Assembly: GCF_947495325.1 (NCBI RefSeq) | Contig: NZ_CANLYK010000001.1 | Coordinates: 434,001-498,000 of the forward strand | DNA from: an uncultured Allomuricauda sp. | GTDB taxonomy: Bacteria > Bacteroidota > Bacteroidia > Flavobacteriales > Flavobacteriaceae | Reading direction: 5' to 3' | DNA: 64,000 nt | Part shown: positions 1 to 64,000 of the stretch, piece by piece | How positions within the stretch are numbered: position 1 is the first letter of the stretch | How the letters are laid out: every line of letters begins with the position of its first letter | Notes under the pieces: generated by a model | Seen by the model: only the letters and a program-made list of their open reading frames with translations | What the model was told of the DNA's origin: nothing | Database searches by the model: none | Translations under genes and position numbers: made by a program

Positions 1-1103
1 TCTTATTAGAGGGTGTGGATATTTTTAAAGAGTATTATGTGCTTTCAGAAAGGGAAAATGGCCTAAATAGGTTGAAAGTTTCCCGTTGGGACAAAACCGA
101 TAGTTATCATTTGCCCTTTACGAGCGAGACTTATATTGCAGGAACCTCTGTAAATGTAGATTTTGACACCAACATACTTCGATATTACTATAATGAAATG
201 GGCGCGCCTTATGCAATCATTGATTTTAATATGGAGGACAAGACTAAAAAGATTTTAAAGGAACAAGAAGTCCTTGGAGGACATTTTGACAAAGCAAACT
301 ACCGAACAAAAAGAGTATGGGCCACAGCCCATGATGGTGTAAAAATACCTATCTCACTGGTTTACCATAAAAATATCAAGTTGGACGGAACAAGTCCGCT
401 TTTACAATATGCATATGGATCCTATGGCAGTACAATCGACCCCTATTTCTCCTCTATTAGATTAAGTCTGTTGGACAGAGGGTTTATATACGCCATTGCC
501 CATGTACGGGGAGGGGAGTATTTGGGAAGGCCCTGGTATGAAAATGGGAAACTGCTTCAAAAGAAAAATACGTTTACGGATTTCATTGATTGTTCCAAAT
601 TTCTAATTAAAGAAAAATACACAAGTGCGGAACACTTGTACGCTTCAGGTGGTTCCGCAGGAGGGCTTTTAATGGGAGCAATAGTAAATATGGAGCCAGA
701 ACTGTATAATGGGGTAGTTGCCTCTGTGCCTTTTGTTGATGTAGTAACAACTATGCTGGATGACACCATTCCCTTGACCACTGGAGAGTACGATGAGTGG
801 GGAAATCCTGGCGATAAGGAATATTATGACTATATGAAATCCTATTCCCCATATGATAATGTAACGGCAATGAACTATCCAAATATGTACGTTTCAACTG
901 GACTGCACGATTCACAGGTGCAATACTGGGAGCCCGCTAAATGGGTGGCAAAGCTAAGGGAATATAAAACTGGTGATAATCTCTTGTTTCTTGATACGAA
1001 TATGGATGCCGGACATGGAGGAGCATCAGGGCGTTTTGAATCCCTCAAGGAAACTGCAAAAGAGTACGCCTTTATTCTAGATTTAGAAGGAAAAATCCTT
1101 TAA
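1..1103 (+). CDS. ptrB: Oligopeptidase B / prolyl oligopeptidase family serine protease, C-terminal part (5' end outside window)
   Basis: The reading frame is open from base 3, so the gene begins upstream of the window; the GTG at 15 is an internal Val codon. About 366 residues are present, which would be roughly half of an S9A peptidase. They contain the end of the beta-propeller and the complete alpha/beta-hydrolase domain. The nucleophile elbow GGSAGG supplies the catalytic Ser, the Asp lies in the segment STGLHDSQV, and the His is in DAGHGG, so the triad is intact. The family cleaves peptides after basic residues (oligopeptidase B) or proline (prolyl oligopeptidase). The segment ATAHDGVKIPISLVYHK before the hydrolase domain resembles oligopeptidase B. 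A signal peptide cannot be judged because the N-terminus is missing. Assignment to S9A is confident; the choice of PtrB over POP is less so. Confidence 0.85.
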   Translation, partial: LLEGVDIFKEYYVLSERENGLNRLKVSRWDKTDSYHLPFTSETYIAGTSVNVDFDTNILRYYYNEMGAPYAIIDFNMEDKTKKILKEQEVLGGHFDKANYRTKRVWATAHDGVKIPISLVYHKNIKLDGTSPLLQYAYGSYGSTIDPYFSSIRLSLLDRGFIYAIAHVRGGEYLGRPWYENGKLLQKKNTFTDFIDCSKFLIKEKYTSAEHLYASGGSAGGLLMGAIVNMEPELYNGVVASVPFVDVVTTMLDDTIPLTTGEYDEWGNPGDKEYYDYMKSYSPYDNVTAMNYPNMYVSTGLHDSQVQYWEPAKWVAKLREYKTGDNLLFLDTNMDAGHGGASGRFESLKETAKEYAFILDLEGKIL

Positions 1104-1114
1104 AATAAAAATAC

Positions 1115-1122
1115 TATTTTTG
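1115..1122 (+). promoter_or_regulatory. Bacteroidetes -7 box (TAnnTTTG) for the cysteine/cysteate synthase-like gene
   Basis: TATTTTTG matches the TAnnTTTG -7 consensus exactly. It lies 12 nt after the stop of the protease gene and about 53 nt before the preferred ATG at 1175. No convincing -33 element is visible. Transcription would start near 1128. Confidence 0.5.
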
Positions 1123-1174
1123 TGCCGGACTAATTTTGATACAAACAAGATTAATTCCTTACCTAAACCCAGTT

Positions 1175-2215
1175 ATGAAGAAACAGATAAATGCGCATAG
1201 CAATATTCTTGATTTAATTGGAAATACCCCTTTAGTAAAGCTGAATAAAATTGCAGCTCCCCTTACCGGAAATTTTTACGCTAAAATTGAATCCTTTAAT
1301 CCCGGACATTCTTCCAAGGATAGAGTGGCCTCATACATTATTGAGAATGCAGAGAGTAAAGGTATTCTTAAACCAGGAAGTACAATTATAGAGACTACCT
1401 CAGGTAATACGGGTTTTAGTTTGGCAATGGTGAGTATTGTAAAAGGCTATAAATGTATTCTGGCTGTTAGTTCAAAGTCGTCCCCAGACAAAATAGATAT
1501 GCTTCGGTCCATGGGGGCTAAAGTATACGTTTGCCCAGCCCATGTTAGCGCAGATGATCCCCGATCATACTATGAAGTGGCAAAAAGATTACACAAAGAG
1601 ACCAAGGATTCCATATATATCAATCAATATTTTAATGAGCTGAATATAGAAGCCCATTATAAAACCACAGGTCCAGAAATCTGGAATCAAACTGGTGGTT
1701 CCATTACACATCTTGTAGCTTGTAGTGGTACGGGAGGTACAATTTCTGGTATTGCACGTTATTTAAAAGAGCAAAATCCAGAGGTGAAAATATTGGGTGT
1801 TGATGCCTATGGATCAGTATTGAAAAAATATCATGAAACTGGTGAATTTGACCATAATGAGGTGTACCCGTATAGAATTGAAGGTTTAGGAAAGAATTTA
1901 ATTCCCACAGCAACAGATTTCAATTGTATAGACCGTTATGTAAAGGTTTCTGATGAAGAAAGTGCCCATATGGCTAGAAAAATAGCCCATACCGAAGGTA
2001 TGTTTGTAGGGTATACCAGTGGTGCTGCAATGCAGGCGCTATACCAAATGAACACAGAAGGTGAGTTTGATGAAAACAGTAATGTTGTTGTAATCTTCCC
2101 TGATCACGGTTCTAGGTACATGAGTAAAGTATACAGTAATGAATGGATGGAGAACCAAGGGTTTTTTGATACAAAAAATGCGGAAACTCCTGAAAAAATA
2201 GAATATATAAAGTAG
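1175..2215 (+). CDS. PLP-dependent cysteine synthase/cystathionine beta-synthase-like enzyme, candidate cysteate synthase
   Basis: The 346-residue protein belongs to the fold-type II PLP family (CysK/CBS). Lys48 in HSSKDR should form the Schiff base. SGNTG at 76-80 binds the substrate carboxylate, and the Gly-rich SGTGGT loop binds the PLP phosphate. A longer in-frame TTG at 1136 exists, but the ATG at 1175 is better placed behind the TATTTTTG promoter box. The family replaces a beta-leaving group (O-acetylserine, serine or phosphoserine) with a sulfur nucleophile. The C-terminal part ([16 protein letters not shown]) is closer to CBS-type enzymes than to CysK. It is followed by a strong terminator and then by a serine-palmitoyltransferase-like gene on the same strand. 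That context suggests it makes cysteate from sulfite for sulfonolipid synthesis. This is an inference; ordinary cysteine or cystathionine synthesis remains possible. Confidence 0.85.
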
Positions 2216-2241
2216 GAAACCACTTTAATTCACAAACAGTT

Positions 2242-2272
2242 AAACGACAATGGTTTCCATTGTCGTTTTTTT
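2242..2272 (+). terminator. Rho-independent terminator after the cysteine/cysteate synthase-like gene
   Basis: A perfect 12-bp stem (2242-2253 with 2257-2268) has a TTT loop and is followed by T residues to 2272. It separates the PLP enzyme from the next gene, so each has its own promoter. Confidence 0.9.
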
Positions 2273-2310
2273 ATATACTGATTTCGTTATGTGAGGTTGG
2301 CAAAAATCTA

Positions 2311-2318
2311 TATTTTTG
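2311..2318 (+). promoter_or_regulatory. -7 box (TAnnTTTG) for the serine-palmitoyltransferase-like gene
   Basis: TATTTTTG is an exact TAnnTTTG match, 23 nt before the ATG at 2342 and directly after the terminator at 2242-2272. This gives an independent transcription unit with a short leader. Confidence 0.6.
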
Positions 2319-2341
2319 CACTTGAAACAATTTTAGGGTAG

Positions 2342-3601
2342 ATGAGAGATTTATTTGATAGAATCATTGAAAATAAAGGCCCCTTGGGGAAATGGGCATC
2401 ACAAGCAGAAGGTTATTTTGTGTTTCCAAAATTAGAAGGGCCTATCTCCAATAGAATGAAATTCCAAGGTAAGGATGTTATTACATGGAGTATCAATGAC
2501 TATTTAGGGCTTGCAAATCTACCTGAAGTTAAAAAAGTTGATGGCGATGCTGCACATGAGCATGGTTCAGCTTACCCTATGGGCGCACGTATGATGAGCG
2601 GCCATACAGATTTCCACGAACAATTGGAAAATGAGTTGGCGGAATTTGTAAATAAAGAATCTTCCTATTTATTGAATTTTGGCTACCAAGGATTTATGTC
2701 TGTTATTGATGCTTTGGTATCTAAAGATGATATCATAGTGTATGATGTGGATTGCCACGCTTGTATTATAGATGGTGTTCGTTTGCACATGGGTAAACGT
2801 TTTACCTTTAAACATAATGATGTTGAGAGTTTAGAAAAAAACTTGGAGCGTGCCACAAAAATGGCCACAGAAACTGGTGGAGGGATACTTGTAATTTCCG
2901 AAGGTGTTTTTGGCATGCGCGGTGAGCAGGGAATCTTAAAAGAAATAGTTGCGTTAAAAAGCAGGTTTAAGTTTAGATTACTTGTTGATGATGCCCACGG
3001 ATTTGGAACACTTGGAAAAACAGGAGCAGGAGCAGGAGAGGAGCAGGGAATTCAAGATGATATAGATGTTTATTTGGCCACATTTGCAAAATCTATGGCT
3101 AGTATTGGAGCTTTTGTAGCTGCCGATAAGGAGATTATAGAATATTTAAAATATAATCTAAGGTCACAGATGTTTGCCAAATCATTGCCCATGGTTTATG
3201 TAAAGGGAGCGTTAAAACGATTGGATATGCTCCGTACCATGCCTGAATTGAAGGCAAAGCTATGGGAAAACGTGGACGCTTTACAAAATGGTTTAAAGGA
3301 TCGTGGTTTTGATATTGGAACCACTTCGAGCTGTGTTACCCCAGTATATTTAAATGGTAGTATTCCAGAAGCCATGGCTTTAGTTAAAGACCTTCGCGAA
3401 AACCATGGAATATTCTGTTCAATAGTGGTGTATCCTGTAATACCCAAAGGATTAATTTTATTACGTTTAATACCGACAGCCACGCACACCATGCAGGATA
3501 TCGTGGAAACTTTGGATGCTTTCTCTTCAATACGGGAACGCTTGGAGAATGGAACCTACAAAAGACTTTCTGCTGCAGTTGCAGCGGCAATGGGGGAATA
3601 A
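2342..3601 (+). CDS. Alpha-oxoamine synthase: serine palmitoyltransferase-like, candidate cysteate fatty-acyltransferase
   Basis: This 419-residue PLP enzyme belongs to the alpha-oxoamine synthase group (SPT, KBL, BioF). His139 (CHACIIDG) should stack on PLP, DDAH at 216-219 holds the cofactor, and Lys250 in TFAKSMASIGAF forms the Schiff base. These enzymes condense an amino acid with an acyl thioester and release CO2. With serine the product starts sphingolipids; with cysteate it starts capnine, the sulfonolipid base of gliding Bacteroidetes. A Flavobacterium johnsoniae homologue has been reported as the cysteate acyltransferase needed for capnine. The neighbouring cysteine-synthase-like gene and the GNAT gene ending 3 bp downstream on the other strand support a lipid role. 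Sequence alone does not separate serine from cysteate specificity, and the 2-amino-3-ketobutyrate ligase name often given to this family is probably wrong here. Confidence 0.85.
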   Translation: MRDLFDRIIENKGPLGKWASQAEGYFVFPKLEGPISNRMKFQGKDVITWSINDYLGLANLPEVKKVDGDAAHEHGSAYPMGARMMSGHTDFHEQLENELAEFVNKESSYLLNFGYQGFMSVIDALVSKDDIIVYDVDCHACIIDGVRLHMGKRFTFKHNDVESLEKNLERATKMATETGGGILVISEGVFGMRGEQGILKEIVALKSRFKFRLLVDDAHGFGTLGKTGAGAGEEQGIQDDIDVYLATFAKSMASIGAFVAADKEIIEYLKYNLRSQMFAKSLPMVYVKGALKRLDMLRTMPELKAKLWENVDALQNGLKDRGFDIGTTSSCVTPVYLNGSIPEAMALVKDLRENHGIFCSIVVYPVIPKGLILLRLIPTATHTMQDIVETLDAFSSIRERLENGTYKRLSAAVAAAMGE

Positions 3602-3603
3602 AA

Positions 3604-4722
3604 CTACAGCTCTTTTCTATATGTCCTCCGTCTTTTGTGTGTGACCGGGTCAAAATGCCGCCACATTTGTCGTATCGCCGTATTTTCTTCCAATTCTGGA
3701 GTACGAATACAATTTACAATACCTTTTAACTGGAACGTTTTATGGTATTCGTTGAAAATAATAGCTGTTACGCCCCTGTTTTGGTAATCTGGATGTATGC
3801 CAATAAGATAAAAGATTACATCCTTACTTTCTTTTTTAGCTTTCAACAAATGAAAAACGCCAGTGGGGAATAACTTTCCCTTCGCTTTTTGTAATGCTTT
3901 TGAAAAGGAAGGCATCACAATGGCAAAGGCAATCAGTTCATTATCCGCATCAACCACAAATTTTATATATTCTGGATTAATAAAACTGATATATTTCTTT
4001 TTAAAGTACGCTTTTTGCTCATCTGTAATCCTTACAAAAGAAGCCAAACTGGAGTATGTATCGTTAAACAGGTCAAACATTTTATCTACCCAAGGCATAA
4101 TTTCCTTACTGTCTGTAAAATTGAGTTCCCTTAGATTGTAGCGCTTCTTAATTAAAAGATTGGCCTTATAAAAGTGTTTGGGATCTGCATTGGCCGCCAA
4201 AAACTTATTTTCCAAGTATTCTTTTTCCTTTACAAAACCATGTTTTTCATAATGCGATTGGTAATAGGCGTGGTTGTACCACGTAATCATGTTGCCAATA
4301 TGGTCAAAACCTTGAGTAAGCACTCCAACTTTGTCTAAATTGGAAAAACCTACAGGACCTTCCATGTATTCCAATTCCCTTTGTTGTCCAATTTTTGCCA
4401 CCTGATCTATGAGTGCTTTTGAAACATCAAAATCATCCACAAAGTCAAACCAACCGAATCTCATTTTTCGGATTCCCTGCTCATTTACTTCCAACCAATT
4501 TATTATTGCGGCCACCCTACCAACAATTTTATTGTTTTTGTAGGCTAAAAAATAAGATGCTTCGGCACTTTTAAAAACGGGATTTTTTTTGGGGTTAAAA
4601 GATTCCAGCTCATCTTTTATAATAGGGGGAACCCAATAAGGGGAGTTTTTGTATAAGGAAAACGGAAATTTTACAAACTTTTTTAAATCACTCTTAGATT
4701 GCACCTGTTTTATAGTGACCAT
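3604..4722 (-). CDS. GNAT-fold acyltransferase of the YghO / bacterial ceramide synthase type
   Basis: This 372-residue protein is convergent with the SPT-like gene, and the two stop codons are 2 bp apart. The N-terminus (PYWVPPIIKDE, then a FLAYKNNKIVGRVAAI strand) is the signature of the large GNAT family that includes E. coli YghO. To my knowledge it also includes the Caulobacter enzyme bCerS that N-acylates the sphingoid base. The C-terminal half (DVIFYLIGIHPDYQNRGVTAIIF) is a GNAT acyl-CoA-binding region with the Q/RxxG-type turn QNRGV. Flavobacterial members are often called GTP cyclohydrolase, and nothing in the sequence supports that. Its position next to an SPT-like enzyme suggests N-acylation of capnine or dihydrosphingosine. 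There is no signal peptide, so it should act at the cytoplasmic face of the inner membrane. Confidence 0.75.
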   Translation of the reverse strand: MVTIKQVQSKSDLKKFVKFPFSLYKNSPYWVPPIIKDELESFNPKKNPVFKSAEASYFLAYKNNKIVGRVAAIINWLEVNEQGIRKMRFGWFDFVDDFDVSKALIDQVAKIGQQRELEYMEGPVGFSNLDKVGVLTQGFDHIGNMITWYNHAYYQSHYEKHGFVKEKEYLENKFLAANADPKHFYKANLLIKKRYNLRELNFTDSKEIMPWVDKMFDLFNDTYSSLASFVRITDEQKAYFKKKYISFINPEYIKFVVDADNELIAFAIVMPSFSKALQKAKGKLFPTGVFHLLKAKKESKDVIFYLIGIHPDYQNRGVTAIIFNEYHKTFQLKGIVNCIRTPELEENTAIRQMWRHFDPVTHKRRRTYRKEL

Positions 4723-4788
4723 ACATCATTTTTTGTAAGGTCAATATTAGGAATATTCTGGATGGAAGAAAAATGATACCGTTAAAAC

Positions 4789-5772
4789 TTAGAAGTCAAT
4801 TTTGTCTTTCTTTTTTTTCCGATCTTTCTTTGGTTTTTTCTTCGAGGCATTCTTTTTGATTTTTCCATTTACCCCTCCTTTTTGATCTTCTATAGCGACC
4901 AATTTATCTTTATGTAGATCTAATCGATATGAAAAACCTAAAACAGCAAAGATTCTGGATGGCGTATTTTTAAAACCGGAACCCAAATGAAAATCTGCCT
5001 GAAAGTTTGGACTAATTAAATAAGCAACACCGGTACGAAGCAACATATCAGAATACCGATCACTTTTAATACCTTGATTTTCAACAAAAATGCTCCATTT
5101 AGGATCTCTGAAAGAATGGGAGAGTGACACTGCATAGCTCCATTCTGGAAAATCGGTTCCAATTCTGTCATAGGCGATATTTGAAATCAATACAAACCTT
5201 GGTGAAAGTCTACTCTGCGTGGCAATTGCCGCCCTTGGTGATGCTATTGGGTCTCCTACGTAAAATGGATTGTCCCCAAGATTAAATGTGGCTCCAGCAT
5301 AAACGGAAACTGCTGGAATCAAATTTTTCAATTGAAATACATTGTTGGCACGCCAGCTATATAGATTGGGTTTGTTGTTTTCAGGATTTTTAAATGGATC
5401 AAAGACCAGAAACTTTAACCCTAATCGATTTCGGGTAAAATCCGTCCTGGTTTCATCAGTACCTAAATCGGTGTACGTTATATTTTGATTTATGAAAGAC
5501 CCTTCATACTTAATTTCCAAAGTTTCAAAAAGTAACCCGTATCTAAGAGAGATATCCGTGCCGAAAATATTGGAATCAGAATTTAAAGCAGCATCATCCT
5601 GTTGTTCATACACAAGTCCAACTTCGGCCTGTATTACATTTCTTCCAACGGCATATGCGCTAACAGCTCTACCGGGTCTATTGGAATTAATGACATCCGT
5701 ATATTGCGCAACCGCTAAAAGTGGAAAAAATAGAAGAAGAACAAGGGTTTTGCTAATACGAGAACGATCCAT
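4789..5772 (-). CDS. Outer-membrane beta-barrel protein of the MetA-pathway/phenol-degradation-like family
   Basis: The 327-residue protein has a clear signal peptide (MDRSRISKTLVLLLFFPLLAVAQ, cleavage after AQ). It then shows many alternating amphipathic strands ending in aromatic residues, as in an outer-membrane barrel. The opening INSNRPGRAVSAYAVGRNVIQAEVG resembles proteins annotated as transporter or putative MetA-pathway of phenol degradation (PF13557-like). The last 35 or so residues are extremely lysine-rich (KKNASKKKPKKDRKKKKDK) and would sit at the barrel's periplasmic or outer end. No catalytic motif is visible and the cargo is unknown. It stands alone, 66 bp upstream of the GNAT gene on the same strand. 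Confidence 0.6.
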   Translation of the reverse strand: MDRSRISKTLVLLLFFPLLAVAQYTDVINSNRPGRAVSAYAVGRNVIQAEVGLVYEQQDDAALNSDSNIFGTDISLRYGLLFETLEIKYEGSFINQNITYTDLGTDETRTDFTRNRLGLKFLVFDPFKNPENNKPNLYSWRANNVFQLKNLIPAVSVYAGATFNLGDNPFYVGDPIASPRAAIATQSRLSPRFVLISNIAYDRIGTDFPEWSYAVSLSHSFRDPKWSIFVENQGIKSDRYSDMLLRTGVAYLISPNFQADFHLGSGFKNTPSRIFAVLGFSYRLDLHKDKLVAIEDQKGGVNGKIKKNASKKKPKKDRKKKKDKIDF

Positions 5773-5831
5773 ATAACTTACTTTTAATACTTTTTTAAGA
5801 TACTTTAACGCCTTTTGAAGGACTAACAGTG

Positions 5832-5839
5832 TAATTTTG
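5832..5839 (+). promoter_or_regulatory. -7 box for the DUF4834-YfhO-glycosyltransferase-flippase operon
   Basis: TAATTTTG fits TAnnTTTG and lies 19 nt before the ATG at 5859, in the divergent gap between the barrel protein and DUF4834. No clear -33 element is present. Confidence 0.55.
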
Positions 5840-5858
5840 ATTCAATAGCTGTTGTTAT

Positions 5859-6119
5859 ATGGTTTTATTACAAACGATTTTAGTTATCATCTTAGTATAC
5901 TATGCCCTTAAATTGCTGGCAAAATGGTTGGCACCTAGGGTAATCAACTATGCCATGCGCAAGACCCAACAGCGTTTTGGACAACAATTTGGAAATTATC
6001 AAGATTTTGGAGGTAAATCGAATAGTAATGATAAGACCACAACTACCAAGAAACCTTTCAAAAAATCCAATCCGTCAAAAAAAGTTGGAGAATATATAGA
6101 TTTTGAAGAAATTGACTAA
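5859..6119 (+). CDS. DUF4834-like small membrane protein
   Basis: The 86-residue protein has one N-terminal hydrophobic helix (residues 2-25), an amphipathic basic stretch, a low-complexity Asn/Thr/Lys linker and a conserved-looking end KKVGEYIDFEEID. This matches the layout of the flavobacterial DUF4834 family, of unknown function. It is the first gene of a four-gene plus-strand operon and is followed after a few bases by the YfhO gene. The acidic C-terminus would face the cytoplasm if the helix is a signal anchor. It may be a membrane adaptor for the polysaccharide genes behind it, which is inference from position only. Confidence 0.75.
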   Translation: MVLLQTILVIILVYYALKLLAKWLAPRVINYAMRKTQQRFGQQFGNYQDFGGKSNSNDKTTTTKKPFKKSNPSKKVGEYIDFEEID

Positions 6120-6143
6120 TATTTGTCTTTTCAAAATCAATCC

Positions 6144-8582
6144 ATGAATCTTTCTCTAAAAGCTATTATTACCCATATTAGTGTAATTGCTTTCTTCATT
6201 GTTGCCTCTCTTATTTACTTTTATCCAGTGCTCCAGGGAAAAGCTATTTTCCAATCAGATATTGCCCAGTATAAAGGTATGTCCAAGGAGCGAAATGACT
6301 ATAAGGAATTGACGGGGGAGGAATCCTATTGGACAAATAGTGCTTTTGGTGGGATGCCCACATATCAACTTGGGGCCAATTATCAACATGATTATATCAA
6401 GAAATTAGATAGATTGATTCGGTTTTTACCAAGACCGGCCGACTATCTTTTTCTATACTTTTTGGGATTTTACGTTTTAATGCTCTGCCTTAAAGTGGAG
6501 TATCGTTTGGCCATTTTAGGAGCATTGGCCTTTGGTTTTTCAACCTATTTGATCATAATCCTTGGTGTGGGGCATAATGCAAAGGCTCACGCTCTGGGAT
6601 ATATCCCGATGGTTTTGGGCGGAATAGTGTTGGTGTTTCGAAAAAAATACCTGCTCGGATTTATAGTAACAGCATTGGCAATGGCCTTGGAAATAAATGC
6701 CAATCACTACCAAATGACGTATTATTTTATGCTACTGGTACTGGTATTGGGATTGGTACATTTGATTTATGCCATTAAGGATAAGAAACTAAAACACTTT
6801 TTTGCCTCCGTTGGAATCTTAATCGGCGCGGTTGTTCTTTCCATAGCAACGAATGCGACAGGGCTAATGGCTACCAAGGAATATGCGGATTGGAGCACAC
6901 GTGGAAAATCAGAATTGTCTATAAACCCGGATGGAAGCCCAAAGGAAGTTCAGAATGGGTTGGATAGGGATTATATTACTTATTACAGTTATGGTGTTAC
7001 TGAATCTTTGGATTTATTCGTTCCACGAATGTTTGGCGGATCCGGAAATGAGGATTTAGGAAAAGATTCCAAAGTTTATGAGTATTTAACAGGTCAGGGA
7101 CTTTCACCAACAAAAGCACTAGAAATATCAGGTCTTTACCTTTATTGGGGCCCTCACCCTGCCTCAGGACCTGCAGGACCCGCTTATGTTGGTGCAATTA
7201 TTGTTTTTCTATTTATTCTTGGTCTCATTGTGATTAGAGGCAAAAAGAAATGGTGGCTATTGTTTGGAATTATTTTATCTCTCTTTTTGTCTTGGGGAAA
7301 AAACTTTCCCGCTTTGACCAATTTTATGATTGATCATTTTCCTTTATACAATAAATTCAGGGCAGTATCGTCGATTCAGGTTGTACTTGAACTGTGTTTC
7401 CCTGTACTGGCAATTCTAGGGCTTAGAAAACTTTTTAAAACTTCCTTGAAACCAAAACAAAAACTTGGCGCATTAAAGCTTAGCTTTTTTATCACCCTGG
7501 GGTTAGGTGTATTTATATTATTATTAAAAAACTTTTTTGATTTCGAAGGATTGAATGATGAAACCTATCGACAATATTTTGGAGATCCATTGTTGGATAT
7601 TTTAAGACGGGACAGAGAAGCAGTTTATGTGAGTGATACCATTAGGTCATTAATTTTTGTTTTGTTGACAGCTGTTGCCCTTTGGTTGTTCATCAAAAAT
7701 AAAATAGGGAAGAACCTGATTGCAATTGTTCTTGGAGCACTGATTTTGTTTGATTTAATTGGAGTGAACCTCCGGTATGTAAATGAGGACGATTTTGTTC
7801 GCCAAAGAAATGTGAATACACCGTTTCAAGCCTCTCAAATAGATGAACTGATTCAACAGGATGATTCTGTATATAGGGTTTTTGACCCACAAGAAGGATT
7901 GAACGGTGCACGAACCTCATATTTTCATAAATCCATAGGTGGATATCATGCGGCCAAACCTAGACAACTTCAAAATTTGTTTGAGTACCACCTGTACCAA
8001 AATAATATAGAGGTTTTGAATATGTTGAATGTAAAATATATCATTCAACAAGATGAAGAGGGAAATAGCTTTCCCGCGGTTAACGATAATGCAAATGGTA
8101 ATGCATGGTTGGTGGAAAAACTGGTGCCTGTTAATTCGGCAAATGAAGAAATTCAAGAATTGGAGAAAATCAACTCCAAAACAGAAGCGGTAGTAAACAC
8201 TAAAATATACCCTACAATTACCAAGTTAAGTTTTCAAACGGATTCTTTGGCAATGATACGTATGAGGGAATACAGGCCCAATTATATTAAATATCAATCC
8301 AATACTACAAATGATGGGTTTGCTGTGTTTTCGGAAATGCATTATCCCCAAGGATGGAATGCTTTTATTGATGGAAAAGCAGAACCGCATTATAAGGTAA
8401 ATTATGCGTTACGAGGAATGAAAATACCTGCCGGACAACATGAAATTGAATTCAAATTTGAACCAGAGATTGTTAAAATGGGTAGCCAGGTCACATTGGC
8501 AAGCTGCATTTTGCTGGGTTTGATTGTAATTGGAGGATTAGGATTTTCATTTCGCCCTAAAAAATCAAAAACCAAAACATAA
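6144..8582 (+). CDS. YfhO-family polytopic membrane protein (putative GT-C glycosyltransferase)
   Basis: The protein has about 812 residues and a dozen or so hydrophobic segments. A first helix (residues 8-30) is followed by a periplasmic loop carrying FQSDIAQYKGMSKERND, typical of YfhO proteins. More helices follow, then a soluble C-terminal domain (ISEMHYPQGW-like region, here SEMHYPQGWNAFIDG). YfhO proteins have the GT-C layout and in Gram-positives glycosylate lipoteichoic acid; in flavobacteria the substrate is unknown. The longest frame starts at a TTG (6123), but the ATG at 6144 directly precedes the first membrane helix and is preferred. Its stop overlaps the next start by one base (TAATG), indicating translational coupling with the glycosyltransferase. 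Confidence 0.8.
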   Translation: MNLSLKAIITHISVIAFFIVASLIYFYPVLQGKAIFQSDIAQYKGMSKERNDYKELTGEESYWTNSAFGGMPTYQLGANYQHDYIKKLDRLIRFLPRPADYLFLYFLGFYVLMLCLKVEYRLAILGALAFGFSTYLIIILGVGHNAKAHALGYIPMVLGGIVLVFRKKYLLGFIVTALAMALEINANHYQMTYYFMLLVLVLGLVHLIYAIKDKKLKHFFASVGILIGAVVLSIATNATGLMATKEYADWSTRGKSELSINPDGSPKEVQNGLDRDYITYYSYGVTESLDLFVPRMFGGSGNEDLGKDSKVYEYLTGQGLSPTKALEISGLYLYWGPHPASGPAGPAYVGAIIVFLFILGLIVIRGKKKWWLLFGIILSLFLSWGKNFPALTNFMIDHFPLYNKFRAVSSIQVVLELCFPVLAILGLRKLFKTSLKPKQKLGALKLSFFITLGLGVFILLLKNFFDFEGLNDETYRQYFGDPLLDILRRDREAVYVSDTIRSLIFVLLTAVALWLFIKNKIGKNLIAIVLGALILFDLIGVNLRYVNEDDFVRQRNVNTPFQASQIDELIQQDDSVYRVFDPQEGLNGARTSYFHKSIGGYHAAKPRQLQNLFEYHLYQNNIEVLNMLNVKYIIQQDEEGNSFPAVNDNANGNAWLVEKLVPVNSANEEIQELEKINSKTEAVVNTKIYPTITKLSFQTDSLAMIRMREYRPNYIKYQSNTTNDGFAVFSEMHYPQGWNAFIDGKAEPHYKVNYALRGMKIPAGQHEIEFKFEPEIVKMGSQVTLASCILLGLIVIGGLGFSFRPKKSKTKT

Positions 8583-9865
8583 TGCAGAAAGTTTTGGTCA
8601 TAGCCTATTATTGGCCACCAGCAGGTGGACCAGGAGTGCAGCGGTGGCTGAAATTTGTGAAGTATTTGAGGGATTTTGATATTGAACCTGTAGTTTACAT
8701 TCCCCAAAATCCGAATTACCCAATCCTGGATAAGGATCTCGTCAAAGAAATTCCAGAGGGTATTCAAATTCTTGAGCATCCCATATGGGAACCCTATGCA
8801 TTGGCAGCAATGGTATCTAAAAAGAAGACCAAAACGATAAGTTCTGGTGTTATCCAAGAAACGAAACCATCTTTTGTTGAGAAAATATTACTTTGGGTAA
8901 GAGGCAATTTTTTTATTCCAGATGCACGGAAGTTTTGGGTAAGACCATCCATAAAATATCTTTCTAAAATTATTGAACTGGAGGGTATTAAAACTGTAAT
9001 TACAACTGGTCCACCCCATAGTGTCCATTTGATTGGACTTGGATTGAAAAAGTTGTATCAAATTCAGTGGGTGGCGGATTTCAGAGATCCTTGGACCTCT
9101 ATTGGATATCACTCTAAACTAAAATTATCTAAAACTTCACAAAGAAAACATAAGGTCTTAGAGAAAAATGTTCTCAATGCTGCGGATAAACTAATAGTGA
9201 CCAGCAGAACAACCAAAACCGAGTTTGAACAGATAACAAAGAAGCCCATTAAAGTAATCACTAATGGTTTTGATGATGTAAACCAAGAAACTGAGTTAGA
9301 CGAAGGTTTCACCATCTCCCATATTGGTTCTTTGCTTACAAGGCGTAATCCAACACACTTTTGGCAAGCAATAAAAGTATTGATAGATGAAAATGAAGAC
9401 TTCAAAAAGCAACTTAAAATCCAGTTGATTGGGGTAGTGGGGGAGGAAGTGTTGGAAACTGTCAAGGAAAATGGGTTACAATCCTATGTGGAGCAATTGG
9501 GTTATCTTTCGCATAGCGATGTATTGAAAGCCCAGCAAAAATCGCAAATACTTTTATTGTTGGAAGTTGATTCGGCGGAAACCAAAGGCATAATTCCGGG
9601 AAAGCTATTTGAATATTTAAATGCAGGAAGACCAATTTTGGCAATTGGCCCATCAGAATGGGAAGCAGGTAAGATTGTTCAAGAAACAAATGCTGGCGCT
9701 GTTTTTAGTCACACGGATACAACTGCTTTAAAAGATTTACTTTTAACTTGGTTTAAAACCTATCAAAAAGGGAAATTGGCTTTAAACTCAAAAGGGATTC
9801 AACAATTCCATAGGAAAGAATTGACAAAAGCATTGGCAAATTACATCGAATGGGAATCGTCTTAA
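8582..9865 (+). CDS. Glycosyltransferase, GT4-like (GT-B fold)
   Basis: The 427-residue protein opens with YYWPPAGGPGVQRWLKFVKYL, the typical N-terminal Rossmann motif of GT4-like enzymes in envelope polysaccharide clusters. The DFRDPW motif lies in the first domain. The C-terminal domain has KLFEYLNAGRPILAIGP, the E-x7-E-like donor-binding segment of GT4 enzymes. There is no signal peptide, so it is cytoplasmic and probably membrane-associated. It overlaps YfhO by 1 nt upstream and the flippase by 16 nt downstream, so the three genes are almost certainly co-translated. The sugar and acceptor cannot be read from the sequence. Confidence 0.85.
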   Translation: MQKVLVIAYYWPPAGGPGVQRWLKFVKYLRDFDIEPVVYIPQNPNYPILDKDLVKEIPEGIQILEHPIWEPYALAAMVSKKKTKTISSGVIQETKPSFVEKILLWVRGNFFIPDARKFWVRPSIKYLSKIIELEGIKTVITTGPPHSVHLIGLGLKKLYQIQWVADFRDPWTSIGYHSKLKLSKTSQRKHKVLEKNVLNAADKLIVTSRTTKTEFEQITKKPIKVITNGFDDVNQETELDEGFTISHIGSLLTRRNPTHFWQAIKVLIDENEDFKKQLKIQLIGVVGEEVLETVKENGLQSYVEQLGYLSHSDVLKAQQKSQILLLLEVDSAETKGIIPGKLFEYLNAGRPILAIGPSEWEAGKIVQETNAGAVFSHTDTTALKDLLLTWFKTYQKGKLALNSKGIQQFHRKELTKALANYIEWESS

Positions 9866-11310
9866 AGCAATCACTAAAAAACATTACAATAACCTATTTG
9901 GGATTTGCTTTTGGTGCTATAAACACACTTTTTTTATACACCCAAATATTACCTGATGAATACTATGGGCTTGTTACTTTCATATTGGCTTCAAGTACCA
10001 TTCTGATGCCCTTACTGGCTTTTGGAGTCCATAATACCATGGTCAAGTTTTATAGTAATTATAAGGACACCGAAAAGGACGGCTTTCTAACTTTAATGTT
10101 GATTACACCGCTACTTGGCATTTTACCAGTGGCGACACTAACTTTTCTATTCTATGAACAGGTAGGTGATTTGGTTTCTACGGTTAACCCCATGGTCAAG
10201 GAATATGTTTGGTATGTCTTTTTGGTAGGATTGTCCATGGCCTATTTTGAAGTATTCTACGCATGGTGCAAAGTGCATTTAAAGTCAGTTTTCGGAAACT
10301 TTATGAAGGAAGTTTTTGGACGTATTGGGGTTTCCATTTTATTGCTTCTATTGTATTTTGAAGTAATTACGTTGGATGACTTTTTTAAATTTTTGGTTGG
10401 GCTTTACCTTTTACGAACAGTCATTGTAAAAATATATGCCTATAGCATCCGGTTTCCTAAAATAGATTTCAAATTTCCATCAAATACCAAAGAAATATTA
10501 GGTTATAGTTTTTTAATTATCCTAGGAGGTTCCGCGGCGATAATTCTCCTGGAAATAGATAAAGTGATGATCAATCAATTCATAAAAATTGAGAATGTGG
10601 CATATTATGGGGTTGCGACGTATATTGCTACGGTCATCATAGTTCCCGCTAGGGCAATGCATCAAATAACATATCCTTTAACTGCAGAATTGCTGAATTC
10701 TGGGAACCATTTTGAATTGGAGACGCTGTACAGAAAGACATCACTTACACTTTTTATCGCTTCTGGAATTCTGTTCGTGTTGATTATTCTGAATATAGAC
10801 GATTTATACCTATTACTTCCAGAATCTTATAGAGATGGATTTTCCATTATTTTCCTTATCGGTTTGGCCAAGGTGTTTGATTCCCTTTTGGGGAACAACA
10901 ACTCCATTTTGTACAATTCACAATATTATAAAACAGTACTTGTTTTTGGGATATGTCTGGCCTTGTTGACAATACTACTGAACTTTTTTCTTATCCCACA
11001 ATTTGGATTGGAAGGTGCTGCTTTAGCGAGTTTTATTTCCATATTCATTTTTAATCTCGCAAAGCTGGTCTTTGTGAAATTAAAGTTTGGTTTTTTGCCC
11101 TTTTCAAAAGCTACTATAAAGGTTTTGGTCACTTTAATCTTGATAAGTGTACTGTTCCATCTTTTACAGTTTCCATTTCATCCCATTATCAATATTGTTT
11201 TGAAATCGATATTGATTGTGGTCATGTATTTAGGGATTTTATATCGCTTTGAAATATCTGAAGATATTACAGGAGTACTTTCCAAATGGCTGAGGAGGAG
11301 AGAAGAATAA
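9850..11310 (+). CDS. Polysaccharide flippase (Wzx/MATE-like oligosaccharide transporter)
   Basis: This 486-residue protein has about 12-14 hydrophobic helices and begins GIVLKQSLKNITITYLGFAFGAINTLFLY, the typical start of Wzx/RfbX-type flippases. It carries no nucleotide-binding motif. The family moves lipid-linked oligosaccharides across the inner membrane. The ATG lies inside the end of the glycosyltransferase gene (16-nt overlap), so it belongs to the DUF4834-YfhO-GT operon and presumably exports the glycan that operon makes. It is the last gene before a strong hairpin at 11322-11352. Confidence 0.8.
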   Translation: MGIVLKQSLKNITITYLGFAFGAINTLFLYTQILPDEYYGLVTFILASSTILMPLLAFGVHNTMVKFYSNYKDTEKDGFLTLMLITPLLGILPVATLTFLFYEQVGDLVSTVNPMVKEYVWYVFLVGLSMAYFEVFYAWCKVHLKSVFGNFMKEVFGRIGVSILLLLLYFEVITLDDFFKFLVGLYLLRTVIVKIYAYSIRFPKIDFKFPSNTKEILGYSFLIILGGSAAIILLEIDKVMINQFIKIENVAYYGVATYIATVIIVPARAMHQITYPLTAELLNSGNHFELETLYRKTSLTLFIASGILFVLIILNIDDLYLLLPESYRDGFSIIFLIGLAKVFDSLLGNNNSILYNSQYYKTVLVFGICLALLTILLNFFLIPQFGLEGAALASFISIFIFNLAKLVFVKLKFGFLPFSKATIKVLVTLILISVLFHLLQFPFHPIINIVLKSILIVVMYLGILYRFEISEDITGVLSKWLRRREE

Positions 11311-11312
11311 TC

Positions 11313-11352
11313 TAAAGAAAAACCCCGTAGCGGATAAATCCAACTACGGGGT
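11313..11352 (-). terminator. Terminator for the low-complexity exported protein gene (possibly bidirectional)
   Basis: A 9-bp perfect stem (ACCCCGTAG at 11322-11330 with CTACGGGGT at 11344-11352) is followed on the minus strand by TTTTTCTTTAGA. This is the layout of an intrinsic terminator for the minus-strand gene at 11380. On the plus strand no T-run follows, so it only weakly serves the flippase gene. Confidence 0.85.
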
Positions 11353-11379
11353 AACAACTAACCAACCTAAAAACTATCT

Positions 11380-12552
11380 TTATTGTACTCTTGAACTTCT
11401 TGTTCTGGTACCTGTGTTACTGTTTCTACTAGAACTTGTGTTCCCTGTACTTCTTTTTACTGTCGTAGAAGAGCTTCTGGAAACTGTTCTTTTTGCTGTA
11501 TTATTTCTACTTGCAACTGACCTATTTGTACTTTTTTGGGCTACTGGCCTTTTATACGAATTGGTTGTACTTATTGTAACTGTTCGTTTTGGTGTCTGAG
11601 TCACCTGTCTTTTAGTAACAGAAGTACTTCTTGGCGTACGGGTAACACTTCTTTGTGTTACTGTGTTTCCCCTGTTAGAGCGTTGTACAGTAGTATTACC
11701 TCTTTTTACAGTACTTTGCCTAACGGTTTTGTTTCTATTTACAGACGTTCTATCACCAGAGTTTCTAAAACCATTGTTATTAGATCGTGCAACTGTTCTA
11801 GAGCTTACCTCCCTGTTACTTCTACCATAGTCTGCACCTCTTCTTACATTGGTATTACGAACTACAGCTCTTTTATCATTGCGATACACATTACTTCGTC
11901 TATTGTTCCTGTTGAACCTGTACTCTCTTCCCCTTTGTACATAAGCACGTCTTACATTATTTCTATAAGGACTGTGAAATGAATATCGCAGTGGGTTATA
12001 ATACCTTCTATATGGAGTGTTCCATACGGTACAGAAGCCTATTCCAGGTCTTGCAAAATATCTGTGAAAGGGTCTATATACATAACCTCTGTTATAGATG
12101 TTGATAAAACCGGTGTGGTGACTAAAAACTCCACCGTTATAAAAAACATTCAATCCACCAACTCTACGTACACGTCCATTTCTATACCAAACGTCTACAC
12201 TTCCTATTTGAGAAACACGACCGTAATAATCATAATAAACAGGTATGTTCTCTACTTGGATTATAGCTCCGTAATCGTCATATTGTACGAATGGGTTATA
12301 ATTGAATCCTGAGTTAAATGTAATACCAACATTTCCAACTCGTGCACCAACGCCAACGTTGACACGATTATCAATGTAAAAATCAAATTCTCCATCGGGA
12401 TATACAGAAAATGTAACTCCATTCTCTACAAAGATGAATGAGTTTCCATATCTATAAGAATTGCTTGTGGCAACCTTATCTTCCATGGTGGTTGCAAAGA
12501 TACTTGGAGTACCTAAAAGAACCGCTGCTATAATGAGTACTAACTTTTTCAT
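11380..12552 (-). CDS. Exported protein with conserved beta-rich domain and basic Arg/Asn/Ser/Thr low-complexity tail
   Basis: The preferred ATG (12552) gives a signal peptide (MKKLVLIIAAVLLGTPSIFA); the longer frame to 12621 adds a leader unlike a secretion signal. Residues about 25-170 contain short strand repeats of the type YYDYYGRVSQIGSVDVWY and NGRVRRVGGLNVFYNGG. This looks like a small beta domain of a flavobacterial family without known function. The remaining half is very rich in Arg, Asn, Ser and Thr with Gln, almost without acidic or hydrophobic residues, and strongly basic. Such a tail could bind acidic polysaccharide or DNA outside the cell, which is inference. No promoter box was found. 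The gene ends 28 bp before a strong terminator and stands alone. Confidence 0.6.
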   Translation of the reverse strand: MKKLVLIIAAVLLGTPSIFATTMEDKVATSNSYRYGNSFIFVENGVTFSVYPDGEFDFYIDNRVNVGVGARVGNVGITFNSGFNYNPFVQYDDYGAIIQVENIPVYYDYYGRVSQIGSVDVWYRNGRVRRVGGLNVFYNGGVFSHHTGFINIYNRGYVYRPFHRYFARPGIGFCTVWNTPYRRYYNPLRYSFHSPYRNNVRRAYVQRGREYRFNRNNRRSNVYRNDKRAVVRNTNVRRGADYGRSNREVSSRTVARSNNNGFRNSGDRTSVNRNKTVRQSTVKRGNTTVQRSNRGNTVTQRSVTRTPRSTSVTKRQVTQTPKRTVTISTTNSYKRPVAQKSTNRSVASRNNTAKRTVSRSSSTTVKRSTGNTSSSRNSNTGTRTRSSRVQ

Positions 12553-12666
12553 ACTATAAGGTTTTAAATTCCGAATGCAACTATTTACATCCCGACTAGT
12601 TAATACCAAACAGCGTGCCAAAAAAATTAGTTAAATTTTATATATCTAATAATCAGTAAGTTAAAT

Positions 12667-14607
12667 CTATTTTTGAATTATAAACATTGACCTTCTGTTA
12701 AGTTGGTGTTCTTCCTCAGAGCAATCCATTCCGTTAGAGCAGTTGTTTAACAACCGCGTTTCACCATAGCCTTTGTAAGTAAGTCTACTGCCATCTATAC
12801 CCTTGTTTATTAACCACTGCATTGTGGTCCAAGCTCTTTTTTCCGATAGACTCAGATTAAAACTATGACTAGACTTGGAATCTGTATGAGACTCGATATG
12901 AATTTCCAGTTGTGGGTACTCCTTCATGGCCTGCAGAATTTTTACTAATTCAACCTCTGCATCCGATGTTATTATATACTTTCCATAGTCAAAATAAATA
13001 GGCTGTAAATTTAATCTGCAGCCAAGGTCATCAATTGCACAATCTGGTGGAACCAATTCAATATTTAAGGTAAGATTATGTGACCCTCGAGGAGTGGTAA
13101 TTGTTTTTTCAGTGGGATTATAGTCTTTACTGTTATTTTCACCTCTAACAGCGTATTGTTTACCACAGTCCACAAGCCCTTCAAATTTGTATTGACCAAT
13201 AGAATCTGTACTTATCTGGGATACTATGGTATTGTTTTCGTCTAAAAGGGTGACCAAGGACTCATTTATAGGGTTACCGGTTTTAGCATCAGCAATCACT
13301 CCTTCAATATTGATTATCCCACATTTTTCCCAAATTCGATAGATATCATCCGAAACACTGCCGGCATTTCCATCACGATTAGAAGAAAGATATCCAATCA
13401 ACTTTTCTTCGTTTATAATAAACCCAAAATCATCCTTATTTGTATTTATTGGCTGTTTTAAATTAGTAACCTGTTTAAATTTGCCTTTTTCTTCCAAAGA
13501 AATTGCAAAAATGTCTAGCCCACCTAAACTAAGATGACCATCACTGGAAAAGTAAAGGTTGTTGCTTTTACTGATATATGGAAAAGTTTCCCTTGCCTCG
13601 GTATTAATTTCAGACCCCATATTTATCGGGGTACCGTATAAGAAATCTCCAATAAGGTTTACATACCAGATGTCTGATCCACCATAAGAACCTGGCATAT
13701 CTGATGAGAAATATAGGCGTTCTTCGTCTGGACTCAAAGCTGGATGGGCAACGGAATACGTATCACTGTTGAATGGTAATTCTTTAATATCTCCCCAAGA
13801 ACCATCTTCTTGTTTTACCGCCTTATATATTTTAAGGCTTATGAATTTTTCCTTGGTCTTTTTTTTCTTTCCGTTGATATAGTTGTTTCTAGTAAAATAC
13901 ATAGTATTGCCATCATTTGTAAATACAGCAGAAGACTCATGCAAGGGAGAATTAATAGCTCCTTTTAATGGTGTAGGTTTGGATAATTTCCCTTCTTCAT
14001 CAATTGTGGCCTCATATAAGTTTAAATAGGGGATTCCGTTCCATTCATGAATTTTATCTCCTTGGGTACTTTCAGATGAGGAAGCATATACAAGTTTGTT
14101 TTCAAAGAAGGATGGCCCAAAATCCGAACTGGACAAATCATTTGTTACGTTTTCTATCTCAAACGTTTTAGATTCAAAATCAACAAGACTATCCAAAGCG
14201 GGGTAATCCCTAATAAAATTCCTGGCCAAGTTTGTATTGGCTGATCGGGAGGAGAACTCACCCATCAATTTCTTGGAAAGATAATATTCGCCAATACTTT
14301 TAAAGCTTTGTGCAGCCCTGTAATAATAGTCAGGCTCCATGGCATTTGGATATTTTTCCATTAAATTTTTATACCATTTCACGGCCTCTCCATACTCACC
14401 GTTAAAATAATAGGTATCTCCCAATTTTTTATACACCTGTGCAGACTCATACCCAGCATTGACAACTTTAAGGTATATTTTCCGGGCATCGATATAGGCA
14501 TATTCGTCAAATTCTTCATTGGCTTTTTTGACCTTGCTTTTTTGACTCTGCATCGCGAAAGCTATCAGGAATACTAGTGCAGTTATCAATATTTTAAACT
14601 TGCTCAT
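12667..14607 (-). CDS. OmpA-family protein with TPR, PD40 propeller and carboxypeptidase-regulatory-like domains
   Basis: This 646-residue exported protein starts with a signal peptide ending around QSQ and continues with TPR helices (about 25-140). A run of PD40/WD40-like blades follows (SPDEERLYFSSDMPG, YLSSNRDG), then a carboxypeptidase-regulatory-like domain (IEGVIADAKTGNPINESLVTL). The OmpA peptidoglycan-binding domain (about 530-646) carries the HTDSKSS and NRRSM segments. It is the third gene of a minus-strand operon behind a PorP/SprF protein and a giant adhesin. This trio is recurrent in Bacteroidetes with the type IX secretion/gliding machinery. Its likely role is to anchor the SprF-adhesin complex to the cell wall, like the PD40/OmpA protein PorE. 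Confidence 0.85.
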   Translation of the reverse strand: MSKFKILITALVFLIAFAMQSQKSKVKKANEEFDEYAYIDARKIYLKVVNAGYESAQVYKKLGDTYYFNGEYGEAVKWYKNLMEKYPNAMEPDYYYRAAQSFKSIGEYYLSKKLMGEFSSRSANTNLARNFIRDYPALDSLVDFESKTFEIENVTNDLSSSDFGPSFFENKLVYASSSESTQGDKIHEWNGIPYLNLYEATIDEEGKLSKPTPLKGAINSPLHESSAVFTNDGNTMYFTRNNYINGKKKKTKEKFISLKIYKAVKQEDGSWGDIKELPFNSDTYSVAHPALSPDEERLYFSSDMPGSYGGSDIWYVNLIGDFLYGTPINMGSEINTEARETFPYISKSNNLYFSSDGHLSLGGLDIFAISLEEKGKFKQVTNLKQPINTNKDDFGFIINEEKLIGYLSSNRDGNAGSVSDDIYRIWEKCGIINIEGVIADAKTGNPINESLVTLLDENNTIVSQISTDSIGQYKFEGLVDCGKQYAVRGENNSKDYNPTEKTITTPRGSHNLTLNIELVPPDCAIDDLGCRLNLQPIYFDYGKYIITSDAEVELVKILQAMKEYPQLEIHIESHTDSKSSHSFNLSLSEKRAWTTMQWLINKGIDGSRLTYKGYGETRLLNNCSNGMDCSEEEHQLNRRSMFIIQK

Positions 14608-14624
14608 TATTATAAAAAATTGTC

Positions 14625-15605
14625 TTAAAAGAATCTAGGAATCATAATCCTATCTGATTTGTGAAAGATGTCGAATCGTAAAAAAACTTCATAGGATCCA
14701 TCGCTATATGCTTCAATATCTGTTGATTGGTAATCATAGGCCAATCCAGCAAAAATTGAATTTGAAAATTGGAACCCTAACATTGCACTGACAGAGGCAT
14801 CCCATCTATAGGATGTTCCAAAGACAAATTTTTCCTTAAACATAAAGTTAGCTGAAAGGTCCAATTGCAATGGAGCGCCGCTAACGGTTTTGACCAAGGT
14901 TGCGGGCTTAAACTTTAGACTCCTATTTAAATCAAAAACATGTCCAAGAATAAGAAAGTAGTGAAGTCTTTCTACTGCTATACTGTTAGCATCTCCATTT
15001 TGAAATGTACTTTCATCAAAATGTTTGGAATTTAAAAAGTTGGGAACGGACATTCCTGCATAAAACCTTTCAGTCTTAAAGTATAGACCCGCTCCAACTT
15101 GGGGTTGTAATTTTTGATCTATATTATTTTGGAAATTGGGGTCGTTGGGATTAAAGACACTTAATTTATTAAAATTAACATCCAATAAATCAACTCCACC
15201 TTTTAGACCAAAAGATAACTTGCCTGTTTGGGAAACGTCAATGGTGTAGGAATAATCCACTGTTATATTTGACTCTACAGCGGGACCAATTTCATCATGG
15301 ACAATGGACAACCCTAACCCCATGCTATTATACAAACCTATGGGGGCATTTGCTGTAAAAGTCAGTGTACGTGGAGAACCTTCAAGCCCTACCCACTGGG
15401 TACGTGCCAACATTCCGATACTAAGTGTTTCCCTAGACCCGGCATAGGCTGGATTTATCACCTGGGTATTGTACATATATTGGGTATACTGGGAATCTTG
15501 TTGACCAATGCAGTATAAGCTAGCTACAACATGCATTAACATAATTAACACTTTCTTTTTCTGCATATATGGTTTTCTCTTGGCCAGGTTTTGTAGGTTG
15601 TTCAT
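14625..15605 (-). CDS. PorP/SprF-family type IX secretion membrane protein
   Basis: The 326-residue barrel protein has the hallmark N-terminus QDSQYTQYMYNTQVINPAYAGS right after the signal peptide, shared by PorP and SprF. A second ATG at 15566 (MQKKKVLIMLMHVVASLYC) gives a cleaner signal peptide and could be the true start. SprF-type proteins are needed for secretion or surface docking of one partner adhesin encoded next to them. That partner is the type B CHU_C protein encoded 17 bp upstream, and the OmpA/PD40 gene follows 17 bp downstream. The strands NPAYAGSRETLSIGMLARTQW and FGLKGGVDLL are typical of the barrel. Confidence 0.9.
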   Translation of the reverse strand: MNNLQNLAKRKPYMQKKKVLIMLMHVVASLYCIGQQDSQYTQYMYNTQVINPAYAGSRETLSIGMLARTQWVGLEGSPRTLTFTANAPIGLYNSMGLGLSIVHDEIGPAVESNITVDYSYTIDVSQTGKLSFGLKGGVDLLDVNFNKLSVFNPNDPNFQNNIDQKLQPQVGAGLYFKTERFYAGMSVPNFLNSKHFDESTFQNGDANSIAVERLHYFLILGHVFDLNRSLKFKPATLVKTVSGAPLQLDLSANFMFKEKFVFGTSYRWDASVSAMLGFQFSNSIFAGLAYDYQSTDIEAYSDGSYEVFLRFDIFHKSDRIMIPRFF

Positions 15606-15622
15606 GGTGGTAAGATTGACTG

Positions 15623-18600
15623 CTAATCCCTGTTAATATATAGATAGCCGGAGTAACTTTCTTTCCCTGGATTGTCTGACGAAAATGTTAGAATATAGAA
15701 ATAGGTTCCAGTAGGCAATGACCTGTCTTCAGCAACAGTTGCCCTGCCAAAAGAAGTACCACTAAAAAGATTACTACCTTCTCCGTATTGATTTGCCTCA
15801 TATACAAGTACTCCCCATCTATTATAGATTTTTAAGCTATTATCCGGGAAATTTTCTATACCTCTAATTCTGAAAAAATCATTGATACCATCACCATTTG
15901 GGGTAATACCTGTAAAAATCTTAAAATCAGAATCACCAATGGTGCCTCCAAAGCAAGCTTCTATGACTGATACCCTAGTAAGATTATCTCTGGTAAATAA
16001 ATCACTGTCGGAAATGTCGTTGACAATAAAATTTTCTTGCTCTACTACATTTGCGGTTATTGTAGCCTGATTTTCAACGAACCCTATATTTAAGTCTTCT
16101 TGGGTTATTCCATAAACAACGGCGTATGTCCATTCTTCATTGACCTCTAGGATGTCGTTGTCATTGTCATCACCGGAAAGAGGCCCCTCTATCGGGTTTT
16201 CAAAAAGATCATCACGCAGGAGTAACCCGGTTAGGGGCTGATTTCCTAAATTGGCTATCCTAAATGTATATCGAATACTTTCAAGGCAACCATCATTGGT
16301 TGAATCAAAAAGCTCACCTGTTTTCACCAACCCTATTCCGGCCGAAGTATTGATGCAAGCTCCAATAACGGATATACTTGTTAGGTCATCCAAGCTATAT
16401 GTACTTTGATGTGAAAAATCCGTAATAAAAGTATCTGGTAAATCGGTACGGTAGGCAGTGACCATGGCCTGATTTTCTACAAAGGTCCTATCAATATCTT
16501 CCTCGACTATGGGACGCACCAGATTATAATTCCATTGTTCTCCAATATCCAAAATTTCATCTTCATTGAGGTTGCGGCTATTAGGTTCCGTAAGGGTAAT
16601 GCCCAAAAAGAAATCCTCTAAAAGGATATTTTCAAGAGCAATGTTCCCTAAGTTCTCAACAGTGAAGAAATAAAGGACTGAATCGTTGCAATTGTCATCA
16701 TCAGAATCAAATAGACTAGCCGTTTTTATCAATCCGATAGAAGCAACCTCACTAGGACATGCACTTGATACATCCGTGCTGGCAGTATTAGAATCGGCTG
16801 TCACACTAGTATTGTTTCCAATGGGCTGCGCTGAAACGTTGGCTTGATTGAACCGAAGTTGCGGGGAGTTATCAATATCAGTCTGGGTTATAAAGTAGGT
16901 GGCGGTAAAAACCCAATCTTCCATCTGGTCTATTTCGTTGTCGTTATCAAGATCACCCGGATTAGGAGTAGGGGCAGTAATGGTATTGCCCAAATCGTCT
17001 GTCAGCACAATCTGACCCAAATCTGAACTGCCAACGTTGCTCACCGTATAGGTGTAAATTATCCTATCATCGCATCCATCATTGTTGCTATCTGAAAGGG
17101 AATCTAAAAGAGTTACGGATACAGCCGCAGAAAAACTAGCACAGGCACTGGAGAGGTCTATGTTATTTTGATCATTGTCTGAAACCTGGAAGGTACTGCC
17201 CAAAGGTTCCGCAGTAACTGTTGCGGCACTAATCAAGGGGGTATTGGTGATATTCTCTGGTGTAATATTGTAGGAACCGGTATAGGTCCATTCTTCACCT
17301 ACCTCTAAAATACCATTGGTATTGATGCTTTCGTCATCTGGCCCGATCACTGGACTTGGCAATTGGTCGTTCGTGAGTACAACGGTGTCCAGATCTACTT
17401 GCCCAGAGTTGGTGACCACAATTCTAAAGTCGATGGTATCCGGGCAGTTGTCCGTATCGCTGTCCGAGAGACTGTGGGTCCTGGTCAAGGTGATTTCGGC
17501 AGTGTCCGCACAGGCCCCAGAGACATCATTATCGTTGTCCTGATCTAAATTAGGGGCAGATGGATGCGAATCATCCACTACCTGAAAGGTGCTACCTATA
17601 TGTAGCGCCCTGACATCAGCTCCGCTAATCACATTTATTCCATCAATATCTGCTTGGTCAAGATCATAACTCCCAGTATATTCCCAAGTTTCACCGCTGT
17701 CCAGAATAGTATCCCCGTTTCCATTTGAAGAAAGGGTTGGGGCATTGACCAACAGATCGTCATTAACCACAACATTTTCCAAAGGTGCATTTCCTGTGTT
17801 GGTCACTTCAATGGTTATAGCGATGCGGTCCGTACAGTTGTCCCCATCACCACTATCCTCCAAAACGGTGTTTCGTATTATCGAAATGCCTACAGTATCG
17901 TCACAAGCACCTGAAAAAAGAATTTCATTGTCAGCATCATCTGCTGGGTCTGTGGGATGGGAGATATCTTGTACAGGAAAGTTACCCACAGAAGATTCTG
18001 CTTGAACTGTGGCCCTGGAGAATATATCCCCACCGTCTATATCTCCTTGTGTAATATTATAAGAACCGGAGTAGGTCCACACTTCACCAGCTCCTTGAAG
18101 CAGGATTCCATCATTTCCCACATCACCGGAAGGATTAACAAGATTGCCCAATTGGTCATCGGTAAGAACTATGTTAATCAAATCCAATCCTCCAGAATTT
18201 GATACCTCAATGACAAAGTCAATTTGGTCATTGCAGCCATCCGTATCGGTATCCATCATTTGCAGGACTCGAGTTACTGCAATAGATGGACCATCGGCAC
18301 AGGCCCCTGGAATGTTGACAACGGTGTCGCCAACATCGGTTTCATCAGTAGGGTGGGATTCATCCATAATGGAGACGGCTGTACCAATGGGTTGTGCCGT
18401 GACCCTTGCTCGCCCTGTTACACTTCCAAGTGTTGCGTCCGGTTCAGTGATGTTATAAATACCAATTCCATCATATTGCCAAGTTTCACCAATTTCCAAT
18501 ACACCGTCGGCATTACCGCTTTCAAGAAATGGTCCTGCAGTAATATCATTAAGTTGATCATCATGCAGATCCGTAATGTTAAGATCCATACCACCAAGGT

Positions 18601-21600
18601 TATGTATGGTAAGTGTATATTCTATTTGGTCGTCACAGCCATTTAAATCGTTGTCAATTAAACCCGTATCTATTTTGGTCAGTCCCACGGCCACGGTATC
18701 AAAACAGGTTCCGGTGACATTCGTTACGGTGTCAGCATCATCATCAAAAAGGGTAGGGTGGGAAAGGTCGGAGATTTGGACTCCAACAGCAGGAACTGCA
18801 AATACCTCTGCTTGCCCTGTGACATCACCATTGTTGTTGTTGATATCCGTTTCTAAGATGTCGTAGTTTCTTTGATATACCCATATTTCATTAGGCTCTA
18901 AAATACCATTACCGTCATCCCCGGAACTAGGTCCGGGTATATCGTTACCCAATTCAGAATCATTGACAACAATTGTGGTCAAATCCACATTGCCCTCGTT
19001 GGACACCCGAATGGTATATTGGATGGCATCAAGACAACCATCAGCATCAGTGTCAATCAAGCTATTGACATCCGCTTCTTTTATGATTCCGATGGCTGCA
19101 GTATCTGCACAAGTTCCTGTTACATCAGTGAATGTGATACTTTGATCGGTGAAATCAGTGGGATGGGATAATTCGTCAGGAACTGGAGTTCCAGACCCTA
19201 CAATGGTCGTAAGAAGGGTTGCTTGATTTTCCAGCGGAGAATTATCAATATCGTCTTGAAGAATATCATATCTGGAAGTATAAACCCATTCTTCACCAAT
19301 ATCAAGTTGGTTATCGCTATCTACATCGCCATTATTTGGGTTGGGTAAACTTATAAGGTTGGTTAGGTTATCAACTAGAGATGTAATACTCAAATCCACG
19401 TTTCCCGAATTACGGACTCTGTAGATATAATCGATTGCATCAGGGCATGTATCCGCGTCGGTGTCTACGGGTAGGGCAGCCGAGATCAATAGCATTTCGA
19501 CCACAGGATTTTGACAAGATGTTAGATCGGCAACTGTGACATCAGCAGACAGGGGGTCGCTTGGATGTGAGTCATCGGTTACCGGAATCAATGTGTTTTG
19601 GACGACTGCGTTGACCGTGGCCTGGTTTGTTACAGCCCCAAGGTTCAGTTCGCCCTGCGTGATATTATAGGTGGATGTGTATGTCCATGTTTCCCCAGCT
19701 TCTAAAACATCATTACTATTGGCATCCCCATTTGGTCCGGCAATAGGATTTCCGAGGTCATCGGAGAGCACTATATTCACCAAATTAACACTACCGGCCC
19801 TTGTCAATTCGTACTGATATTCCAGGGAGCCGGTACAAGCCCCCGGATTGTTAACGCTTAAAACCAGGGAGATACCTGCGTTAAAGGTATCACAGGCCCC
19901 GGAGACATCTATTGAGGTCAAGCCCGCCGAGGATTCATCTGTGGGATGTGACTGGTCGGAGGTAGGTGTTCCGGAACCGACAATGTTTGCGGTGGCAGTG
20001 GCCTGATTATTCAAGACCATATTGGTAATATTATCTTCTGTGATGTCATGGGTAGCTGTGTAGAACTGCGTTTCCCCCAAATCCAATATACCATTATTGT
20101 TGGGGTCCGTGACAAGGACTATGGCATTAGTCAAAATATCGGTCACAACAAGGTTGTCCAGGTCAACATTGCCATTGTTCGTTACCTGGTAGGTATAGAC
20201 CACAACGTCATCGCAGTTGTCGCTGTCCGAGTCGGCAGTGGTAGCGGTCAGTAGTACGGCCAGCTCCGGGGATTGGCAAGATGTTAAATCGGTAATCGTG
20301 ACATCATCGTCTTGGGGGTCTGAGGGGTGGGAATCATCGATAACCGGAATCAACGTGTTTTCAACAACTGCGGTGACCATGGCCTGGTTTGTTACAGCCC
20401 CAAGATTTAGTTGATCTTGTGTAATGTTATAGGCCGTTGATGTGTATGTCCATGTTTCCCCATCTTCCAAAACATCATTATTATTGTCATCACCAGTAGG
20501 TATTGTAATTATAATATTTCCCAGATTATCTGTGAGTGTTATGTTCTGTAAATTAACACTGCCCGCCCTTGTCACTTCGTACAGATATTCCAGAGAGCCA
20601 GTACAGTTAAGATTGATATCTCTTAATATCAGGGAGATGTCAGCATCAAAGTTGTCACAGGCCCCGGAGACATCTACTGAGGTCAGCCCAGCCGAGGATT
20701 CATCGGTGGGATGGGACAGGTCCGAGGTGGATGTTCCGGAACCGACAATGTTCGCGGTGGCAGTGGCCTGATTGTTCAAAGGATTGTCGGTAATATTTTC
20801 TGGTGTGATGGGATGAGCAGACGTGTAGATCCATATTTCCGTTGTATCCAATCTACCGTTGCCATTAATGTCGCCAAGATTTGGGTTTTGAAGTATAGGA
20901 GTGGTACCCAGATCATCAGTAACCGTAACCATTTCCAAATCAACATTGCCCTTGTTCGTTACCTGATAGGTATAGACCACAACGTCATCGCAGTTGTCGT
21001 TGTTCGAGTCGGCAGTAGTACCGGTCAGCAGTACGACCAACTCTGGGGATTGGCAGGATATTAGATCGGTAACCGTGAAATCATCGGACAGGGGGTCGCT
21101 TGGATGTGAAAAATCGGTAATGATGTCTCCTGTTCCATTGATTTCCACAGATACTTCGGCTTGATTCTGTACCTCTCCTTGTTGTATATCATCTTGGGTT
21201 ATGGTATAATATGCATTGAATCCCCAAGTTTCCCCAGGACTCATTTTACCATCACCGCCGCTATCAGTGATGGGACCGATAATGGAACTACTAGCAAGAA
21301 ATGAGTCATTAAGTTGTACGTTTTGAAATTCCTCTGGCCCCAAACTTTCATTGATAACAGAAAAAGAATATTCGATGGTTGTACAAGGCGCAAAACCTGC
21401 TGGATCCAAATCTCCTGTTTTTACAAGTGAAACCCTGGGTTGGCATTCGCTTATATCTGTTATGGTATCGCCATCATCTAAGGGGTCATCTGGATGCGAA
21501 TCATCATCCACAGTTATCATGCCCATCCCGTTTACACTTCCACTTACCGTTGCCTGCCCTGCCCTTACCTCTCCAGCAATTCTTTCTTCGGAAGAAATGC

Positions 21601-22063
21601 TGTAAGAAACGGTAAATGTCCACTCTTCACCAACCTCCAATAAATCATTGCCGTTATCATCCCCATCATTACCAACCAAAGATACATTTACAATACCCAA
21701 TGCTGTGTCGTTCAATAAGATAAATTCGAAACGTTCTCCATTGGTACTCTGGTTGGTTATATAATAGGTATAATCAATAGTTGTGCAGAGTTGGATTCCG
21801 GCTCCGCCAGGATTTAATACCCCTTCTTTTACCAAACCAATTGCTGGGACATATAAATTGTGGTCAACCGTAGTTGCTATAGAACTTGCATCCTTTTTAG
21901 CTGTTGATGCGCTATTTTTTGAAGAAACTTTGTCCGCTACTAATTTTATCTTTGAACTTAGGCCAGAAATATGGTTTGAGTTACTTACAACTAGAAAAAA
22001 AGCAAACAAAAGTTGACCTAGGCGCCTTCTCCTTACCATTATTTTAAGAGTATTGGGGAGCAT
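15623..22063 (-). CDS. Giant T9SS type B surface adhesin with 15 tandem acidic repeats
   Basis: This 2146-residue protein begins with a basic signal region (VRRRRLGQLLFAFFLVVSNSN). The ATG at 22039 may be the true start rather than 22063. A Ser/Lys linker follows, then from about residue 73 fifteen repeats of about 130 residues in the DUF11/DUF7507 style. Each later repeat carries an Asp-rich D-x-D-x-D-x-C-x-D segment such as DSDTDNCPD, which looks like a calcium-binding turn. Each also has a Cys near its start and a YNIT-type strand. Residues 2037-2146 form a gliding-motility-associated C-terminal (CHU_C, type B sorting) domain with TGITPNGDGINDFF and LKIYNRWG. The protein should be secreted by T9SS, presented with the SprF-like protein, and act as a SprB-like adhesin. 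It is the first gene of the operon, with a 10-bp inverted repeat 37 bp upstream. Confidence 0.9.
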   Translation of the reverse strand: MLPNTLKIMVRRRRLGQLLFAFFLVVSNSNHISGLSSKIKLVADKVSSKNSASTAKKDASSIATTVDHNLYVPAIGLVKEGVLNPGGAGIQLCTTIDYTYYITNQSTNGERFEFILLNDTALGIVNVSLVGNDGDDNGNDLLEVGEEWTFTVSYSISSEERIAGEVRAGQATVSGSVNGMGMITVDDDSHPDDPLDDGDTITDISECQPRVSLVKTGDLDPAGFAPCTTIEYSFSVINESLGPEEFQNVQLNDSFLASSSIIGPITDSGGDGKMSPGETWGFNAYYTITQDDIQQGEVQNQAEVSVEINGTGDIITDFSHPSDPLSDDFTVTDLISCQSPELVVLLTGTTADSNNDNCDDVVVYTYQVTNKGNVDLEMVTVTDDLGTTPILQNPNLGDINGNGRLDTTEIWIYTSAHPITPENITDNPLNNQATATANIVGSGTSTSDLSHPTDESSAGLTSVDVSGACDNFDADISLILRDINLNCTGSLEYLYEVTRAGSVNLQNITLTDNLGNIIITIPTGDDNNNDVLEDGETWTYTSTAYNITQDQLNLGAVTNQAMVTAVVENTLIPVIDDSHPSDPQDDDVTITDLTSCQSPELAVLLTATTADSDSDNCDDVVVYTYQVTNNGNVDLDNLVVTDILTNAIVLVTDPNNNGILDLGETQFYTATHDITEDNITNMVLNNQATATANIVGSGTPTSDQSHPTDESSAGLTSIDVSGACDTFNAGISLVLSVNNPGACTGSLEYQYELTRAGSVNLVNIVLSDDLGNPIAGPNGDANSNDVLEAGETWTYTSTYNITQGELNLGAVTNQATVNAVVQNTLIPVTDDSHPSDPLSADVTVADLTSCQNPVVEMLLISAALPVDTDADTCPDAIDYIYRVRNSGNVDLSITSLVDNLTNLISLPNPNNGDVDSDNQLDIGEEWVYTSRYDILQDDIDNSPLENQATLLTTIVGSGTPVPDELSHPTDFTDQSITFTDVTGTCADTAAIGIIKEADVNSLIDTDADGCLDAIQYTIRVSNEGNVDLTTIVVNDSELGNDIPGPSSGDDGNGILEPNEIWVYQRNYDILETDINNNNGDVTGQAEVFAVPAVGVQISDLSHPTLFDDDADTVTNVTGTCFDTVAVGLTKIDTGLIDNDLNGCDDQIEYTLTIHNLGGMDLNITDLHDDQLNDITAGPFLESGNADGVLEIGETWQYDGIGIYNITEPDATLGSVTGRARVTAQPIGTAVSIMDESHPTDETDVGDTVVNIPGACADGPSIAVTRVLQMMDTDTDGCNDQIDFVIEVSNSGGLDLINIVLTDDQLGNLVNPSGDVGNDGILLQGAGEVWTYSGSYNITQGDIDGGDIFSRATVQAESSVGNFPVQDISHPTDPADDADNEILFSGACDDTVGISIIRNTVLEDSGDGDNCTDRIAITIEVTNTGNAPLENVVVNDDLLVNAPTLSSNGNGDTILDSGETWEYTGSYDLDQADIDGINVISGADVRALHIGSTFQVVDDSHPSAPNLDQDNDNDVSGACADTAEITLTRTHSLSDSDTDNCPDTIDFRIVVTNSGQVDLDTVVLTNDQLPSPVIGPDDESINTNGILEVGEEWTYTGSYNITPENITNTPLISAATVTAEPLGSTFQVSDNDQNNIDLSSACASFSAAVSVTLLDSLSDSNNDGCDDRIIYTYTVSNVGSSDLGQIVLTDDLGNTITAPTPNPGDLDNDNEIDQMEDWVFTATYFITQTDIDNSPQLRFNQANVSAQPIGNNTSVTADSNTASTDVSSACPSEVASIGLIKTASLFDSDDDNCNDSVLYFFTVENLGNIALENILLEDFFLGITLTEPNSRNLNEDEILDIGEQWNYNLVRPIVEEDIDRTFVENQAMVTAYRTDLPDTFITDFSHQSTYSLDDLTSISVIGACINTSAGIGLVKTGELFDSTNDGCLESIRYTFRIANLGNQPLTGLLLRDDLFENPIEGPLSGDDNDNDILEVNEEWTYAVVYGITQEDLNIGFVENQATITANVVEQENFIVNDISDSDLFTRDNLTRVSVIEACFGGTIGDSDFKIFTGITPNGDGINDFFRIRGIENFPDNSLKIYNRWGVLVYEANQYGEGSNLFSGTSFGRATVAEDRSLPTGTYFYILTFSSDNPGKESYSGYLYINRD
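15956..21847 (-). repeat. Fifteen tandem repeats (about 130 aa, 390 bp each) inside the adhesin gene
   Basis: Counting the conserved Cys/N-terminal strand of each unit gives 15 units between residues 73 and 2036. Most are diverged. Units 3-4 (residues 337-595, bases 20279-21055) and 5-6 (residues 596-849, bases 19517-20278) form a two-unit super-repeat with long near-identical stretches, for example CDDVVVYTYQVTN and CTGSLEY in both copies. This points to a recent duplication of about 0.77 kb. Confidence 0.85.
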
Positions 22064-22099
22064 AGTTTTATACCATTAACAAATTTTAATGTTAGATAT

Positions 22100-22130
22100 C
22101 TGCCTTGTTGATAGCGTAAAAACAAGGCAG
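22100..22130. promoter_or_regulatory. 10-bp perfect inverted repeat upstream of the adhesin operon
   Basis: CTGCCTTGTT (22100-22109) and AACAAGGCAG (22121-22130) form a perfect 10-bp stem around an 11-nt spacer, 37 nt before the adhesin start. Neither strand has a T-run after it, so it is not a classic terminator. It could be a 5' leader hairpin or a protein-binding palindrome. The 22064-22320 gap otherwise holds no gene I can support and no clear TAnnTTTG box. Confidence 0.5.
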
Positions 22131-22320
22131 GGAGTGCATGTTACAATGAAATTAAGTAGACATTGGAAAAAAGAGGGGTGCTAATTCACAAACCCATTAT
22201 AGGATTTGACGGAGATACCATCTGGATTGATGATGCCGAAACAAAAAACATTGTTTTAAGTAGGGTTTTAGACGTTATCCTGTTTGTGGTAGTCTTACCA
22301 AGATATCTGGAAAACCAACC

Positions 22321-25098
22321 CTATAATTTGTTTTCTAGATATTTAGCGGTAATTGATTTCGGATTTTGGATCAGCTCTTCGGGAGTACCCTCAGCAACTA
22401 AATACCCGCCGTTTTCTCCACCTTCTGGGCCAAGGTCGATGATATAATCCGCACATTTGATCAATTCAATATTGTGTTCGATCACAATTACGGAATGTCC
22501 TTTTCCAATTAATTCATCAAAAGATTTAAGCAGTTTTTTAATGTCGTGAAAATGTAAGCCTGTAGTGGGCTCATCAAAAATGAACAAGGCTTTTTCCTTG
22601 GTATTTCCCTTCACTAAAAACGAAGCGAGTTTAATTCGTTGGGCCTCACCACCTGAAAGGGTAGAGGAGGACTGTCCCAGAGTAACATAACCCAAACCTA
22701 CATCTTGAAGGGGCTGTAGCTTGCTTACTACTTTTGTTTGGGAATGGGTTTTAAAATGCTCTATGGCTTCATCTATTGTAAGATTTAGAATGTCGTCAAT
22801 ACTTTTACCTTCAAATTTAACCTCAAGGATTTCTTTTTTAAAGCGTTTTCCAGCGCACACATCACATTCCAAATGCACATCAGCCATAAACTGCATTTCT
22901 ACAGTGATCTCTCCTTCTCCCTTACATTTTTCACATCGACCTCCATCAACATTAAAAGAAAAGTGTTTGGGCTGATACCCTCTTAGTTTACTCAACTTTT
23001 GCGATGAGAACAGCGTACGAATATCATCATAGGCCTTAATATAGGTAACGGGGTTGGAGCGGGAGGAGCGGCCAATTGGATTCTGATCTACAAACTCCAC
23101 ATGTTTAATATGGGAATATTTGCCTTCCATTTTGGTAAATTGCCCCGCTTTTTCACCATAACCTCCAATTTCTTTTAGAATTGAGGGATATACTATTTTC
23201 TTTACCAAGGTGCTTTTGCCACTTCCAGATACTCCCGTAACCACGGTCAGTACATTTAAGGGAAAGGTTACATCAATATTTTTAAGGTTATTCTCCCGGG
23301 CTCCTTTTATTTGAATGTATTGTTTGGAATTTCTACGTTCCTTTGGCACTTCAATTTCTTTGGTACCATTTAAATAATCAGCAGTTAAGGAATTTGATTT
23401 TAATATGGCATCCATACTTCCAGTGGCCACTACTTCGCCACCCAAGGTTCCGGCTTCTGGACCTATATCTATGACTTCATCGGCCGCTTTCATAATATCT
23501 TCATCGTGCTCCACTACAATAACGGTATTTCCCAAATCCCGAAGGGATAACAATACTTCAATCAGGTTTTCGGTATCTTTTGGATGCAAACCAATGCTTG
23601 GCTCATCCAAAATATACATGGAACCCACCAAACTACTTCCCAAGGAAGTTGCCAAGTTGATGCGTTGACTTTCACCTCCTGAAAGCGTGTTTGACTTTCG
23701 ATTTAGAGTTAGGTAGCTTAAGCCTACTTTACTTAAAAAGTCTAATCGCGTAGTTATTTCTTTAAGTAAGCGTTTGGCAATGGTAGTATCATGTTCAGAT
23801 AATTCCAGTGCTTCAAAAAATGGCATCAACTTTTTGATGGGCAATTCAATTAAATCAGAAATGGAATATCCCCCAACTTTCACATAATTGGCTTCTTCCC
23901 TAAGCCGCTTGCCTTTACAAACCGAACATTTAGTCTTGCCTCGATAACGGGAAAGCATTACCCGATTTTGAATTTTATAGCTTTTTTCTTCCAACTGTTG
24001 AAAAAAAGCATGTATCCCCATAAAGTGTTCATTGCCATCCCAGACCAATTGTTTTTGTTCTTCGGTGAGTTCAAACCAAGGTTTGTGTATTGGGAAATCA
24101 AATTTATAGGCCGTATTGACCAATTCATCCCTGTACCAGCCCATACTTTCACCACGCCAAGGGAAAATTGCTTTTTCAAAAATTGATAGGGCCGTATTGG
24201 GAACGACCAAATCTTCATCTATTCCAATGACGTCTCCATAGCCTTCACATTTAGGGCAGGCCCCGTAGGGATTATTAAAACTGAAGAGATGCACATTGGG
24301 TTCTAAAAATTTTAAGCCGTCCAATTCAAACTGATTGCTGAAAGTTTTTGTTTCACTGCTTTCCAGGTTTTCAATGGCACATCTTCCTTTACCTTCAAAA
24401 AAGGCATTGTCCACTGCATTCGCCAAGCGATTGTAAAAGTCTTCATCGTCTTTAACAATTACCCGATCCACAACCAAATCAAACTTTCTGCCTATATCTT
24501 GGGGCACGTTGTCAATCCGAAGCACTTCTCCCTTATACTTAATTCTTGCATACCCTTGTTTTGAAAACAACTCCAGGGACTTTAATGAATCACGATCATT
24601 GGCGATGGTTATGGGCGCAAGCAATAGCAACTTAGTACCCTCTTCCAATGGTTTTATAGAATTGATAACATCGGTAACGGTGTCCTTTTTTACCTCATTC
24701 CCAGATACAGGGGACAGGGTTTTACCAATACGCGCGTATAGTAACTTTAGGTAATCATAAATTTCAGTGGTAGTTCCTACGGTTGACCTGGGGTTTGTGG
24801 AATTCACTTTTTGCTCAATCGCAATGGCGGGAGCTATACCTTTTATATAGTCAACTTTTGGCTTATCCAGTTTTCCCAAGAACTGTCTTGCATACGAAGA
24901 AAGGCTTTCCACATAGCGACGTTGGCCTTCGGCATAAAGTGTATCAAAAGCTAAACTGGACTTTCCAGAACCTGACAACCCAGTGATGACCACAAGCTTA
25001 TTTCTAGGGATTACTACATCTATGTTCTTTAAGTTATGCAGTTTGGCACCTTTTATGATAATATTTTGCTTTGGATTCACGCTATTGATAGTTGCCAT
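22321..25098 (-). CDS. uvrA: Excinuclease ABC subunit A (UvrA)
   Basis: The 925-residue protein is a standard UvrA, the DNA damage-recognition ATPase of nucleotide excision repair. It shows two Walker A motifs (GLSGSGKSS at 40-48 and GVSGSGKST), two ABC signatures ([18 protein letters not shown]) and two Walker B/switch regions ([18 protein letters not shown]). The zinc modules are CPKCEGYG with CSVCKG, and CEKCKGEG with CDVCAG. Length is normal. It is transcribed from a TATCTTTG box at 25124-25117, 19 nt before the ATG. No uvrB is nearby, as is common. Flavobacteria may carry a second uvrA, so this need not be the only copy. Confidence 0.97.
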
Positions 25099-25116
25099 AT
25101 GTTAAAATTAGGGTAC

Positions 25117-25124
25117 CAAAGATA
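25117..25124 (-). promoter_or_regulatory. -7 box (TATCTTTG) for uvrA
   Basis: On the minus strand the sequence reads TATCTTTG, an exact TAnnTTTG match, 19 nt upstream of the uvrA ATG. Confidence 0.6.
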
Positions 25125-25216
25125 CAATACCCCCCACTTAATACGTATATTGTATCAGTTAACATCTAAAAATGCCCAAATCACAACATTGTTTTTTCAT
25201 GGGTATACTGTTTTTC

Positions 25217-25224
25217 TATATTTG
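25217..25224 (+). promoter_or_regulatory. -7 box (TATATTTG) for the ECF sigma factor gene
   Basis: TATATTTG fits TAnnTTTG. It leaves a long leader of about 115 nt before the ATG at 25348. A TTG occurs 25 nt further upstream, slightly too far for the usual -33 spacing. The 25099-25347 gap holds only this box and the uvrA promoter. Confidence 0.45.
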
Positions 25225-25347
25225 ATGTGTAATTAAAAAACTGATAGGCCTATACAGAAATAATTACTTTTTTAAAATTAAGCTAAAAACTAAAGTCTTT
25301 CTTAACACAAGGAGGGGCTACTAATTTTAACCAAAAAAGTAATTTGT

Positions 25348-25929
25348 ATGGAACTACAGATTGAAGACTCGATATTAGTAAAGAATTACATTGCTGGAGA
25401 GGAAAACGCACTCGAAATCCTCATTAACAGGCATAATCAAAGAATTTCAAGTTTTATTTATTCAAAAGTGATGGATAGAGATGTTGCAGAGGACATCTTC
25501 CAAGACACTTTTATTAAAGTAATCAAAACGCTTAAGAAAGGTAGGTATAGTGAAGAAGGTAAATTTTTACCTTGGGTAATGAGAATAGCCCATAACCTTA
25601 TTATTGACCATTTTCGTAAGAATAAGAGAATGCCCAAGTTTGAAGGGAGCGATGACTTTAATATCTTTTCCGTTATTAAGGATGATAAACTAAATGCTGA
25701 AAAGCAGATTATCAAGAATCAAATTGATAGTGACCTTACACTTTTAATTGATGAATTACCTGAAGATCAGAAGGAAGTTTTGTTAATGCGTATCTATAAG
25801 GATATGAGTTTTAAGGAGATATCCGAAAACACTGGGGTAAGCATAAACACTGCCCTTGGTAGAATGCGCTATGCCCTGATTAACCTTAGAAAGATTGTTG
25901 AACGCAATAATATCGTTTTAACGAATTAA
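25348..25929 (+). CDS. ECF-type RNA polymerase sigma factor (sigma-70 family)
   Basis: The 193-residue protein has sigma region 2 at about 10-80, with RDVAEDIFQDTFIKVIK and the promoter-melting segment FLPWVMRIAHNLIIDHFRKNKR. A spacer of about 30 residues follows, then region 4 at about 130-185 with LPEDQKEVLLMRIYKDMSFKEISENTGVSINTALGRMRYAL. No transmembrane anti-sigma gene is next to it. Instead a 47-residue ORF follows 72 nt downstream on the same strand. ECF factors of this flavobacterial type often act without a FecR-like partner; the regulon is not deducible. The long leader and an isolated promoter suggest separate regulation. Confidence 0.93.
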   Translation: MELQIEDSILVKNYIAGEENALEILINRHNQRISSFIYSKVMDRDVAEDIFQDTFIKVIKTLKKGRYSEEGKFLPWVMRIAHNLIIDHFRKNKRMPKFEGSDDFNIFSVIKDDKLNAEKQIIKNQIDSDLTLLIDELPEDQKEVLLMRIYKDMSFKEISENTGVSINTALGRMRYALINLRKIVERNNIVLTN

Positions 25930-26001
25930 TCTGCATTCCAACGAACATAGCAATATTTCAATTCTAGCGGCGTTATCTAATTGTAACATTAATGCTAGAA
26001 T

Positions 26002-26145
26002 ATGGAAAACATTTACTCTGAAGAACAAGAAACTGTAAAATCAGTTAAAGCAAGACGAGAAACCATTGATTTCTTGTTGAGCTACTCTAAATCGATTCAA
26101 GTAGTTGATTACAAAAGCCACAAATTCGAAGTGACATTGAATTAA
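26002..26145 (+). CDS. Small conserved-looking 47-residue protein behind the ECF sigma factor
   Basis: The ORF starts at an ATG at 26002 and ends with TAA at 26145, just before a strong terminator hairpin. It encodes a charged helical peptide with the core RRETIDFLLSYSKSIQVV followed by a short strand ending in FEVTLN. It has no signal peptide or membrane helix. The ETIDFLLxYSKS core is of a kind I associate with short flavobacterial proteins of unknown function. Its place between the sigma gene and the terminator suggests co-transcription. A role as a small modulator of the sigma factor is possible but unproven. Confidence 0.65.
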   Translation: MENIYSEEQETVKSVKARRETIDFLLSYSKSIQVVDYKSHKFEVTLN

Positions 26146-26160
26146 CAGCTTTAAAAAAAC

Positions 26161-26191
26161 AAAAAAGAGCCGCTAATTGCGGCTCTTTTTT
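26161..26191. terminator. Bidirectional intrinsic terminator between the sigma-factor unit and nth
   Basis: A 13-bp stem (26161-26173 with 26179-26191) with a TAATT loop is A-rich on the left and T-rich on the right. It can therefore stop transcription from both convergent units. The nth stop codon (26173-26175) lies inside it. Confidence 0.9.
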
Positions 26192-26838
26192 GTTTTATAG
26201 TAGTCGTTCAACACCGTTTTTCTCCCAATTGCTTTGGTAATGATGTCTTTTTCAATGTCCCAACCTCTGGCGGGAGAGTATTCACGACCGTACCAAATTA
26301 TTTGAAGGTGTAGCTTATTCCATGTTTCTTTTGGGAATAATCGTTTTGCATCTTTTTCCGTTTGCACAACATTTTTTCCATTGCTAAAACCCCACCGGTA
26401 CATAAGTCTATGGATATGTGTGTCTACTGGAAAGGCGGGAATGCCAAATGCCTGTGAAACAACTACACTTGCAGTTTTATGGCCAACGGCCGGTAATTCT
26501 TCCAACGATTCAATGTCTTTTGGAACTTCTCCGTTGTATTTTTCAATCAATATTTTAGATAACCCATGAATACCTTTGGATTTCATAGGGGAGAGTCCTA
26601 CGGGTCTTATAATTTCCCTAATTTCATCCACCGTGAGTTTTACCATATCATAGGGATTATCTGCCTCTGCAAACAATAATGGTGTAATTTTATTTACTCT
26701 TACATCTGTACTTTGCGCTGATAACAAAACTGCAATTAATAGTGTATATGGGTCCTTATGGTCCAATGGAATTGGAATTGTGGGATATAGTCTATCCAAA
26801 GTAGTGGTCGCAAAATTTACCTTGTCTTGTTTAGTCAT
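26173..26838 (-). CDS. nth: Endonuclease III (Nth) lacking the Fe-S cluster cysteines
   Basis: The 221-residue base-excision-repair glycosylase/AP lyase has the helix-hairpin-helix LPAVGHKTASVV with the catalytic Lys. The catalytic Asp is in PVDTHIHR. E. coli Nth ends in a C-x6-C-x2-C-x5-C loop that binds a 4Fe-4S cluster. Here the equivalent region reads YGREYSPARGWDIEKDIITK and contains no cysteine, so the cluster must be absent. The rest of the fold is complete and length is normal, so the enzyme is probably active. It is divergent from the peroxiredoxin gene and ends within the shared terminator. Confidence 0.92.
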   Translation of the reverse strand: MTKQDKVNFATTTLDRLYPTIPIPLDHKDPYTLLIAVLLSAQSTDVRVNKITPLLFAEADNPYDMVKLTVDEIREIIRPVGLSPMKSKGIHGLSKILIEKYNGEVPKDIESLEELPAVGHKTASVVVSQAFGIPAFPVDTHIHRLMYRWGFSNGKNVVQTEKDAKRLFPKETWNKLHLQIIWYGREYSPARGWDIEKDIITKAIGRKTVLNDYYKTKKSRN

Positions 26839-26853
26839 TTTTGTTTAACTTTG
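26822..26853 (+). promoter_or_regulatory. Promoter for the peroxiredoxin gene (TTG, 21-nt spacer, TAACTTTG)
   Basis: TAACTTTG at 26846-26853 is an exact -7 match, and a TTG at 26822-26824 sits 21 nt upstream, the expected -33 spacing. It overlaps the 5' end of the divergent nth gene. The ATG at 26896 is about 42 nt downstream. Confidence 0.6.
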
Positions 26854-26895
26854 AATAAAATATATTAAACAATATAATTAAAAATCATATTGCAT

Positions 26896-27348
26896 ATGAA
26901 TACCTTAAAAGTAGGGGATAAAGTACCTGAATTTTCTTCGAAAGACCAAGATGGAAACACAATAAGTCTTAATGATTATAAAGGAGAAAAATTGGTGGTT
27001 TTTTTCTACCCCAGAGCAAATACACCTACATGTACTGTTGAAGCCTGTAATATAAACGACAACTATGCAAAGTTGCAGAGTGAAGGGTACAAAATACTTG
27101 GTGTAAGCGAGGATACAGAAAAAAAACAATCCAACTTTAGCAAAAAATTTGGGTTTCAATATCCGTTATTAGCTGATGTAGACCATACTGTGATTGATGC
27201 GTTTGGCGTTTGGGGTCCAAAAAAGTTTATGGGCAGGGAATTTGACGGAATCCACAGAATGACCTTTATTATTGATGAAAATGGAGTTGTTGAAAAGGTA
27301 ATTGACAAAGTGAAAGCAAAGGAGCACACTTCGCAAATTTTAAATTAG
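26896..27348 (+). CDS. bcp: Thiol peroxidase of the BCP/PrxQ family
   Basis: The protein has 150 residues from the ATG at 26896; the longer frame from a TTG at 26890 adds only two residues. The peroxidatic Cys46 and resolving Cys51 lie in NTPTCTVEAC, the 5-residue spacing of atypical two-Cys BCP/PrxQ enzymes. The fold is complete, from LKVGDKVPEFSSKDQDGN to the FGVWGPKKFMGREFDGIHRMTFIID strand. It reduces peroxides with thioredoxin in the cytoplasm. It has its own promoter and is followed by a hairpin terminator. Confidence 0.95.
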   Translation: MNTLKVGDKVPEFSSKDQDGNTISLNDYKGEKLVVFFYPRANTPTCTVEACNINDNYAKLQSEGYKILGVSEDTEKKQSNFSKKFGFQYPLLADVDHTVIDAFGVWGPKKFMGREFDGIHRMTFIIDENGVVEKVIDKVKAKEHTSQILN

Positions 27349-27367
27349 CAATTATAAAAGCATATCC

Positions 27368-27403
27368 AACGACATTTATCCTAAAAGATAAATGCCGTTT
27401 TCT
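27368..27403 (+). terminator. Intrinsic terminator after the peroxiredoxin gene
   Basis: AACGACATTTATC (27368-27380) pairs with GATAAATGCCGTT (27387-27399) with one mismatch, loop CTAAAA, followed by TTTC. The convergent gene ends at 27412, so it lies between the two stop codons. Confidence 0.7.
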
Positions 27404-27411
27404 AATAAACG

Positions 27412-28872
27412 CTATACTTCTTCCTTCTTAGGAGATGGTTGTTTTCTGGTAAAAAGTTGTTTATCCTTAATCATTTCCGCAATTCCCTCAGGTAACATTT
27501 CCTCCCAACCTTCTTCACCGTTTGTAATACGTTTTAGGACATCTCTTGAGAATATGTGCATGATATCAGGATCATAATCAATAATATCCATCACCTTACT
27601 GTTGTATTTAAAGAATTTATACAATTCTTTCATTCTTGGATGCACCTTTATATTATTGCTGGTCATAACCTGACCGGTAGCAGCATCCTTCATAGGGTAT
27701 AGATAGACTTTAAGATCCTTAAAGAACAATTTGCCAAATGCTTCCAAAATCCCCCCACTTAAATGTCGATAGTATTTTTCATCAAAAATGTCGACCAAAT
27801 TGTTTACCCCCATGGTCAATCCAATCTTTGATTTTGTGTAATTATTAAAATACTCGACCAACTTGTAATATTCTTGGAATTTGGAAATCATAACAGAATG
27901 TCCAAGTGAGCATAGAAGTTCTGCTCTGTCCATAAAATCTTGCTCATCTATTTCCCCGGAGGCTTTAAGGTTGGAAAGGGTAATTTCAAAAATAACAATG
28001 GTATTTTCATACTCAACCGTCGGTTCGCGCACAAAAATATCATAGGATTTTTGGAACATATCCAGGTTCACCTTGGTAACCGGTCGAAAACTACCACGCA
28101 GCGCCAAGATATTTTTCTTGTACAATACTGAAGCTGGCAATAAATTATGGCCATCGGGTCCGAACATAACCGCATCGGTCATATCATTTCGAATAAGTTG
28201 CAGACTCATGAGCCTATTGTCAACCTCTTTGAAATTTGGTCCGGTAAAGTTTATCATATCAATTTCTATAGTATCACTGTCAATGTGATCGTATAGATAT
28301 TTTAAAAGTTTTTTTGGTTTATGGTATTTAAAAAATGCACCATAAATGAGATTCACCCCAAGAGTTCCCAATGTTTCTTGTTGCAGCCTTGCTTCAGTTT
28401 GTTTAAAACGAATATGTAGGACAATCTCATCATACTCCTTTTGTTTGGGATCTAACTGGAAACGTATACCTATCCAACCGTGGCCTTTATAGCGCTTTGA
28501 AAAATCAATGGTTGCCACAGTGTTCGCAAAAGAAAAGAAAAGGTAGTCAGGATTGTTCTCCCTGCTAATGCGTTCTTCCACCAAACGCATTTCATGCGAC
28601 AACATTTTCTTTAATCGCGATTGGGTAACATACCTGCCGTCTTCTTCAGTACCATAAATGGCATCACTAAAAGATTTATCATAAGCACTCATTGCCTTTG
28701 CAATGGTTCCTGAGGCTCCACCCGCCCTAAAAAACTGACGTGCCGTCTCTTGTCCTGCGCCAATTTCGGCAAAGGTTCCGTAAATGTTTGGATTAAGGTT
28801 TATTCTAAGGGTTTTCGCCTTTATAGATGGAATATTTTCAAAAGAATTAATCGTATTGGAAGCAGTGGACAT
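27412..28872 (-). CDS. Conserved protein of unknown function, 486 residues
   Basis: The ATG at 28872 is preferred over 28914. A TAACTTTG box at 28901-28894 would start transcription downstream of the longer start. The protein is soluble, with no signal peptide or membrane segment. It opens INLNPNIYGTFAEIGAGQETARQFFRAGGASGTIAKAMSAYDKSFSDAIYG, with a Gly-rich turn GAGQETARQF. It contains many alpha/beta stretches such as GWIGIRFQLDP and GTLGVNLIYGAFF. Homologues in flavobacteria are sometimes named nicotinate-nucleotide adenylyltransferase or TonB-dependent receptor. I see neither the HxGH motif of the former nor a barrel of the latter, so I treat the function as unknown. It is divergent from an MBL hydrolase gene. 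Confidence 0.7.
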   Translation of the reverse strand: MSTASNTINSFENIPSIKAKTLRINLNPNIYGTFAEIGAGQETARQFFRAGGASGTIAKAMSAYDKSFSDAIYGTEEDGRYVTQSRLKKMLSHEMRLVEERISRENNPDYLFFSFANTVATIDFSKRYKGHGWIGIRFQLDPKQKEYDEIVLHIRFKQTEARLQQETLGTLGVNLIYGAFFKYHKPKKLLKYLYDHIDSDTIEIDMINFTGPNFKEVDNRLMSLQLIRNDMTDAVMFGPDGHNLLPASVLYKKNILALRGSFRPVTKVNLDMFQKSYDIFVREPTVEYENTIVIFEITLSNLKASGEIDEQDFMDRAELLCSLGHSVMISKFQEYYKLVEYFNNYTKSKIGLTMGVNNLVDIFDEKYYRHLSGGILEAFGKLFFKDLKVYLYPMKDAATGQVMTSNNIKVHPRMKELYKFFKYNSKVMDIIDYDPDIMHIFSRDVLKRITNGEEGWEEMLPEGIAEMIKDKQLFTRKQPSPKKEEV

Positions 28873-28893
28873 ATCCAGTATGTTTTGTGTGAG

Positions 28894-28919
28894 CAAAGTT
28901 ACACTCTTAATCAAATCTA
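28894..28919 (-). promoter_or_regulatory. Two tandem -7 boxes for the 486-residue protein gene
   Basis: On the minus strand TAACTTTG (28901-28894) and TAGATTTG (28919-28912) both match TAnnTTTG. The proximal box is 21 nt before the ATG at 28872. Confidence 0.5.
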
Positions 28920-28935
28920 TTAAATAAATAAGTTA

Positions 28936-28943
28936 TAATTTTG
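28936..28943 (+). promoter_or_regulatory. -7 box (TAATTTTG) for the MBL hydrolase gene
   Basis: This exact TAnnTTTG match lies 18 nt before the ATG at 28962. It makes the upstream TTG start (28941) impossible because that codon lies in the promoter. Confidence 0.55.
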
Positions 28944-28961
28944 GATTTAATGGATGATATG

Positions 28962-29726
28962 ATGACCATTACTTTTTTGGGGACGGGAACTTCACAAGGA
29001 ATCCCTGTTATTGGTAGTGATCATCCAGTTTGCCTAAGTAAGGATCCACGGGATAAAAGGCTGCGGGTTTCGGTCCTAATTTCTTGGAAGGATTTCAATT
29101 ATGTGATTGATTGCGGCCCCGATTTTAGACAACAAATGTTGACCCATTCGGTTGACAGGTTGGACGGCATTCTATTTACACATGAACATGCAGACCATAC
29201 TGCTGGAATAGACGACATTCGGCCTTTTTTCTTTAGACAGGGAGATATACCCATCTATGCCGATGAACGAGTTATAGAAGCTTTGAATATAAGGTTCGAT
29301 TATATTTTTGCTGATGAAAATAGGTATCCTGGAGCACCAGCGGTAAAAGTGAATACGGTAGAAAAAAACAAGCCTTTTTATTTAGAGGATGTTAAAGTAA
29401 CACCGATTGAAGCATATCACAATAGACTTAAGGTGTTTGGTTATAAAATAGGCGGATTTGTGTATTTAACTGATGTGAAAAGTATGGAAGGCGACCAGCT
29501 CCAAAAGATAATGGGAGCGGAAATTATGGTGGTCAATGCGCTTAGGGAAGAACCGCACCATTCACATTTTAATTTGGAGGAAGCACTTGCGTTTGCCAAA
29601 AAAGTAGGTGCAAAAAAAACCTATTTTACGCATATCAGTCATTTGTTGGGCTTTCATGAAGAAGTTGAGAAAAAACTTCCAGAAAATGTATTTTTGGCCT
29701 ATGACAACCTACAATTGAAGATCTAA
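28962..29726 (+). CDS. Metallo-beta-lactamase-fold hydrolase, PhnP-like
   Basis: The preferred start MTITFLGTGTSQGIPVIG (ATG 28962) is the usual beginning of this family. The metal site is complete: THEHADHTAG supplies HxHxDH, and further ligands are Asp in YLTDVKSM and His in FTHISHLLG. A Cys in VIDCGPDFRQQ is typical of the PhnP-like subgroup. PhnP itself is a cyclic phosphodiesterase; the flavobacterial members are uncharacterised, so the substrate is open. It is soluble and cytoplasmic. It is followed after 5 bp by a membrane-anchored protein gene that is probably co-transcribed. Confidence 0.85.
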   Translation: MTITFLGTGTSQGIPVIGSDHPVCLSKDPRDKRLRVSVLISWKDFNYVIDCGPDFRQQMLTHSVDRLDGILFTHEHADHTAGIDDIRPFFFRQGDIPIYADERVIEALNIRFDYIFADENRYPGAPAVKVNTVEKNKPFYLEDVKVTPIEAYHNRLKVFGYKIGGFVYLTDVKSMEGDQLQKIMGAEIMVVNALREEPHHSHFNLEEALAFAKKVGAKKTYFTHISHLLGFHEEVEKKLPENVFLAYDNLQLKI

Positions 29727-29731
29727 TTATT

Positions 29732-30226
29732 ATGAAAAACAAAATATTCCTTTATCTATTTGTATTTGCCGCATTGATTGTGTTGTATCAGTTTGTAAGT
29801 ACCAACAACCTTCAGAAAGCGCTAAACTCTAAAATTGACACCCTTACTACAGAGGTTACAGATTTAAAGGACTCCCTACAACAATCACAACTTAAAATAT
29901 TGGATATTCAATATTTTTCCTTAGAAAACAACGATGATGCATTGGCGTATTACGACCATCTGGAATTGAAGAACCCAGCGCGCTATATTGAGGATAAACT
30001 TTTGGAAACCAACGAAAAAAAGGGAAACAATCCTTTGGTGCCCTATGATGGTATGGAAAATGATTTTAAAATCAACAAAATAAAAGTGCTAAATCACAAA
30101 TGGTTGTTGGCAGATTTTTCAGATGGAAAATATTGGGGGGACCTCGTTATTAAATATGAACTTAAAGATGATTTAAGTGTGGATTTCACTTTAGTGGACC
30201 ACTTGCTCTATACACGGAGCAATTAA
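29732..30226 (+). CDS. Membrane-anchored protein with coiled coil, unknown function
   Basis: The 164-residue protein has an N-terminal membrane helix (residues 4-22) and a coiled-coil stretch (about 25-57, LQKALNSKIDTLTTEVTDLK). A small alpha/beta domain ends in GDLVIKYELKDDLSVDFTLVDHLLY. No catalytic motif is evident. Most likely it is a single-pass inner-membrane protein with its domain in the periplasm. It sits 5 bp behind the MBL hydrolase gene, and its last 4 bases overlap the convergent esterase gene. Confidence 0.65.
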   Translation: MKNKIFLYLFVFAALIVLYQFVSTNNLQKALNSKIDTLTTEVTDLKDSLQQSQLKILDIQYFSLENNDDALAYYDHLELKNPARYIEDKLLETNEKKGNNPLVPYDGMENDFKINKIKVLNHKWLLADFSDGKYWGDLVIKYELKDDLSVDFTLVDHLLYTRSN

Positions 30227-30879
30227 ATATTTTTCACCAACCATTCTTTAAAAGAATAAAAGTTCTGTTGGGATACCCCATGACCTATGGGAAATTCCTC
30301 ATAGGTATGGTTAATATTCATTTGCTTTAGAAAGTCTGGTGTTTTTTGCGCCCACTCCAATGGAATTACTTGGTCTACCTGACCGTGAGAGGCATAAATA
30401 TTAAGTTCATTATGATTCTTGTCCTTATAATTTTCCAGCAAAATATTTTCATTGATATATCCGCTTAACGCGATTACATTCTTTATTTTTTCTGGAAAGG
30501 ATAGAGCTACGCCATAACTCAAAATAGTACCTTGACTAAAACCTAAAAGAGTTATGTTGTCCGCGTCTAAGTTATAGGCTTCAATGGCCTCATCTATAAA
30601 TGTGACTATTTTGTCCCTAGATTGTTTTGCTTGTTCATCATCACTCCATTTTCCTTGTTCAGCATCAAAATTGATAGCGTACCAAGCATGGCCAAAAGGG
30701 TCCAGGTCATAAGGGGCTTTAAGGGAAAATATGGTTAATTCTTCCGGAAGTTCAGAAGCAAATGAAAATAGATCTTCTTCATTACTCCCATATCCATGAA
30801 GCATAAAAACTGAAGGTGATTTATCTGATTTGACAGAGGGACGCAACAAGTACTCTAAAGATAATGGGGTGGGGGACAT
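30223..30879 (-). CDS. Alpha/beta hydrolase, carboxylesterase/phospholipase family
   Basis: The 218-residue protein has the nucleophile elbow GFSQG (Ser nucleophile), the oxyanion segment FMLHGYGSNEED, an Asp in ASHGQVDQVIPLEWA and the catalytic His in PIGHGVS. This is the layout of the PF02230-like carboxylesterase/acyl-protein thioesterase family. It has no signal peptide. It lies 9 bp after the Tic20-like gene and is the last gene of the minus-strand BatA operon. Its final 4 bases overlap the convergent 164-residue protein gene. Confidence 0.85.
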   Translation of the reverse strand: MSPTPLSLEYLLRPSVKSDKSPSVFMLHGYGSNEEDLFSFASELPEELTIFSLKAPYDLDPFGHAWYAINFDAEQGKWSDDEQAKQSRDKIVTFIDEAIEAYNLDADNITLLGFSQGTILSYGVALSFPEKIKNVIALSGYINENILLENYKDKNHNELNIYASHGQVDQVIPLEWAQKTPDFLKQMNINHTYEEFPIGHGVSQQNFYSFKEWLVKNI

Positions 30880-30888
30880 CGTTATTTT

Positions 30889-31212
30889 TTATGGAATAAA
30901 GGTAAACCATTTTTGAAAATATTGCCCAAGTACCGGAAGCAATTGTTGCCTATTTGTTAGGGCTGCTTGTAATCCATATACCCAACAAAAAATATAGATT
31001 GCCCAAAGAAAAAACCATCCAGAATCTATTCCCGAATAGTTCAAGAAAATGGAAAATGAATGATATAGTAAATGAATACCGAATGCCTGCCGAATATGAA
31101 ACCGGGCAAAGCTATTTTTTGGCTCCATATTCATAGTCATTGCAATCAATGCTCCAACTATGGTAATGTATGAAATTATGGCTGTGGTACGCCCAGGGGT
31201 TGAGTTGCCCAA
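30889..31212 (-). CDS. Small integral membrane protein, Tic20/DUF4870-like
   Basis: The 107-residue protein has three hydrophobic segments and the conserved-type motif KNSFARFHIRQAFGIHL between helices 1 and 2. This is characteristic of the small Tic20/DUF4870-like proteins called import component in flavobacteria. Only a TTG (31212) is available as a start, since an in-frame stop lies upstream without an ATG. It is 4 bp behind the dihydroorotase-like gene and 9 bp before the esterase gene, so it belongs to the BatA operon. The function of the family in bacteria is unknown. Confidence 0.65.
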   Translation of the reverse strand: MGNSTPGRTTAIISYITIVGALIAMTMNMEPKNSFARFHIRQAFGIHLLYHSFSIFLNYSGIDSGWFFLWAIYIFCWVYGLQAALTNRQQLLPVLGQYFQKWFTFIP

Positions 31213-31216
31213 AATT

Positions 31217-32470
31217 TTATATTGAGAGTTGATTATTGTTGATTATTCCGTAGATTTTTCCTTTTAGTTTAGATTCAAGAAACATACTGTTCTTGGAAGT
31301 GGATTTAATGTCATCCAAATTAAATACTGCCTCCAAGTCTGGGTCAAAAAGAGTAAGACATGCTTTTTCACCTTCCTTGAAAACAGGAGAGGCAATGCCA
31401 AAGCGTTCACGACCTTTGGTTAAAAGGGATATGGCCATCTCTAACCCGAAAATTTGATTCAAGCTGCCAAACGCCGACTCCAATCCAATGGTTCCGTTGG
31501 TAGCATTATCAAACTCCACTCTCTTCTCTTCAATATCAATAGGGATATGGTCCGAAGTCACAAAATCAATTACGCCATCTTTTAAACCCTTAATGAGTGC
31601 CTTACAATCCGATTTACTGCGTAGGGGAGGAGAAACTTTATAGTTGGTGTCGAATTCCTCCAAATTTTCATCTGTAAAAACGAGATTGTGGATGGCTACA
31701 CTACAGCTTATATCCAAACCTTTCTTTTTGGCATTGGCAATAAGTTTCACCGAATTGGCTGTTGAAATTGTTGGAATATGAAGTTTTCCACCAGTATATT
31801 CCAAAATGAACAAATCTCGGGATACCTGAAGTTCCTCTGCTAAATCCGGTATTCCTTTAAGCCCAAGTTTGGTAGAGACTTCTCCCTCATGCACCATGCC
31901 CTTGCCTTTTATTTGCCCATCCTGAGGAAAAGAAAATACAAGGCCATCAAAATTTTGCGCATACAAAAGTGCAATCTTCAAGAGGTTTGGATTGGGGATT
32001 TGCTTTTTGAAATCATAAAAAGCAACTGCTCCTGCATTCTTCATGTCAAAGAGTTCCGCCAATTCTTTTCCTTCAGATTTTTTGGTCAAACTACCTAATG
32101 GATATAGGTTGGTTCCATTCCCTTTTGCCCTTTCTTTAATAAAAACAATATCCGAACTAGTATCTGGTATAGGATTGGTATTAGGATTCAACAAAATATC
32201 GGTAAACCCGCTGTGACCGGTTACATGAATTCCATTAGCAATGGTTTCTCGCTCTTCAAAGCCTGGCTCCCCAAAACTCACGCTACTATCAAACCAGCCC
32301 AAGGAAACATGGAGGTTTTTATAATTGATTGTTTTACTGTTTGAAGGTGAATCTATAGAAACGGCAATCTTTTCAATGACCCCTTTTTGAATTAGAATGT
32401 CCCGCTTTTTTAAATGCAAAACCTTGTTTTCCGGGCATACTATTTTTGCAGATTTCAGCAGAATGTTCAT
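31217..32470 (-). CDS. Dihydroorotase-like protein without the metal-binding histidines (probable pseudo-enzyme)
   Basis: The 417-residue amidohydrolase-fold protein is clearly dihydroorotase-derived: it has SFGEPGFEERETI, NPNTNP and TSDHIPID. The HxH of active enzymes (DxHxHFREPG) is replaced, since the segment reads WFDSSVSFGEPG with both His changed to Ser. The later His ligands are also not seen in SFPQDG and GKLHIPTIST. It therefore resembles the inactive PyrC' type of dihydroorotase, which elsewhere serves as a structural partner of aspartate transcarbamoylase. The ATG overlaps the BatA stop by 4 nt (ATGA). The longer frame to 32539 runs inside the BatA gene and is rejected. A real PyrC should exist elsewhere if pyrimidines are made de novo. 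Confidence 0.8.
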   Translation of the reverse strand: MNILLKSAKIVCPENKVLHLKKRDILIQKGVIEKIAVSIDSPSNSKTINYKNLHVSLGWFDSSVSFGEPGFEERETIANGIHVTGHSGFTDILLNPNTNPIPDTSSDIVFIKERAKGNGTNLYPLGSLTKKSEGKELAELFDMKNAGAVAFYDFKKQIPNPNLLKIALLYAQNFDGLVFSFPQDGQIKGKGMVHEGEVSTKLGLKGIPDLAEELQVSRDLFILEYTGGKLHIPTISTANSVKLIANAKKKGLDISCSVAIHNLVFTDENLEEFDTNYKVSPPLRSKSDCKALIKGLKDGVIDFVTSDHIPIDIEEKRVEFDNATNGTIGLESAFGSLNQIFGLEMAISLLTKGRERFGIASPVFKEGEKACLTLFDPDLEAVFNLDDIKSTSKNSMFLESKLKGKIYGIINNNQLSI

Positions 32471-34389
32471 GTAATAAATTTTTGAATGATTACTTCTACA
32501 AGCACAAGAAGCAGCGCTAAAATAACAAACCATTTCCAATATGCGGTAATGCTATTTTCTGCTTTTAAGAATTGGAACAGGGAAGCTATGGAATCTTGAG
32601 CAGTCACGTCCTGCATGGAATCTATATCTAGGTAATCAAGTCTGCTCTCTTCCCTTGGGAAATTAAAACTAATGTTTTGAACGGGTTCACCTTGGTTTGT
32701 GATGGTAAATATTCCATCCTCAGTTGGATTTTCACTAAAAGTCAGACGAACCTTATTGGGAAATGTTTGTTGGAGTGGAATAAACTCGTATGTATTTTTT
32801 GATACCTGGATTATATTATCATTCCCAATATTCACCGGAATATCTAAAGTATTTGGATTGGCCAATATATAATATGATCGAGGTGTTTTAAGACTATATG
32901 CCGCCATATTATAAAAAGTAGGCACTATTAAAGGTGAATTCTTGAAATTTGAATTACCAGCTTCCAACGAAGAAGAAAAAATGTAAAACCCATCAATTCC
33001 AGATAGAAAAGCATCGTTCCCTTCCAAAGCAAGTATTTTGGGTGCTCTGGATTGTATTTTATAATATTGTTCGGTGTATGGATATTGAAAATTTGTCACC
33101 GTTTTTTCAAAAACATTTTTATACAGCGGATGCTCAAAAGAAATTGAGGTTATCTTTTTATTGATGTGATTATTTTCAACAAACCGGGTTGCCATAAACC
33201 CTGATAAAAACTGATTATAGGAGTCAAGATTTATATCTGGAGCAGGAACTATAATTAAGGTGCCCCCATTTTCCTTGAATGTACGAAGTACCTTTTGTAA
33301 ACTATTGGGGATGGTTTTTTGACTATCCAAGATGACCACATCTTGCTCATCCAAAGCACTGTAATCCAATTGATTTAGGGCATATTTCTTAAAACTAAAC
33401 TCATCTGAGGTAAATAATCGCTCTAAATAATCGTCATTACTTTCGCTTATCCCCATTACTTTTATGAGCTCTCTTTTATTTATATTGAAAAAGAATTGAT
33501 TGTCATACGATAGGCTATTGTCAACAATTCGTAATTGTCCATTTATTTCTTGGTTTCCTGGAATTGAAAAAACAACATCAGACTTACCGTTCTGTTCAAA
33601 TTCTGCAGCTGTTTTGGCAATAAGTTGTTCCCCATTGTAAACAGATACTGGAATATTCTCATTAGGATTTCCTCCAGAGAGATAGACATTTAGCGTTGAT
33701 TGTCCACTTAAATTATCTTCAATAAATAAAGAATCTATTGAAACATTCCTAGTTTCTTTGGGTTGAGCTGGAACCACATAAGTATTGATTTCCGAATTAG
33801 AATTGGTATTTGCCATTTCCATTCGAGTCTGAAAATCAGAAATCAAAATCAGGTTTTTAGTAGAGTTGTTCTGTTTTGAAAATAGCGTGTTAGCCTTTAA
33901 CTGAATTTCATCATGCTCCAATTGCTTGTGGGAATAGGAAAGCGATAATAAATTATTCTGGATGTCCTTGATCGTAACGTCTTTATAGGTCCTTTCATTG
34001 GTGAAAAGGCTAAAAACACTTTCTGGGTCAATGTTTCTAACTAAATCTTGCACGGCTTTTTCTAAAAGTGAAAAACCATTTGTTTTGGCCTGCATACTAA
34101 ACGAATTATCCAAATACACAACCGTTTCCTTTTCTTGTAAGGCAGTTTCCTTGGAAGAAAAAGGTTGGGCAAATGCCAAAACTAGTGCAGCCAAAACCAG
34201 CATTCTCGTAAGGAGCAACAACCACTTTTTTAGGGTATTGCTTTTTCGGGACTCAGAAACCACTTTTTGCAGCATGGCCACATTGGTAAAAGGGGTCTTT
34301 TTAAAGCGCCGTAATTGAAAAAGATGGATTAAAATGGGAATTAAGAGGAGTAATAAGGCCCAAAGAATTTCTGGATGTTTTAACTGCAT
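32467..34389 (-). CDS. BatA/VWA-type aerotolerance-region membrane protein
   Basis: The protein has 640 residues from the ATG at 34389. It starts with the BatA N-terminal motif (LKHPEILWALLLLLIPILIHLFQLRRFKKTPFTN, residues 3-37) and has a second helix near 60. It then carries a VWA-like domain whose metal site begins YLDNSFSM (DxSxS-like, here DNSFS) and a long periplasmic part. A C-terminal helix follows (WFVILALLLVLVEVII). Flavobacterial members of this family are membrane proteins of unknown function linked to the Bat operon proteins. It heads the BatA, DHOase-like, Tic20-like and esterase operon, with a TATATTTG box 18 nt upstream of the ATG. Confidence 0.85.
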   Translation of the reverse strand: MQLKHPEILWALLLLLIPILIHLFQLRRFKKTPFTNVAMLQKVVSESRKSNTLKKWLLLLTRMLVLAALVLAFAQPFSSKETALQEKETVVYLDNSFSMQAKTNGFSLLEKAVQDLVRNIDPESVFSLFTNERTYKDVTIKDIQNNLLSLSYSHKQLEHDEIQLKANTLFSKQNNSTKNLILISDFQTRMEMANTNSNSEINTYVVPAQPKETRNVSIDSLFIEDNLSGQSTLNVYLSGGNPNENIPVSVYNGEQLIAKTAAEFEQNGKSDVVFSIPGNQEINGQLRIVDNSLSYDNQFFFNINKRELIKVMGISESNDDYLERLFTSDEFSFKKYALNQLDYSALDEQDVVILDSQKTIPNSLQKVLRTFKENGGTLIIVPAPDINLDSYNQFLSGFMATRFVENNHINKKITSISFEHPLYKNVFEKTVTNFQYPYTEQYYKIQSRAPKILALEGNDAFLSGIDGFYIFSSSLEAGNSNFKNSPLIVPTFYNMAAYSLKTPRSYYILANPNTLDIPVNIGNDNIIQVSKNTYEFIPLQQTFPNKVRLTFSENPTEDGIFTITNQGEPVQNISFNFPREESRLDYLDIDSMQDVTAQDSIASLFQFLKAENSITAYWKWFVILALLLVLVEVIIQKFIT

Positions 34390-34406
34390 TCCCAACTTAG
34401 ATTGGA

Positions 34407-34414
34407 CAAATATA
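34407..34414 (-). promoter_or_regulatory. -7 box (TATATTTG) for the BatA operon
   Basis: This exact TAnnTTTG match on the minus strand lies 18 nt upstream of the ATG at 34389. It covers BatA, the DHOase-like protein, the Tic20-like protein and the esterase, which overlap or lie within 9 bp of each other. Confidence 0.55.
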
Positions 34415-34494
34415 GGGATTAAAACAATTTTGATGCGAAATATGTACTGTTAAGACTTTTGTAATTTAATTGAACCAATTGTCAAATGGTACTG

Positions 34495-35502
34495 TTAACA
34501 AAAAAAGAAGTAATCCTTACCGGATTTTTGCGCTATACTTGAGAAGAAGTTTACTATTTCCACTTGCGCCTTTTCATTGGCTACAGTAATGATGCTTTGT
34601 GGGTTTTTCAGCCTTTCCAAAGCCTTAAAATGGACCAGTTCTTTCCCGTAAATTTTCTTTCCTATTTTCTTTGGATTATCACATAGCCAAACAAAGTCAA
34701 CACTATTGTTTAATAATCCTTTGGCAATGGATTTTCCTTTATATCCAGCTCCCCATAGGACCAACGGCTTTTTAGTGTTATGGTCAAGCTTTAAAAAATA
34801 ATGCAACTTAATTTCCAAAAAATAGTTTTGGGCATAGTGCTCATGAGTTCTGGAGGTTCGTGTTTCATAGTCTCGCCAAAGATGTAAAACCTGGTCACAA
34901 GGAATAATCTTCATTCCTTTTTCATAAAATCGAAAAGTAAGGTCGTAATCTTCCGGGTATCTATTAGGTTTAAAAGCCCCACAGGTTTCAAAATCTTCTT
35001 TAAAAGCCATCCAGCAGGGAGAGGGAATTACACATTCTTTGTAAATTTCCGAATAATTATCTCCGGTATCCGTCAATCCATTCAACCATTTTTCATATCT
35101 ATCATATCCATCACTAATTCCTTTGTCAGAAAAATAGGTTACTTGGCCAACCGCTATATGTCTATTCCCTTCTTGTAACAAGGATTCCACCATTATCTGA
35201 AGCCGGTTTCGTTTCATAATATCATCAGAATCCATTCTTGTAATAAAACCTCCAGAACTGTTCATGTAGGCAGTTCGAAGAGCAGGAATTATACCATTCC
35301 CATTATTTTTAAAAACTTTTATTCTCTTATCTTTTCTGCTGTACTTGGCAAGCAAGTCAAAACTTTTATCCGTAGAACTGTCATCAACAGCAATCACTTC
35401 CCAATTTTTATAGGTTTGATTCAGAATAGAATCTAAACACTCATGAAGAAAAATTTCTGTATCCTTGAAGGGTATAAGAATACTGACAAGAGGTATCTGC
35501 AT
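34495..35502 (-). CDS. Family 2 glycosyltransferase with C-terminal nucleotide-binding-like domain
   Basis: The 335-residue protein has an N-terminal GT-A domain (1-220). VSILIPFKDTEIFLHECLDSILNQTYKNWEVIAVDDSSTD is the GT2 opening, MDSDD is the DxD motif, and PEDYDLTFRFYEKG carries the ED catalytic region. The remaining 100 residues (KPLVLWGAGYKGKSIAKGLL and WLCDNPKKIGKKIYG) look like a Rossmann-type domain with a GxGxxG-like motif. Such a domain is often fused to sugar-modifying enzymes as a PglD/FkbM-like module. It is cytoplasmic. It is the last gene of the run that starts at 39575 and lies 39 bp behind the 150-residue protein gene. Confidence 0.85.
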   Translation of the reverse strand: MQIPLVSILIPFKDTEIFLHECLDSILNQTYKNWEVIAVDDSSTDKSFDLLAKYSRKDKRIKVFKNNGNGIIPALRTAYMNSSGGFITRMDSDDIMKRNRLQIMVESLLQEGNRHIAVGQVTYFSDKGISDGYDRYEKWLNGLTDTGDNYSEIYKECVIPSPCWMAFKEDFETCGAFKPNRYPEDYDLTFRFYEKGMKIIPCDQVLHLWRDYETRTSRTHEHYAQNYFLEIKLHYFLKLDHNTKKPLVLWGAGYKGKSIAKGLLNNSVDFVWLCDNPKKIGKKIYGKELVHFKALERLKNPQSIITVANEKAQVEIVNFFSSIAQKSGKDYFFFC

Positions 35503-35541
35503 GTTGCAAATTACATAAAATAGAAAGTTTAAGTAGTGGGT

Positions 35542-35994
35542 TTAACCGAAGGGGAGTAAATCTGGCGGTACAAAACCAGTTTTGGCTTTTTTGGAAAAAA
35601 TGAGATCCGCGCTATAATGTTTCAACAGTAATTCCTTAAATGAAGTCAGTAGTCTTGGAAATTCCAGAAGAAAGTCTTCAAAACGGTTTGATTTTGACTT
35701 CAAAATAAAATGACGCATTATTTTTATTGAAGATACTGTAATGGTATGATGAAATTTGTCTCCTGTTCCATGGATTTCGTCAAAATCTTTAATCTGTTTG
35801 CAGATTTTTTCAATTGCCACTTCCTCTTCATATAAATTAATATGTATCCATGCCAAACGTAAGTGGGCCTCATGGGTAAAAAGTTGGGGAGAAAGTGCTG
35901 TGGTTTTAAATAACTCTTTAAACTCCCCATCATTTAATTGGGAGTGACTGGTTATATTCCTAGTTCGATTAAAATTTGGATAAGCACAGGACAT
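35542..35994 (-). CDS. Conserved small soluble protein, unknown function
   Basis: The 150-residue protein is soluble and helical. Its motif FTHEAHLRLAWIHINLYEEEVAIEKICKQI is followed by HGTGDKFHHTITVSSI. Several His residues (THEAH, HGTGDKFHH) could form a metal or active site. The layout (HxxHLRLAW, then KxHxT) recurs in a widespread uncharacterised family in Proteobacteria and Bacteroidetes, as I recall it. No function is assigned. It lies 3 bp from the M43 protease gene and 39 bp from the GT2 gene, so it is likely co-transcribed. Confidence 0.6.
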   Translation of the reverse strand: MSCAYPNFNRTRNITSHSQLNDGEFKELFKTTALSPQLFTHEAHLRLAWIHINLYEEEVAIEKICKQIKDFDEIHGTGDKFHHTITVSSIKIMRHFILKSKSNRFEDFLLEFPRLLTSFKELLLKHYSADLIFSKKAKTGFVPPDLLPFG

Positions 35995-35997
35995 ATA

Positions 35998-36930
35998 CTA
36001 TAGATTTTGTGGCGGTTGCAATCCTTTACTTGTTAAAAGAGAATTGCGTCCAGGGTCATTTTCAAGCACATACTGCATTCTAGCTATCTGGTCTTTGGTA
36101 AATACGTTCATTACATCATCTTCGCTCCAGTTCATATAGTTTTCTATCATAACCATTTCCCCTTGGCAGCCCATAAACGAGGTGTCACCATGAACAACCC
36201 TATCCACAGCAGGTGTGTCGTCACAAAAATCATTGAATTCACAGTTATTACCAGCCCAAGGATGCAAAAGTCCCAAGTAATGTCCCATTTCGTGGGTTAC
36301 TGTTCTCCCGTACCTTGCATGGCAGGCAATTTCGGATTCTCCAAAATGCATCCAATTGATTAACATTCCTTCAGCGTCATTCGGACCGGGTACAGCCAAT
36401 AGATCATTACCTGGAAGATCTGTATTGGGGCCGGAAGAAATACCTAAGCTAAGGCACATTACCCCTTCAGGAAGAGGAGTTACCCAAATATTAATGTATT
36501 GGTCCGGTGGCCAGTAGTCGTATTGTGCGTAGTGGTTTTGGCTGTACCCCATATCTGGAACGATAACCGTTGTGGCATCTATTCTATTGATCCCGTTTGA
36601 GGGCTTTCCATCAACGGTTTGTTTGGCCAGCACAAATTCAATCATAGAGTCGGCACTTTCTGGATGATTGTTAAAACCCCTAGTCCCTTCCTTCCTCCTA
36701 AAATCTTCATTCAGTATTTCTATTTGACGTAGAATTCTTTTTTCTGAAAGGTTAGGACCTTCTCCAACGGCTTCACCATTATGGATTATGTGGACCACAA
36801 CCGGAAGGAAAGCCACTTCCGGGTTGGATTCTGGTTCTTCCGGAGGCATTCCTTCATCAGTCTTGGAACAAGCAAGTGCCATGCATAGCAAAAGAGTCAA
36901 GGCGAACTTTGGAATTTTTTTCTTTTTCAT
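35998..36930 (-). CDS. M43-family zinc metalloprotease lipoprotein (pappalysin-like)
   Basis: The 310-residue lipoprotein has a signal ending in the lipobox MALACS (modified Cys at about 21). The metzincin zinc motif HEMGHYLGLLH (HExxHxxGxxH) is intact, with the Met-turn MNWSED near residue 270. Cys pairs around NNCEFNDFCDD are typical of the M43B cytophagalysin/pappalysin group. It should be an exported, outer-membrane-anchored protease. It follows the sterol desaturase gene by 16 bp and precedes the 150-residue protein gene by 3 bp. Confidence 0.9.
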   Translation of the reverse strand: MKKKKIPKFALTLLLCMALACSKTDEGMPPEEPESNPEVAFLPVVVHIIHNGEAVGEGPNLSEKRILRQIEILNEDFRRKEGTRGFNNHPESADSMIEFVLAKQTVDGKPSNGINRIDATTVIVPDMGYSQNHYAQYDYWPPDQYINIWVTPLPEGVMCLSLGISSGPNTDLPGNDLLAVPGPNDAEGMLINWMHFGESEIACHARYGRTVTHEMGHYLGLLHPWAGNNCEFNDFCDDTPAVDRVVHGDTSFMGCQGEMVMIENYMNWSEDDVMNVFTKDQIARMQYVLENDPGRNSLLTSKGLQPPQNL

Positions 36931-36946
36931 TATAATTTTTTTAATT

Positions 36947-37720
36947 CTATGATTCCTTAGAAATATCTTTGAAAGTCAACATATCCCATATTTTGGTAGA
37001 AGCTCCATGATAAAAACCGGTTTCATTCTCATAGCCCTTCGGATTTTTAAAGGTTCCGAAGATGATGTCGAATAAAGGAATATCTGAATAATTATAGGCA
37101 TGTATTCCCTTTGCATGATGTACGGTATGCGCTTCGGGTCTTTGAATGATATAACCCAACCAAGCTGGAGTCTTGATGTTGCTATGCTGAAAAATGGCCA
37201 AAAATGTGGTGATTAAAATAAATAGGGTAGCGGCTTCAGCAGTAAACCCAGCAATTACAACCAAACACAGGCTTCCCAAAAATGTAAAGCCAATCATATC
37301 CATTGGACTAAAATAAAATGCCCCATAGCTGTCCATTCGTTCTGCGCTATGGTGCATTTGATGAAATACTTTCCATAGCTTGTCATTTTTGTGCATGCTA
37401 CGATGCCAGATATAAAGTCCAAATTCATAAATCATAATGCCAACAAAAGCACCCCATCCGGCTCCTAATGAGGTCAAATCAAAAACTTGATATTCTACCA
37501 GGTAGGTATCCCAAATCAGTGGAAAATAGGTTGACAAATAGAAGAATAAGGCAAAGGAGGTAAGCCCCCTTAATTTCCAAAATTTCATTTTAGGAAGTTT
37601 TCTAGCAGGAAAAATAGCTTCCCATAGCATTAAAATTCCATACATGCCCAATATAATCAATGAGATAGGGTCAATCAATACTTCCCACGGATTGGGTAAG
37701 TTTTGTAAAATAGATTCCAT
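36947..37720 (-). CDS. Sterol desaturase / fatty acid hydroxylase-family di-iron membrane protein
   Basis: The 257-residue protein has four or so hydrophobic segments. The histidine clusters of the PF04116 family are present: WHRSMH, HQMHHSAERMD and HTVHHAKG. These bind two irons for O2-dependent hydroxylation or desaturation of lipid substrates. The substrate is unknown; lipid or carotenoid hydroxylation is typical in Bacteroidetes. It lies 73 bp behind the TolB/TPR protein gene and 16 bp before the M43 lipoprotein gene on the same strand. A role in making hydroxylated fatty acids for sulfonolipids is conceivable but unsupported. Confidence 0.9.
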   Translation of the reverse strand: MESILQNLPNPWEVLIDPISLIILGMYGILMLWEAIFPARKLPKMKFWKLRGLTSFALFFYLSTYFPLIWDTYLVEYQVFDLTSLGAGWGAFVGIMIYEFGLYIWHRSMHKNDKLWKVFHQMHHSAERMDSYGAFYFSPMDMIGFTFLGSLCLVVIAGFTAEAATLFILITTFLAIFQHSNIKTPAWLGYIIQRPEAHTVHHAKGIHAYNYSDIPLFDIIFGTFKNPKGYENETGFYHGASTKIWDMLTFKDISKES

Positions 37721-37793
37721 TTTTTTGTTTTAAAGTGTTTACTATACTGGCAAAAGTTTTTGCCTCACAATGTAAGTTTATACAGTAAGCATC

Positions 37794-39575
37794 TTAAATG
37801 ATCCATTCATGTACAGTATCTGGGGTATAACAGCAAAAAGTGCCAGTTTTAATGGTGTTGGATAAATGTTTGGCTAATTGGGGGTGGACGTTTTCAACTT
37901 TTTTTATTGAATTCCTGATACGCCACGTAACTGCCGACCTTGCTTTTTCAAGAGATGATCCAACTTTTCTGGTTTTTCCAGCCATTCCTGTCACCTTGGA
38001 CAAATGGTCCATTAAGTCTTCATATTCTTCTCTTAATTCATCAGCCTTTATGAAATCGTTCATTTCTTCAGCTTCACTAATTTCAGATTGAAGGGTACGT
38101 ATTCTTTTTTTGTAATCATTCAATGCCTGGTTATCGACAACCGGAGAACCATCACTATCCAATACGGTACCCATAAGTTCGGAGCAATGGAACTGCTTTT
38201 CTGGTTGTCCCAATAGTTTTGCAATATCATGAAGTCCTTTTGAATCTTTTAGGATAGCAGATTGCCCTAAATAGTTAAGTTCCCAAAATTCACCGTTGAT
38301 AGCAAAGCTTCCTCTGGAATCAGATTTAGGTTTTGAAGGATTATTGGCTACAACTGTAACTTTTTCCGTTGTTATGAACTCCCAAAAAGGTTCTAGGTTG
38401 GTTTTGGTTTTATATGGATTTACGATTTTTTGCCAATCAATAGCTTTCTTGACAGAAGGCTCTATTCCATTGTTGATATTCTTTTGAAACAGGCTGAGAT
38501 ATTGTGTGAAGTAATCCTGCATTTTATCAAACTCAGAGAGATGGTAATATGCAGCGGCTAAAAATGCGGGGAAATCTGTCCAAATAGACGGATTGGATAC
38601 TTTTTCACCAAATAGTATAGATTTTTCATAATCTCCCAATTCAAAATAGATAAAAGAAGCTTGTGGAAAATATGCGTCAGGATGCAAAGGATTCAATTTT
38701 TTGGCTTTAAGATATAGCTGTTCTGCTTCTTCTGCATATCCTAAATAAACCAAATAAAAAGCAATGAGGACTAGGTTGTCGGCATCATTTGGATTCATCC
38801 TAAAGGATTTCCTAAAATAATGTTCCGACTTGTGGTAATCCCCTAAGTAAAGAAATGTTCTACCCAAGACAGCCAATGAAACATAATCGTTTTCATCAAG
38901 ATCAATTGCCTTTAGGGCGTACTCATGTGCTCCTTTTTGACTGACATCCCATCTATCCCAAAGTTGACAACTCCACTCATTAAAATACGTAAGTGATATC
39001 CCTGTGTACGCTCGCGCAAAATGGGAATCTATCTCTAAAGCCGCCTCAAAATGTTTTCTTGCCGCAAAATCACTTTCAACCGTACCCTTTTTTAGCAAGT
39101 TCATACCTAACAACCAGTTTTCATAAGCAGCAAGCTCAACAGATTCTTTTTTATAGGAATATGTAAGTAAATCATGATCTATTTGTTGTTGCAGAACACT
39201 TACAATTTGCTGCGTAATAACATCTTGTGTATTTAATATGGATTCTAAAGATTCATCATGGTTGCCTGCAAAAACAACTTTGTTGTCTCTTGTTCTTATA
39301 AGTTGAATTCCAATCCGATATTGATTGCTTTTTGAACGAAAGCTGCCTGTTATGATATAATCCGTTCCTAAAAGAGACACTACGGCATCATCTGAAGGGT
39401 CTGTTATATTCTGGGTAGAGTATTGGGATATTACCGATAGCCCAACAAATTTTGAGAAGTTAATTATAAGATCTTCCGTGAACCCATAGATTATGGGATT
39501 GAGATCACCTATTTCACCAATAAGTTGAAATGGTAATACGGCAATTGTAATCTCCTTATTATCAATTAATTCCAA
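37794..39575 (-). CDS. TolB-N-like/TPR protein with an ATPase-associated C-terminal domain, possible signalling regulator
   Basis: The 593-residue cytoplasmic protein starts at a TTG; an in-frame TGA lies 9 nt upstream and no ATG is near. Residues 8-125 form the TolB-N/FlgO-like module seen in adenylate cyclases (IAVLPFQLIGE then FTEDLIINFSKF). TPR-like repeats occupy about 140-380. Residues about 425-593 match a domain often found at the end of large signalling proteins of other phyla: KDSKGLHDIAKLLGQP, then a coiled coil, then SSLEKARSAVTWRIRNSIKK and TGTFCCYTPD. It probably senses or binds something through the TPRs and acts through the C-terminal domain. A TATCTTTG box lies 21 nt upstream. 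Confidence 0.7.
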   Translation of the reverse strand: MELIDNKEITIAVLPFQLIGEIGDLNPIIYGFTEDLIINFSKFVGLSVISQYSTQNITDPSDDAVVSLLGTDYIITGSFRSKSNQYRIGIQLIRTRDNKVVFAGNHDESLESILNTQDVITQQIVSVLQQQIDHDLLTYSYKKESVELAAYENWLLGMNLLKKGTVESDFAARKHFEAALEIDSHFARAYTGISLTYFNEWSCQLWDRWDVSQKGAHEYALKAIDLDENDYVSLAVLGRTFLYLGDYHKSEHYFRKSFRMNPNDADNLVLIAFYLVYLGYAEEAEQLYLKAKKLNPLHPDAYFPQASFIYFELGDYEKSILFGEKVSNPSIWTDFPAFLAAAYYHLSEFDKMQDYFTQYLSLFQKNINNGIEPSVKKAIDWQKIVNPYKTKTNLEPFWEFITTEKVTVVANNPSKPKSDSRGSFAINGEFWELNYLGQSAILKDSKGLHDIAKLLGQPEKQFHCSELMGTVLDSDGSPVVDNQALNDYKKRIRTLQSEISEAEEMNDFIKADELREEYEDLMDHLSKVTGMAGKTRKVGSSLEKARSAVTWRIRNSIKKVENVHPQLAKHLSNTIKTGTFCCYTPDTVHEWII

Positions 39576-39595
39576 ACAAAATCAATTTTAAGTGA

Positions 39596-39603
39596 CAAAG
39601 ATA
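39596..39603 (-). promoter_or_regulatory. -7 box (TATCTTTG) for the TolB-N/TPR gene
   Basis: This exact TAnnTTTG match on the minus strand lies about 21 nt from the TTG start. The rest of the 39576-39829 gap holds nothing I can support. Confidence 0.55.
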
Positions 39604-39829
39604 TAAAATGATGGATTTGCAATAAACCAATCCTTCATAAAGGGTTCTGCCAATTTATAGCATAGGATGCATTTTTTCCAAAAAGATAGCAGCTGTAACC
39701 ATTTACTTTTGATAATTTATAAACCTCTCAAAATTAGAAAACTATGTTATACGTTTTATAGAGATGTATAAATGGTATGACTAATTGTTTAATTGGTCTA
39801 AAAATGAAATAATGGATAAAATGGGGTTC

Positions 39830-40771
39830 CTATTTTTTAGTTGCTATCGCGTTAAGATTAAAACTTGCTTTGTAGAGCCTACTATTCCCATTTTCATAAG
39901 AGTTTAGAAATTCTTTTAAAGCAGAAATTGATTTGATTCCCTTTTCAGGGTTTGAAGTTCTTCTACTAGTGAAATATAGAATGTTATTCTTTTCATCTAC
40001 AAATGGACAATAGTCCATAGATTTTGAGTTGATGGATTGAGGCAGGGGAGTAGCCTTTGACCAATTCCCTTCAGAGTTTTTAAAACTGATATATATATCA
40101 CCACTACCTTGTCCATCTTTACGGTTATATCCACCAAATAAAAGATAGCTTTCATCGGTAGAGATATAGGCATTGTATTCGAACCCCTCGGAATTTATGC
40201 TTTCATCCAATGAAATTGCAGGGGCATATATGCCATTCTCATAGGCGCTAAAGAAAATATCATCCCTGCCTTTTGAATCGGGGCGATCACTGGTAAAATA
40301 GAGATTTCCATTTTTGGCTATAGCAGGATAAAACTCATTATGTTCTGAATTTACGGTTTCACCCAGATTAATTGGTTCTGACCAATTTGCAGTTGGACTT
40401 ACTCTTTCAACATACCAAATATCGAAATCCTTAGGTTCTGAAATAGAATCATTTAGTGCCCTTGTCGACACAAAGTAAAGCCGCAAATTATCTGGAGACA
40501 AAAAGGGTTCCAAGTCCTTATGCTTTCCAGAAAAAGAAGTGATTGTTGGTGTAAGCCATTCCCCATCTTCTTTATGGGATTTACATATAACTGATATGGC
40601 TTCATCGGCAGATTGTATGGTAAAATAAGCTTCAGTACCAAGAGTGTTCATTGTAAGGTCTCTGACCTTATCAAAATTCTTTAAAATTTGAAGAGCTGGT
40701 TCTACCTTCACCATTTTTTGGCTAAAGACTGAGGAAATACAGCATAGCGATAGAATTACGATTTTTCTCAT
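39830..40771 (-). CDS. Exported PD40 beta-propeller protein
   Basis: The 313-residue protein has a signal peptide (MRKIVILSLCCISSVFSQ) and several PD40/WD40-like blades. Examples are LEPFLSPDNLRLYFVS, NGNLYFTSDRPDSKGRDDIFF and ILYFTSRRTSNPEKG, with the D-I/W-F/Y pattern (FDIWYVE, DIYISF). It lacks the OmpA domain seen in the protein at 12667-14607. The function is unknown; such propellers bind proteins or glycans in the periplasm. Its first 4 bases overlap the SGNH hydrolase gene, so it is translationally coupled to it. Confidence 0.8.
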   Translation of the reverse strand: MRKIVILSLCCISSVFSQKMVKVEPALQILKNFDKVRDLTMNTLGTEAYFTIQSADEAISVICKSHKEDGEWLTPTITSFSGKHKDLEPFLSPDNLRLYFVSTRALNDSISEPKDFDIWYVERVSPTANWSEPINLGETVNSEHNEFYPAIAKNGNLYFTSDRPDSKGRDDIFFSAYENGIYAPAISLDESINSEGFEYNAYISTDESYLLFGGYNRKDGQGSGDIYISFKNSEGNWSKATPLPQSINSKSMDYCPFVDEKNNILYFTSRRTSNPEKGIKSISALKEFLNSYENGNSRLYKASFNLNAIATKK

Positions 40772-41451
40772 TTCTTACTACTTATTACTTTTTTTACCAA
40801 GACTTCCATGATTTCATATCCTTTTTTAGTAGGATGTACTCCATCTTCTGCCAATTCTTTTGGTAATCCATTTTTGTCATCTGCCATTGTGGAAAAATAA
40901 TCAAGATAAACAACCCCCTTATCTACCGCTACTTTTTTAAGCATCTCGTTCAATTTTGGAATTAAAGTATTGGGTTGCTTTCCCGGACGCCATGGATACT
41001 CGTAGGCTGGTAATACTGAAGAAATTATTGGACATATTCCATTGGCTTCCGCTAATTCTACCATGGAAAGTATATTGTCCCTGATTTGCTCCAAAGTCAT
41101 ATAACCCGTATTTCCTGCTATATCATTTGTTCCAGCTAAGATGACAACAGTACTTGGGTTCAAATCAATCACATCTTGACGAAACCGTAATAACATTTGT
41201 GGTGTGGTTTGTCCACTTATACCTCTATTAATGTATGGATTATCACTAAAAAAAGATGGATTATAGTTGCTCCAAAACTCAGTAATGGAATTACCCATGA
41301 AAACAACACTGTTCGCATCCCTTGGAATGTTCTCCAGTTGGGCGTTAGCTTCTTTATACTTTCCAAGATTGGCCCAGTCTTGGGCATGTACTTTTTTTAG
41401 AAAATTGAAAAAAGAAAATATTGCCAACAGTCCTATTTTGATTTTAAACAC
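40768..41451 (-). CDS. SGNH/GDSL-family hydrolase, exported
   Basis: The 227-residue protein starts at a GTG and has a signal peptide ending near HAQ. The SGNH blocks are present: FMGNSITEFW (Ser), GISGQTT (Gly), AGTNDIAGN (Asn) and DGVHPTKKG (Asp and His of the triad). The family deacetylates or de-esterifies sugars and lipids. It lies 12 bp after the 192-residue lipoprotein gene and overlaps the PD40 gene by 4 bp. A likely periplasmic esterase role fits, but the substrate is unknown. Confidence 0.88.
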   Translation of the reverse strand: MFKIKIGLLAIFSFFNFLKKVHAQDWANLGKYKEANAQLENIPRDANSVVFMGNSITEFWSNYNPSFFSDNPYINRGISGQTTPQMLLRFRQDVIDLNPSTVVILAGTNDIAGNTGYMTLEQIRDNILSMVELAEANGICPIISSVLPAYEYPWRPGKQPNTLIPKLNEMLKKVAVDKGVVYLDYFSTMADDKNGLPKELAEDGVHPTKKGYEIMEVLVKKVISSKK

Positions 41452-41463
41452 TTCTACTAAATA

Positions 41464-42042
41464 TTATTTCTTGGGAGGGGTAATCATGATATGTGCCCTA
41501 TGTGTTCCTGGATTCATAAGCCATGCGTGGCCAGGAGGTGTTGGCGTGGTTGACAGTCCAGTAGATTTTCCGGTAGCAAACGGAATATAAAAAACGTAGC
41601 GGACATGTGGATTTTCGATTTCTTGGGTCTCAGGATTCACCTTTCCAGTGAATACACACAATGTGGCCTTATCCGGCATTTTTAGCGTACCCGATTTAAC
41701 TTCTTCCTCACGAATATCAAAAATTTCCTCCGAATTCTTTCCTTGGGCTTTTAATTCTCTTCCCCTAGTCATAAAAGGGTCTAAAGTTTGGTGGTATGCT
41801 GCTGTTGAAAAATTTTCATTTGTTGGGTCATCAGCCAAAGCAATGTATTCGTTTGTACCTTCCTGTAGGGTAGTAAATTCGCCAGTAGGAGTATAGCCAT
41901 AAACCTTTGCACCATCCTTGTAATCATCTGGGACGGCCATTAAGGCTGTTTTTATTTGCCATTCTTTAGTGGGTACTTCTTGAGAGGTGCAAGATTGCAA
42001 ATTAAACAATGCTAAAAAGCAGAGTGCTATACTATTTTTCAT
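41464..42042 (-). CDS. Lipoprotein of unknown function, 192 residues
   Basis: The signal peptide ends in the lipobox LQSC (Cys 18), giving an outer-membrane or periplasmic lipoprotein. The mature part has motifs such as KVYGYTPTGEFTTLQEGTNEYIALADDP and ends PPGHAWLMNPGTHRAHIMITPP. Several His residues are in the C-terminal part. I do not recognise a family. It is the first gene of a tight three-gene operon with the SGNH hydrolase and the PD40 propeller. Confidence 0.7.
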   Translation of the reverse strand: MKNSIALCFLALFNLQSCTSQEVPTKEWQIKTALMAVPDDYKDGAKVYGYTPTGEFTTLQEGTNEYIALADDPTNENFSTAAYHQTLDPFMTRGRELKAQGKNSEEIFDIREEEVKSGTLKMPDKATLCVFTGKVNPETQEIENPHVRYVFYIPFATGKSTGLSTTPTPPGHAWLMNPGTHRAHIMITPPKK

Positions 42043-42181
42043 ACGTTCCGAATTAACTTGGTCCTAAAATAAAGATTTTTAATTGATATTATGTTTCGTT
42101 CAAAGGATTGCAAATGCATTACAATCAATTGGTTTCGAATATTTTATTTATAAATTTAAGGAATACCAAAAAGATTTAGTC

Positions 42182-43318
42182 ATGAAAAAACTGTCGCGAA
42201 GAGATTTTAATTCCACATTGGTCAAAGGAATGGGAGGGGTTACATTAATGGCGGCTGCACCAATGGCCTGTGCAATGGGAACGAATCAAAATAAAAAGAA
42301 ATTGGGTATTGCGTTGGTAGGTCTTGGTAGTTATAGTACCTATCAATTGGCTCCTGCCTTGCTTGATACGGAGCATTGTTATTTGGCAGGAATCGTTACT
42401 GGCACACCAGAAAAGGAACAAGTATGGGCCAGTAAGTACAATATCCCAAAGGAAAACATCTATAACTATGATAATTTTGATGCCATAGCAGATAACAAGG
42501 CAATTGACATTGTTTATGTTGTACTTCCAAATAGCATGCATGCTGATTTTTCCATTCGGGCAGCGAAGGCGGGAAAACATGTTATTTGCGAAAAACCAAT
42601 GGCAATAAACGTGGAGGAATGCGATGCCATAATTCAAGCGTGTGAGGAAAACAACGTCAAACTGGGGATTGGATATCGATTGCATTCAGAACCATATACG
42701 CAAGAAGTAAAGCGATTGGTAAAAGAAAAAGCTTTCGGTTCCATAAACTATATTTCTGCAGATGCAGGGTATCGTTCCATGTCCGACCCTGACCAATGGC
42801 GGCTGAACAAAAAATTATCTGGAGGTGGGGCTTTGATGAATATGGGAGTTTATGCAATTCAAAGCGTTATTTATGGAACAGGGGAAAACCCAATTTCGGT
42901 TGCAGCCCAAGAGTATAGCACAAGACCATCCTATTTTAAAGATACCGACGAAACAATTACCGCCCAATTTGAATTTGCAAGCGGTGCAGTTGGAAACATT
43001 ATGACTTCACACAATGTAAGGGCCAACAGACTTTTTGCTTCCTGTGAAAGAGGTTGGTTTGAACTGGACCCGGCTAGCACTTATATTCCCTTAGCAGGAA
43101 GGACTTCCCAAGGCGAGTTAAATTTTCCCCAAGAAAGCCAACAAAAATTACAAATGGATGATTTTGCTAAGCATATTATGCTTAATACAATCAATCTTGT
43201 TCCTGGTGAAATGGGAAAACGGGATATGATGATTGTGGAGGCGATATATGAATCTATTTCTAAAGATGGTCAAAAGGTAAAACTAAACTTCACCCCTAAT
43301 TATGGTTTTGCAGGATAG
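42182..43318 (+). CDS. GFO/IDH/MOCA-family oxidoreductase with Tat signal
   Basis: The protein has 378 residues from the ATG at 42182. The longer frame to 42083 adds 33 residues before a Tat-type signal and is rejected. SRRDFN followed by a hydrophobic stretch (VTLMAAAPMACAMG) is a twin-arginine signal. The Rossmann fold (IALVGLGSYST) and the EKP motif (VICEKPMA) follow. The C-terminal domain is similar to glucose-fructose oxidoreductase. It should act in the periplasm on a sugar, with a bound NADP as in GFOR. No promoter box is evident. Confidence 0.9.
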   Translation: MKKLSRRDFNSTLVKGMGGVTLMAAAPMACAMGTNQNKKKLGIALVGLGSYSTYQLAPALLDTEHCYLAGIVTGTPEKEQVWASKYNIPKENIYNYDNFDAIADNKAIDIVYVVLPNSMHADFSIRAAKAGKHVICEKPMAINVEECDAIIQACEENNVKLGIGYRLHSEPYTQEVKRLVKEKAFGSINYISADAGYRSMSDPDQWRLNKKLSGGGALMNMGVYAIQSVIYGTGENPISVAAQEYSTRPSYFKDTDETITAQFEFASGAVGNIMTSHNVRANRLFASCERGWFELDPASTYIPLAGRTSQGELNFPQESQQKLQMDDFAKHIMLNTINLVPGEMGKRDMMIVEAIYESISKDGQKVKLNFTPNYGFAG

Positions 43319-43496
43319 TGATTCCATAGCTATTTCATACACCACGGTCCATTCAGGGTTTCTAAAAAATGAAGTTAACATTTAGCTTAAATTTTAGGAA
43401 CATTAAGTACACTTAAACTTTACAGACTAACAGTTTCTTAAAAATGACATAATCAAATCAATATATTGAGGTAACTAAATGCTAAGGGTTCATAAA

Positions 43497-43504
43497 TAGT
43501 TTTG
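43497..43504 (+). promoter_or_regulatory. -7 box (TAGTTTTG) for the PhoX-like lipoprotein gene
   Basis: This exact TAnnTTTG match overlaps the upstream TTG (43502) of the longest frame, so the ATG at 43535 is the true start. The rest of the 43319-43496 gap holds no gene. Confidence 0.55.
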
Positions 43505-43534
43505 GAGAATTCAACAAAACCTAAAACTAAAATT

Positions 43535-45106
43535 ATGAATTTGAAGAAATTGTTATTTGGATTAATATTTACAATTGCCATTGGGTTTGGCTTTACTGGT
43601 TGTGATGGTGAAGACGGACTGGATGGAACCAATGGTGTAGATGGAGTGGATGGTCAAGATGGCCAGGATGGGGAAGACTTTATTCGAGCTGCTACCATGT
43701 TTGAAAACAAATCAGAATTGGAACCTTTGGTGGCTATTCAACCTCAGTTCAATTTTGTAAAAGCGTATTCCCTAGTTAGCTCAACTGATATACTTGATGA
43801 TGGATTTCAGTTCGTGGGAGCAGCAGATGGTGCTGGATTTTTAAAGGACCCCAATAGTGATGGTTACCTTTATATTGTAAATGCGGAAGACGATTATGCA
43901 GTTGCACGAATTGAGTTGGATGAAAACCTTAACCCAACAGGTGGGGATTGGTTATTGAACTCTGGTGTTGCTGATTTTGCACGTCAATGTTCAGGCACTA
44001 TGTGGGAAGCTGATATACATGGTGGGGCAACGGACCTTTTTCTTTCCGCTTCTGAAAGCTTTAATTATGATGTTAAAGGGATAGACCCCTATATTGACAC
44101 CCCAACCCCAACCGCAGATTTTGGTTTGGATGCTTTGGGTGAATTCTCCTGGGAAAATGCTGTTCCATTACCAAAAGATGCTTACACCGGTAAAACTGTA
44201 ATAATAGGTGGAGATGATGATTCCAGCGGTTCCGAAGGTCAGATAACTTTATATTATTCAGAAGAAGGGGATGCGGACCTAAACAATGGAAAGATTTACG
44301 TACTAAGACTTAAGCAAATTTCTGATGGGGCAGGAGGCGTTATGGATGTAGCTGCATCCACAATTTACAATGAAAGTAACTTGGATTATGGAATAACCTA
44401 TGATTTTGAGTTTGTAGAAATAACAGATGGCGCTTCTTTAACCAAATCTGAAATGGAGGATGCATGTGTAGCTGTTTTTGCCTCTGCATTTATGAGGGTT
44501 GAAGACGTGGACTATCAAAAGGGATCTGATGAAAATGGAAGGAATGTATTTGTTGCTGTTACCGGAAGAGGACCCGGAAGAGGTACATATAACGACTGGG
44601 GAACAGTTTATAAGTTGGAGTTGGACGAAGCGAATCCACTTACAGGAAAATTGACACAGATTATTTCTGGAAATACAGATACCAATAATATGGATGGAAA
44701 TTTGGCAAGTCTACAAAGCCCCGATAATATTACAGTTACCGAAAACTTTGTTTATGTACAGGAAGATCCAAACTCTTTTGATAGAGGACATGCTGCATAT
44801 ATTTATCAATCCGATTTAGGTGGCAACAACATCAAAACGGTATTGGAATTGGTAGTTAGACAAGATCTTGACCCGAGTGGAAGTACAGGTTTTAGTGGAG
44901 AATTTGGAGCATTGGAAGATATCTCGGATAAAGTAGGTGTTCCAAATACATTCTTATTGAATCTACAGCCGCATTATTGGGAAAGTGACGATTTCAAGAA
45001 TGTTGATGGTCATGACATGGAAACCAATGCAATTGCTATTGCTGATGGTGCAAGGGAAGATGATCAAGGAGGTCAAATAGTTATTTTGAAAGGACTACCT
45101 AGATAA
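43535..45106 (+). CDS. PhoX/DUF839-like beta-propeller lipoprotein with collagen-like Gly-X-Y linker
   Basis: The 523-residue lipoprotein has a lipobox GFTGC (Cys23). Residues 25-48 are eight consecutive Gly-X-Y triplets rich in Asp (GED, GLD, GTN, GVD and so on). The rest is beta-rich with repeated WD-like turns, ending in QGGQIVILKGLPR, and resembles PhoX-type (DUF839) propeller phosphatases. I cannot confirm the metal-binding Cys/Glu set of PhoX. It is followed by a hairpin and then by a dihaem peroxidase-like lipoprotein gene. The two may act together in the periplasm on iron, phosphate or another redox substrate. Confidence 0.7.
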   Translation: MNLKKLLFGLIFTIAIGFGFTGCDGEDGLDGTNGVDGVDGQDGQDGEDFIRAATMFENKSELEPLVAIQPQFNFVKAYSLVSSTDILDDGFQFVGAADGAGFLKDPNSDGYLYIVNAEDDYAVARIELDENLNPTGGDWLLNSGVADFARQCSGTMWEADIHGGATDLFLSASESFNYDVKGIDPYIDTPTPTADFGLDALGEFSWENAVPLPKDAYTGKTVIIGGDDDSSGSEGQITLYYSEEGDADLNNGKIYVLRLKQISDGAGGVMDVAASTIYNESNLDYGITYDFEFVEITDGASLTKSEMEDACVAVFASAFMRVEDVDYQKGSDENGRNVFVAVTGRGPGRGTYNDWGTVYKLELDEANPLTGKLTQIISGNTDTNNMDGNLASLQSPDNITVTENFVYVQEDPNSFDRGHAAYIYQSDLGGNNIKTVLELVVRQDLDPSGSTGFSGEFGALEDISDKVGVPNTFLLNLQPHYWESDDFKNVDGHDMETNAIAIADGAREDDQGGQIVILKGLPR

Positions 45107-45127
45107 GTTTAAGTACTATTACTATAA

Positions 45128-45158
45128 GGGCCTCCATTTTTAATGGAGGTCTTTCTTT
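45128..45158 (+). terminator. Intrinsic terminator or attenuator after the PhoX-like gene
   Basis: CCTCCATT (45131-45138) pairs with AATGGAGG (45142-45149) with a TTT loop, extended by a G-T pair. A T-rich tail (CTTTCTTTG) follows. It lies only 20 nt before the next gene, so readthrough may set a lower level for that gene. Confidence 0.8.
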
Positions 45159-45177
45159 GTTTAAAAAATTGCCAGAA

Positions 45178-47001
45178 ATGAATCGCATATTAGTTGTTTT
45201 ATTAGTTTTTAGCCTCAGTTGTAAGCAGAAGCCAAAAGAAAGCCTTATTACATCAAGTGTAGAAAGTAAAGTTGATTGGAAACCCGTTAAGGACTATTAT
45301 TTAAAACATATTACGGATGCCATAACCACTTTGGATGAACTCGCAAAACTGCCAATGACAGGCAATAATGCAAAAGTAGTATTCCAAAAGGCAAGAATTT
45401 CCTTTAAAAAAGCTGAACCATATGCTTCATATCTTAACCCTGGAGTGGGGCATAGAGCCAATGGGCCTGCGCTTCCGGTCGTTACTGATGATAGTCAAAA
45501 GATATTACTGCCTGTTGGTTTACAAAAAATTGAAGAAAGTATTTATGATGGCGAGGAAAGTGAAACACGATATAAAGAGGAAATCTCAATTACCATCGGG
45601 ATGCTCAAAAACCTTCAAAACAATATACAAAATAGAGAAGTTACCCCACAACGTTTCTTTATTGCCACCCATCAACAATTAATGCGGATTATTAGCCTGT
45701 CAATTTCTGGTTTTGATACGCCAATAAGTCAGTTTGGATTAAATGAAACCATAGCTTCCCTAGAAAGTCTAAAAGAAGTTTATACTAAAAGTATCCAAAG
45801 GATAATTCTGAATAAAAGTCAAGAATTGGATGCGCAGTTTCAAAACAATATAGAAAAGGCTGTGGGTTTTGTTAAGTCAAACACCAATTTTGAGACGTTT
45901 GATCGCTATACTTTTATACGGGATTATATGAATCCAATTACAAGAAATTGGGTTGCCATACGTAAAGAAAGTGAGTTGTGGAATGGCGTAAACAATAAAC
46001 CTTTTAATTTTGATGCACCAACGTTTTTTGAAGAAGATTCGTTTAATGTTGAGTTTTTCACACCAGCCATAAATCGGAATCCCACAGAAAAAAAGATTGC
46101 ATTGGGCAAGAAACTTTTTTTTGACCCCAAACTGTCCCAAAACGGAAAAATGGCCTGTGTTACATGCCATAATCCAAAAAAAGCCTGGGCAGACGGAATA
46201 GCTTTAAACTTGGATAAGAACGGAAAGTTATTGCAGCGAAATACGCCAACATTGATTAATGCAGCTTTTCAACAAAGCTTCTTTTGGGATGGCAGATCTC
46301 CGAATTTATTAGATCAAATTACATCTGTATTTACGAATGATAAGGAGTTCGATAGTTCTGTACATGAATTTTCAACAGAAATTTTAGCGGACACCACATA
46401 TATTCCACTGTTTAAAGATGCGTATGGCGGAATTTCTGCTAGGAATACGGAAATCATTCGTGCCATATCCTCTTATATTTCAACGTTGAACGCATTCAAT
46501 TCTAAGTTTGATAAAAACATCCGTAGTGAGGAGGATACTTTTACAGATGAAGAAAAATTAGGATTTAATTTATATATGGGCAAAGCCCTTTGTGCTACCT
46601 GTCATTTTATACCGTTAACAAATGGGACGGTTCCACCATTTTTTACGGAACATGAAAAAGAAGTAATAGGTGTTCCCGAAACCGCTAGCAATAAAAAATT
46701 AGATGATGATTTGGGGTTTTATTGGAGGCATAATGAGGAATTGGAGGTGCATCGTGGGATGTTTAAAACTCCAACAATTAGAAATGCTGAGCTAACGGGA
46801 CCGTACATGCACAATGGGGTTTATATAAGTTTGGAAGAAGTAATCAATTTCTACAACCTGGGCGGTGGCGGTGGGCTGGGTTTTAATTTACCATACCAAA
46901 CCCTTCCTTTTGATAATCTACAATTATTGGAATTAGAAGAGAAAGCACTAGTGGCCTTTATAAAAACCCTTACAGATACTGAGGTAGGAGAGGTGTATTA
47001 A
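45178..47001 (+). CDS. Dihaem cytochrome c peroxidase/MauG-like lipoprotein with imelysin-like N-terminal domain
   Basis: The protein has 607 residues from the ATG at 45178 and a short lipoprotein signal (LSCKQ). Residues about 40-250 look like an imelysin-type helical domain (the GVGHRANGPALP segment and long helices). The C-terminal half is the CCP/MauG domain with haem sites CVTCH (327-331) and CATCH (472-476). These proteins transfer electrons or oxidise substrates in the periplasm. The imelysin-CCP combination is common in Bacteroidetes and often linked to iron. Its last 4 bases overlap the convergent TIGR02757 gene. Confidence 0.88.
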   Translation: MNRILVVLLVFSLSCKQKPKESLITSSVESKVDWKPVKDYYLKHITDAITTLDELAKLPMTGNNAKVVFQKARISFKKAEPYASYLNPGVGHRANGPALPVVTDDSQKILLPVGLQKIEESIYDGEESETRYKEEISITIGMLKNLQNNIQNREVTPQRFFIATHQQLMRIISLSISGFDTPISQFGLNETIASLESLKEVYTKSIQRIILNKSQELDAQFQNNIEKAVGFVKSNTNFETFDRYTFIRDYMNPITRNWVAIRKESELWNGVNNKPFNFDAPTFFEEDSFNVEFFTPAINRNPTEKKIALGKKLFFDPKLSQNGKMACVTCHNPKKAWADGIALNLDKNGKLLQRNTPTLINAAFQQSFFWDGRSPNLLDQITSVFTNDKEFDSSVHEFSTEILADTTYIPLFKDAYGGISARNTEIIRAISSYISTLNAFNSKFDKNIRSEEDTFTDEEKLGFNLYMGKALCATCHFIPLTNGTVPPFFTEHEKEVIGVPETASNKKLDDDLGFYWRHNEELEVHRGMFKTPTIRNAELTGPYMHNGVYISLEEVINFYNLGGGGGLGFNLPYQTLPFDNLQLLELEEKALVAFIKTLTDTEVGEVY

Positions 47002-47762
47002 AACTTTTCAAAAACCCCAAGTCCAAAAAGGGCAAAATCATACTTGACTGGATCCTTGGGATCCAGTTTTCTTAAGCTTTTATCCAACTCAGCTAAAGCT
47101 TTGGCATCATTCTGTTTCCGCCTAACCAATTTTAATTTTCGAGCAACATTTCCCGAATGCACGTCCAACGGACAGGAGAGCTGACTGGGATTTAAACCTT
47201 TCCAGATACCAAAATCAACTCCAGTATCATTATTTCTCACCATCCATCGTAAAAACATATTGATGCGCTTTGCGGCAGACCCTTTGTTGGGGTCGGAAAC
47301 ATGTTTCATGGTTCTGGTTTGATGTGGCAATTCAAAAAAAACGGCTTTAAATTTTGATATAGCGGATTGTAGGGAATCTTCTTCTTGCTGATGCACAAAA
47401 ACAGATTCTAGCCCATTGTGTTTGGTATATATGTTTTGCAGGCTTTGAATAAAATAGCACAAATCATTGCCATTAAATGTTCTATGGACAAAAGGAACCA
47501 ATTTTTCTAAATCTGTATCGGTGTGATTTAAAACAAAATCATAAGGAGCATTGTCCAAAAGCTCCATCATGCGCAGAGCATTGTTTATGATACTCTTTCT
47601 ATTTCCCCAAGCAATGGTCGCCGTTAAAAAACCACTGATTTCAATATCTTCCTTTTTAGAAAAACGATGAGGGATTTGTAAAGGATCATCTTCAAGAAAT
47701 TTGGGATGATTGTATTGCACAACTTTCTGATCCAAAAAGTCCTTTAATTCAGTTTTGGTCAT
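46998..47762 (-). CDS. TIGR02757-family protein, unknown function
   Basis: The 254-residue soluble protein matches the flavobacterial TIGR02757 layout: HPKFLEDDPLQIPHRFSKKEDIEISGFLTATIAWGNRKSIINN and later SCPLDVHSGNVARKLKL. The family is broadly conserved in Bacteroidetes, and its fold is related to helix-hairpin-helix base-excision enzymes according to some annotations. I cannot confirm that from sequence. It is 9 bp behind the LolD-like ATPase gene on the same strand. Confidence 0.8.
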   Translation of the reverse strand: MTKTELKDFLDQKVVQYNHPKFLEDDPLQIPHRFSKKEDIEISGFLTATIAWGNRKSIINNALRMMELLDNAPYDFVLNHTDTDLEKLVPFVHRTFNGNDLCYFIQSLQNIYTKHNGLESVFVHQQEEDSLQSAISKFKAVFFELPHQTRTMKHVSDPNKGSAAKRINMFLRWMVRNNDTGVDFGIWKGLNPSQLSCPLDVHSGNVARKLKLVRRKQNDAKALAELDKSLRKLDPKDPVKYDFALFGLGVFEKF

Positions 47763-47771
47763 TGTTTTGGA

Positions 47772-48434
47772 TTAAGAAACGATTAATCCATCTACCATGG
47801 TCAACTTACGGTCAGCCATATTGGCCAATTCCAAATTGTGGGTAACCAGGACAAAGGTTTGCCCAAACTCATCACGAAGTTTAAAGAAAAGTTGATGTAG
47901 GTTATCCGCACTTTCAGAATCCAGATTACCGCTGGGCTCGTCCGCCAAAATGACCGAAGGATTGTTGATTAAAGACCTAGCAACGGCAACCCGTTGTTGC
48001 TCACCACCAGATAACGCATTTGGTTTATGATGATATCTATCTGAAAGCCCTAAAAAGTCTAAAAGTTCTTTTGCACGCTTTTCAGCCTCAATTTTGGGTG
48101 TCTTTTTAATAAAAGCTGGAATACATACATTTTCTAAAGCGGTAAACTCTGGTAAAAGTTGATGAAATTGGAAAATAAAACCTATGTGATTATTTCTAAA
48201 TCTTGCCAAGCTTTTGTCATTTAGCTTTGTAATATCAGTGTCATTGATAAATAATGAACTTTTTTGGCCGTTGGAGGGTGAGTCTAGGGTACCTAAAATT
48301 TGTAATAGGGTAGTTTTACCCGCACCAGATGCACCAACAATGGAAACTACTTCGCCCTTTTTTATTTCTAAATCGACTCCCTTTAAAACTTTAAGGTCAC
48401 CATAGTATTTCTGAATATTGTTTGCATTTATCAT
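47772..48434 (-). CDS. ABC transporter ATP-binding protein, LolD-like
   Basis: The 220-residue ATPase has Walker A (GASGAGKTT), the signature [15 protein letters not shown], Walker B ([12 protein letters not shown]) and the H-loop VLVTHN. The sequence [32 protein letters not shown] is typical of LolD/MacB-type ATPases. No permease gene is adjacent, as is usual for the flavobacterial homologue, so it may work with an unlinked LolCE pair in lipoprotein release. It shares a transcription unit with the TIGR02757 gene. Confidence 0.9.
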
Positions 48435-48567
48435 TAAAAACCGCTTAGCTGGTGAAATTAAGGATTACAGTTGAGTGCACAAAAATCGTAAGTTTTAAAT
48501 AAAGTTCTTTCATGTTTTAACGACTACTTATCAAAATTTTATACTAGATTTCAAAGGATAAAACCAG

Positions 48568-48575
48568 TAACTTTG
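48568..48575 (+). promoter_or_regulatory. -7 box (TAACTTTG) for msrA-folE
   Basis: This exact TAnnTTTG match lies 17 nt before the msrA ATG. The 48435-48592 gap between the divergent ATPase and msrA holds no other feature I can support. Confidence 0.6.
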
Positions 48576-48592
48576 TTTAACTTTACAGAATA

Positions 48593-49153
48593 ATGGATAA
48601 ACAAAACAAGAATTATATAGAAACTGCAATATTTGCAGGAGGTTGTTTCTGGTGTACCGAAGCAGTTTTTCAAAGACTTGCAGGAGTACAGGATGTAGTC
48701 TCGGGATATACTGGGGGCTCAATTAAGAATCCTGCATATAGAGAAATTTGTACCGGTAGAACTGGACATGCAGAAGGCGTCAAAATAACTTTTAATCCAG
48801 CGAAAATTTCTTTTACAGAATTATTGGAAGTTTTCTTTGCAACGCATGACCCTACTACATTGAACAGGCAGGGGAATGACGTTGGCACACAGTATAGAAG
48901 TGAAATTTTCTATACCAAGCCAGAGCAGAAAAAATTAGCGGAGGAATTTATTGCTCTTTTGGAGAAGGAACATATATTTGGCTCCCCAATAGTAACTGCT
49001 ATTTCCGAAGCAAAACCTTTTTATGATGCTGAACAGGAGCACCATAATTATTACAATGAAAATTCCAGTCAACCCTATTGTCAATTTATTATTGACCCGA
49101 AAATCAAAAAACTAAACAAGCATTTTTCAAATAAGCTAAATACAGTTAAATAA
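48593..49153 (+). CDS. msrA: Peptide-methionine (S)-S-oxide reductase MsrA
   Basis: The 186-residue enzyme has the catalytic Cys18 in GGCFWCTEAVF. The conserved blocks VVSGYTGG, YREICTGRTGHAEGVKI and THDPTT are all present. It reduces methionine-S-sulfoxide in proteins, a repair step against oxidative damage. There is no signal peptide, so it is cytoplasmic. Its stop is 3 bp from folE, and both are served by the TAACTTTG promoter. Confidence 0.97.
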   Translation: MDKQNKNYIETAIFAGGCFWCTEAVFQRLAGVQDVVSGYTGGSIKNPAYREICTGRTGHAEGVKITFNPAKISFTELLEVFFATHDPTTLNRQGNDVGTQYRSEIFYTKPEQKKLAEEFIALLEKEHIFGSPIVTAISEAKPFYDAEQEHHNYYNENSSQPYCQFIIDPKIKKLNKHFSNKLNTVK

Positions 49154-49156
49154 CTT

Positions 49157-49756
49157 ATGGCACCATATCAAAGCATGGAAGAGTACAACATTAGTATTAC
49201 TAATGAAGTAAAAGAGCGCTTTTCAAAAATTATTGATGAAATCGGGGAAGATGTAGAACGGGAAGGGTTGTTAAAAACGCCGGAACGTGCAGCCAAGGCA
49301 ATGTTATTCTTAACCCAAGGATATAAACAAGATGCCGCAGAGATTCTGAAAGGTGCAATGTTCAAGGAAGACTATGATGATATGGTCATCATTAAAGATA
49401 TTGAGGTTTACTCGCTGTGCGAGCACCATATGCTTCCATTTTTTGGTAAGGCACACGTTGCCTATATCCCCAATGGACATATTGTGGGCCTAAGCAAAAT
49501 ACCTCGAATTGTAGATGTTTTTGCAAGAAGATTACAAGTACAAGAACGATTGACACATGACATTTTAGAGTGTTTAAATGACACTTTAAAACCAAAAGGA
49601 GTTGCCGTTGTTATTGAAGCTTCCCACATGTGTATGATGATGAGAGGTGTTCAAAAACAGAATTCAGTCACAACAACGTCTGGTTTTAGAGGGCAGTTTG
49701 AAAAAATAGAGACACGCAGTGAGTTTCTTAAACTTATCAGTTCGGATTTATCTTAG
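49157..49756 (+). CDS. folE: GTP cyclohydrolase I (FolE)
   Basis: The 199-residue enzyme converts GTP to 7,8-dihydroneopterin triphosphate, the first step of folate (and pterin) synthesis. Zinc ligands are seen in [21 protein letters not shown] (Cys, His) and [11 protein letters not shown] (Cys). The QERLT segment in the middle and MRGVQKQNS are also conserved. Length is typical for FolE type IA. It is translated 3 bp after msrA, a pairing probably by convenience. Confidence 0.97.
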
Positions 49757-49796
49757 TTAATTTTTCCAAGTCATTGCTATTTGGTATTTTTCTCCT

Positions 49797-50078
49797 ATGG
49801 CAAAAGAAAAAGACCTAAAATATCGCAATCTGTTTTTAGGATTATTGTTTGATGGGATTGGAATGCTTTCGTTTGCGATTCCTGGAATAGGAGAGTTTTC
49901 TGATGTAATATGGGCCCCTTTGGCAGGTTGGTTAATGACACGAATGTATAAAGGGAAGATAGGTCAGGCTGCCGGTGTGGTTACCTTTGTTGAAGAATTG
50001 GTGCCTGGATTGGATATTATTCCCACTTTTACAATTATGTGGATCTATACCTACTTGATTTCCAAGGATAAAAATTAA
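49797..50078 (+). CDS. Small membrane protein, unknown function
   Basis: The 93-residue protein has two hydrophobic hairpins (about 15-50 and 60-88) and conserved-looking glycines (GMLSFAIPGIGEFSDVIWAPLAG). It contains the segment VEELVPGLDIIPTFTIMWIY. I do not recognise a named family, but such short proteins recur in flavobacteria. It is 40 bp behind folE and ends just before a strong bidirectional hairpin. Confidence 0.65.
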   Translation: MAKEKDLKYRNLFLGLLFDGIGMLSFAIPGIGEFSDVIWAPLAGWLMTRMYKGKIGQAAGVVTFVEELVPGLDIIPTFTIMWIYTYLISKDKN

Positions 50079-50101
50079 AAAAGCCGCCAGAAGCGGCTTT
50101 T
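50079..50101. terminator. Bidirectional intrinsic terminator between the msrA unit and the DUF5916/ABC/TonB operon
   Basis: AAAAGCCGC (50079-50087) pairs with GCGGCTTTT (50093-50101), loop CAGAA. The left flank is A-rich, giving a T-run on the minus strand. It ends both the 93-residue protein gene and the minus-strand operon. Confidence 0.9.
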
Positions 50102-50115
50102 CCACTAACAAAAAT

Positions 50116-52326
50116 CTAAAATTGCTTTAAAAGCGTAATCTTACTTATAAACTGTTTGGCATTCCTTGAAGGGTCAAAAATATCAGTTTGGGTATCATTA
50201 AAAACGAGATAAACAAAAGATAGGGGCATATATTCCCAGCTAAAATGCGCATTCCATCGCCCTTGTTCATTAAAGCTATTGTACTGATAGAAAGTTGACA
50301 ATTGTAATCTTGGATTTAATGCTAGTCGTAAATTTGCTGAATATAGATTCGTAGTCAAATTAGCGTTGTTGATTCCAACATTTTTAATTGTGTTATGCTC
50401 ATAGTCCAAGGTTAGCGCGGCATGTGGAACTGGCGCAAAACGGGAAGTAGCACTGATAGTACCTCTGGTCCCATTATAAAAATTTCCAAAATTATAACCG
50501 ATATCTCCAGACCATTTTTTGGATTGGTCCGTGTTATATCGTACTAAATATCTTGTATAAAAATAATTGTCTTGTTCAATTTCCAATCCTAATGGAGCGA
50601 ATTCAAAATTGATGTTTTGCCATGTAGGAGTAAAGGAGACCTCGACAAAGCTATTGTCTTTAAACCATGTGTAAATGGGAAAAACATAAAGGCTGGCCTG
50701 CTGAAATTGGCTAGGATTGGTCGCGTCATGATTATAATTGACAAACATACCTGGATCCCATCGCCTAATCCAATCAATGTTCTTTGGTCTCCATATATAA
50801 TAACCTCCGGGATTGTGCCGAATTACATTGTTTTGCCTAACAAATCCCATTCTTGGGTTATAATTTGCATCTGTATATTCAGTTACCCATCCGTAATAGT
50901 ACTTATTGTTGTCGTTTCCTATAAAAATTCTTCCTGCATATCCAGTTTTTCCAGTAGACTCATCTATTGAGCTGGACAATAAATACTGTATATCCCATTG
51001 ACTAGTCGGCCTAATTTGGCCATCTAACGTTATAGTGGTATTGTTGTTGTTTTCCAGATTGAGTTCCGAGTAACTGTCATCTGCTCGATGGGTGACCATT
51101 ATGCCAATATTGTTTTCCCTTCCATAGTTTTTCAAATAGCGAAGAACACCAAAATTAGCTCCAGCTGAGTTTTCAGTTTCACGCTGGCGAACTAAAAGAC
51201 CTGCCAATGCATTTTTCTCTGTTCTTTGAGTAAAACGGGCACCAAAATCAATTGGTGCCGGCGTCGCATTGAATTCACCTTGTAAGCCAATTCTTCTGCT
51301 AAAAAAAGGGCGAATTGATTGTTGAAAGCCACCAGCCCAAATACCTGAGTTTTCTAAAAAGAACTGACGGCGCTCAGGAAAGAAAATATTGAAACGTTCT
51401 AGGTTATTTACAGCCCTATCAACATCCGCTTGGGCAAAATCGGTATTGATGGTTAAATCGAGGACAGTTTTTGGGTTTATGGCCCATTTGGCATCAACGC
51501 CTACCTTAGGGTCACTGAATTTAGTGGTTAATGATTCCCCTTCTTTATTCTCATCATATTGGTATAAGGCATAAGGCTCTACCCTAATATTGGCTGATGG
51601 AGGAGGTACTTCAATACCGGTTAGTTTGGCGGCATAGGTCATACGATATGGTGTAAAGGATTGAGGAATGGCAGGGAACGTAGAAACTTCAATATCTCTG
51701 CGGGCATAGCGCACCAGTGTCATTCCCCATTCAATCGTATTACCATTTTTAGGCAGGTCATAGCGCAAAGACTTAAAGGGAATGGCCATCTCCACGGAAT
51801 ACCCCTTATCGGTTCTTTGCGTGCGAACCCTCCATAAGGTATTCCAACCTGTGTCAAAACTATTTCCATTGAAATTTTGAAAATCACGTTGGTTACCAAA
51901 AGGAGTCGTTTGAAATCCTTGCGCATATTGTTTGAGGTTTTGTGGGTCAAGGGCTATACCGAAAATATCATTTTCTCCCCAGTCAAAATCCCTTCTTAAA
52001 TCCTGAATTCTAATACCTTGTATACCTAAAGAATCGCTACAGAATGCGGCAACGTATAGATTTTTGTTATCATATAAAAACTTCACTTCAGTTTTATATC
52101 TAATCTTACCACCTTGCCTTGGTTCTGTTCTGAAAAAATTGTCAACTATTTCCGCTGTTTGCCAATCTCTTTCATTCAGAAAACCATCCAATTGAATTCC
52201 ATTGTCGGTTTTTGAGACCTTTACTTCTTGAGGAATTTCTGGTGGAGCAAAATTTTGGGTACCATTTTCCTGACCATAAGCGAGACATAATGGGAAAAAC
52301 ATTATTATCCAGTAAGATACCCTCAT
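50116..52326 (-). CDS. DUF5916 protein: CBM9-like domain plus outer-membrane barrel
   Basis: The 736-residue exported protein has a signal peptide (cut near YGQ). The N-terminal part resembles a family 9 carbohydrate-binding module (LDGFLNERDWQTAEIVDNFFRTEP, then VKFLYDNKNLYVAAFCSD). A long barrel domain follows with many aromatic-ended strands, and the chain ends ITLLKQF. This is the DUF5916 layout, whose function is unknown. The ATG overlaps the permease stop by 4 bp (ATGA), so it is translationally coupled to the ABC transporter. That coupling argues for a shared job in export or uptake. Confidence 0.85.
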   Translation of the reverse strand: MRVSYWIIMFFPLCLAYGQENGTQNFAPPEIPQEVKVSKTDNGIQLDGFLNERDWQTAEIVDNFFRTEPRQGGKIRYKTEVKFLYDNKNLYVAAFCSDSLGIQGIRIQDLRRDFDWGENDIFGIALDPQNLKQYAQGFQTTPFGNQRDFQNFNGNSFDTGWNTLWRVRTQRTDKGYSVEMAIPFKSLRYDLPKNGNTIEWGMTLVRYARRDIEVSTFPAIPQSFTPYRMTYAAKLTGIEVPPPSANIRVEPYALYQYDENKEGESLTTKFSDPKVGVDAKWAINPKTVLDLTINTDFAQADVDRAVNNLERFNIFFPERRQFFLENSGIWAGGFQQSIRPFFSRRIGLQGEFNATPAPIDFGARFTQRTEKNALAGLLVRQRETENSAGANFGVLRYLKNYGRENNIGIMVTHRADDSYSELNLENNNNTTITLDGQIRPTSQWDIQYLLSSSIDESTGKTGYAGRIFIGNDNNKYYYGWVTEYTDANYNPRMGFVRQNNVIRHNPGGYYIWRPKNIDWIRRWDPGMFVNYNHDATNPSQFQQASLYVFPIYTWFKDNSFVEVSFTPTWQNINFEFAPLGLEIEQDNYFYTRYLVRYNTDQSKKWSGDIGYNFGNFYNGTRGTISATSRFAPVPHAALTLDYEHNTIKNVGINNANLTTNLYSANLRLALNPRLQLSTFYQYNSFNEQGRWNAHFSWEYMPLSFVYLVFNDTQTDIFDPSRNAKQFISKITLLKQF

Positions 52327-53747
52327 GATATTATTAGTTTTGATACATTCCCTTTGAATGCAATCATATATGCGACAAAACCAATTCCAATTGAAACAAT
52401 CATAATTATCAGGGAAGCAATCATATTGTTTTTTAATCGAATGGGGTGATAGTTAAATGATGGCAGTTCACCATATTTACTGCTTGTAAAAGGCTCATTA
52501 TTGTATAAGAGCGGAGTTAAATGATTTCGCCATGTTTCTGCAAAGCCTATTACTTGTTTGCGATAATTTTCATAGTCAGCAGTTGAAGTTCCTGAAAGTA
52601 TATTAAGAGACTCTTGCGCAATAATCGCAGGGGAGAGCCATCGAAATTTTGATACCAGTGCCTGTTGTCTTTCTAACTGCCGTTCAAATTCCAAAGTGAC
52701 AGGTTCAAGCTTTTCTTTGACCAGCTTTTGCGATGCCATATAGCGATGATAGAATTGCCTGCTTTGATTTGGGTCGTTTAGAGCATACTCGGGATGATCT
52801 CTTAAGAAGTTATCCAAAATCTCATCTTGTTTTTCAGTAGCTTCTTCTTTTAAATTTCTCATTTTATTGATCATCAGTGTGCGTGATGGCATTGGATATA
52901 GTGTATTTCCCAATTGATTTAACACTGATGGAACCAATAGCACAAAAACAACCCAAAGCCCTAAAAGTACAATTGCATTTTTTGAAGAATCCCCAACCCT
53001 TAAATTCACTGCGAAAGCAAGCGAAAACCAAAAAAGTATATATGCCGCTGTTGTAATGATGACATCAAACAATCCTTTAAAATTGTTGCCTGACACCAGA
53101 AATACAAAAACTATAGTGAGAATAATAACGGTGAGTATAAGAGTCAAAAGAAAACGCAGACTTATTTTTTGAAGCACCCATGTATGGATTGAAATAGGCT
53201 GGGAAGCCAATAGTTTCAATGACCCGCTTTCTCGTTCTGCTGATAAAATATTATACGAAAATGCGATAATAATTAAAGGAAGTAGATAAACGATAACAAA
53301 TGCAAGGTCAAAACTTCCAAAGAGTTGTTGAACAGGACTGATAATTTCAGTGAAATTAAGTGTAAAGTCATCTCCAGCCATTGTTGGTTTTACATAGTGG
53401 GTAAACAAATCACTCTGTCCTGTTGAGACAAATGACAGTGGTTGCGGATCCATTGCAGCTACCCTGGGATAATAGTTGCCAACTGCTGTTGGACTTGAAG
53501 GGATAGTCCATCTAGAAGCACTGACTTCCATACCATTTTCAACCGAATCCAAGAGAGAAAGCATGTTAGCATCAGACTCTTTGACCTCTACTTTTGCGGA
53601 ATGAATATCTTGTTTTCTTTTTAGTACTTTTTGATTTCCATTGATTGTCGCAAAGCAGAAAAGCCCCAATAACAATAAGCTAAGAATTTGCATCCACCCA
53701 CTGCGCAGGAGTAGTTTAAATTCATATAAAAAATTATACCTGTACAT
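52323..53747 (-). CDS. ABC transporter permease with large periplasmic domain (DUF3526-like), second copy
   Basis: The 474-residue protein starts with a helix (15-35) and has a large extracytoplasmic region of about 110 residues. Helices around 150-300 follow, then a further soluble part and a last helix near 455. The arrangement and the segment SAERESGSLKLLASQPISIHTWVLQKI match ABC-2/DUF3526-type permeases. It is 2 bp from its partner permease gene and overlaps DUF5916. It forms an ABC-2-type exporter with the ATPase at 55153-55869. Confidence 0.85.
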   Translation of the reverse strand: MYRYNFLYEFKLLLRSGWMQILSLLLLGLFCFATINGNQKVLKRKQDIHSAKVEVKESDANMLSLLDSVENGMEVSASRWTIPSSPTAVGNYYPRVAAMDPQPLSFVSTGQSDLFTHYVKPTMAGDDFTLNFTEIISPVQQLFGSFDLAFVIVYLLPLIIIAFSYNILSAERESGSLKLLASQPISIHTWVLQKISLRFLLTLILTVIILTIVFVFLVSGNNFKGLFDVIITTAAYILFWFSLAFAVNLRVGDSSKNAIVLLGLWVVFVLLVPSVLNQLGNTLYPMPSRTLMINKMRNLKEEATEKQDEILDNFLRDHPEYALNDPNQSRQFYHRYMASQKLVKEKLEPVTLEFERQLERQQALVSKFRWLSPAIIAQESLNILSGTSTADYENYRKQVIGFAETWRNHLTPLLYNNEPFTSSKYGELPSFNYHPIRLKNNMIASLIIMIVSIGIGFVAYMIAFKGNVSKLIIS

Positions 53748-53749
53748 AA

Positions 53750-55156
53750 CTATCGGAGTTTAATGGTGATGAATAAAAAAGAAAAAGACCCTAATAACCA
53801 TGCTACTAGAACAATTATGTTAGAAGAATTCCTAGATAGGATTTCAGCAAGTTGAGGAGGAGAATACTCAAAGGCAGGCAGTTTTTTCCATGTAGCTTCC
53901 TCAGCTTTATAACTCCAATCTCCATGAGAGGAATTTTTTGCAAAATCATTGTTCAAAAATGCCTGCATCCTAATACGATAATCTTCTGCAGCATCTGAAA
54001 AGTCCCAATGCGTTGAGTAATCTGTATTTGCCACTCCCATACTTAAAAAACGTGTCGGAAGAAATGGTGAAAGAGTTGCAAGACCAACATATACCTTGGT
54101 TTGGCCTTCAAATTGTGATTTTAAATATTTATAATGCTTAAAATATACTTCAGCATTATGTTCTTCTCCCTTTTGCATTCGGTATGCATCAAAATTAAAT
54201 GGTAATTGATGTAAGCTATCAACATTATATTCCCTTAGAACTTCTTGCTCAAGTAGTTTGGCTTGCTTGTTCCATGGGTCATGGCCGTCTAAACCTTCTT
54301 GTTTATCTTTTAAAATATTTGCTGCAAATTCTTGACGAGTTGGATAAGGATGTTTAGTTTCTGCGAAATTACTGGCTGCCTTGGGCGCAACGAAGCAAGC
54401 TATAATCCAAATTGCCAATGACAAAACCAATGAAATAGAGGATTTTTTAGATTTTGAGGAGACAATTAATACAAGATTGACAAAAACAATGTAATAGCAT
54501 ATGTACACTAAAAAAAGTATTCCAAGGTTACTCCATCTGAAAACACCAAAATCTTCAAGGTTGGATAGAATTATTCCAGCACCAACTATTACTAGTGCCA
54601 TAATAACTAGGATAGGCAAGAAAAGAGCTGTCCATTTTCCCAAAACCAATTTCCAAGGTGCAATTCCTTGGCTTTTGATCAATACCAAGGTTCTCATTTC
54701 CCGCTCTTTGGTAAAAGCGTTATAACCCAATAGCACAATAAGTAATGGAATAATGAATAAAAGAATGAAATCAGGGGTTAAATCACCAAAACGTGCTAAA
54801 CCAGTTTGATCAGCTGCTTGACTAAATTGAGCTTCATTTCTATTATGTGCTTCCAAAAAAATCGAGGTTCCCGCATATTTATCCACCCCTTGATCAATTA
54901 AGGATAATGGGTATTTTGGTTTAAAAGCATACGTGCCATAATGCGCTGCCGAGTGTGGGTTTTTTTCACCCTGATTATTCCAAATGGACCTTTCCGCATT
55001 TTTGGCCTCGGCATATTGTTGGTTTGTAGAATTATACTGTCTACTACTAATCCAAGTAGAAATACCCAACAATACTAGTACGATAAAAAAAGCTATTTTG
55101 ACTCTTCCATCCCTTGCAAGCTCTGTAATCTCTTTAATAAAAGTGTTACGAATCAT
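53750..55156 (-). CDS. ABC transporter permease with large periplasmic domain (DUF3526-like), first copy
   Basis: The 468-residue permease has the same layout as its neighbour: a first helix at 20-40, a periplasmic domain (about 45-130), then helices. The conserved segment TKEREMRTLVLIKSQGIAPWKLVLGKW is present. The two proteins are paralogues that probably form a heterodimer. The ATG overlaps the ATPase stop by 4 bp (ATGA). The periplasmic domains could bind a substrate or the outer-membrane partner. Confidence 0.85.
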   Translation of the reverse strand: MIRNTFIKEITELARDGRVKIAFFIVLVLLGISTWISSRQYNSTNQQYAEAKNAERSIWNNQGEKNPHSAAHYGTYAFKPKYPLSLIDQGVDKYAGTSIFLEAHNRNEAQFSQAADQTGLARFGDLTPDFILLFIIPLLIVLLGYNAFTKEREMRTLVLIKSQGIAPWKLVLGKWTALFLPILVIMALVIVGAGIILSNLEDFGVFRWSNLGILFLVYICYYIVFVNLVLIVSSKSKKSSISLVLSLAIWIIACFVAPKAASNFAETKHPYPTRQEFAANILKDKQEGLDGHDPWNKQAKLLEQEVLREYNVDSLHQLPFNFDAYRMQKGEEHNAEVYFKHYKYLKSQFEGQTKVYVGLATLSPFLPTRFLSMGVANTDYSTHWDFSDAAEDYRIRMQAFLNNDFAKNSSHGDWSYKAEEATWKKLPAFEYSPPQLAEILSRNSSNIIVLVAWLLGSFSFLFITIKLR

Positions 55157-55869
55157 GACACAAATTCTTTATAGTTCATGGCTTCTAGGTAAGCCTGCTC
55201 CAATTCGGGTAGGGATATGTCTTTTGTTGCATACTCTTGCCTTAATTGCCCATTTTTCATAATGCCAATATGCGTGCCGGTATCTTTAGCTCTAAATAGA
55301 TCATGCGTGGCCATTAATATGGAAACTCCGTTATCCTTTAATTTGTGTAAAAGCTGTCCAAATTCATTACTACTTTTTGGGTCTAAGCCGGAAGTTGGTT
55401 CATCCAGTAATAATGATTTAGCGTCTTTGGCCAATGCAATAGAAATGCCTACTTTTTGTCGCATTCCCTTAGAAAATGTTGAAATACGGCTATTAAAAGC
55501 GTTCTTCTGAAGACCAGCCTCATTTAAAAAATCTTCTGATTGGCTTTTACTAAGGTTTTTTCCACCTATACCTGAAAAATACTTAAGGTTTTCTACTGCT
55601 GTTAGGGTAGGATATAGCATTAAATTTTCTGGAATGTACGCTAGGTATTGTTTTGTTTTTATATATTCTTCGGATACGCACAAACCATTGATAAACGCAC
55701 TTCCTGAAGTGGGTTTTATAAAGCCAAGCAGTAAATTAATGGTAGTTGTTTTACCTGCTCCGTTAGCTCCGAGTAAGCAATAAATTTCGTTGGCACCAAT
55801 GTTCAAATTCAATTGATTTAGTACAATGGTTTCACCATACTGTTTAGTGAGATTATCAGTTGTAATCAT
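55153..55869 (-). CDS. ABC transporter ATPase of the ABC-2 export type
   Basis: The 238-residue ATPase has Walker A (GANGAGKTT), signature FSKGMRQKVGISIALA, Walker B (SLLLDEPTSGLD) and the H-loop MATHDLF. The sequence type is that of CcmA/NatA-like exporters rather than importers. It lies 107 bp behind the Cys-containing small protein gene on the same strand, and its stop overlaps the permease start. Confidence 0.93.
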   Translation of the reverse strand: MITTDNLTKQYGETIVLNQLNLNIGANEIYCLLGANGAGKTTTINLLLGFIKPTSGSAFINGLCVSEEYIKTKQYLAYIPENLMLYPTLTAVENLKYFSGIGGKNLSKSQSEDFLNEAGLQKNAFNSRISTFSKGMRQKVGISIALAKDAKSLLLDEPTSGLDPKSSNEFGQLLHKLKDNGVSILMATHDLFRAKDTGTHIGIMKNGQLRQEYATKDISLPELEQAYLEAMNYKEFVS

Positions 55870-55976
55870 AATAATTTATTTAAATATGGATAAAATAAAG
55901 GCGCTTCAAAAATCGTGGTTGATTTAGAAGTATGATAGCTAAGTATTTTTCAAAAAAATACCCTAATAAAGTGAAG

Positions 55977-56306
55977 TTAGCATTTGAAAGGAGGCCCCCT
56001 TAAATACTTGAAATCAGAACTAACAGTAGAGATGTTAGTATCCTTAAATATAAATACGGAAGAAAAAAAAATGGTAGTGAAGAGTGCTTTGAAAACCAAA
56101 GGTAATGTGGCTGGTTTTGTATTCAGCTTTGCACATAAACCACAGTTGAATTCTGTTTCGGAAATCGTCTTATAGCCATAATCAACCTCAGCTACAGTAT
56201 TGGAAACATGAGATGTTAAGACATGAAAAATGGTATAGCTAAATTGAAGAAGCAAAAAGCTAATCAATATTGAGCTATACCAAATATGTCTGTTTTTTGT
56301 TTTCAA
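55977..56306 (-). CDS. Small exported/membrane protein with Cys pair, DUF2946-like, second of two
   Basis: The 109-residue protein uses a TTG start, since no ATG lies in the open frame upstream. It has an N-terminal helix (about 9-30), a His (FHVLTSH), the pair CGLCAKL near residue 55, a second hydrophobic segment and the end RGPPFKC. The protein at 59416-59718 has the same layout: a His, a C-x2-C pair (CAVCDL) and an end with RPPP. This resembles DUF2946-type small proteins associated with metal-uptake receptors. The family call is by pattern only. Confidence 0.6.
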   Translation of the reverse strand: MKTKNRHIWYSSILISFLLLQFSYTIFHVLTSHVSNTVAEVDYGYKTISETEFNCGLCAKLNTKPATLPLVFKALFTTIFFSSVFIFKDTNISTVSSDFKYLRGPPFKC

Positions 56307-56349
56307 AACATCTTCTTGTTTCCGGAGCGGAAATTTTTGAATATGTTAT

Positions 56350-56943
56350 TTATTCAACCACAAGATCAAAGGTTTCTGTTATATCCGTTTCTCCACCAGC
56401 ATCACCAGTAGTTCCATCGTTTGGTTTTGTAGGTTCATGTCTTAGCGTAACTGTAAATGTACCTGTACCTGCATCTGTTGTGGTTGCTGTAAATACAAGC
56501 CCAACAGGATTGGTCGTTGTAAAATTTTCTCCCGTTTCAGCAGAGACATAGTCAGACTCGTCATCAGCATATGCAGTACTCATATTTAGTCCAATTCCTA
56601 CTTCAAAGAAAAACTGATGCTCAGCTGCCTCGCCTTCAACTTCTTCATTAACTTCTTCCGCAGGATCTTCTGTTTCATTCAATAATACAATAGAACCATT
56701 GTAAGTTGTATTTTCGGAAAGGTTACCAGATATTGTAACATCAGGTTCTTCCGGACCATCGCCATCCAAATCTTGCGTTTGAAGTGTAATTGTTGTTCCA
56801 CCACCTTCCGGCACTAGTGTAATGGTCATTGTTGTAATGACTTCTTCTTCGTTAACATCGTCCGGAGCTTCATCATCGTTAGAACATGACATAAATAAGG
56901 CTCCTGCTACAATTGTTGAAAATAAAAATTTGCTTGTTTTCAT
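56350..56943 (-). CDS. Acidic lipoprotein encoded next to a TonB receptor
   Basis: The 197-residue lipoprotein has a lipobox LFMSCSN (Cys 20) and a very acidic linker (NDDEAPDDVNEEEV). It then has a beta-rich domain with ITLVPEGGGTTITLQTQDLDGDGPEEPDVTISG, AAEHQFFFEVGIGLN and VTLRHEPTKP. In flavobacteria this family is often named type 1 periplasmic-binding-fold protein and sits beside TonB receptors. The few His and many acidic residues could bind a metal ion. Its start is 10 bp after the receptor stop, so both are co-transcribed. Confidence 0.75.
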   Translation of the reverse strand: MKTSKFLFSTIVAGALFMSCSNDDEAPDDVNEEEVITTMTITLVPEGGGTTITLQTQDLDGDGPEEPDVTISGNLSENTTYNGSIVLLNETEDPAEEVNEEVEGEAAEHQFFFEVGIGLNMSTAYADDESDYVSAETGENFTTTNPVGLVFTATTTDAGTGTFTVTLRHEPTKPNDGTTGDAGGETDITETFDLVVE

Positions 56944-56953
56944 AGTAAAAAAT

Positions 56954-59353
56954 TTAATAATTGAGTTTTAATTGTAATATTATGTTTCTTCCCAAATCAT
57001 CCGCGTAGAAACGCTGCCGATTCAGATAATCTCGATACTTTGTATTTAAAAGGTTAGTTAAGGTCAATGATGTTGTTAATTTCATATTTCCCTTTAATTG
57101 GAATCTCTTCTTTGCGCCAGCTGCCACTAAATGGTAAGCATCTGGTGGGGTGTTAATTTCCAAGAGCACGTCTTCCTGGTCTGCTGGTGAAAAAACCCAT
57201 AAATTCTCAGGAAACTCGTTCTGTCGGAAAACATAGTGACTTTCCAAAAAGGCTTCAAAACCATTCCATTCAGGCCTGGAAAAGATAATCTTGTTCCTCA
57301 AGGTAGCAGCGGGAATATTTATTATGGCAGCATCCTTGTCAACGTCCTTTCCTTTCACCAATGAAAACTTATGCTCTGTTTTCCAATTTTTTGACCAATC
57401 AATATAGGAGGAGAAATCCACCCCTAATAATCTTGCATCGGTTTGACGGTATTCCCAAACTGGAAATGCCCCCCGAATGGTAAATTCCACTCCTGTAGGT
57501 TCCAATAGAATAAAATCCTTGATAAAATTTCCATAAGGTTCAAGGGTAAATCCCCATTGTTTAAACTGTCTTTGGTATGATAGTGATATTTTATGTGATG
57601 TTTCACTTTGAATACTAAGATCACCCAACTCAATTCTGGCAGCTGAATGGTGCAGGCCGTCACTAAACAATTCTGAGGGATTTGGGGCTCTTTTGGCAAT
57701 CGCATAGTTTAACCGAGTGACATTTGCATCATTCTCACTATACTTAATTCCCACGGTTCCAGATATATTGTTGTAGTCAAATATGGGGTTTACGAGCAAT
57801 TGGGTTCCTCTGTCCTCAACAATCAAGTCTTGGAATTCCGCGTCATAACCTCTTTCTTCCCATCTTGAAGTCTGGTAAAATTTCTGGGCATCAATTCTGC
57901 TAAAATCATATCTAATTCCGGCATCAACCAATAGTTGATCGTTCAATCGATATTCACCGGTAACAAAAGCTCCAAAATCGTACTTTTCATAATCGGGAAT
58001 CAATCTCCTTACTCCTGTCTCTGGGTTGGGGAAGTTCTCCTGATATCTCCCTAAAAGCCCAAATTGAAGTTGATATTCTTCCTTGGCATCCCATTTAAAG
58101 TCGGAAGAAAGGGTATGGGTCGTAAGTTCCAAGTCTATAGCGGCTTGATCACCACGCCCACCTCTTCTTACATCAAATTCAAAACGTCTATTGTTTTGAT
58201 AATCATATTGAAGGTTCCACTTGCCCAATCCTTCAAAGCGTTTGTAAAATTTTATTTTTCCTAAATGATGGGTGACTTCCTGTCTTGGGTTTTGCAACTC
58301 ATATGTAAACGGATTGATGACCTGTGGCTCACCACTGTTGATAGCTCTTATTAGGTCATCAACACTTCCAATATGGGATGCCCTTAAAATCGCAATTTCT
58401 GAGGTGTAGAACGAATATCTTGCATCCCAGCCCCAAGTAAATAATCGTTTACCAAATTGAAGGGATGCGCCAATTTCCTTTATACCGGTATTGGAAAGTA
58501 TATAGTCTGGGGCCTCTTGGTCTCCCAAACGCTTATACGAACCTTGTCCCTTTAAAAACCAGCCTTTTTTAAATGCCCTGGTGAGTTCTGAGGTAATATT
58601 TCCACCCCTTCCATTTAATATTCCGTTAACTAAGGTTTTTCCATACAAAGTGTCTTTGGAAGGGATTCTTGCCTGTTCCATAAGGATTACCCCACCAATG
58701 GCATCGCCCCCATATTGAAGCGCAGAAGCTCCCTTGATTACTGAAATTGAACCAGCGGAGTTGATATCTATATTAGGAGCATGTTCATCTCCCCATTCCA
58801 TATCCTGCATCCGAACACCATCGTTTAATATCAAAACCCTACTGCCATTCAATCCATGAATAGCTGGTTTTACAATGTTTGCCCCGGTGTTTAAGGAAGA
58901 AACTCCGCCCAGTTCTTTTAAGGCATCACCCAAATTACCGGAGCTATATTGTTCCAGAGTAGTAAGCCGCAAAGATTCTTCTATAGCTGAGTTTGTTTTA
59001 TTGGCCAGTGCGTCTCCAACCACTTTAACTTCCTCCAATTCTTCAATATGATGTTCCAGCCTTATGTCCACCCATTCAATTCCTTCTAGGCTAACCTCAA
59101 TAAAAACAGTAGAACAGTCAGGATGGGAAATCTCCAATTCGTACTCTCCTGAACACAAATCCAAAATTTTGAACTTTCCGTTATCATCGGTTTCCACTAT
59201 ATTTTGAGTACCAACAATTTGTATAACTGCTTTTTCCAAAGGAGTTTTATCGTGATAGTCTATTACTTGTCCTGAAAGGATATCAGTGCAATCTTGAGAT
59301 AGTCCGTGAAAGTGGACTAAAAACACAAATACAATGAAAATCTTTATTTTCAT
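56954..59353 (-). CDS. TonB-dependent receptor, ZnuD-like (putative metal uptake)
   Basis: The 799-residue receptor has a signal peptide (cut after LSQ), a carboxypeptidase-regulatory-like N-terminal domain (about 22-105), a plug (about 125-235) and a 22-strand-type barrel ending NIILQLKLNY. In the plug, VLILNDGVRMQDMEWGDEHAPNID and ALQYGGDAIGGVI correspond to the YDHAVPID-type and LLYGGNAVGGV motifs I associate with zinc receptors of the ZnuD type. In the barrel, SELFSDGLHHSAARIELGD resembles the ZnuD ELY-HxAxxxFExGD segment. Zinc or another divalent metal is therefore a likely substrate. It sits in an operon with Cys-containing small proteins and an ABC exporter. Confidence 0.85.
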   Translation of the reverse strand: MKIKIFIVFVFLVHFHGLSQDCTDILSGQVIDYHDKTPLEKAVIQIVGTQNIVETDDNGKFKILDLCSGEYELEISHPDCSTVFIEVSLEGIEWVDIRLEHHIEELEEVKVVGDALANKTNSAIEESLRLTTLEQYSSGNLGDALKELGGVSSLNTGANIVKPAIHGLNGSRVLILNDGVRMQDMEWGDEHAPNIDINSAGSISVIKGASALQYGGDAIGGVILMEQARIPSKDTLYGKTLVNGILNGRGGNITSELTRAFKKGWFLKGQGSYKRLGDQEAPDYILSNTGIKEIGASLQFGKRLFTWGWDARYSFYTSEIAILRASHIGSVDDLIRAINSGEPQVINPFTYELQNPRQEVTHHLGKIKFYKRFEGLGKWNLQYDYQNNRRFEFDVRRGGRGDQAAIDLELTTHTLSSDFKWDAKEEYQLQFGLLGRYQENFPNPETGVRRLIPDYEKYDFGAFVTGEYRLNDQLLVDAGIRYDFSRIDAQKFYQTSRWEERGYDAEFQDLIVEDRGTQLLVNPIFDYNNISGTVGIKYSENDANVTRLNYAIAKRAPNPSELFSDGLHHSAARIELGDLSIQSETSHKISLSYQRQFKQWGFTLEPYGNFIKDFILLEPTGVEFTIRGAFPVWEYRQTDARLLGVDFSSYIDWSKNWKTEHKFSLVKGKDVDKDAAIINIPAATLRNKIIFSRPEWNGFEAFLESHYVFRQNEFPENLWVFSPADQEDVLLEINTPPDAYHLVAAGAKKRFQLKGNMKLTTSLTLTNLLNTKYRDYLNRQRFYADDLGRNIILQLKLNY

Positions 59354-59415
59354 TCTTAGAAATAAATTTAAAAAAGGGTGTTTCCTAAAGAAACCTAATC
59401 ATTTAATGGGGCCAA

Positions 59416-59718
59416 TTACAAAAGAAGTGAAGGAGGAGGCCTGGAAAAAAGATTAAATGATAAGCTTGAAGTAAAGTCCGTATTGACAATGTCAAAACAG
59501 GATTCAGAATATGTGAAATATGATTGTGTTGAAACTACAGGCTGAGTAACATCAAGGAATCCTGTGTCCTGCGTTTCAAGCGCTAAATCACAAACAGCAC
59601 AGCTTTCAATTTTATCTTCATCACAATCATTATGGGAATAGACATGCAGGGCTGATACCTTGACAAGCATCAAGGATATGAAAAGGAATAAACCAAAAAG
59701 CTTTCTAAATTCCTGCAT
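59416..59718 (-). CDS. Small exported protein with Cys pair, DUF2946-like, first gene of the TonB operon
   Basis: The protein has 100 residues from the ATG at 59718. The longer TTG start (59727) lies inside the TAGCTTTG promoter box and is rejected. It has a signal or helix (about 6-22), HVYSHNDCDEDKIESCAVCDL with a C-x2-C pair and His residues, and the end RPPPSLLL. It is similar in layout to the 109-residue protein at 55977-56306. It may be a metal-binding helper or sensor. It lies 62 bp before the receptor gene. Confidence 0.6.
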   Translation of the reverse strand: MQEFRKLFGLFLFISLMLVKVSALHVYSHNDCDEDKIESCAVCDLALETQDTGFLDVTQPVVSTQSYFTYSESCFDIVNTDFTSSLSFNLFSRPPPSLLL

Positions 59719-59724
59719 TTGCGA

Positions 59725-59732
59725 CAAAGCTA
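59725..59732 (-). promoter_or_regulatory. -7 box (TAGCTTTG) for the TonB-receptor/ABC operon
   Basis: This exact TAnnTTTG match lies 6 nt before the ATG at 59718, so the first gene is nearly leaderless. It is the main visible promoter for the eight genes down to 50116. A short inverted repeat, GTTTC-CTAAA-GAAAC, lies in the gap before the receptor (59354-59415). Confidence 0.55.
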
Positions 59733-59771
59733 GATAATTTGCAGGGTTTTATTATGTTAAAGAAAACATAA

Positions 59772-60074
59772 TTAATCAAAAAGGAATCCAAGGCCCATAC
59801 GTTTGAGCATTTTCTTTTCAAAGTTCCAGAAAAATTGGAATTGTCCAAAAAGCCAACCAAAAAAGACCAACAAGACTTGATAAATGGGAAAAATCAGTAA
59901 AATTCTAACGGGCCAATAAATCCACCCAGAGACGTTTTCTTTTTCTAAACCTATAATATCTGTAAGTGGTGCAGCAAGTTTGGCAGCGCAGCTTCCGGTT
60001 ACTGCAAATACAATAAAGATTATTACTACCTGAAAATTGGATTCAATGCCCCAGCGTTTTTTTAATTTCTCCAT
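59772..60074 (-). CDS. DUF6787-like small membrane protein
   Basis: The protein has 100 residues from the ATG at 60074. It has two hydrophobic helices, KKRWGIESNFQVVIIFIVFAVTGSCAAKL at the start and IYQVLLVFFGWLFGQFQFFWNFEKKMLKRMG at the end. This is the layout of the flavobacterial DUF6787 family, sometimes misnamed prolipoprotein diacylglyceryl transferase. The function is unknown. A TATTTTTG box lies 19 nt upstream. Confidence 0.75.
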   Translation of the reverse strand: MEKLKKRWGIESNFQVVIIFIVFAVTGSCAAKLAAPLTDIIGLEKENVSGWIYWPVRILLIFPIYQVLLVFFGWLFGQFQFFWNFEKKMLKRMGLGFLFD

Positions 60075-60093
60075 CAAAATAAAAATTCGATGG

Positions 60094-60101
60094 CAAAAAT
60101 A
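60094..60101 (-). promoter_or_regulatory. -7 box (TATTTTTG) for the DUF6787 gene
   Basis: This exact TAnnTTTG match on the minus strand lies 19 nt upstream of the ATG at 60074 and overlaps the gap behind the DUF6146 gene. Confidence 0.5.
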
Positions 60102-60106
60102 AGGTA

Positions 60107-60565
60107 TTAAATCCTAGGAATAAAAGGACCAAGCCTTTGGTTATATTTCCGTTGGAAGTAAATAAAGTAATTGTACAATTTATAATTTACCTCATAACCA
60201 TAATCTATGTGAGGATCATAATTTATTTGTAACTCGTATAAATTTGGATTGAACCGCTGGGGTTGTATTACCCTCTGGTTCCAATTAATTACCATAATTT
60301 GATTTCTACTTTCCATGTAGCTTTGGGTATAATAACCCTCTGGCCTTGCAATACTCTGTAGCCAAGCATTAAAACCTGGCTCTATGATGATAATTTCATA
60401 TTCGGTTTCGTCATCCTTTATTTCAACAGCTTCTTCTTCTTGGGAATCAAAGACTGCTTTTTCCTCTGTGGAAATATCCAATGCTTCTTTTTGCGTTGAA
60501 CACGAAACAAACAAACCCACAATCAATGATGCAGCAATAAAATAGTGTAGTACTCTCTTTTTCAT
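60107..60565 (-). CDS. DUF6146-like lipoprotein
   Basis: The protein has 152 residues from the ATG at 60565, with a lipobox LFVSCST (Cys about 22). An acidic region is followed by a conserved-type domain: EPGFNAWLQSIARPEGYYTQSYMESRNQIMVINWNQRV and then YNYFIYFQRKYNQRLGPFIPR. This matches the DUF6146 family of Bacteroidetes, of unknown function. It is an outer-membrane or periplasmic lipoprotein, 69 bp behind the DUF937 gene with a hairpin between them. Confidence 0.78.
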   Translation of the reverse strand: MKKRVLHYFIAASLIVGLFVSCSTQKEALDISTEEKAVFDSQEEEAVEIKDDETEYEIIIIEPGFNAWLQSIARPEGYYTQSYMESRNQIMVINWNQRVIQPQRFNPNLYELQINYDPHIDYGYEVNYKLYNYFIYFQRKYNQRLGPFIPRI

Positions 60566-60584
60566 ATTATTAAAATACAAAAAA

Positions 60585-60608
60585 AGCCATTTGAAAACTC
60601 AAATGGCT
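60585..60608 (-). terminator. Intrinsic terminator after the DUF937 gene
   Basis: A 10-bp stem (AGCCATTTGA at 60585-60594 with TCAAATGGCT at 60599-60608) with loop AAAC is followed on the minus strand by seven T residues. Confidence 0.85.
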
Positions 60609-60634
60609 CTGTTAAATAAAGTTAAGATTGGTAG

Positions 60635-61276
60635 TTATTTTCCGAAAAGGCCTCCTAAAAGCCCCCCAAGACCACTCTTTTTCTGACCTCCGCTGTTCAA
60701 TACCATTCCAGCTAGATCATCTATTACACTACCATCACCATCTGAATCCAAAAAGGTTTCTATTAATGACTGTTGTTTGTTAGCTGAACTATTTCCTCCC
60801 ATAAGTCCTCCTAAAAGTCCACTTAATGCATCTGGGCTACTGACATTTTGTTGTTTTGTCTGTTTGCCCAAATAACCCAATAGAATAGGAGCCGCTATTT
60901 TTAATATTTGGGAGATTGAACCTGCATCGATACCTGATTTGCTACTCAAGGCATTTTCAACCTGTGGTTGCTTTGATCCAAAAACATGACCTAAAATACC
61001 TGCACCATCATCCATTACATTTTGATCTACGCCACCACCGAATAGACCACCAAGGTCGTTTAAGATGCTGCCATCATGTTTGGAAGAAAGTGCATTCAAT
61101 AAACCTTGTGCGCCTCCTGGGGTAGAAGTATTTTTCTTCATTGCACCCATTAAAAGGGGCATGGCCATACTCAAAACATCTGCTGTTTTGTTTTCAGGTT
61201 GCCCAGTTTGACCAGCTACTCCGCTAATCAATTGTTTGCCCATGGGGCTGTTCAATAAGTCTAATAATCCTGACAT
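60635..61276 (-). CDS. DUF937 domain protein
   Basis: The 213-residue protein is Gly/Ser/Leu-rich with repeated GGLFGG, LLGGLMGG and LGGLLGGLFGK segments. It contains MAMPLLMGAMKKN and LKIAAPILLGYLGKQ, the paired helices of DUF937. A DSDGDGSVID segment near the end looks like a calcium-type turn. The family is cytoplasmic or surface-associated with unknown function. It has its own terminator and no clear -7 box. Confidence 0.8.
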   Translation of the reverse strand: MSGLLDLLNSPMGKQLISGVAGQTGQPENKTADVLSMAMPLLMGAMKKNTSTPGGAQGLLNALSSKHDGSILNDLGGLFGGGVDQNVMDDGAGILGHVFGSKQPQVENALSSKSGIDAGSISQILKIAAPILLGYLGKQTKQQNVSSPDALSGLLGGLMGGNSSANKQQSLIETFLDSDGDGSVIDDLAGMVLNSGGQKKSGLGGLLGGLFGK

Positions 61277-61345
61277 TTTATAGTGTTTAGTTTAGGTCTC
61301 CAATGTACAAAAAAGAAAGTTTTTAAAACTACATTTATAAACAAG

Positions 61346-62299
61346 CTATTTTAACAGATCAATGATTTGAGTCGCCAGCTCCACACCAATACGCTCCTGA
61401 GCTTCCTTGGTCGCCGCTCCAATATGGGGCGTTAATGAAATCTGTGGGTGCATCAATATTTTGATTTCAGGATTGGGTTCTGATTCAAAGACATCCAATC
61501 CGGCAAAGGCAATTTTTTCGTTTTCCAAGGCTTCAATAAGTGCCACTTCATCCAAAACACCACCACGGGATGCATTTATTACTCCAGCACCGGGTTTCAT
61601 CATTTCAAATTCTTTTTTTCCCAAGATGTAATCTTTTTGGGCGGGGACATGGACACTAATGAAGTCTGAGTTTTGCAAAACGTCTTCTTTTGAACTACTT
61701 TTCAATTCAAACTTTACGGACTGGCCATCAAAAAATGGGATTTCCACGGTTGCTTCAGGCACATATGAATCCGTATATACCACTTTCATGCCAAGCCCCA
61801 ATGCTATTTTTGCGGTAGCCTTGCCAATTCTTCCGAACCCAATAAGGCCTAATGTTTTTCCGCGAAGCTCAGTTCCGCCTGCATAACTTTTCTTTAATTG
61901 TTTGAACTTACTATCTCCATCCAGTGGCATATTTCGATTGGAATCGTATAAAAACCGAACGGCTCCAAATAAATGTGCAAATACCAACTCGGCAACAGAT
62001 TCTGATGAAGCAGCTGGAGTATTTATTACGTGGACTCCTTTGGATTTGGCATATTCCACATCAATATTGTCCATGCCAACACCACCACGACCAATCAATT
62101 CTAAATTTGGACATGCGTCCACCAAAGATTTTCTGGCCTCAGTGGCACTTCGTACCAATAATGCGGTAATATCATTTTCGTTGATAAAGTTTACCAGCTG
62201 TTCTTGAGCTACTTTGGTAGTGATTACTTCAAAACCTCCTTTTTCAAGCAGGTCAATTCCAATTTGGGCTATTCCGTCGTTTGCTAAAACTTTTCCCAT
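61346..62299 (-). CDS. serA: D-3-phosphoglycerate dehydrogenase (SerA type)
   Basis: The 317-residue NAD-dependent dehydrogenase has the substrate domain and the GFGRIGKATA Rossmann loop. Catalytic residues are visible: Arg in NASRGGVLDE, Glu in DVFESEPNP and His in TPHIGAAT. It lacks the ACT domain of long SerA. It makes 3-phosphohydroxypyruvate, the substrate of SerC, whose gene overlaps it by 1 bp. The pair commits carbon to serine, and to O-phosphoserine for other uses. Confidence 0.92.
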   Translation of the reverse strand: MGKVLANDGIAQIGIDLLEKGGFEVITTKVAQEQLVNFINENDITALLVRSATEARKSLVDACPNLELIGRGGVGMDNIDVEYAKSKGVHVINTPAASSESVAELVFAHLFGAVRFLYDSNRNMPLDGDSKFKQLKKSYAGGTELRGKTLGLIGFGRIGKATAKIALGLGMKVVYTDSYVPEATVEIPFFDGQSVKFELKSSSKEDVLQNSDFISVHVPAQKDYILGKKEFEMMKPGAGVINASRGGVLDEVALIEALENEKIAFAGLDVFESEPNPEIKILMHPQISLTPHIGAATKEAQERIGVELATQIIDLLK

Positions 62300-63363
62300 T
62301 ATCCTTTCTTTTCCAAATCACTCATAATGTCTACCAAAACCCCAACACTTTCCAAAGGAAGGGCATTGTACATGGAAGCCCGATAGCCACCAACAGAACG
62401 ATGGCCATTAATTCCATTAATTCCGGCTTCTTTGCATTTCTCATCAAAAATTTCTTTTAACGAATCATCAGTAATATTAAAAGTGGCATTCATAATGGAA
62501 CGGTCTTCTTTTGCCGCAAATCCAGAGAAAACAGGATTCAGTTCTATTTCAGAATAAATAAGATTTGCTTTACGTTCGTTAATTTCCTCTATGGCAGCAA
62601 TCCCTCCTAGATCCTTCAACCACTGCATGGTAAGCATGGAAACATATACGGCAAAAACTGGTGGCGTATTGAACATACTATCCTTACTAACATGTACCTT
62701 ATAATCTAACATTGATGGGATTTGACGCGATACTTTCCCCAAAATGTCCTCTTTTATAACTACTAATGTGGTTCCCGCTGGTCCCATATTTTTTTGCGCT
62801 CCAGCATAGATCAGGTCGAATTGTGAAAAATCCATTTGCCTTGAAAAGATATCCGAACTCATATCACATACCAATGGAACATCCGTTTTAGGGAATTTTT
62901 TTATTTGCGTTCCAAAAATGGTATTGTTGGAGGTTAAGTGCAAATAATCCAAATCATTTGGAATTGCGTATCCCTTTGGGATATAATTAAAATTTTGATC
63001 TTGTGAGGAGGCCACTTCAACAATTTCACCAATCAATTTTGCCTCTTTGATTGATTTTTGACTCCATGTACCTGTATTTACGTATCCCGCTTTTTTATCC
63101 AACAAATTAAAGGCAGCCATCAAAAATTGAGTACTTGCACCACCTTGAAGGAACAATGCTTGATATCCTTTTCCTTCGAGACCCAAAAGTTCCAGGGCCA
63201 AAGCGCGTGCATTTTCCATAATGGCGACAAACTCTTTACTTCTATGGGAAATTTCTATAAGAGAGAGACCTATTCCATCAAGTTCTACTACCGCTTCAGC
63301 GGCTTTTTGCATTACTTCTTTGGGTAAAATGCATGGGCCTGCACTAAAATTGTGTTTTTTCAT
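62299..63363 (-). CDS. serC: Phosphoserine aminotransferase (SerC)
   Basis: The 354-residue class V aminotransferase starts MKKHNFSAGPCILPKEVM, as SerC enzymes do. It has the PLP-binding Lys in YAGAQKNMGPAG, GGASTQFLMAA near the N-terminus and the HRSVGGYRASMYNAL end. It converts 3-phosphohydroxypyruvate and glutamate to O-phosphoserine. It is translated just ahead of serA (1-bp overlap). O-phosphoserine is one possible precursor of cysteate for the lipid locus at 1.2-4.7 kb, which is inference only. Confidence 0.96.
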   Translation of the reverse strand: MKKHNFSAGPCILPKEVMQKAAEAVVELDGIGLSLIEISHRSKEFVAIMENARALALELLGLEGKGYQALFLQGGASTQFLMAAFNLLDKKAGYVNTGTWSQKSIKEAKLIGEIVEVASSQDQNFNYIPKGYAIPNDLDYLHLTSNNTIFGTQIKKFPKTDVPLVCDMSSDIFSRQMDFSQFDLIYAGAQKNMGPAGTTLVVIKEDILGKVSRQIPSMLDYKVHVSKDSMFNTPPVFAVYVSMLTMQWLKDLGGIAAIEEINERKANLIYSEIELNPVFSGFAAKEDRSIMNATFNITDDSLKEIFDEKCKEAGINGINGHRSVGGYRASMYNALPLESVGVLVDIMSDLEKKG

Positions 63364-63430
63364 TTGGTTAAATTAAGGGGTAAAGTTCTAAAAAAATCTT
63401 GGATATAAAAATGGTTAAAAAGTATCGACA

Positions 63431-64000
63431 TTAAAGTGATAAAAGGAACGAAATGGTATCAATCCCATCTGCGTAGTCATTAAGTTTTGGTTTTTGGGTT
63501 TCCCCAAAATTGACCTTGTTGTTAACTTCTAAATCCGAGACCACACATTGAATGTCATCGCGGTGTTCTTCAAGTTTTTGTTTTAATTCTGTCTCATTTT
63601 CATAATACGAATAAAACAATGATGCAATGGGTGAAGAAAAACTTTCATCTTCTTTTAAAATAAGGAAACCGTTGTCCAGAATTTTAAACTCACTCATCAA
63701 ATAAACTGCTTTATTGTAGTCGTAGTTATTCGAGTATTTAATTTGATTTATGAGGTCTTTGTACTCAAAAATGGCATTGAAAAACACATCAAAAGCATAA
63801 TTTTTTGGAACAAATATTTTGGAAACATTTCTGCATCCCAATCCATAGTATCTAAAAATATCTTCTCCCAAAGCCGTAATCTGCTGCTTTGATTCATTTC
63901 CTGTTAGAATAGCTACGGAACTTCTATTCTTTCTAATAATATTTGGCTTTTTTCCGAAATAATACTCAAAATACCTACTTGTGTTATTGCTTCCCGTAGC
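63431..64000 (-). CDS. Acyl-CoA reductase (LuxC-like), C-terminal part (5' end outside window)
   Basis: The frame is open to the window end; the TTG at 63871 is not a start. About 189 residues are seen. The segment ATGSNNTSRYFEYYFGKKPNIIRKNRSSVAIL and then GLGCRNVSKIFVP are typical of LuxC/acyl-CoA reductases, which reduce acyl-CoA to aldehyde using NADPH. In flavobacteria the gene commonly lies next to serC, as it does here. The physiological substrate is not known. Confidence 0.88.
   Translation of the reverse strand, partial: ATGSNNTSRYFEYYFGKKPNIIRKNRSSVAILTGNESKQQITALGEDIFRYYGLGCRNVSKIFVPKNYAFDVFFNAIFEYKDLINQIKYSNNYDYNKAVYLMSEFKILDNGFLILKEDESFSSPIASLFYSYYENETELKQKLEEHRDDIQCVVSDLEVNNKVNFGETQKPKLNDYADGIDTISFLLSL

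Follow-up and report, generated by a model that had tools for sequence, protein, structure and literature searches.

Two small cysteine-containing ORFs as candidate arrest leaders in a putative metal-uptake operon of an Allomuricauda species

What do two small cysteine-containing proteins do in an operon that joins a TonB-dependent receptor to an export-type ABC system? We addressed this question in a window of 64,000 nucleotides (the whole stretch of DNA analysed) from an uncultured Allomuricauda sp., where positions 50116-59732 hold an operon of eight ORFs, all on the minus strand. A sequence-only reading of the window had described eight genes here, and all eight ORFs and their strand were borne out. 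Their order (small protein 1, receptor, lipoprotein, small protein 2, ABC ATPase, permease A, permease B, DUF5916 protein) is kept in five Flagellimonas loci (L009, L010, L012, L014 and L018) in the neighbourhood check for the same eight genes. Our main reading, to which we give a probability of roughly 0.6, is that this is an eight-gene metal-uptake operon with one leader for each module, gated by arrest as in CruR, and with zinc as the likeliest metal.

The operon is preceded by a -7 element of the Bacteroidota type, recognised by sequence (TAGCTTTG, 59725-59732, minus strand), just upstream of the first small ORF. The Bacteroidota -7 consensus is TAnnTTTG, and TAG[AC]TTTG was found upstream of this ORF in all six Flagellimonas-type loci inspected. 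The likelier start codon of the first gene is the ATG at 59718, not the one at 59727. Its product, here called leader 1 (59416-59718), is an exported-looking protein of 100 aa with H25, C40xxC43 and a terminal RPPP followed by SLLL and the stop codon; a gap of 62 nt (59354-59415) separates it from the receptor gene (56954-59353), which is followed by the gene for an acidic lipoprotein, the putative receptor partner (56350-56943). Leader 2 (55977-56306), exported-looking and 109 aa long, has a TTG start, a CxxC, and RGPP followed by FKC and the stop codon, and a gap of 107 nt (55870-55976) leads to the ABC genes. These encode a ZnuG-like ATPase (55153-55869; Pfam ABC_tran), permease A (53750-55156) and permease B (52323-53747), both with ABC2_membrane_2 and DUF3526 in Pfam, and are followed by the gene for a DUF5916 protein (50116-52326) with a CBM9_1-like N-domain in Pfam, which we take to be a predicted outer-membrane barrel. 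The ATGA couplings described earlier hold, by their coordinates, for the ATPase and permease A genes and for the permease B and DUF5916 genes, which overlap by 4 nt in each case, but not for the two permease genes, which lie 2 nt apart. We refer to the ABC ATPase and the two DUF3526 permeases as the trio; full-length DUF5916 lies downstream of it in 12 of 31 loci and partial DUF5916 in 3.

No Pfam family matched either small protein or the lipoprotein above cut-off. The shared layout of His, CxxC and R-x-PP proposed for the small proteins is present in both, and among 98 ORFs of 60-160 aa in the six frames of the window they alone combine CxxC with [RK]xPP within 15 residues of the C-terminus. 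A leader-family profile that included both returned two matches in the genome at E ≤ 10, both in this operon. CxxC and a C-terminal [RK]xPP are carried by 63 of 1909 ORFs of 70-160 aa from 99 loci; the gene that follows is a window-like ABC ATPase in 44 cases, a TonB receptor in 16 and neither in 3, one of which (L077) precedes an ATPase in the separate survey of 69 trio instances. H, C, C, P and P are invariant in 26 aligned family sequences with 13-44% identity to the first sequence. In 59 distinct leader sequences CxxC and the first P stand at an almost constant distance, close to that of Bordetella CruR: the 22 sequences of the xPP class average 47.1 ± 1.58 residues (length sd 8.8), and the 37 of the PPP class 51.9 ± 1.34 (length sd 6.5). 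The distance is 49 residues in leader 1 and 44 in leader 2. The metal site of leader-like ORFs is not fixed, because four such ORFs upstream of receptors in control loci have no CxxC.

Alternatively, the two proteins could be metallochaperones at work in the periplasm, receiving metal from the receptor and lipoprotein and handing it to the ABC complex, with no leader role. Their exported look, the invariant His and CxxC and their location within a metal operon would suit such a function, and dN/dS is about 0.3 for both leaders (leader 1 versus L009), which argues that they are made as proteins. We nevertheless consider this unlikely, since the most fixed features are the R-x-PP near the stop codon and its distance to CxxC, which a chaperone would not need, identity is otherwise low, 60 of the 63 ORFs have an ABC ATPase or a receptor gene directly behind them, and a CruR-type precedent exists. 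Compared with 0.085 for permease A, the same dN/dS suggests that the leaders are translated yet loosely constrained. A regulatory role as leaders is thus more probable for the small proteins than one in the transport machinery, and they are best read as arrestable leader ORFs.

In CruR, which heads a TonB-receptor operon and responds to copper, 45 residues separate CxxC, a recognised copper motif, from RAPP, which lies three residues from the end (PMC9426467), and arrest has been demonstrated in vitro (PMC12992588). CutF likewise has 45 residues between its motifs and responds to copper (PMC9973294). The CruR-bfrG system of Bordetella pertussis, with a DUF2946 leader, shares with the window operon a small CxxC ORF, a C-terminal R-x-PP and a TonB receptor as the next gene, and its spacing of 45 compares with 44 in leader 2. 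Leader 1, however, has the RPPP form and a spacing outside 45 ± 2, and the window operon differs in having two leaders and a zinc-type rather than copper context. Neither small protein matched Pfam DUF2946, and 2 of 26 leader-family members matched it weakly (best E 0.0062); the combination of CxxC and a C-terminal RAPP-like motif that characterises DUF2946/CruR is found in both leaders (RPPP and RGPP). CutF-like leaders have been defined as having fewer than 150 aa, a signal peptide, PP in the last 15 residues and a same-strand gene within 1000 nt (PMC9973294). Both leaders fall within the size limit, carry the PP and are followed by such a gene at 62 and 107 nt, and hydrophobic N-termini are plain on inspection of leader sequences. 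CutF of Rhodobacter shares this size, a Cys pair, the PP and the downstream gene, but its Cys pair is CxxxC, it activates genes in response to copper, and it requires a stem-loop; we found no conserved stem-loop of that type after window-type leaders. Among the motifs compared, arrest was generally most robust with RGPP (PMC12992588), and for RPPP, the motif of leader 1, we found no report of arrest in the literature.

The gap after leader 1 contains a short hairpin and T-run at 59370-59394, which is not significant (folding z of the gap +1.53), and that after leader 2 contains a hairpin with z -1.5; RNAalifold gave no consensus structure for either gap, and an Rfam scan of the window at gathering score gave zero matches. 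The mean z of -1.52 over 57 leader gaps is low at first sight, but length-matched control gaps are equal (z -1.57 versus -1.54, 55 each, p = 0.43) and we rejected an RNA structure signal after leaders.

The receptor, of the hemin/ZnuD/OprC-like kind with a carboxypeptidase-regulatory-like N-domain (Pfam TonB receptor, plug and CarboxypepD_reg), scores below every NCBIfam cut-off. Its earlier label as ZnuD-like is weak: it reaches 86.9 bits against the NCBIfam ZnuD model (NF038289) with a cut-off of 950, and what it shares with ZnuD of Neisseria is the receptor superfamily and similarity in the plug region, the PDB match being confined to residues 105-285. It also matches the copper receptor OprC in the PDB and, below cut-off, the TonB-copper profile. 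Two His residues of the lipoprotein, in EHQFFF and LRHEP, do not vary across an alignment of 15 sequences, of which 3 come from control loci; a search for sequence relatives in the PDB found none, and single-sequence prediction gave an unusable model (pLDDT 36).

The model of permease A (pLDDT 85.7) is closest in fold to NosY (Z 23.5, rmsd 2.9, 246 residues aligned), and its invariant P67-H68, A70-A71-H72 and L101-E102-A103-H104 probably sit in the first periplasmic loop. NosDFY thus shares the permease fold and an ABC tied to metal handling, and differs from the window operon, which has a DUF3526 insert and two different permeases; Pfam revealed no NosD domain among the eight proteins. The Zur regulon of Caulobacter includes an ABC-2 system, znuGHI, beside the receptor gene znuK (PMC4176598). 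DUF3526 was found in 1 of 14 control genomes, that of Caulobacter, and in layout ZnuGHI-ZnuK shares with the window an ABC-2 ATPase and two permeases adjoining a TonB receptor. ZnuGHI is under Zur, whereas the window operon has no Zur-type box and has leaders, a lipoprotein and DUF5916. The view that a receptor together with an export-type ABC is unusual was not quite right, as a TonB receptor lies in one block with the trio in 28 of 69 instances. Leaders were found in at least 45 of the 69, a low count, since the script missed those of L013 and L078; the Fisher p of 0.008 from this survey ignores shared ancestry, and L039, a fragment, was excluded.

In a sister form, seen in 17 of 69 instances, the trio shares its block with a siderophore-type receptor, and all three such receptors scanned exceed the TIGR01783 cut-off. 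This would suit a metallophore cycle in which a chelator enters loaded with metal through the receptor and is pumped out empty by the ABC-2 system, as would the Zur-controlled MacB-type exporter tied to pyochelin in P. aeruginosa (PMC11481552). The window receptor, however, falls outside the siderophore type (18.7 bits, TIGR01783 cut-off 223.5), an inspection made partly by eye recognised no biosynthesis gene within the operon or beside it, and the permease fold is closest to that of NosY, which belongs to a metal-centre assembly ABC; the metallophore export suggested earlier is accordingly improbable.

Metal scavenging, also suggested earlier, gains support in outline from the likeness to ZnuGHI and from the neighbours of the trio in relatives, which include Fur/Zur-like, COG0523, MerC and DUF1826 genes. 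The exact palindrome TGCAAC-N3-GTTGCA occurs in 18 of 70 trio loci (10/29, 3/10 and 5/31 by set) and in 0/28 controls. By the same sets, Fur lies near the trio in 7/29, 4/10 and 4/31 (controls 0/28), COG0523 in 5/29, 0/10 and 2/31 (0/28) and MerC in 7/29, 4/10 and 5/31 (1/28); COG0523-type CobW and DUF1826 were confirmed on representatives with Pfam. Marker references, the same for controls, were drawn from trio loci except for own-genome Fur and FFCG, which favours trio matches. The controls are LolD loci from all 28 genomes behind the n = 29 set, among which G486 alone belongs to the n = 10 set; that of G467 is a lower-ranked LolD match, the best one adjoining the trio, and locus and genome sets overlap (L017/L072 and L038/L073 look identical). 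These controls are not neutral for receptor-type genes (7/28 control versus 7/29 trio loci), lipoprotein (3/28 versus 3/29) and DUF5916 (9/28 versus 8/29), partly because LolD sits near the same receptor site, so that for these genes only adjacency counts. The distant trio locus L036 adjoins multicopper oxidase, DUF1775 and CopCD genes.

The Zur-like site expected around 59725-59760 was not found: TGCAAC-N3-GTTGCA is absent from the window at up to two mismatches, and a Zur-type PWM, for an operator that we ourselves propose, scores at best 4.0 in 50000-60700 against 17.6-30.9 for its training sites. Seven Flagellimonas-type loci also yielded no Zur-type box; the window's lineage has the leaders and lacks the palindrome. 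Another palindrome, TTATGTT-N6-AACATAA at 59752-59771, is the sole exact match in the genome; we rejected it as a regulon site, as it has 56 forward matches at up to two mismatches versus 97 for a control pattern, and its left arm is unconserved across relatives. A search of the own genome for a zinc GTPase of the COG0523 zinc type found none and gave two weak PF02492 matches instead, in frames which we take to be those of IcmF and Ffh.

Could the operon handle copper instead, with copper-sensing leaders like CruR and CutF? Both of these sense copper, CxxC is a copper motif, the receptor has its OprC and TonB-copper matches, and copper genes lie near L036. We regard copper as doubtful, given that relatives adjoin Zur-type palindromes, Fur, COG0523 and DUF1826, and that, according to one survey, copper-related RAPP/RGPP uORFs are absent from some groups, such as Bacteroidota, whereas TonB-related ones occur throughout Gram-negatives (PMC12992588). 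Zinc appears to be the likeliest metal.

For an arrest-gated zinc-uptake operon, we infer the arrest, the metal, the direction of the switch, the downstream mechanism (Rho or a stem-loop) and the ABC cargo. An outer-membrane module (receptor and lipoprotein) and an inner-membrane module (a ZnuGHI/NosFY-like ABC complex, then the DUF5916 protein) would each be headed by their own leader ORF, serving as their own nascent metal sensor, and may have been joined at an older leader-receptor site. While translation continues, the His/CxxC part of the leader would already have emerged from the ribosome. Translation would then stall once the C-terminal motif, RPPP in leader 1 and RGPP in leader 2, occupies the peptidyl-transferase centre. 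With scarce metal the stall would persist and the downstream genes would be expressed; metal on the His/CxxC part would release it and turn them off, as in CruR with copper. The ABC complex may act mechanically on a periplasmic metal carrier, like NosFY, rather than as a classical importer. More tentatively, and with less confidence than we place in the reading as a whole, the RPPP and RGPP zinc sensors might give the outer- and inner-membrane modules a threshold each, leaders having replaced Zur in Flavobacteriaceae and its operator being kept upstream of related trios elsewhere in Bacteroidota.

As far as we found, the metal-sensing arrest leaders in the literature concern copper and Pseudomonadota, and a metal-uptake operon with two metal-sensing leaders looks like a new combination. 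TGCAAC-N3-GTTGCA is a candidate Zur operator for Bacteroidota, and a 2018 Zur review contains no word beginning with "bacteroid". If our reading is correct, arrest leaders would extend to zinc and to Bacteroidota, two metal-sensing leaders would act within one operon, RPPP would be a concrete candidate arrest motif, and DUF3526 transporters and an unnamed family of small proteins would gain a role.

All eight ORFs that the sequence-only reading had assigned to the operon are present, on the minus strand at 50116-59727: a small protein (leader 1), a TonB receptor, a lipoprotein, a second small protein (leader 2), an ABC ATPase, permeases A and B, and a DUF5916 protein. Pfam and NCBIfam identified a receptor with plug and carboxypeptidase-regulatory-like domains, an ABC ATPase with two ABC-2 permeases carrying DUF3526 in each, and a last gene combining DUF5916 with CBM9_1, while the lipoprotein and both small proteins exceeded the cut-off of no family. 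The proposed ATGA coupling held for ATPase/permease A and permease B/DUF5916, which overlap by 4 nt, but permeases A and B are 2 nt apart. A perfect hairpin (TTTCCG-CTC-CGGAAA, 56319-56333) without a T-run lies between the lipoprotein stop and the leader 2 start. The full eight-gene order is kept in five Flagellimonas loci (L009, L010, L012, L014, L018). In two further loci, L011 and L013, the corresponding place is taken by a receptor and a lipoprotein that are 27-35% identical; the same swap, with the remaining operon unchanged, is seen in L069, and the receptor module seems exchangeable. In a Kordia MAG (L016 12830-13486) the DUF5916 gene is cut down to an N-terminal 218-aa remnant that adjoins Fur and MerC genes.

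When 26 small-protein sequences including both from the window were aligned, the only common residues were H, C, C, P and P. Scanning the 1909 small ORFs of 99 loci for CxxC together with [RK]xPP in the final 15 residues gave 63 matches, of which 44 stand directly ahead of an ABC ATPase resembling the window's, 16 before a TonB receptor and 3 in neither position. Four matches came from control loci around a LolD-type ATPase; two of these precede receptors (L095, L109) and the other two (L109, L117) apparently arose by chance. The first P lies 47.1 +/- 1.58 residues from CxxC in the xPP class (n=22) and 51.9 +/- 1.34 in the PPP class (n=37), and in most matching ORFs 2-4 residues remain after the prolines. 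The leaders have a dN/dS of about 0.3, whereas that of permease A is 0.085. A family profile built with both window sequences found exactly two copies in the organism's own genome at E <= 10, both in the operon.

These features recall Bordetella CruR, described in passages of PMC9426467 as a DUF2946 upstream ORF with 45 residues between CxxC and an RAPP motif three residues from its end; the nascent chain senses copper, arrest is released and Rho-dependent termination follows before the TonB receptor gene, the export signal being dispensable. CutF, an exported sensor of copper, has a similar spacing of 45 residues; according to PMC9973294, Bacteroidota account for 40% of CutF-like proteins after normalising (19% otherwise), copper specificity is not assumed for all, and the word 'zinc' is absent from the main text. 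Passages of PMC12992588 report CruR arrest in vitro and generally the most robust arrest with RGPP among the motifs compared, and do not mention RPPP. RPPP was among the motifs searched for in E. coli and B. subtilis, where the majority of RAPP-like proteins were found to cause no stalling (PMC10987492). Judged from sequence, the window's two small proteins fit the CruR/CutF leader class by geometry, position and motif; since neither matches DUF2946, we class them as CutF-like rather than as DUF2946 members. RNA structure in the gaps after the leaders, compared with control gaps, gave no support for a leader switch. Among the papers listed by CruR/CutF and ZnuGHI searches of open-licence PMC, none was noticed on zinc leaders in Bacteroidota.

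The trio (ATPase and both permeases) is patchily distributed: at E <= 1e-20, permease A matched 30 of 199 family genomes, sampled at one per genus, and 10 of 295 genomes of the class, own genome counted in both. A permease A scan gave 31 loci, and more stretches were taken from genomes with matches. Neighbours of the trio include Fur-family regulators, COG0523 GTPases, MerC, DUF1826 and an FFCG-motif protein; on representatives, Pfam confirmed Fur, CobW with CobW_C, MerC and DUF1826, the last of which appears in a figure legend on Zur-regulated COG0523 clusters (PMC2770081). Counted with a single script and reference set, Fur, COG0523 and MerC numbered 7, 5 and 7 at the 29 genome-set trio loci, 4, 0 and 4 at 10 distant loci, 4, 2 and 5 at the 31 scan loci, and 0, 0 and 1 at 28 control loci from the 28 genomes of the 29-locus set. 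The sole control with MerC, L103, carries a MerC/ABC/FFCG/FFCG cluster of the kind also present at the own genome's candidate zur locus.

The palindrome TGCAAC-N3-GTTGCA, common to divergent fur-ABC and fur-MerC gaps, is a candidate Zur operator on sequence grounds. Exact copies occur at 10/29, 3/10 and 5/31 loci of the three trio sets and 0/28 controls (13/29, 4/10, 7/31 and 1/28 with at most one mismatch), many immediately 5' of the trio's first gene or adjoining fur. In the own genome a single exact copy lies outside the window, at C2:118836 (L054 9837), in the gap from which a MerC gene and an ABC/FtsX-MacB/FFCG/FFCG/Fur cluster diverge; this is the probable zur locus of the organism, with a MacB-like ABC system. 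The Zur-like site expected near the operon was absent: the palindrome was not found in the window with up to two mismatches, and a PWM scan gave no site around the operon, where the top score was 4.0 and the training sites score 17.6-30.9.

The permease A model (pLDDT 85.7) is closest to NosY (Foldseek E 4.8e-4; Z 23.5, rmsd 2.9, 246 aligned), the best other family being ABCA1 at 18.9. P67-H68, A70-A71-H72 and L101-E102-A103-H104 do not vary across 31 sequences with identity down to 31%; probably located in the first periplasmic loop, they form a candidate metal site. Among 14 control genomes DUF3526 matched in one, Caulobacter, whose ABC-2 system znuGHI, adjoining receptor znuK, is under Zur repression (PMC4176598). 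Searches of open-licence PMC gave no paper on DUF3526 with TonB, on DUF5916, or on a Zur box and zinc uptake in Bacteroidetes. In a sister form the trio is wrapped around a siderophore-type receptor (3/3 scanned exceed the TIGR01783 cut-off), often with a leader and sometimes a box. Sister systems ordered ATPase, siderophore-type receptor, two permeases were seen at L120-L129, L060, L061, L063, L064, L066 and L067; some of them have Zur-type boxes, or fur and MerC as neighbours, and they are possibly for zincophore uptake. In a Rhodospirillales MAG, a distant trio (L036 6366-13563) comes directly after genes for multicopper oxidase, DUF1775 and CopC-CopD. This suggests that a copper variant exists, and for the trio family as a whole zinc is therefore uncertain. 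The metal-scavenging idea was broadly right, with zinc the most likely metal.

Leader 1, with RPPP, heads the receptor and lipoprotein, and leader 2, with RGPP, heads the ABC genes. Blocks with a pair of leaders make up 8/69 trio instances (L009, L010, L012, L014, L018, L069, L070, L071); in 7/8 they belong to different motif classes, and recent tandem duplication is therefore unlikely. The operon's place adjoins DUF6146-DUF6787, where six of 28 control loci (L092, L095, L097, L105, L109, L110) have a leader-like ORF and TonB receptor but no trio; all six ORFs end in RAPP, RGPP or KAPP, and CxxC is present in two and missing from four. Those four (L092 3027, L097 4914, L105 4935, L110 2656), with RAPP/RGPP ends and His and Cys clusters, would form a further leader class, perhaps with another metal. 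Because such trio-less sites exist, as do leader-trio blocks without a receptor, the window's operon looks like an older leader-receptor site with a later leader-trio-DUF5916 addition. Across trio instances, 4 have both a leader and a Zur-type box, 41 a leader only, 9 a box only and 15 neither. This tendency towards mutual exclusion (p=0.008, uncorrected for ancestry) suggests, short of proof, that leaders took over from Zur control. The interest of this operon lies in its regulation, for which it carries two putative sensors of metal that would act as nascent chains.
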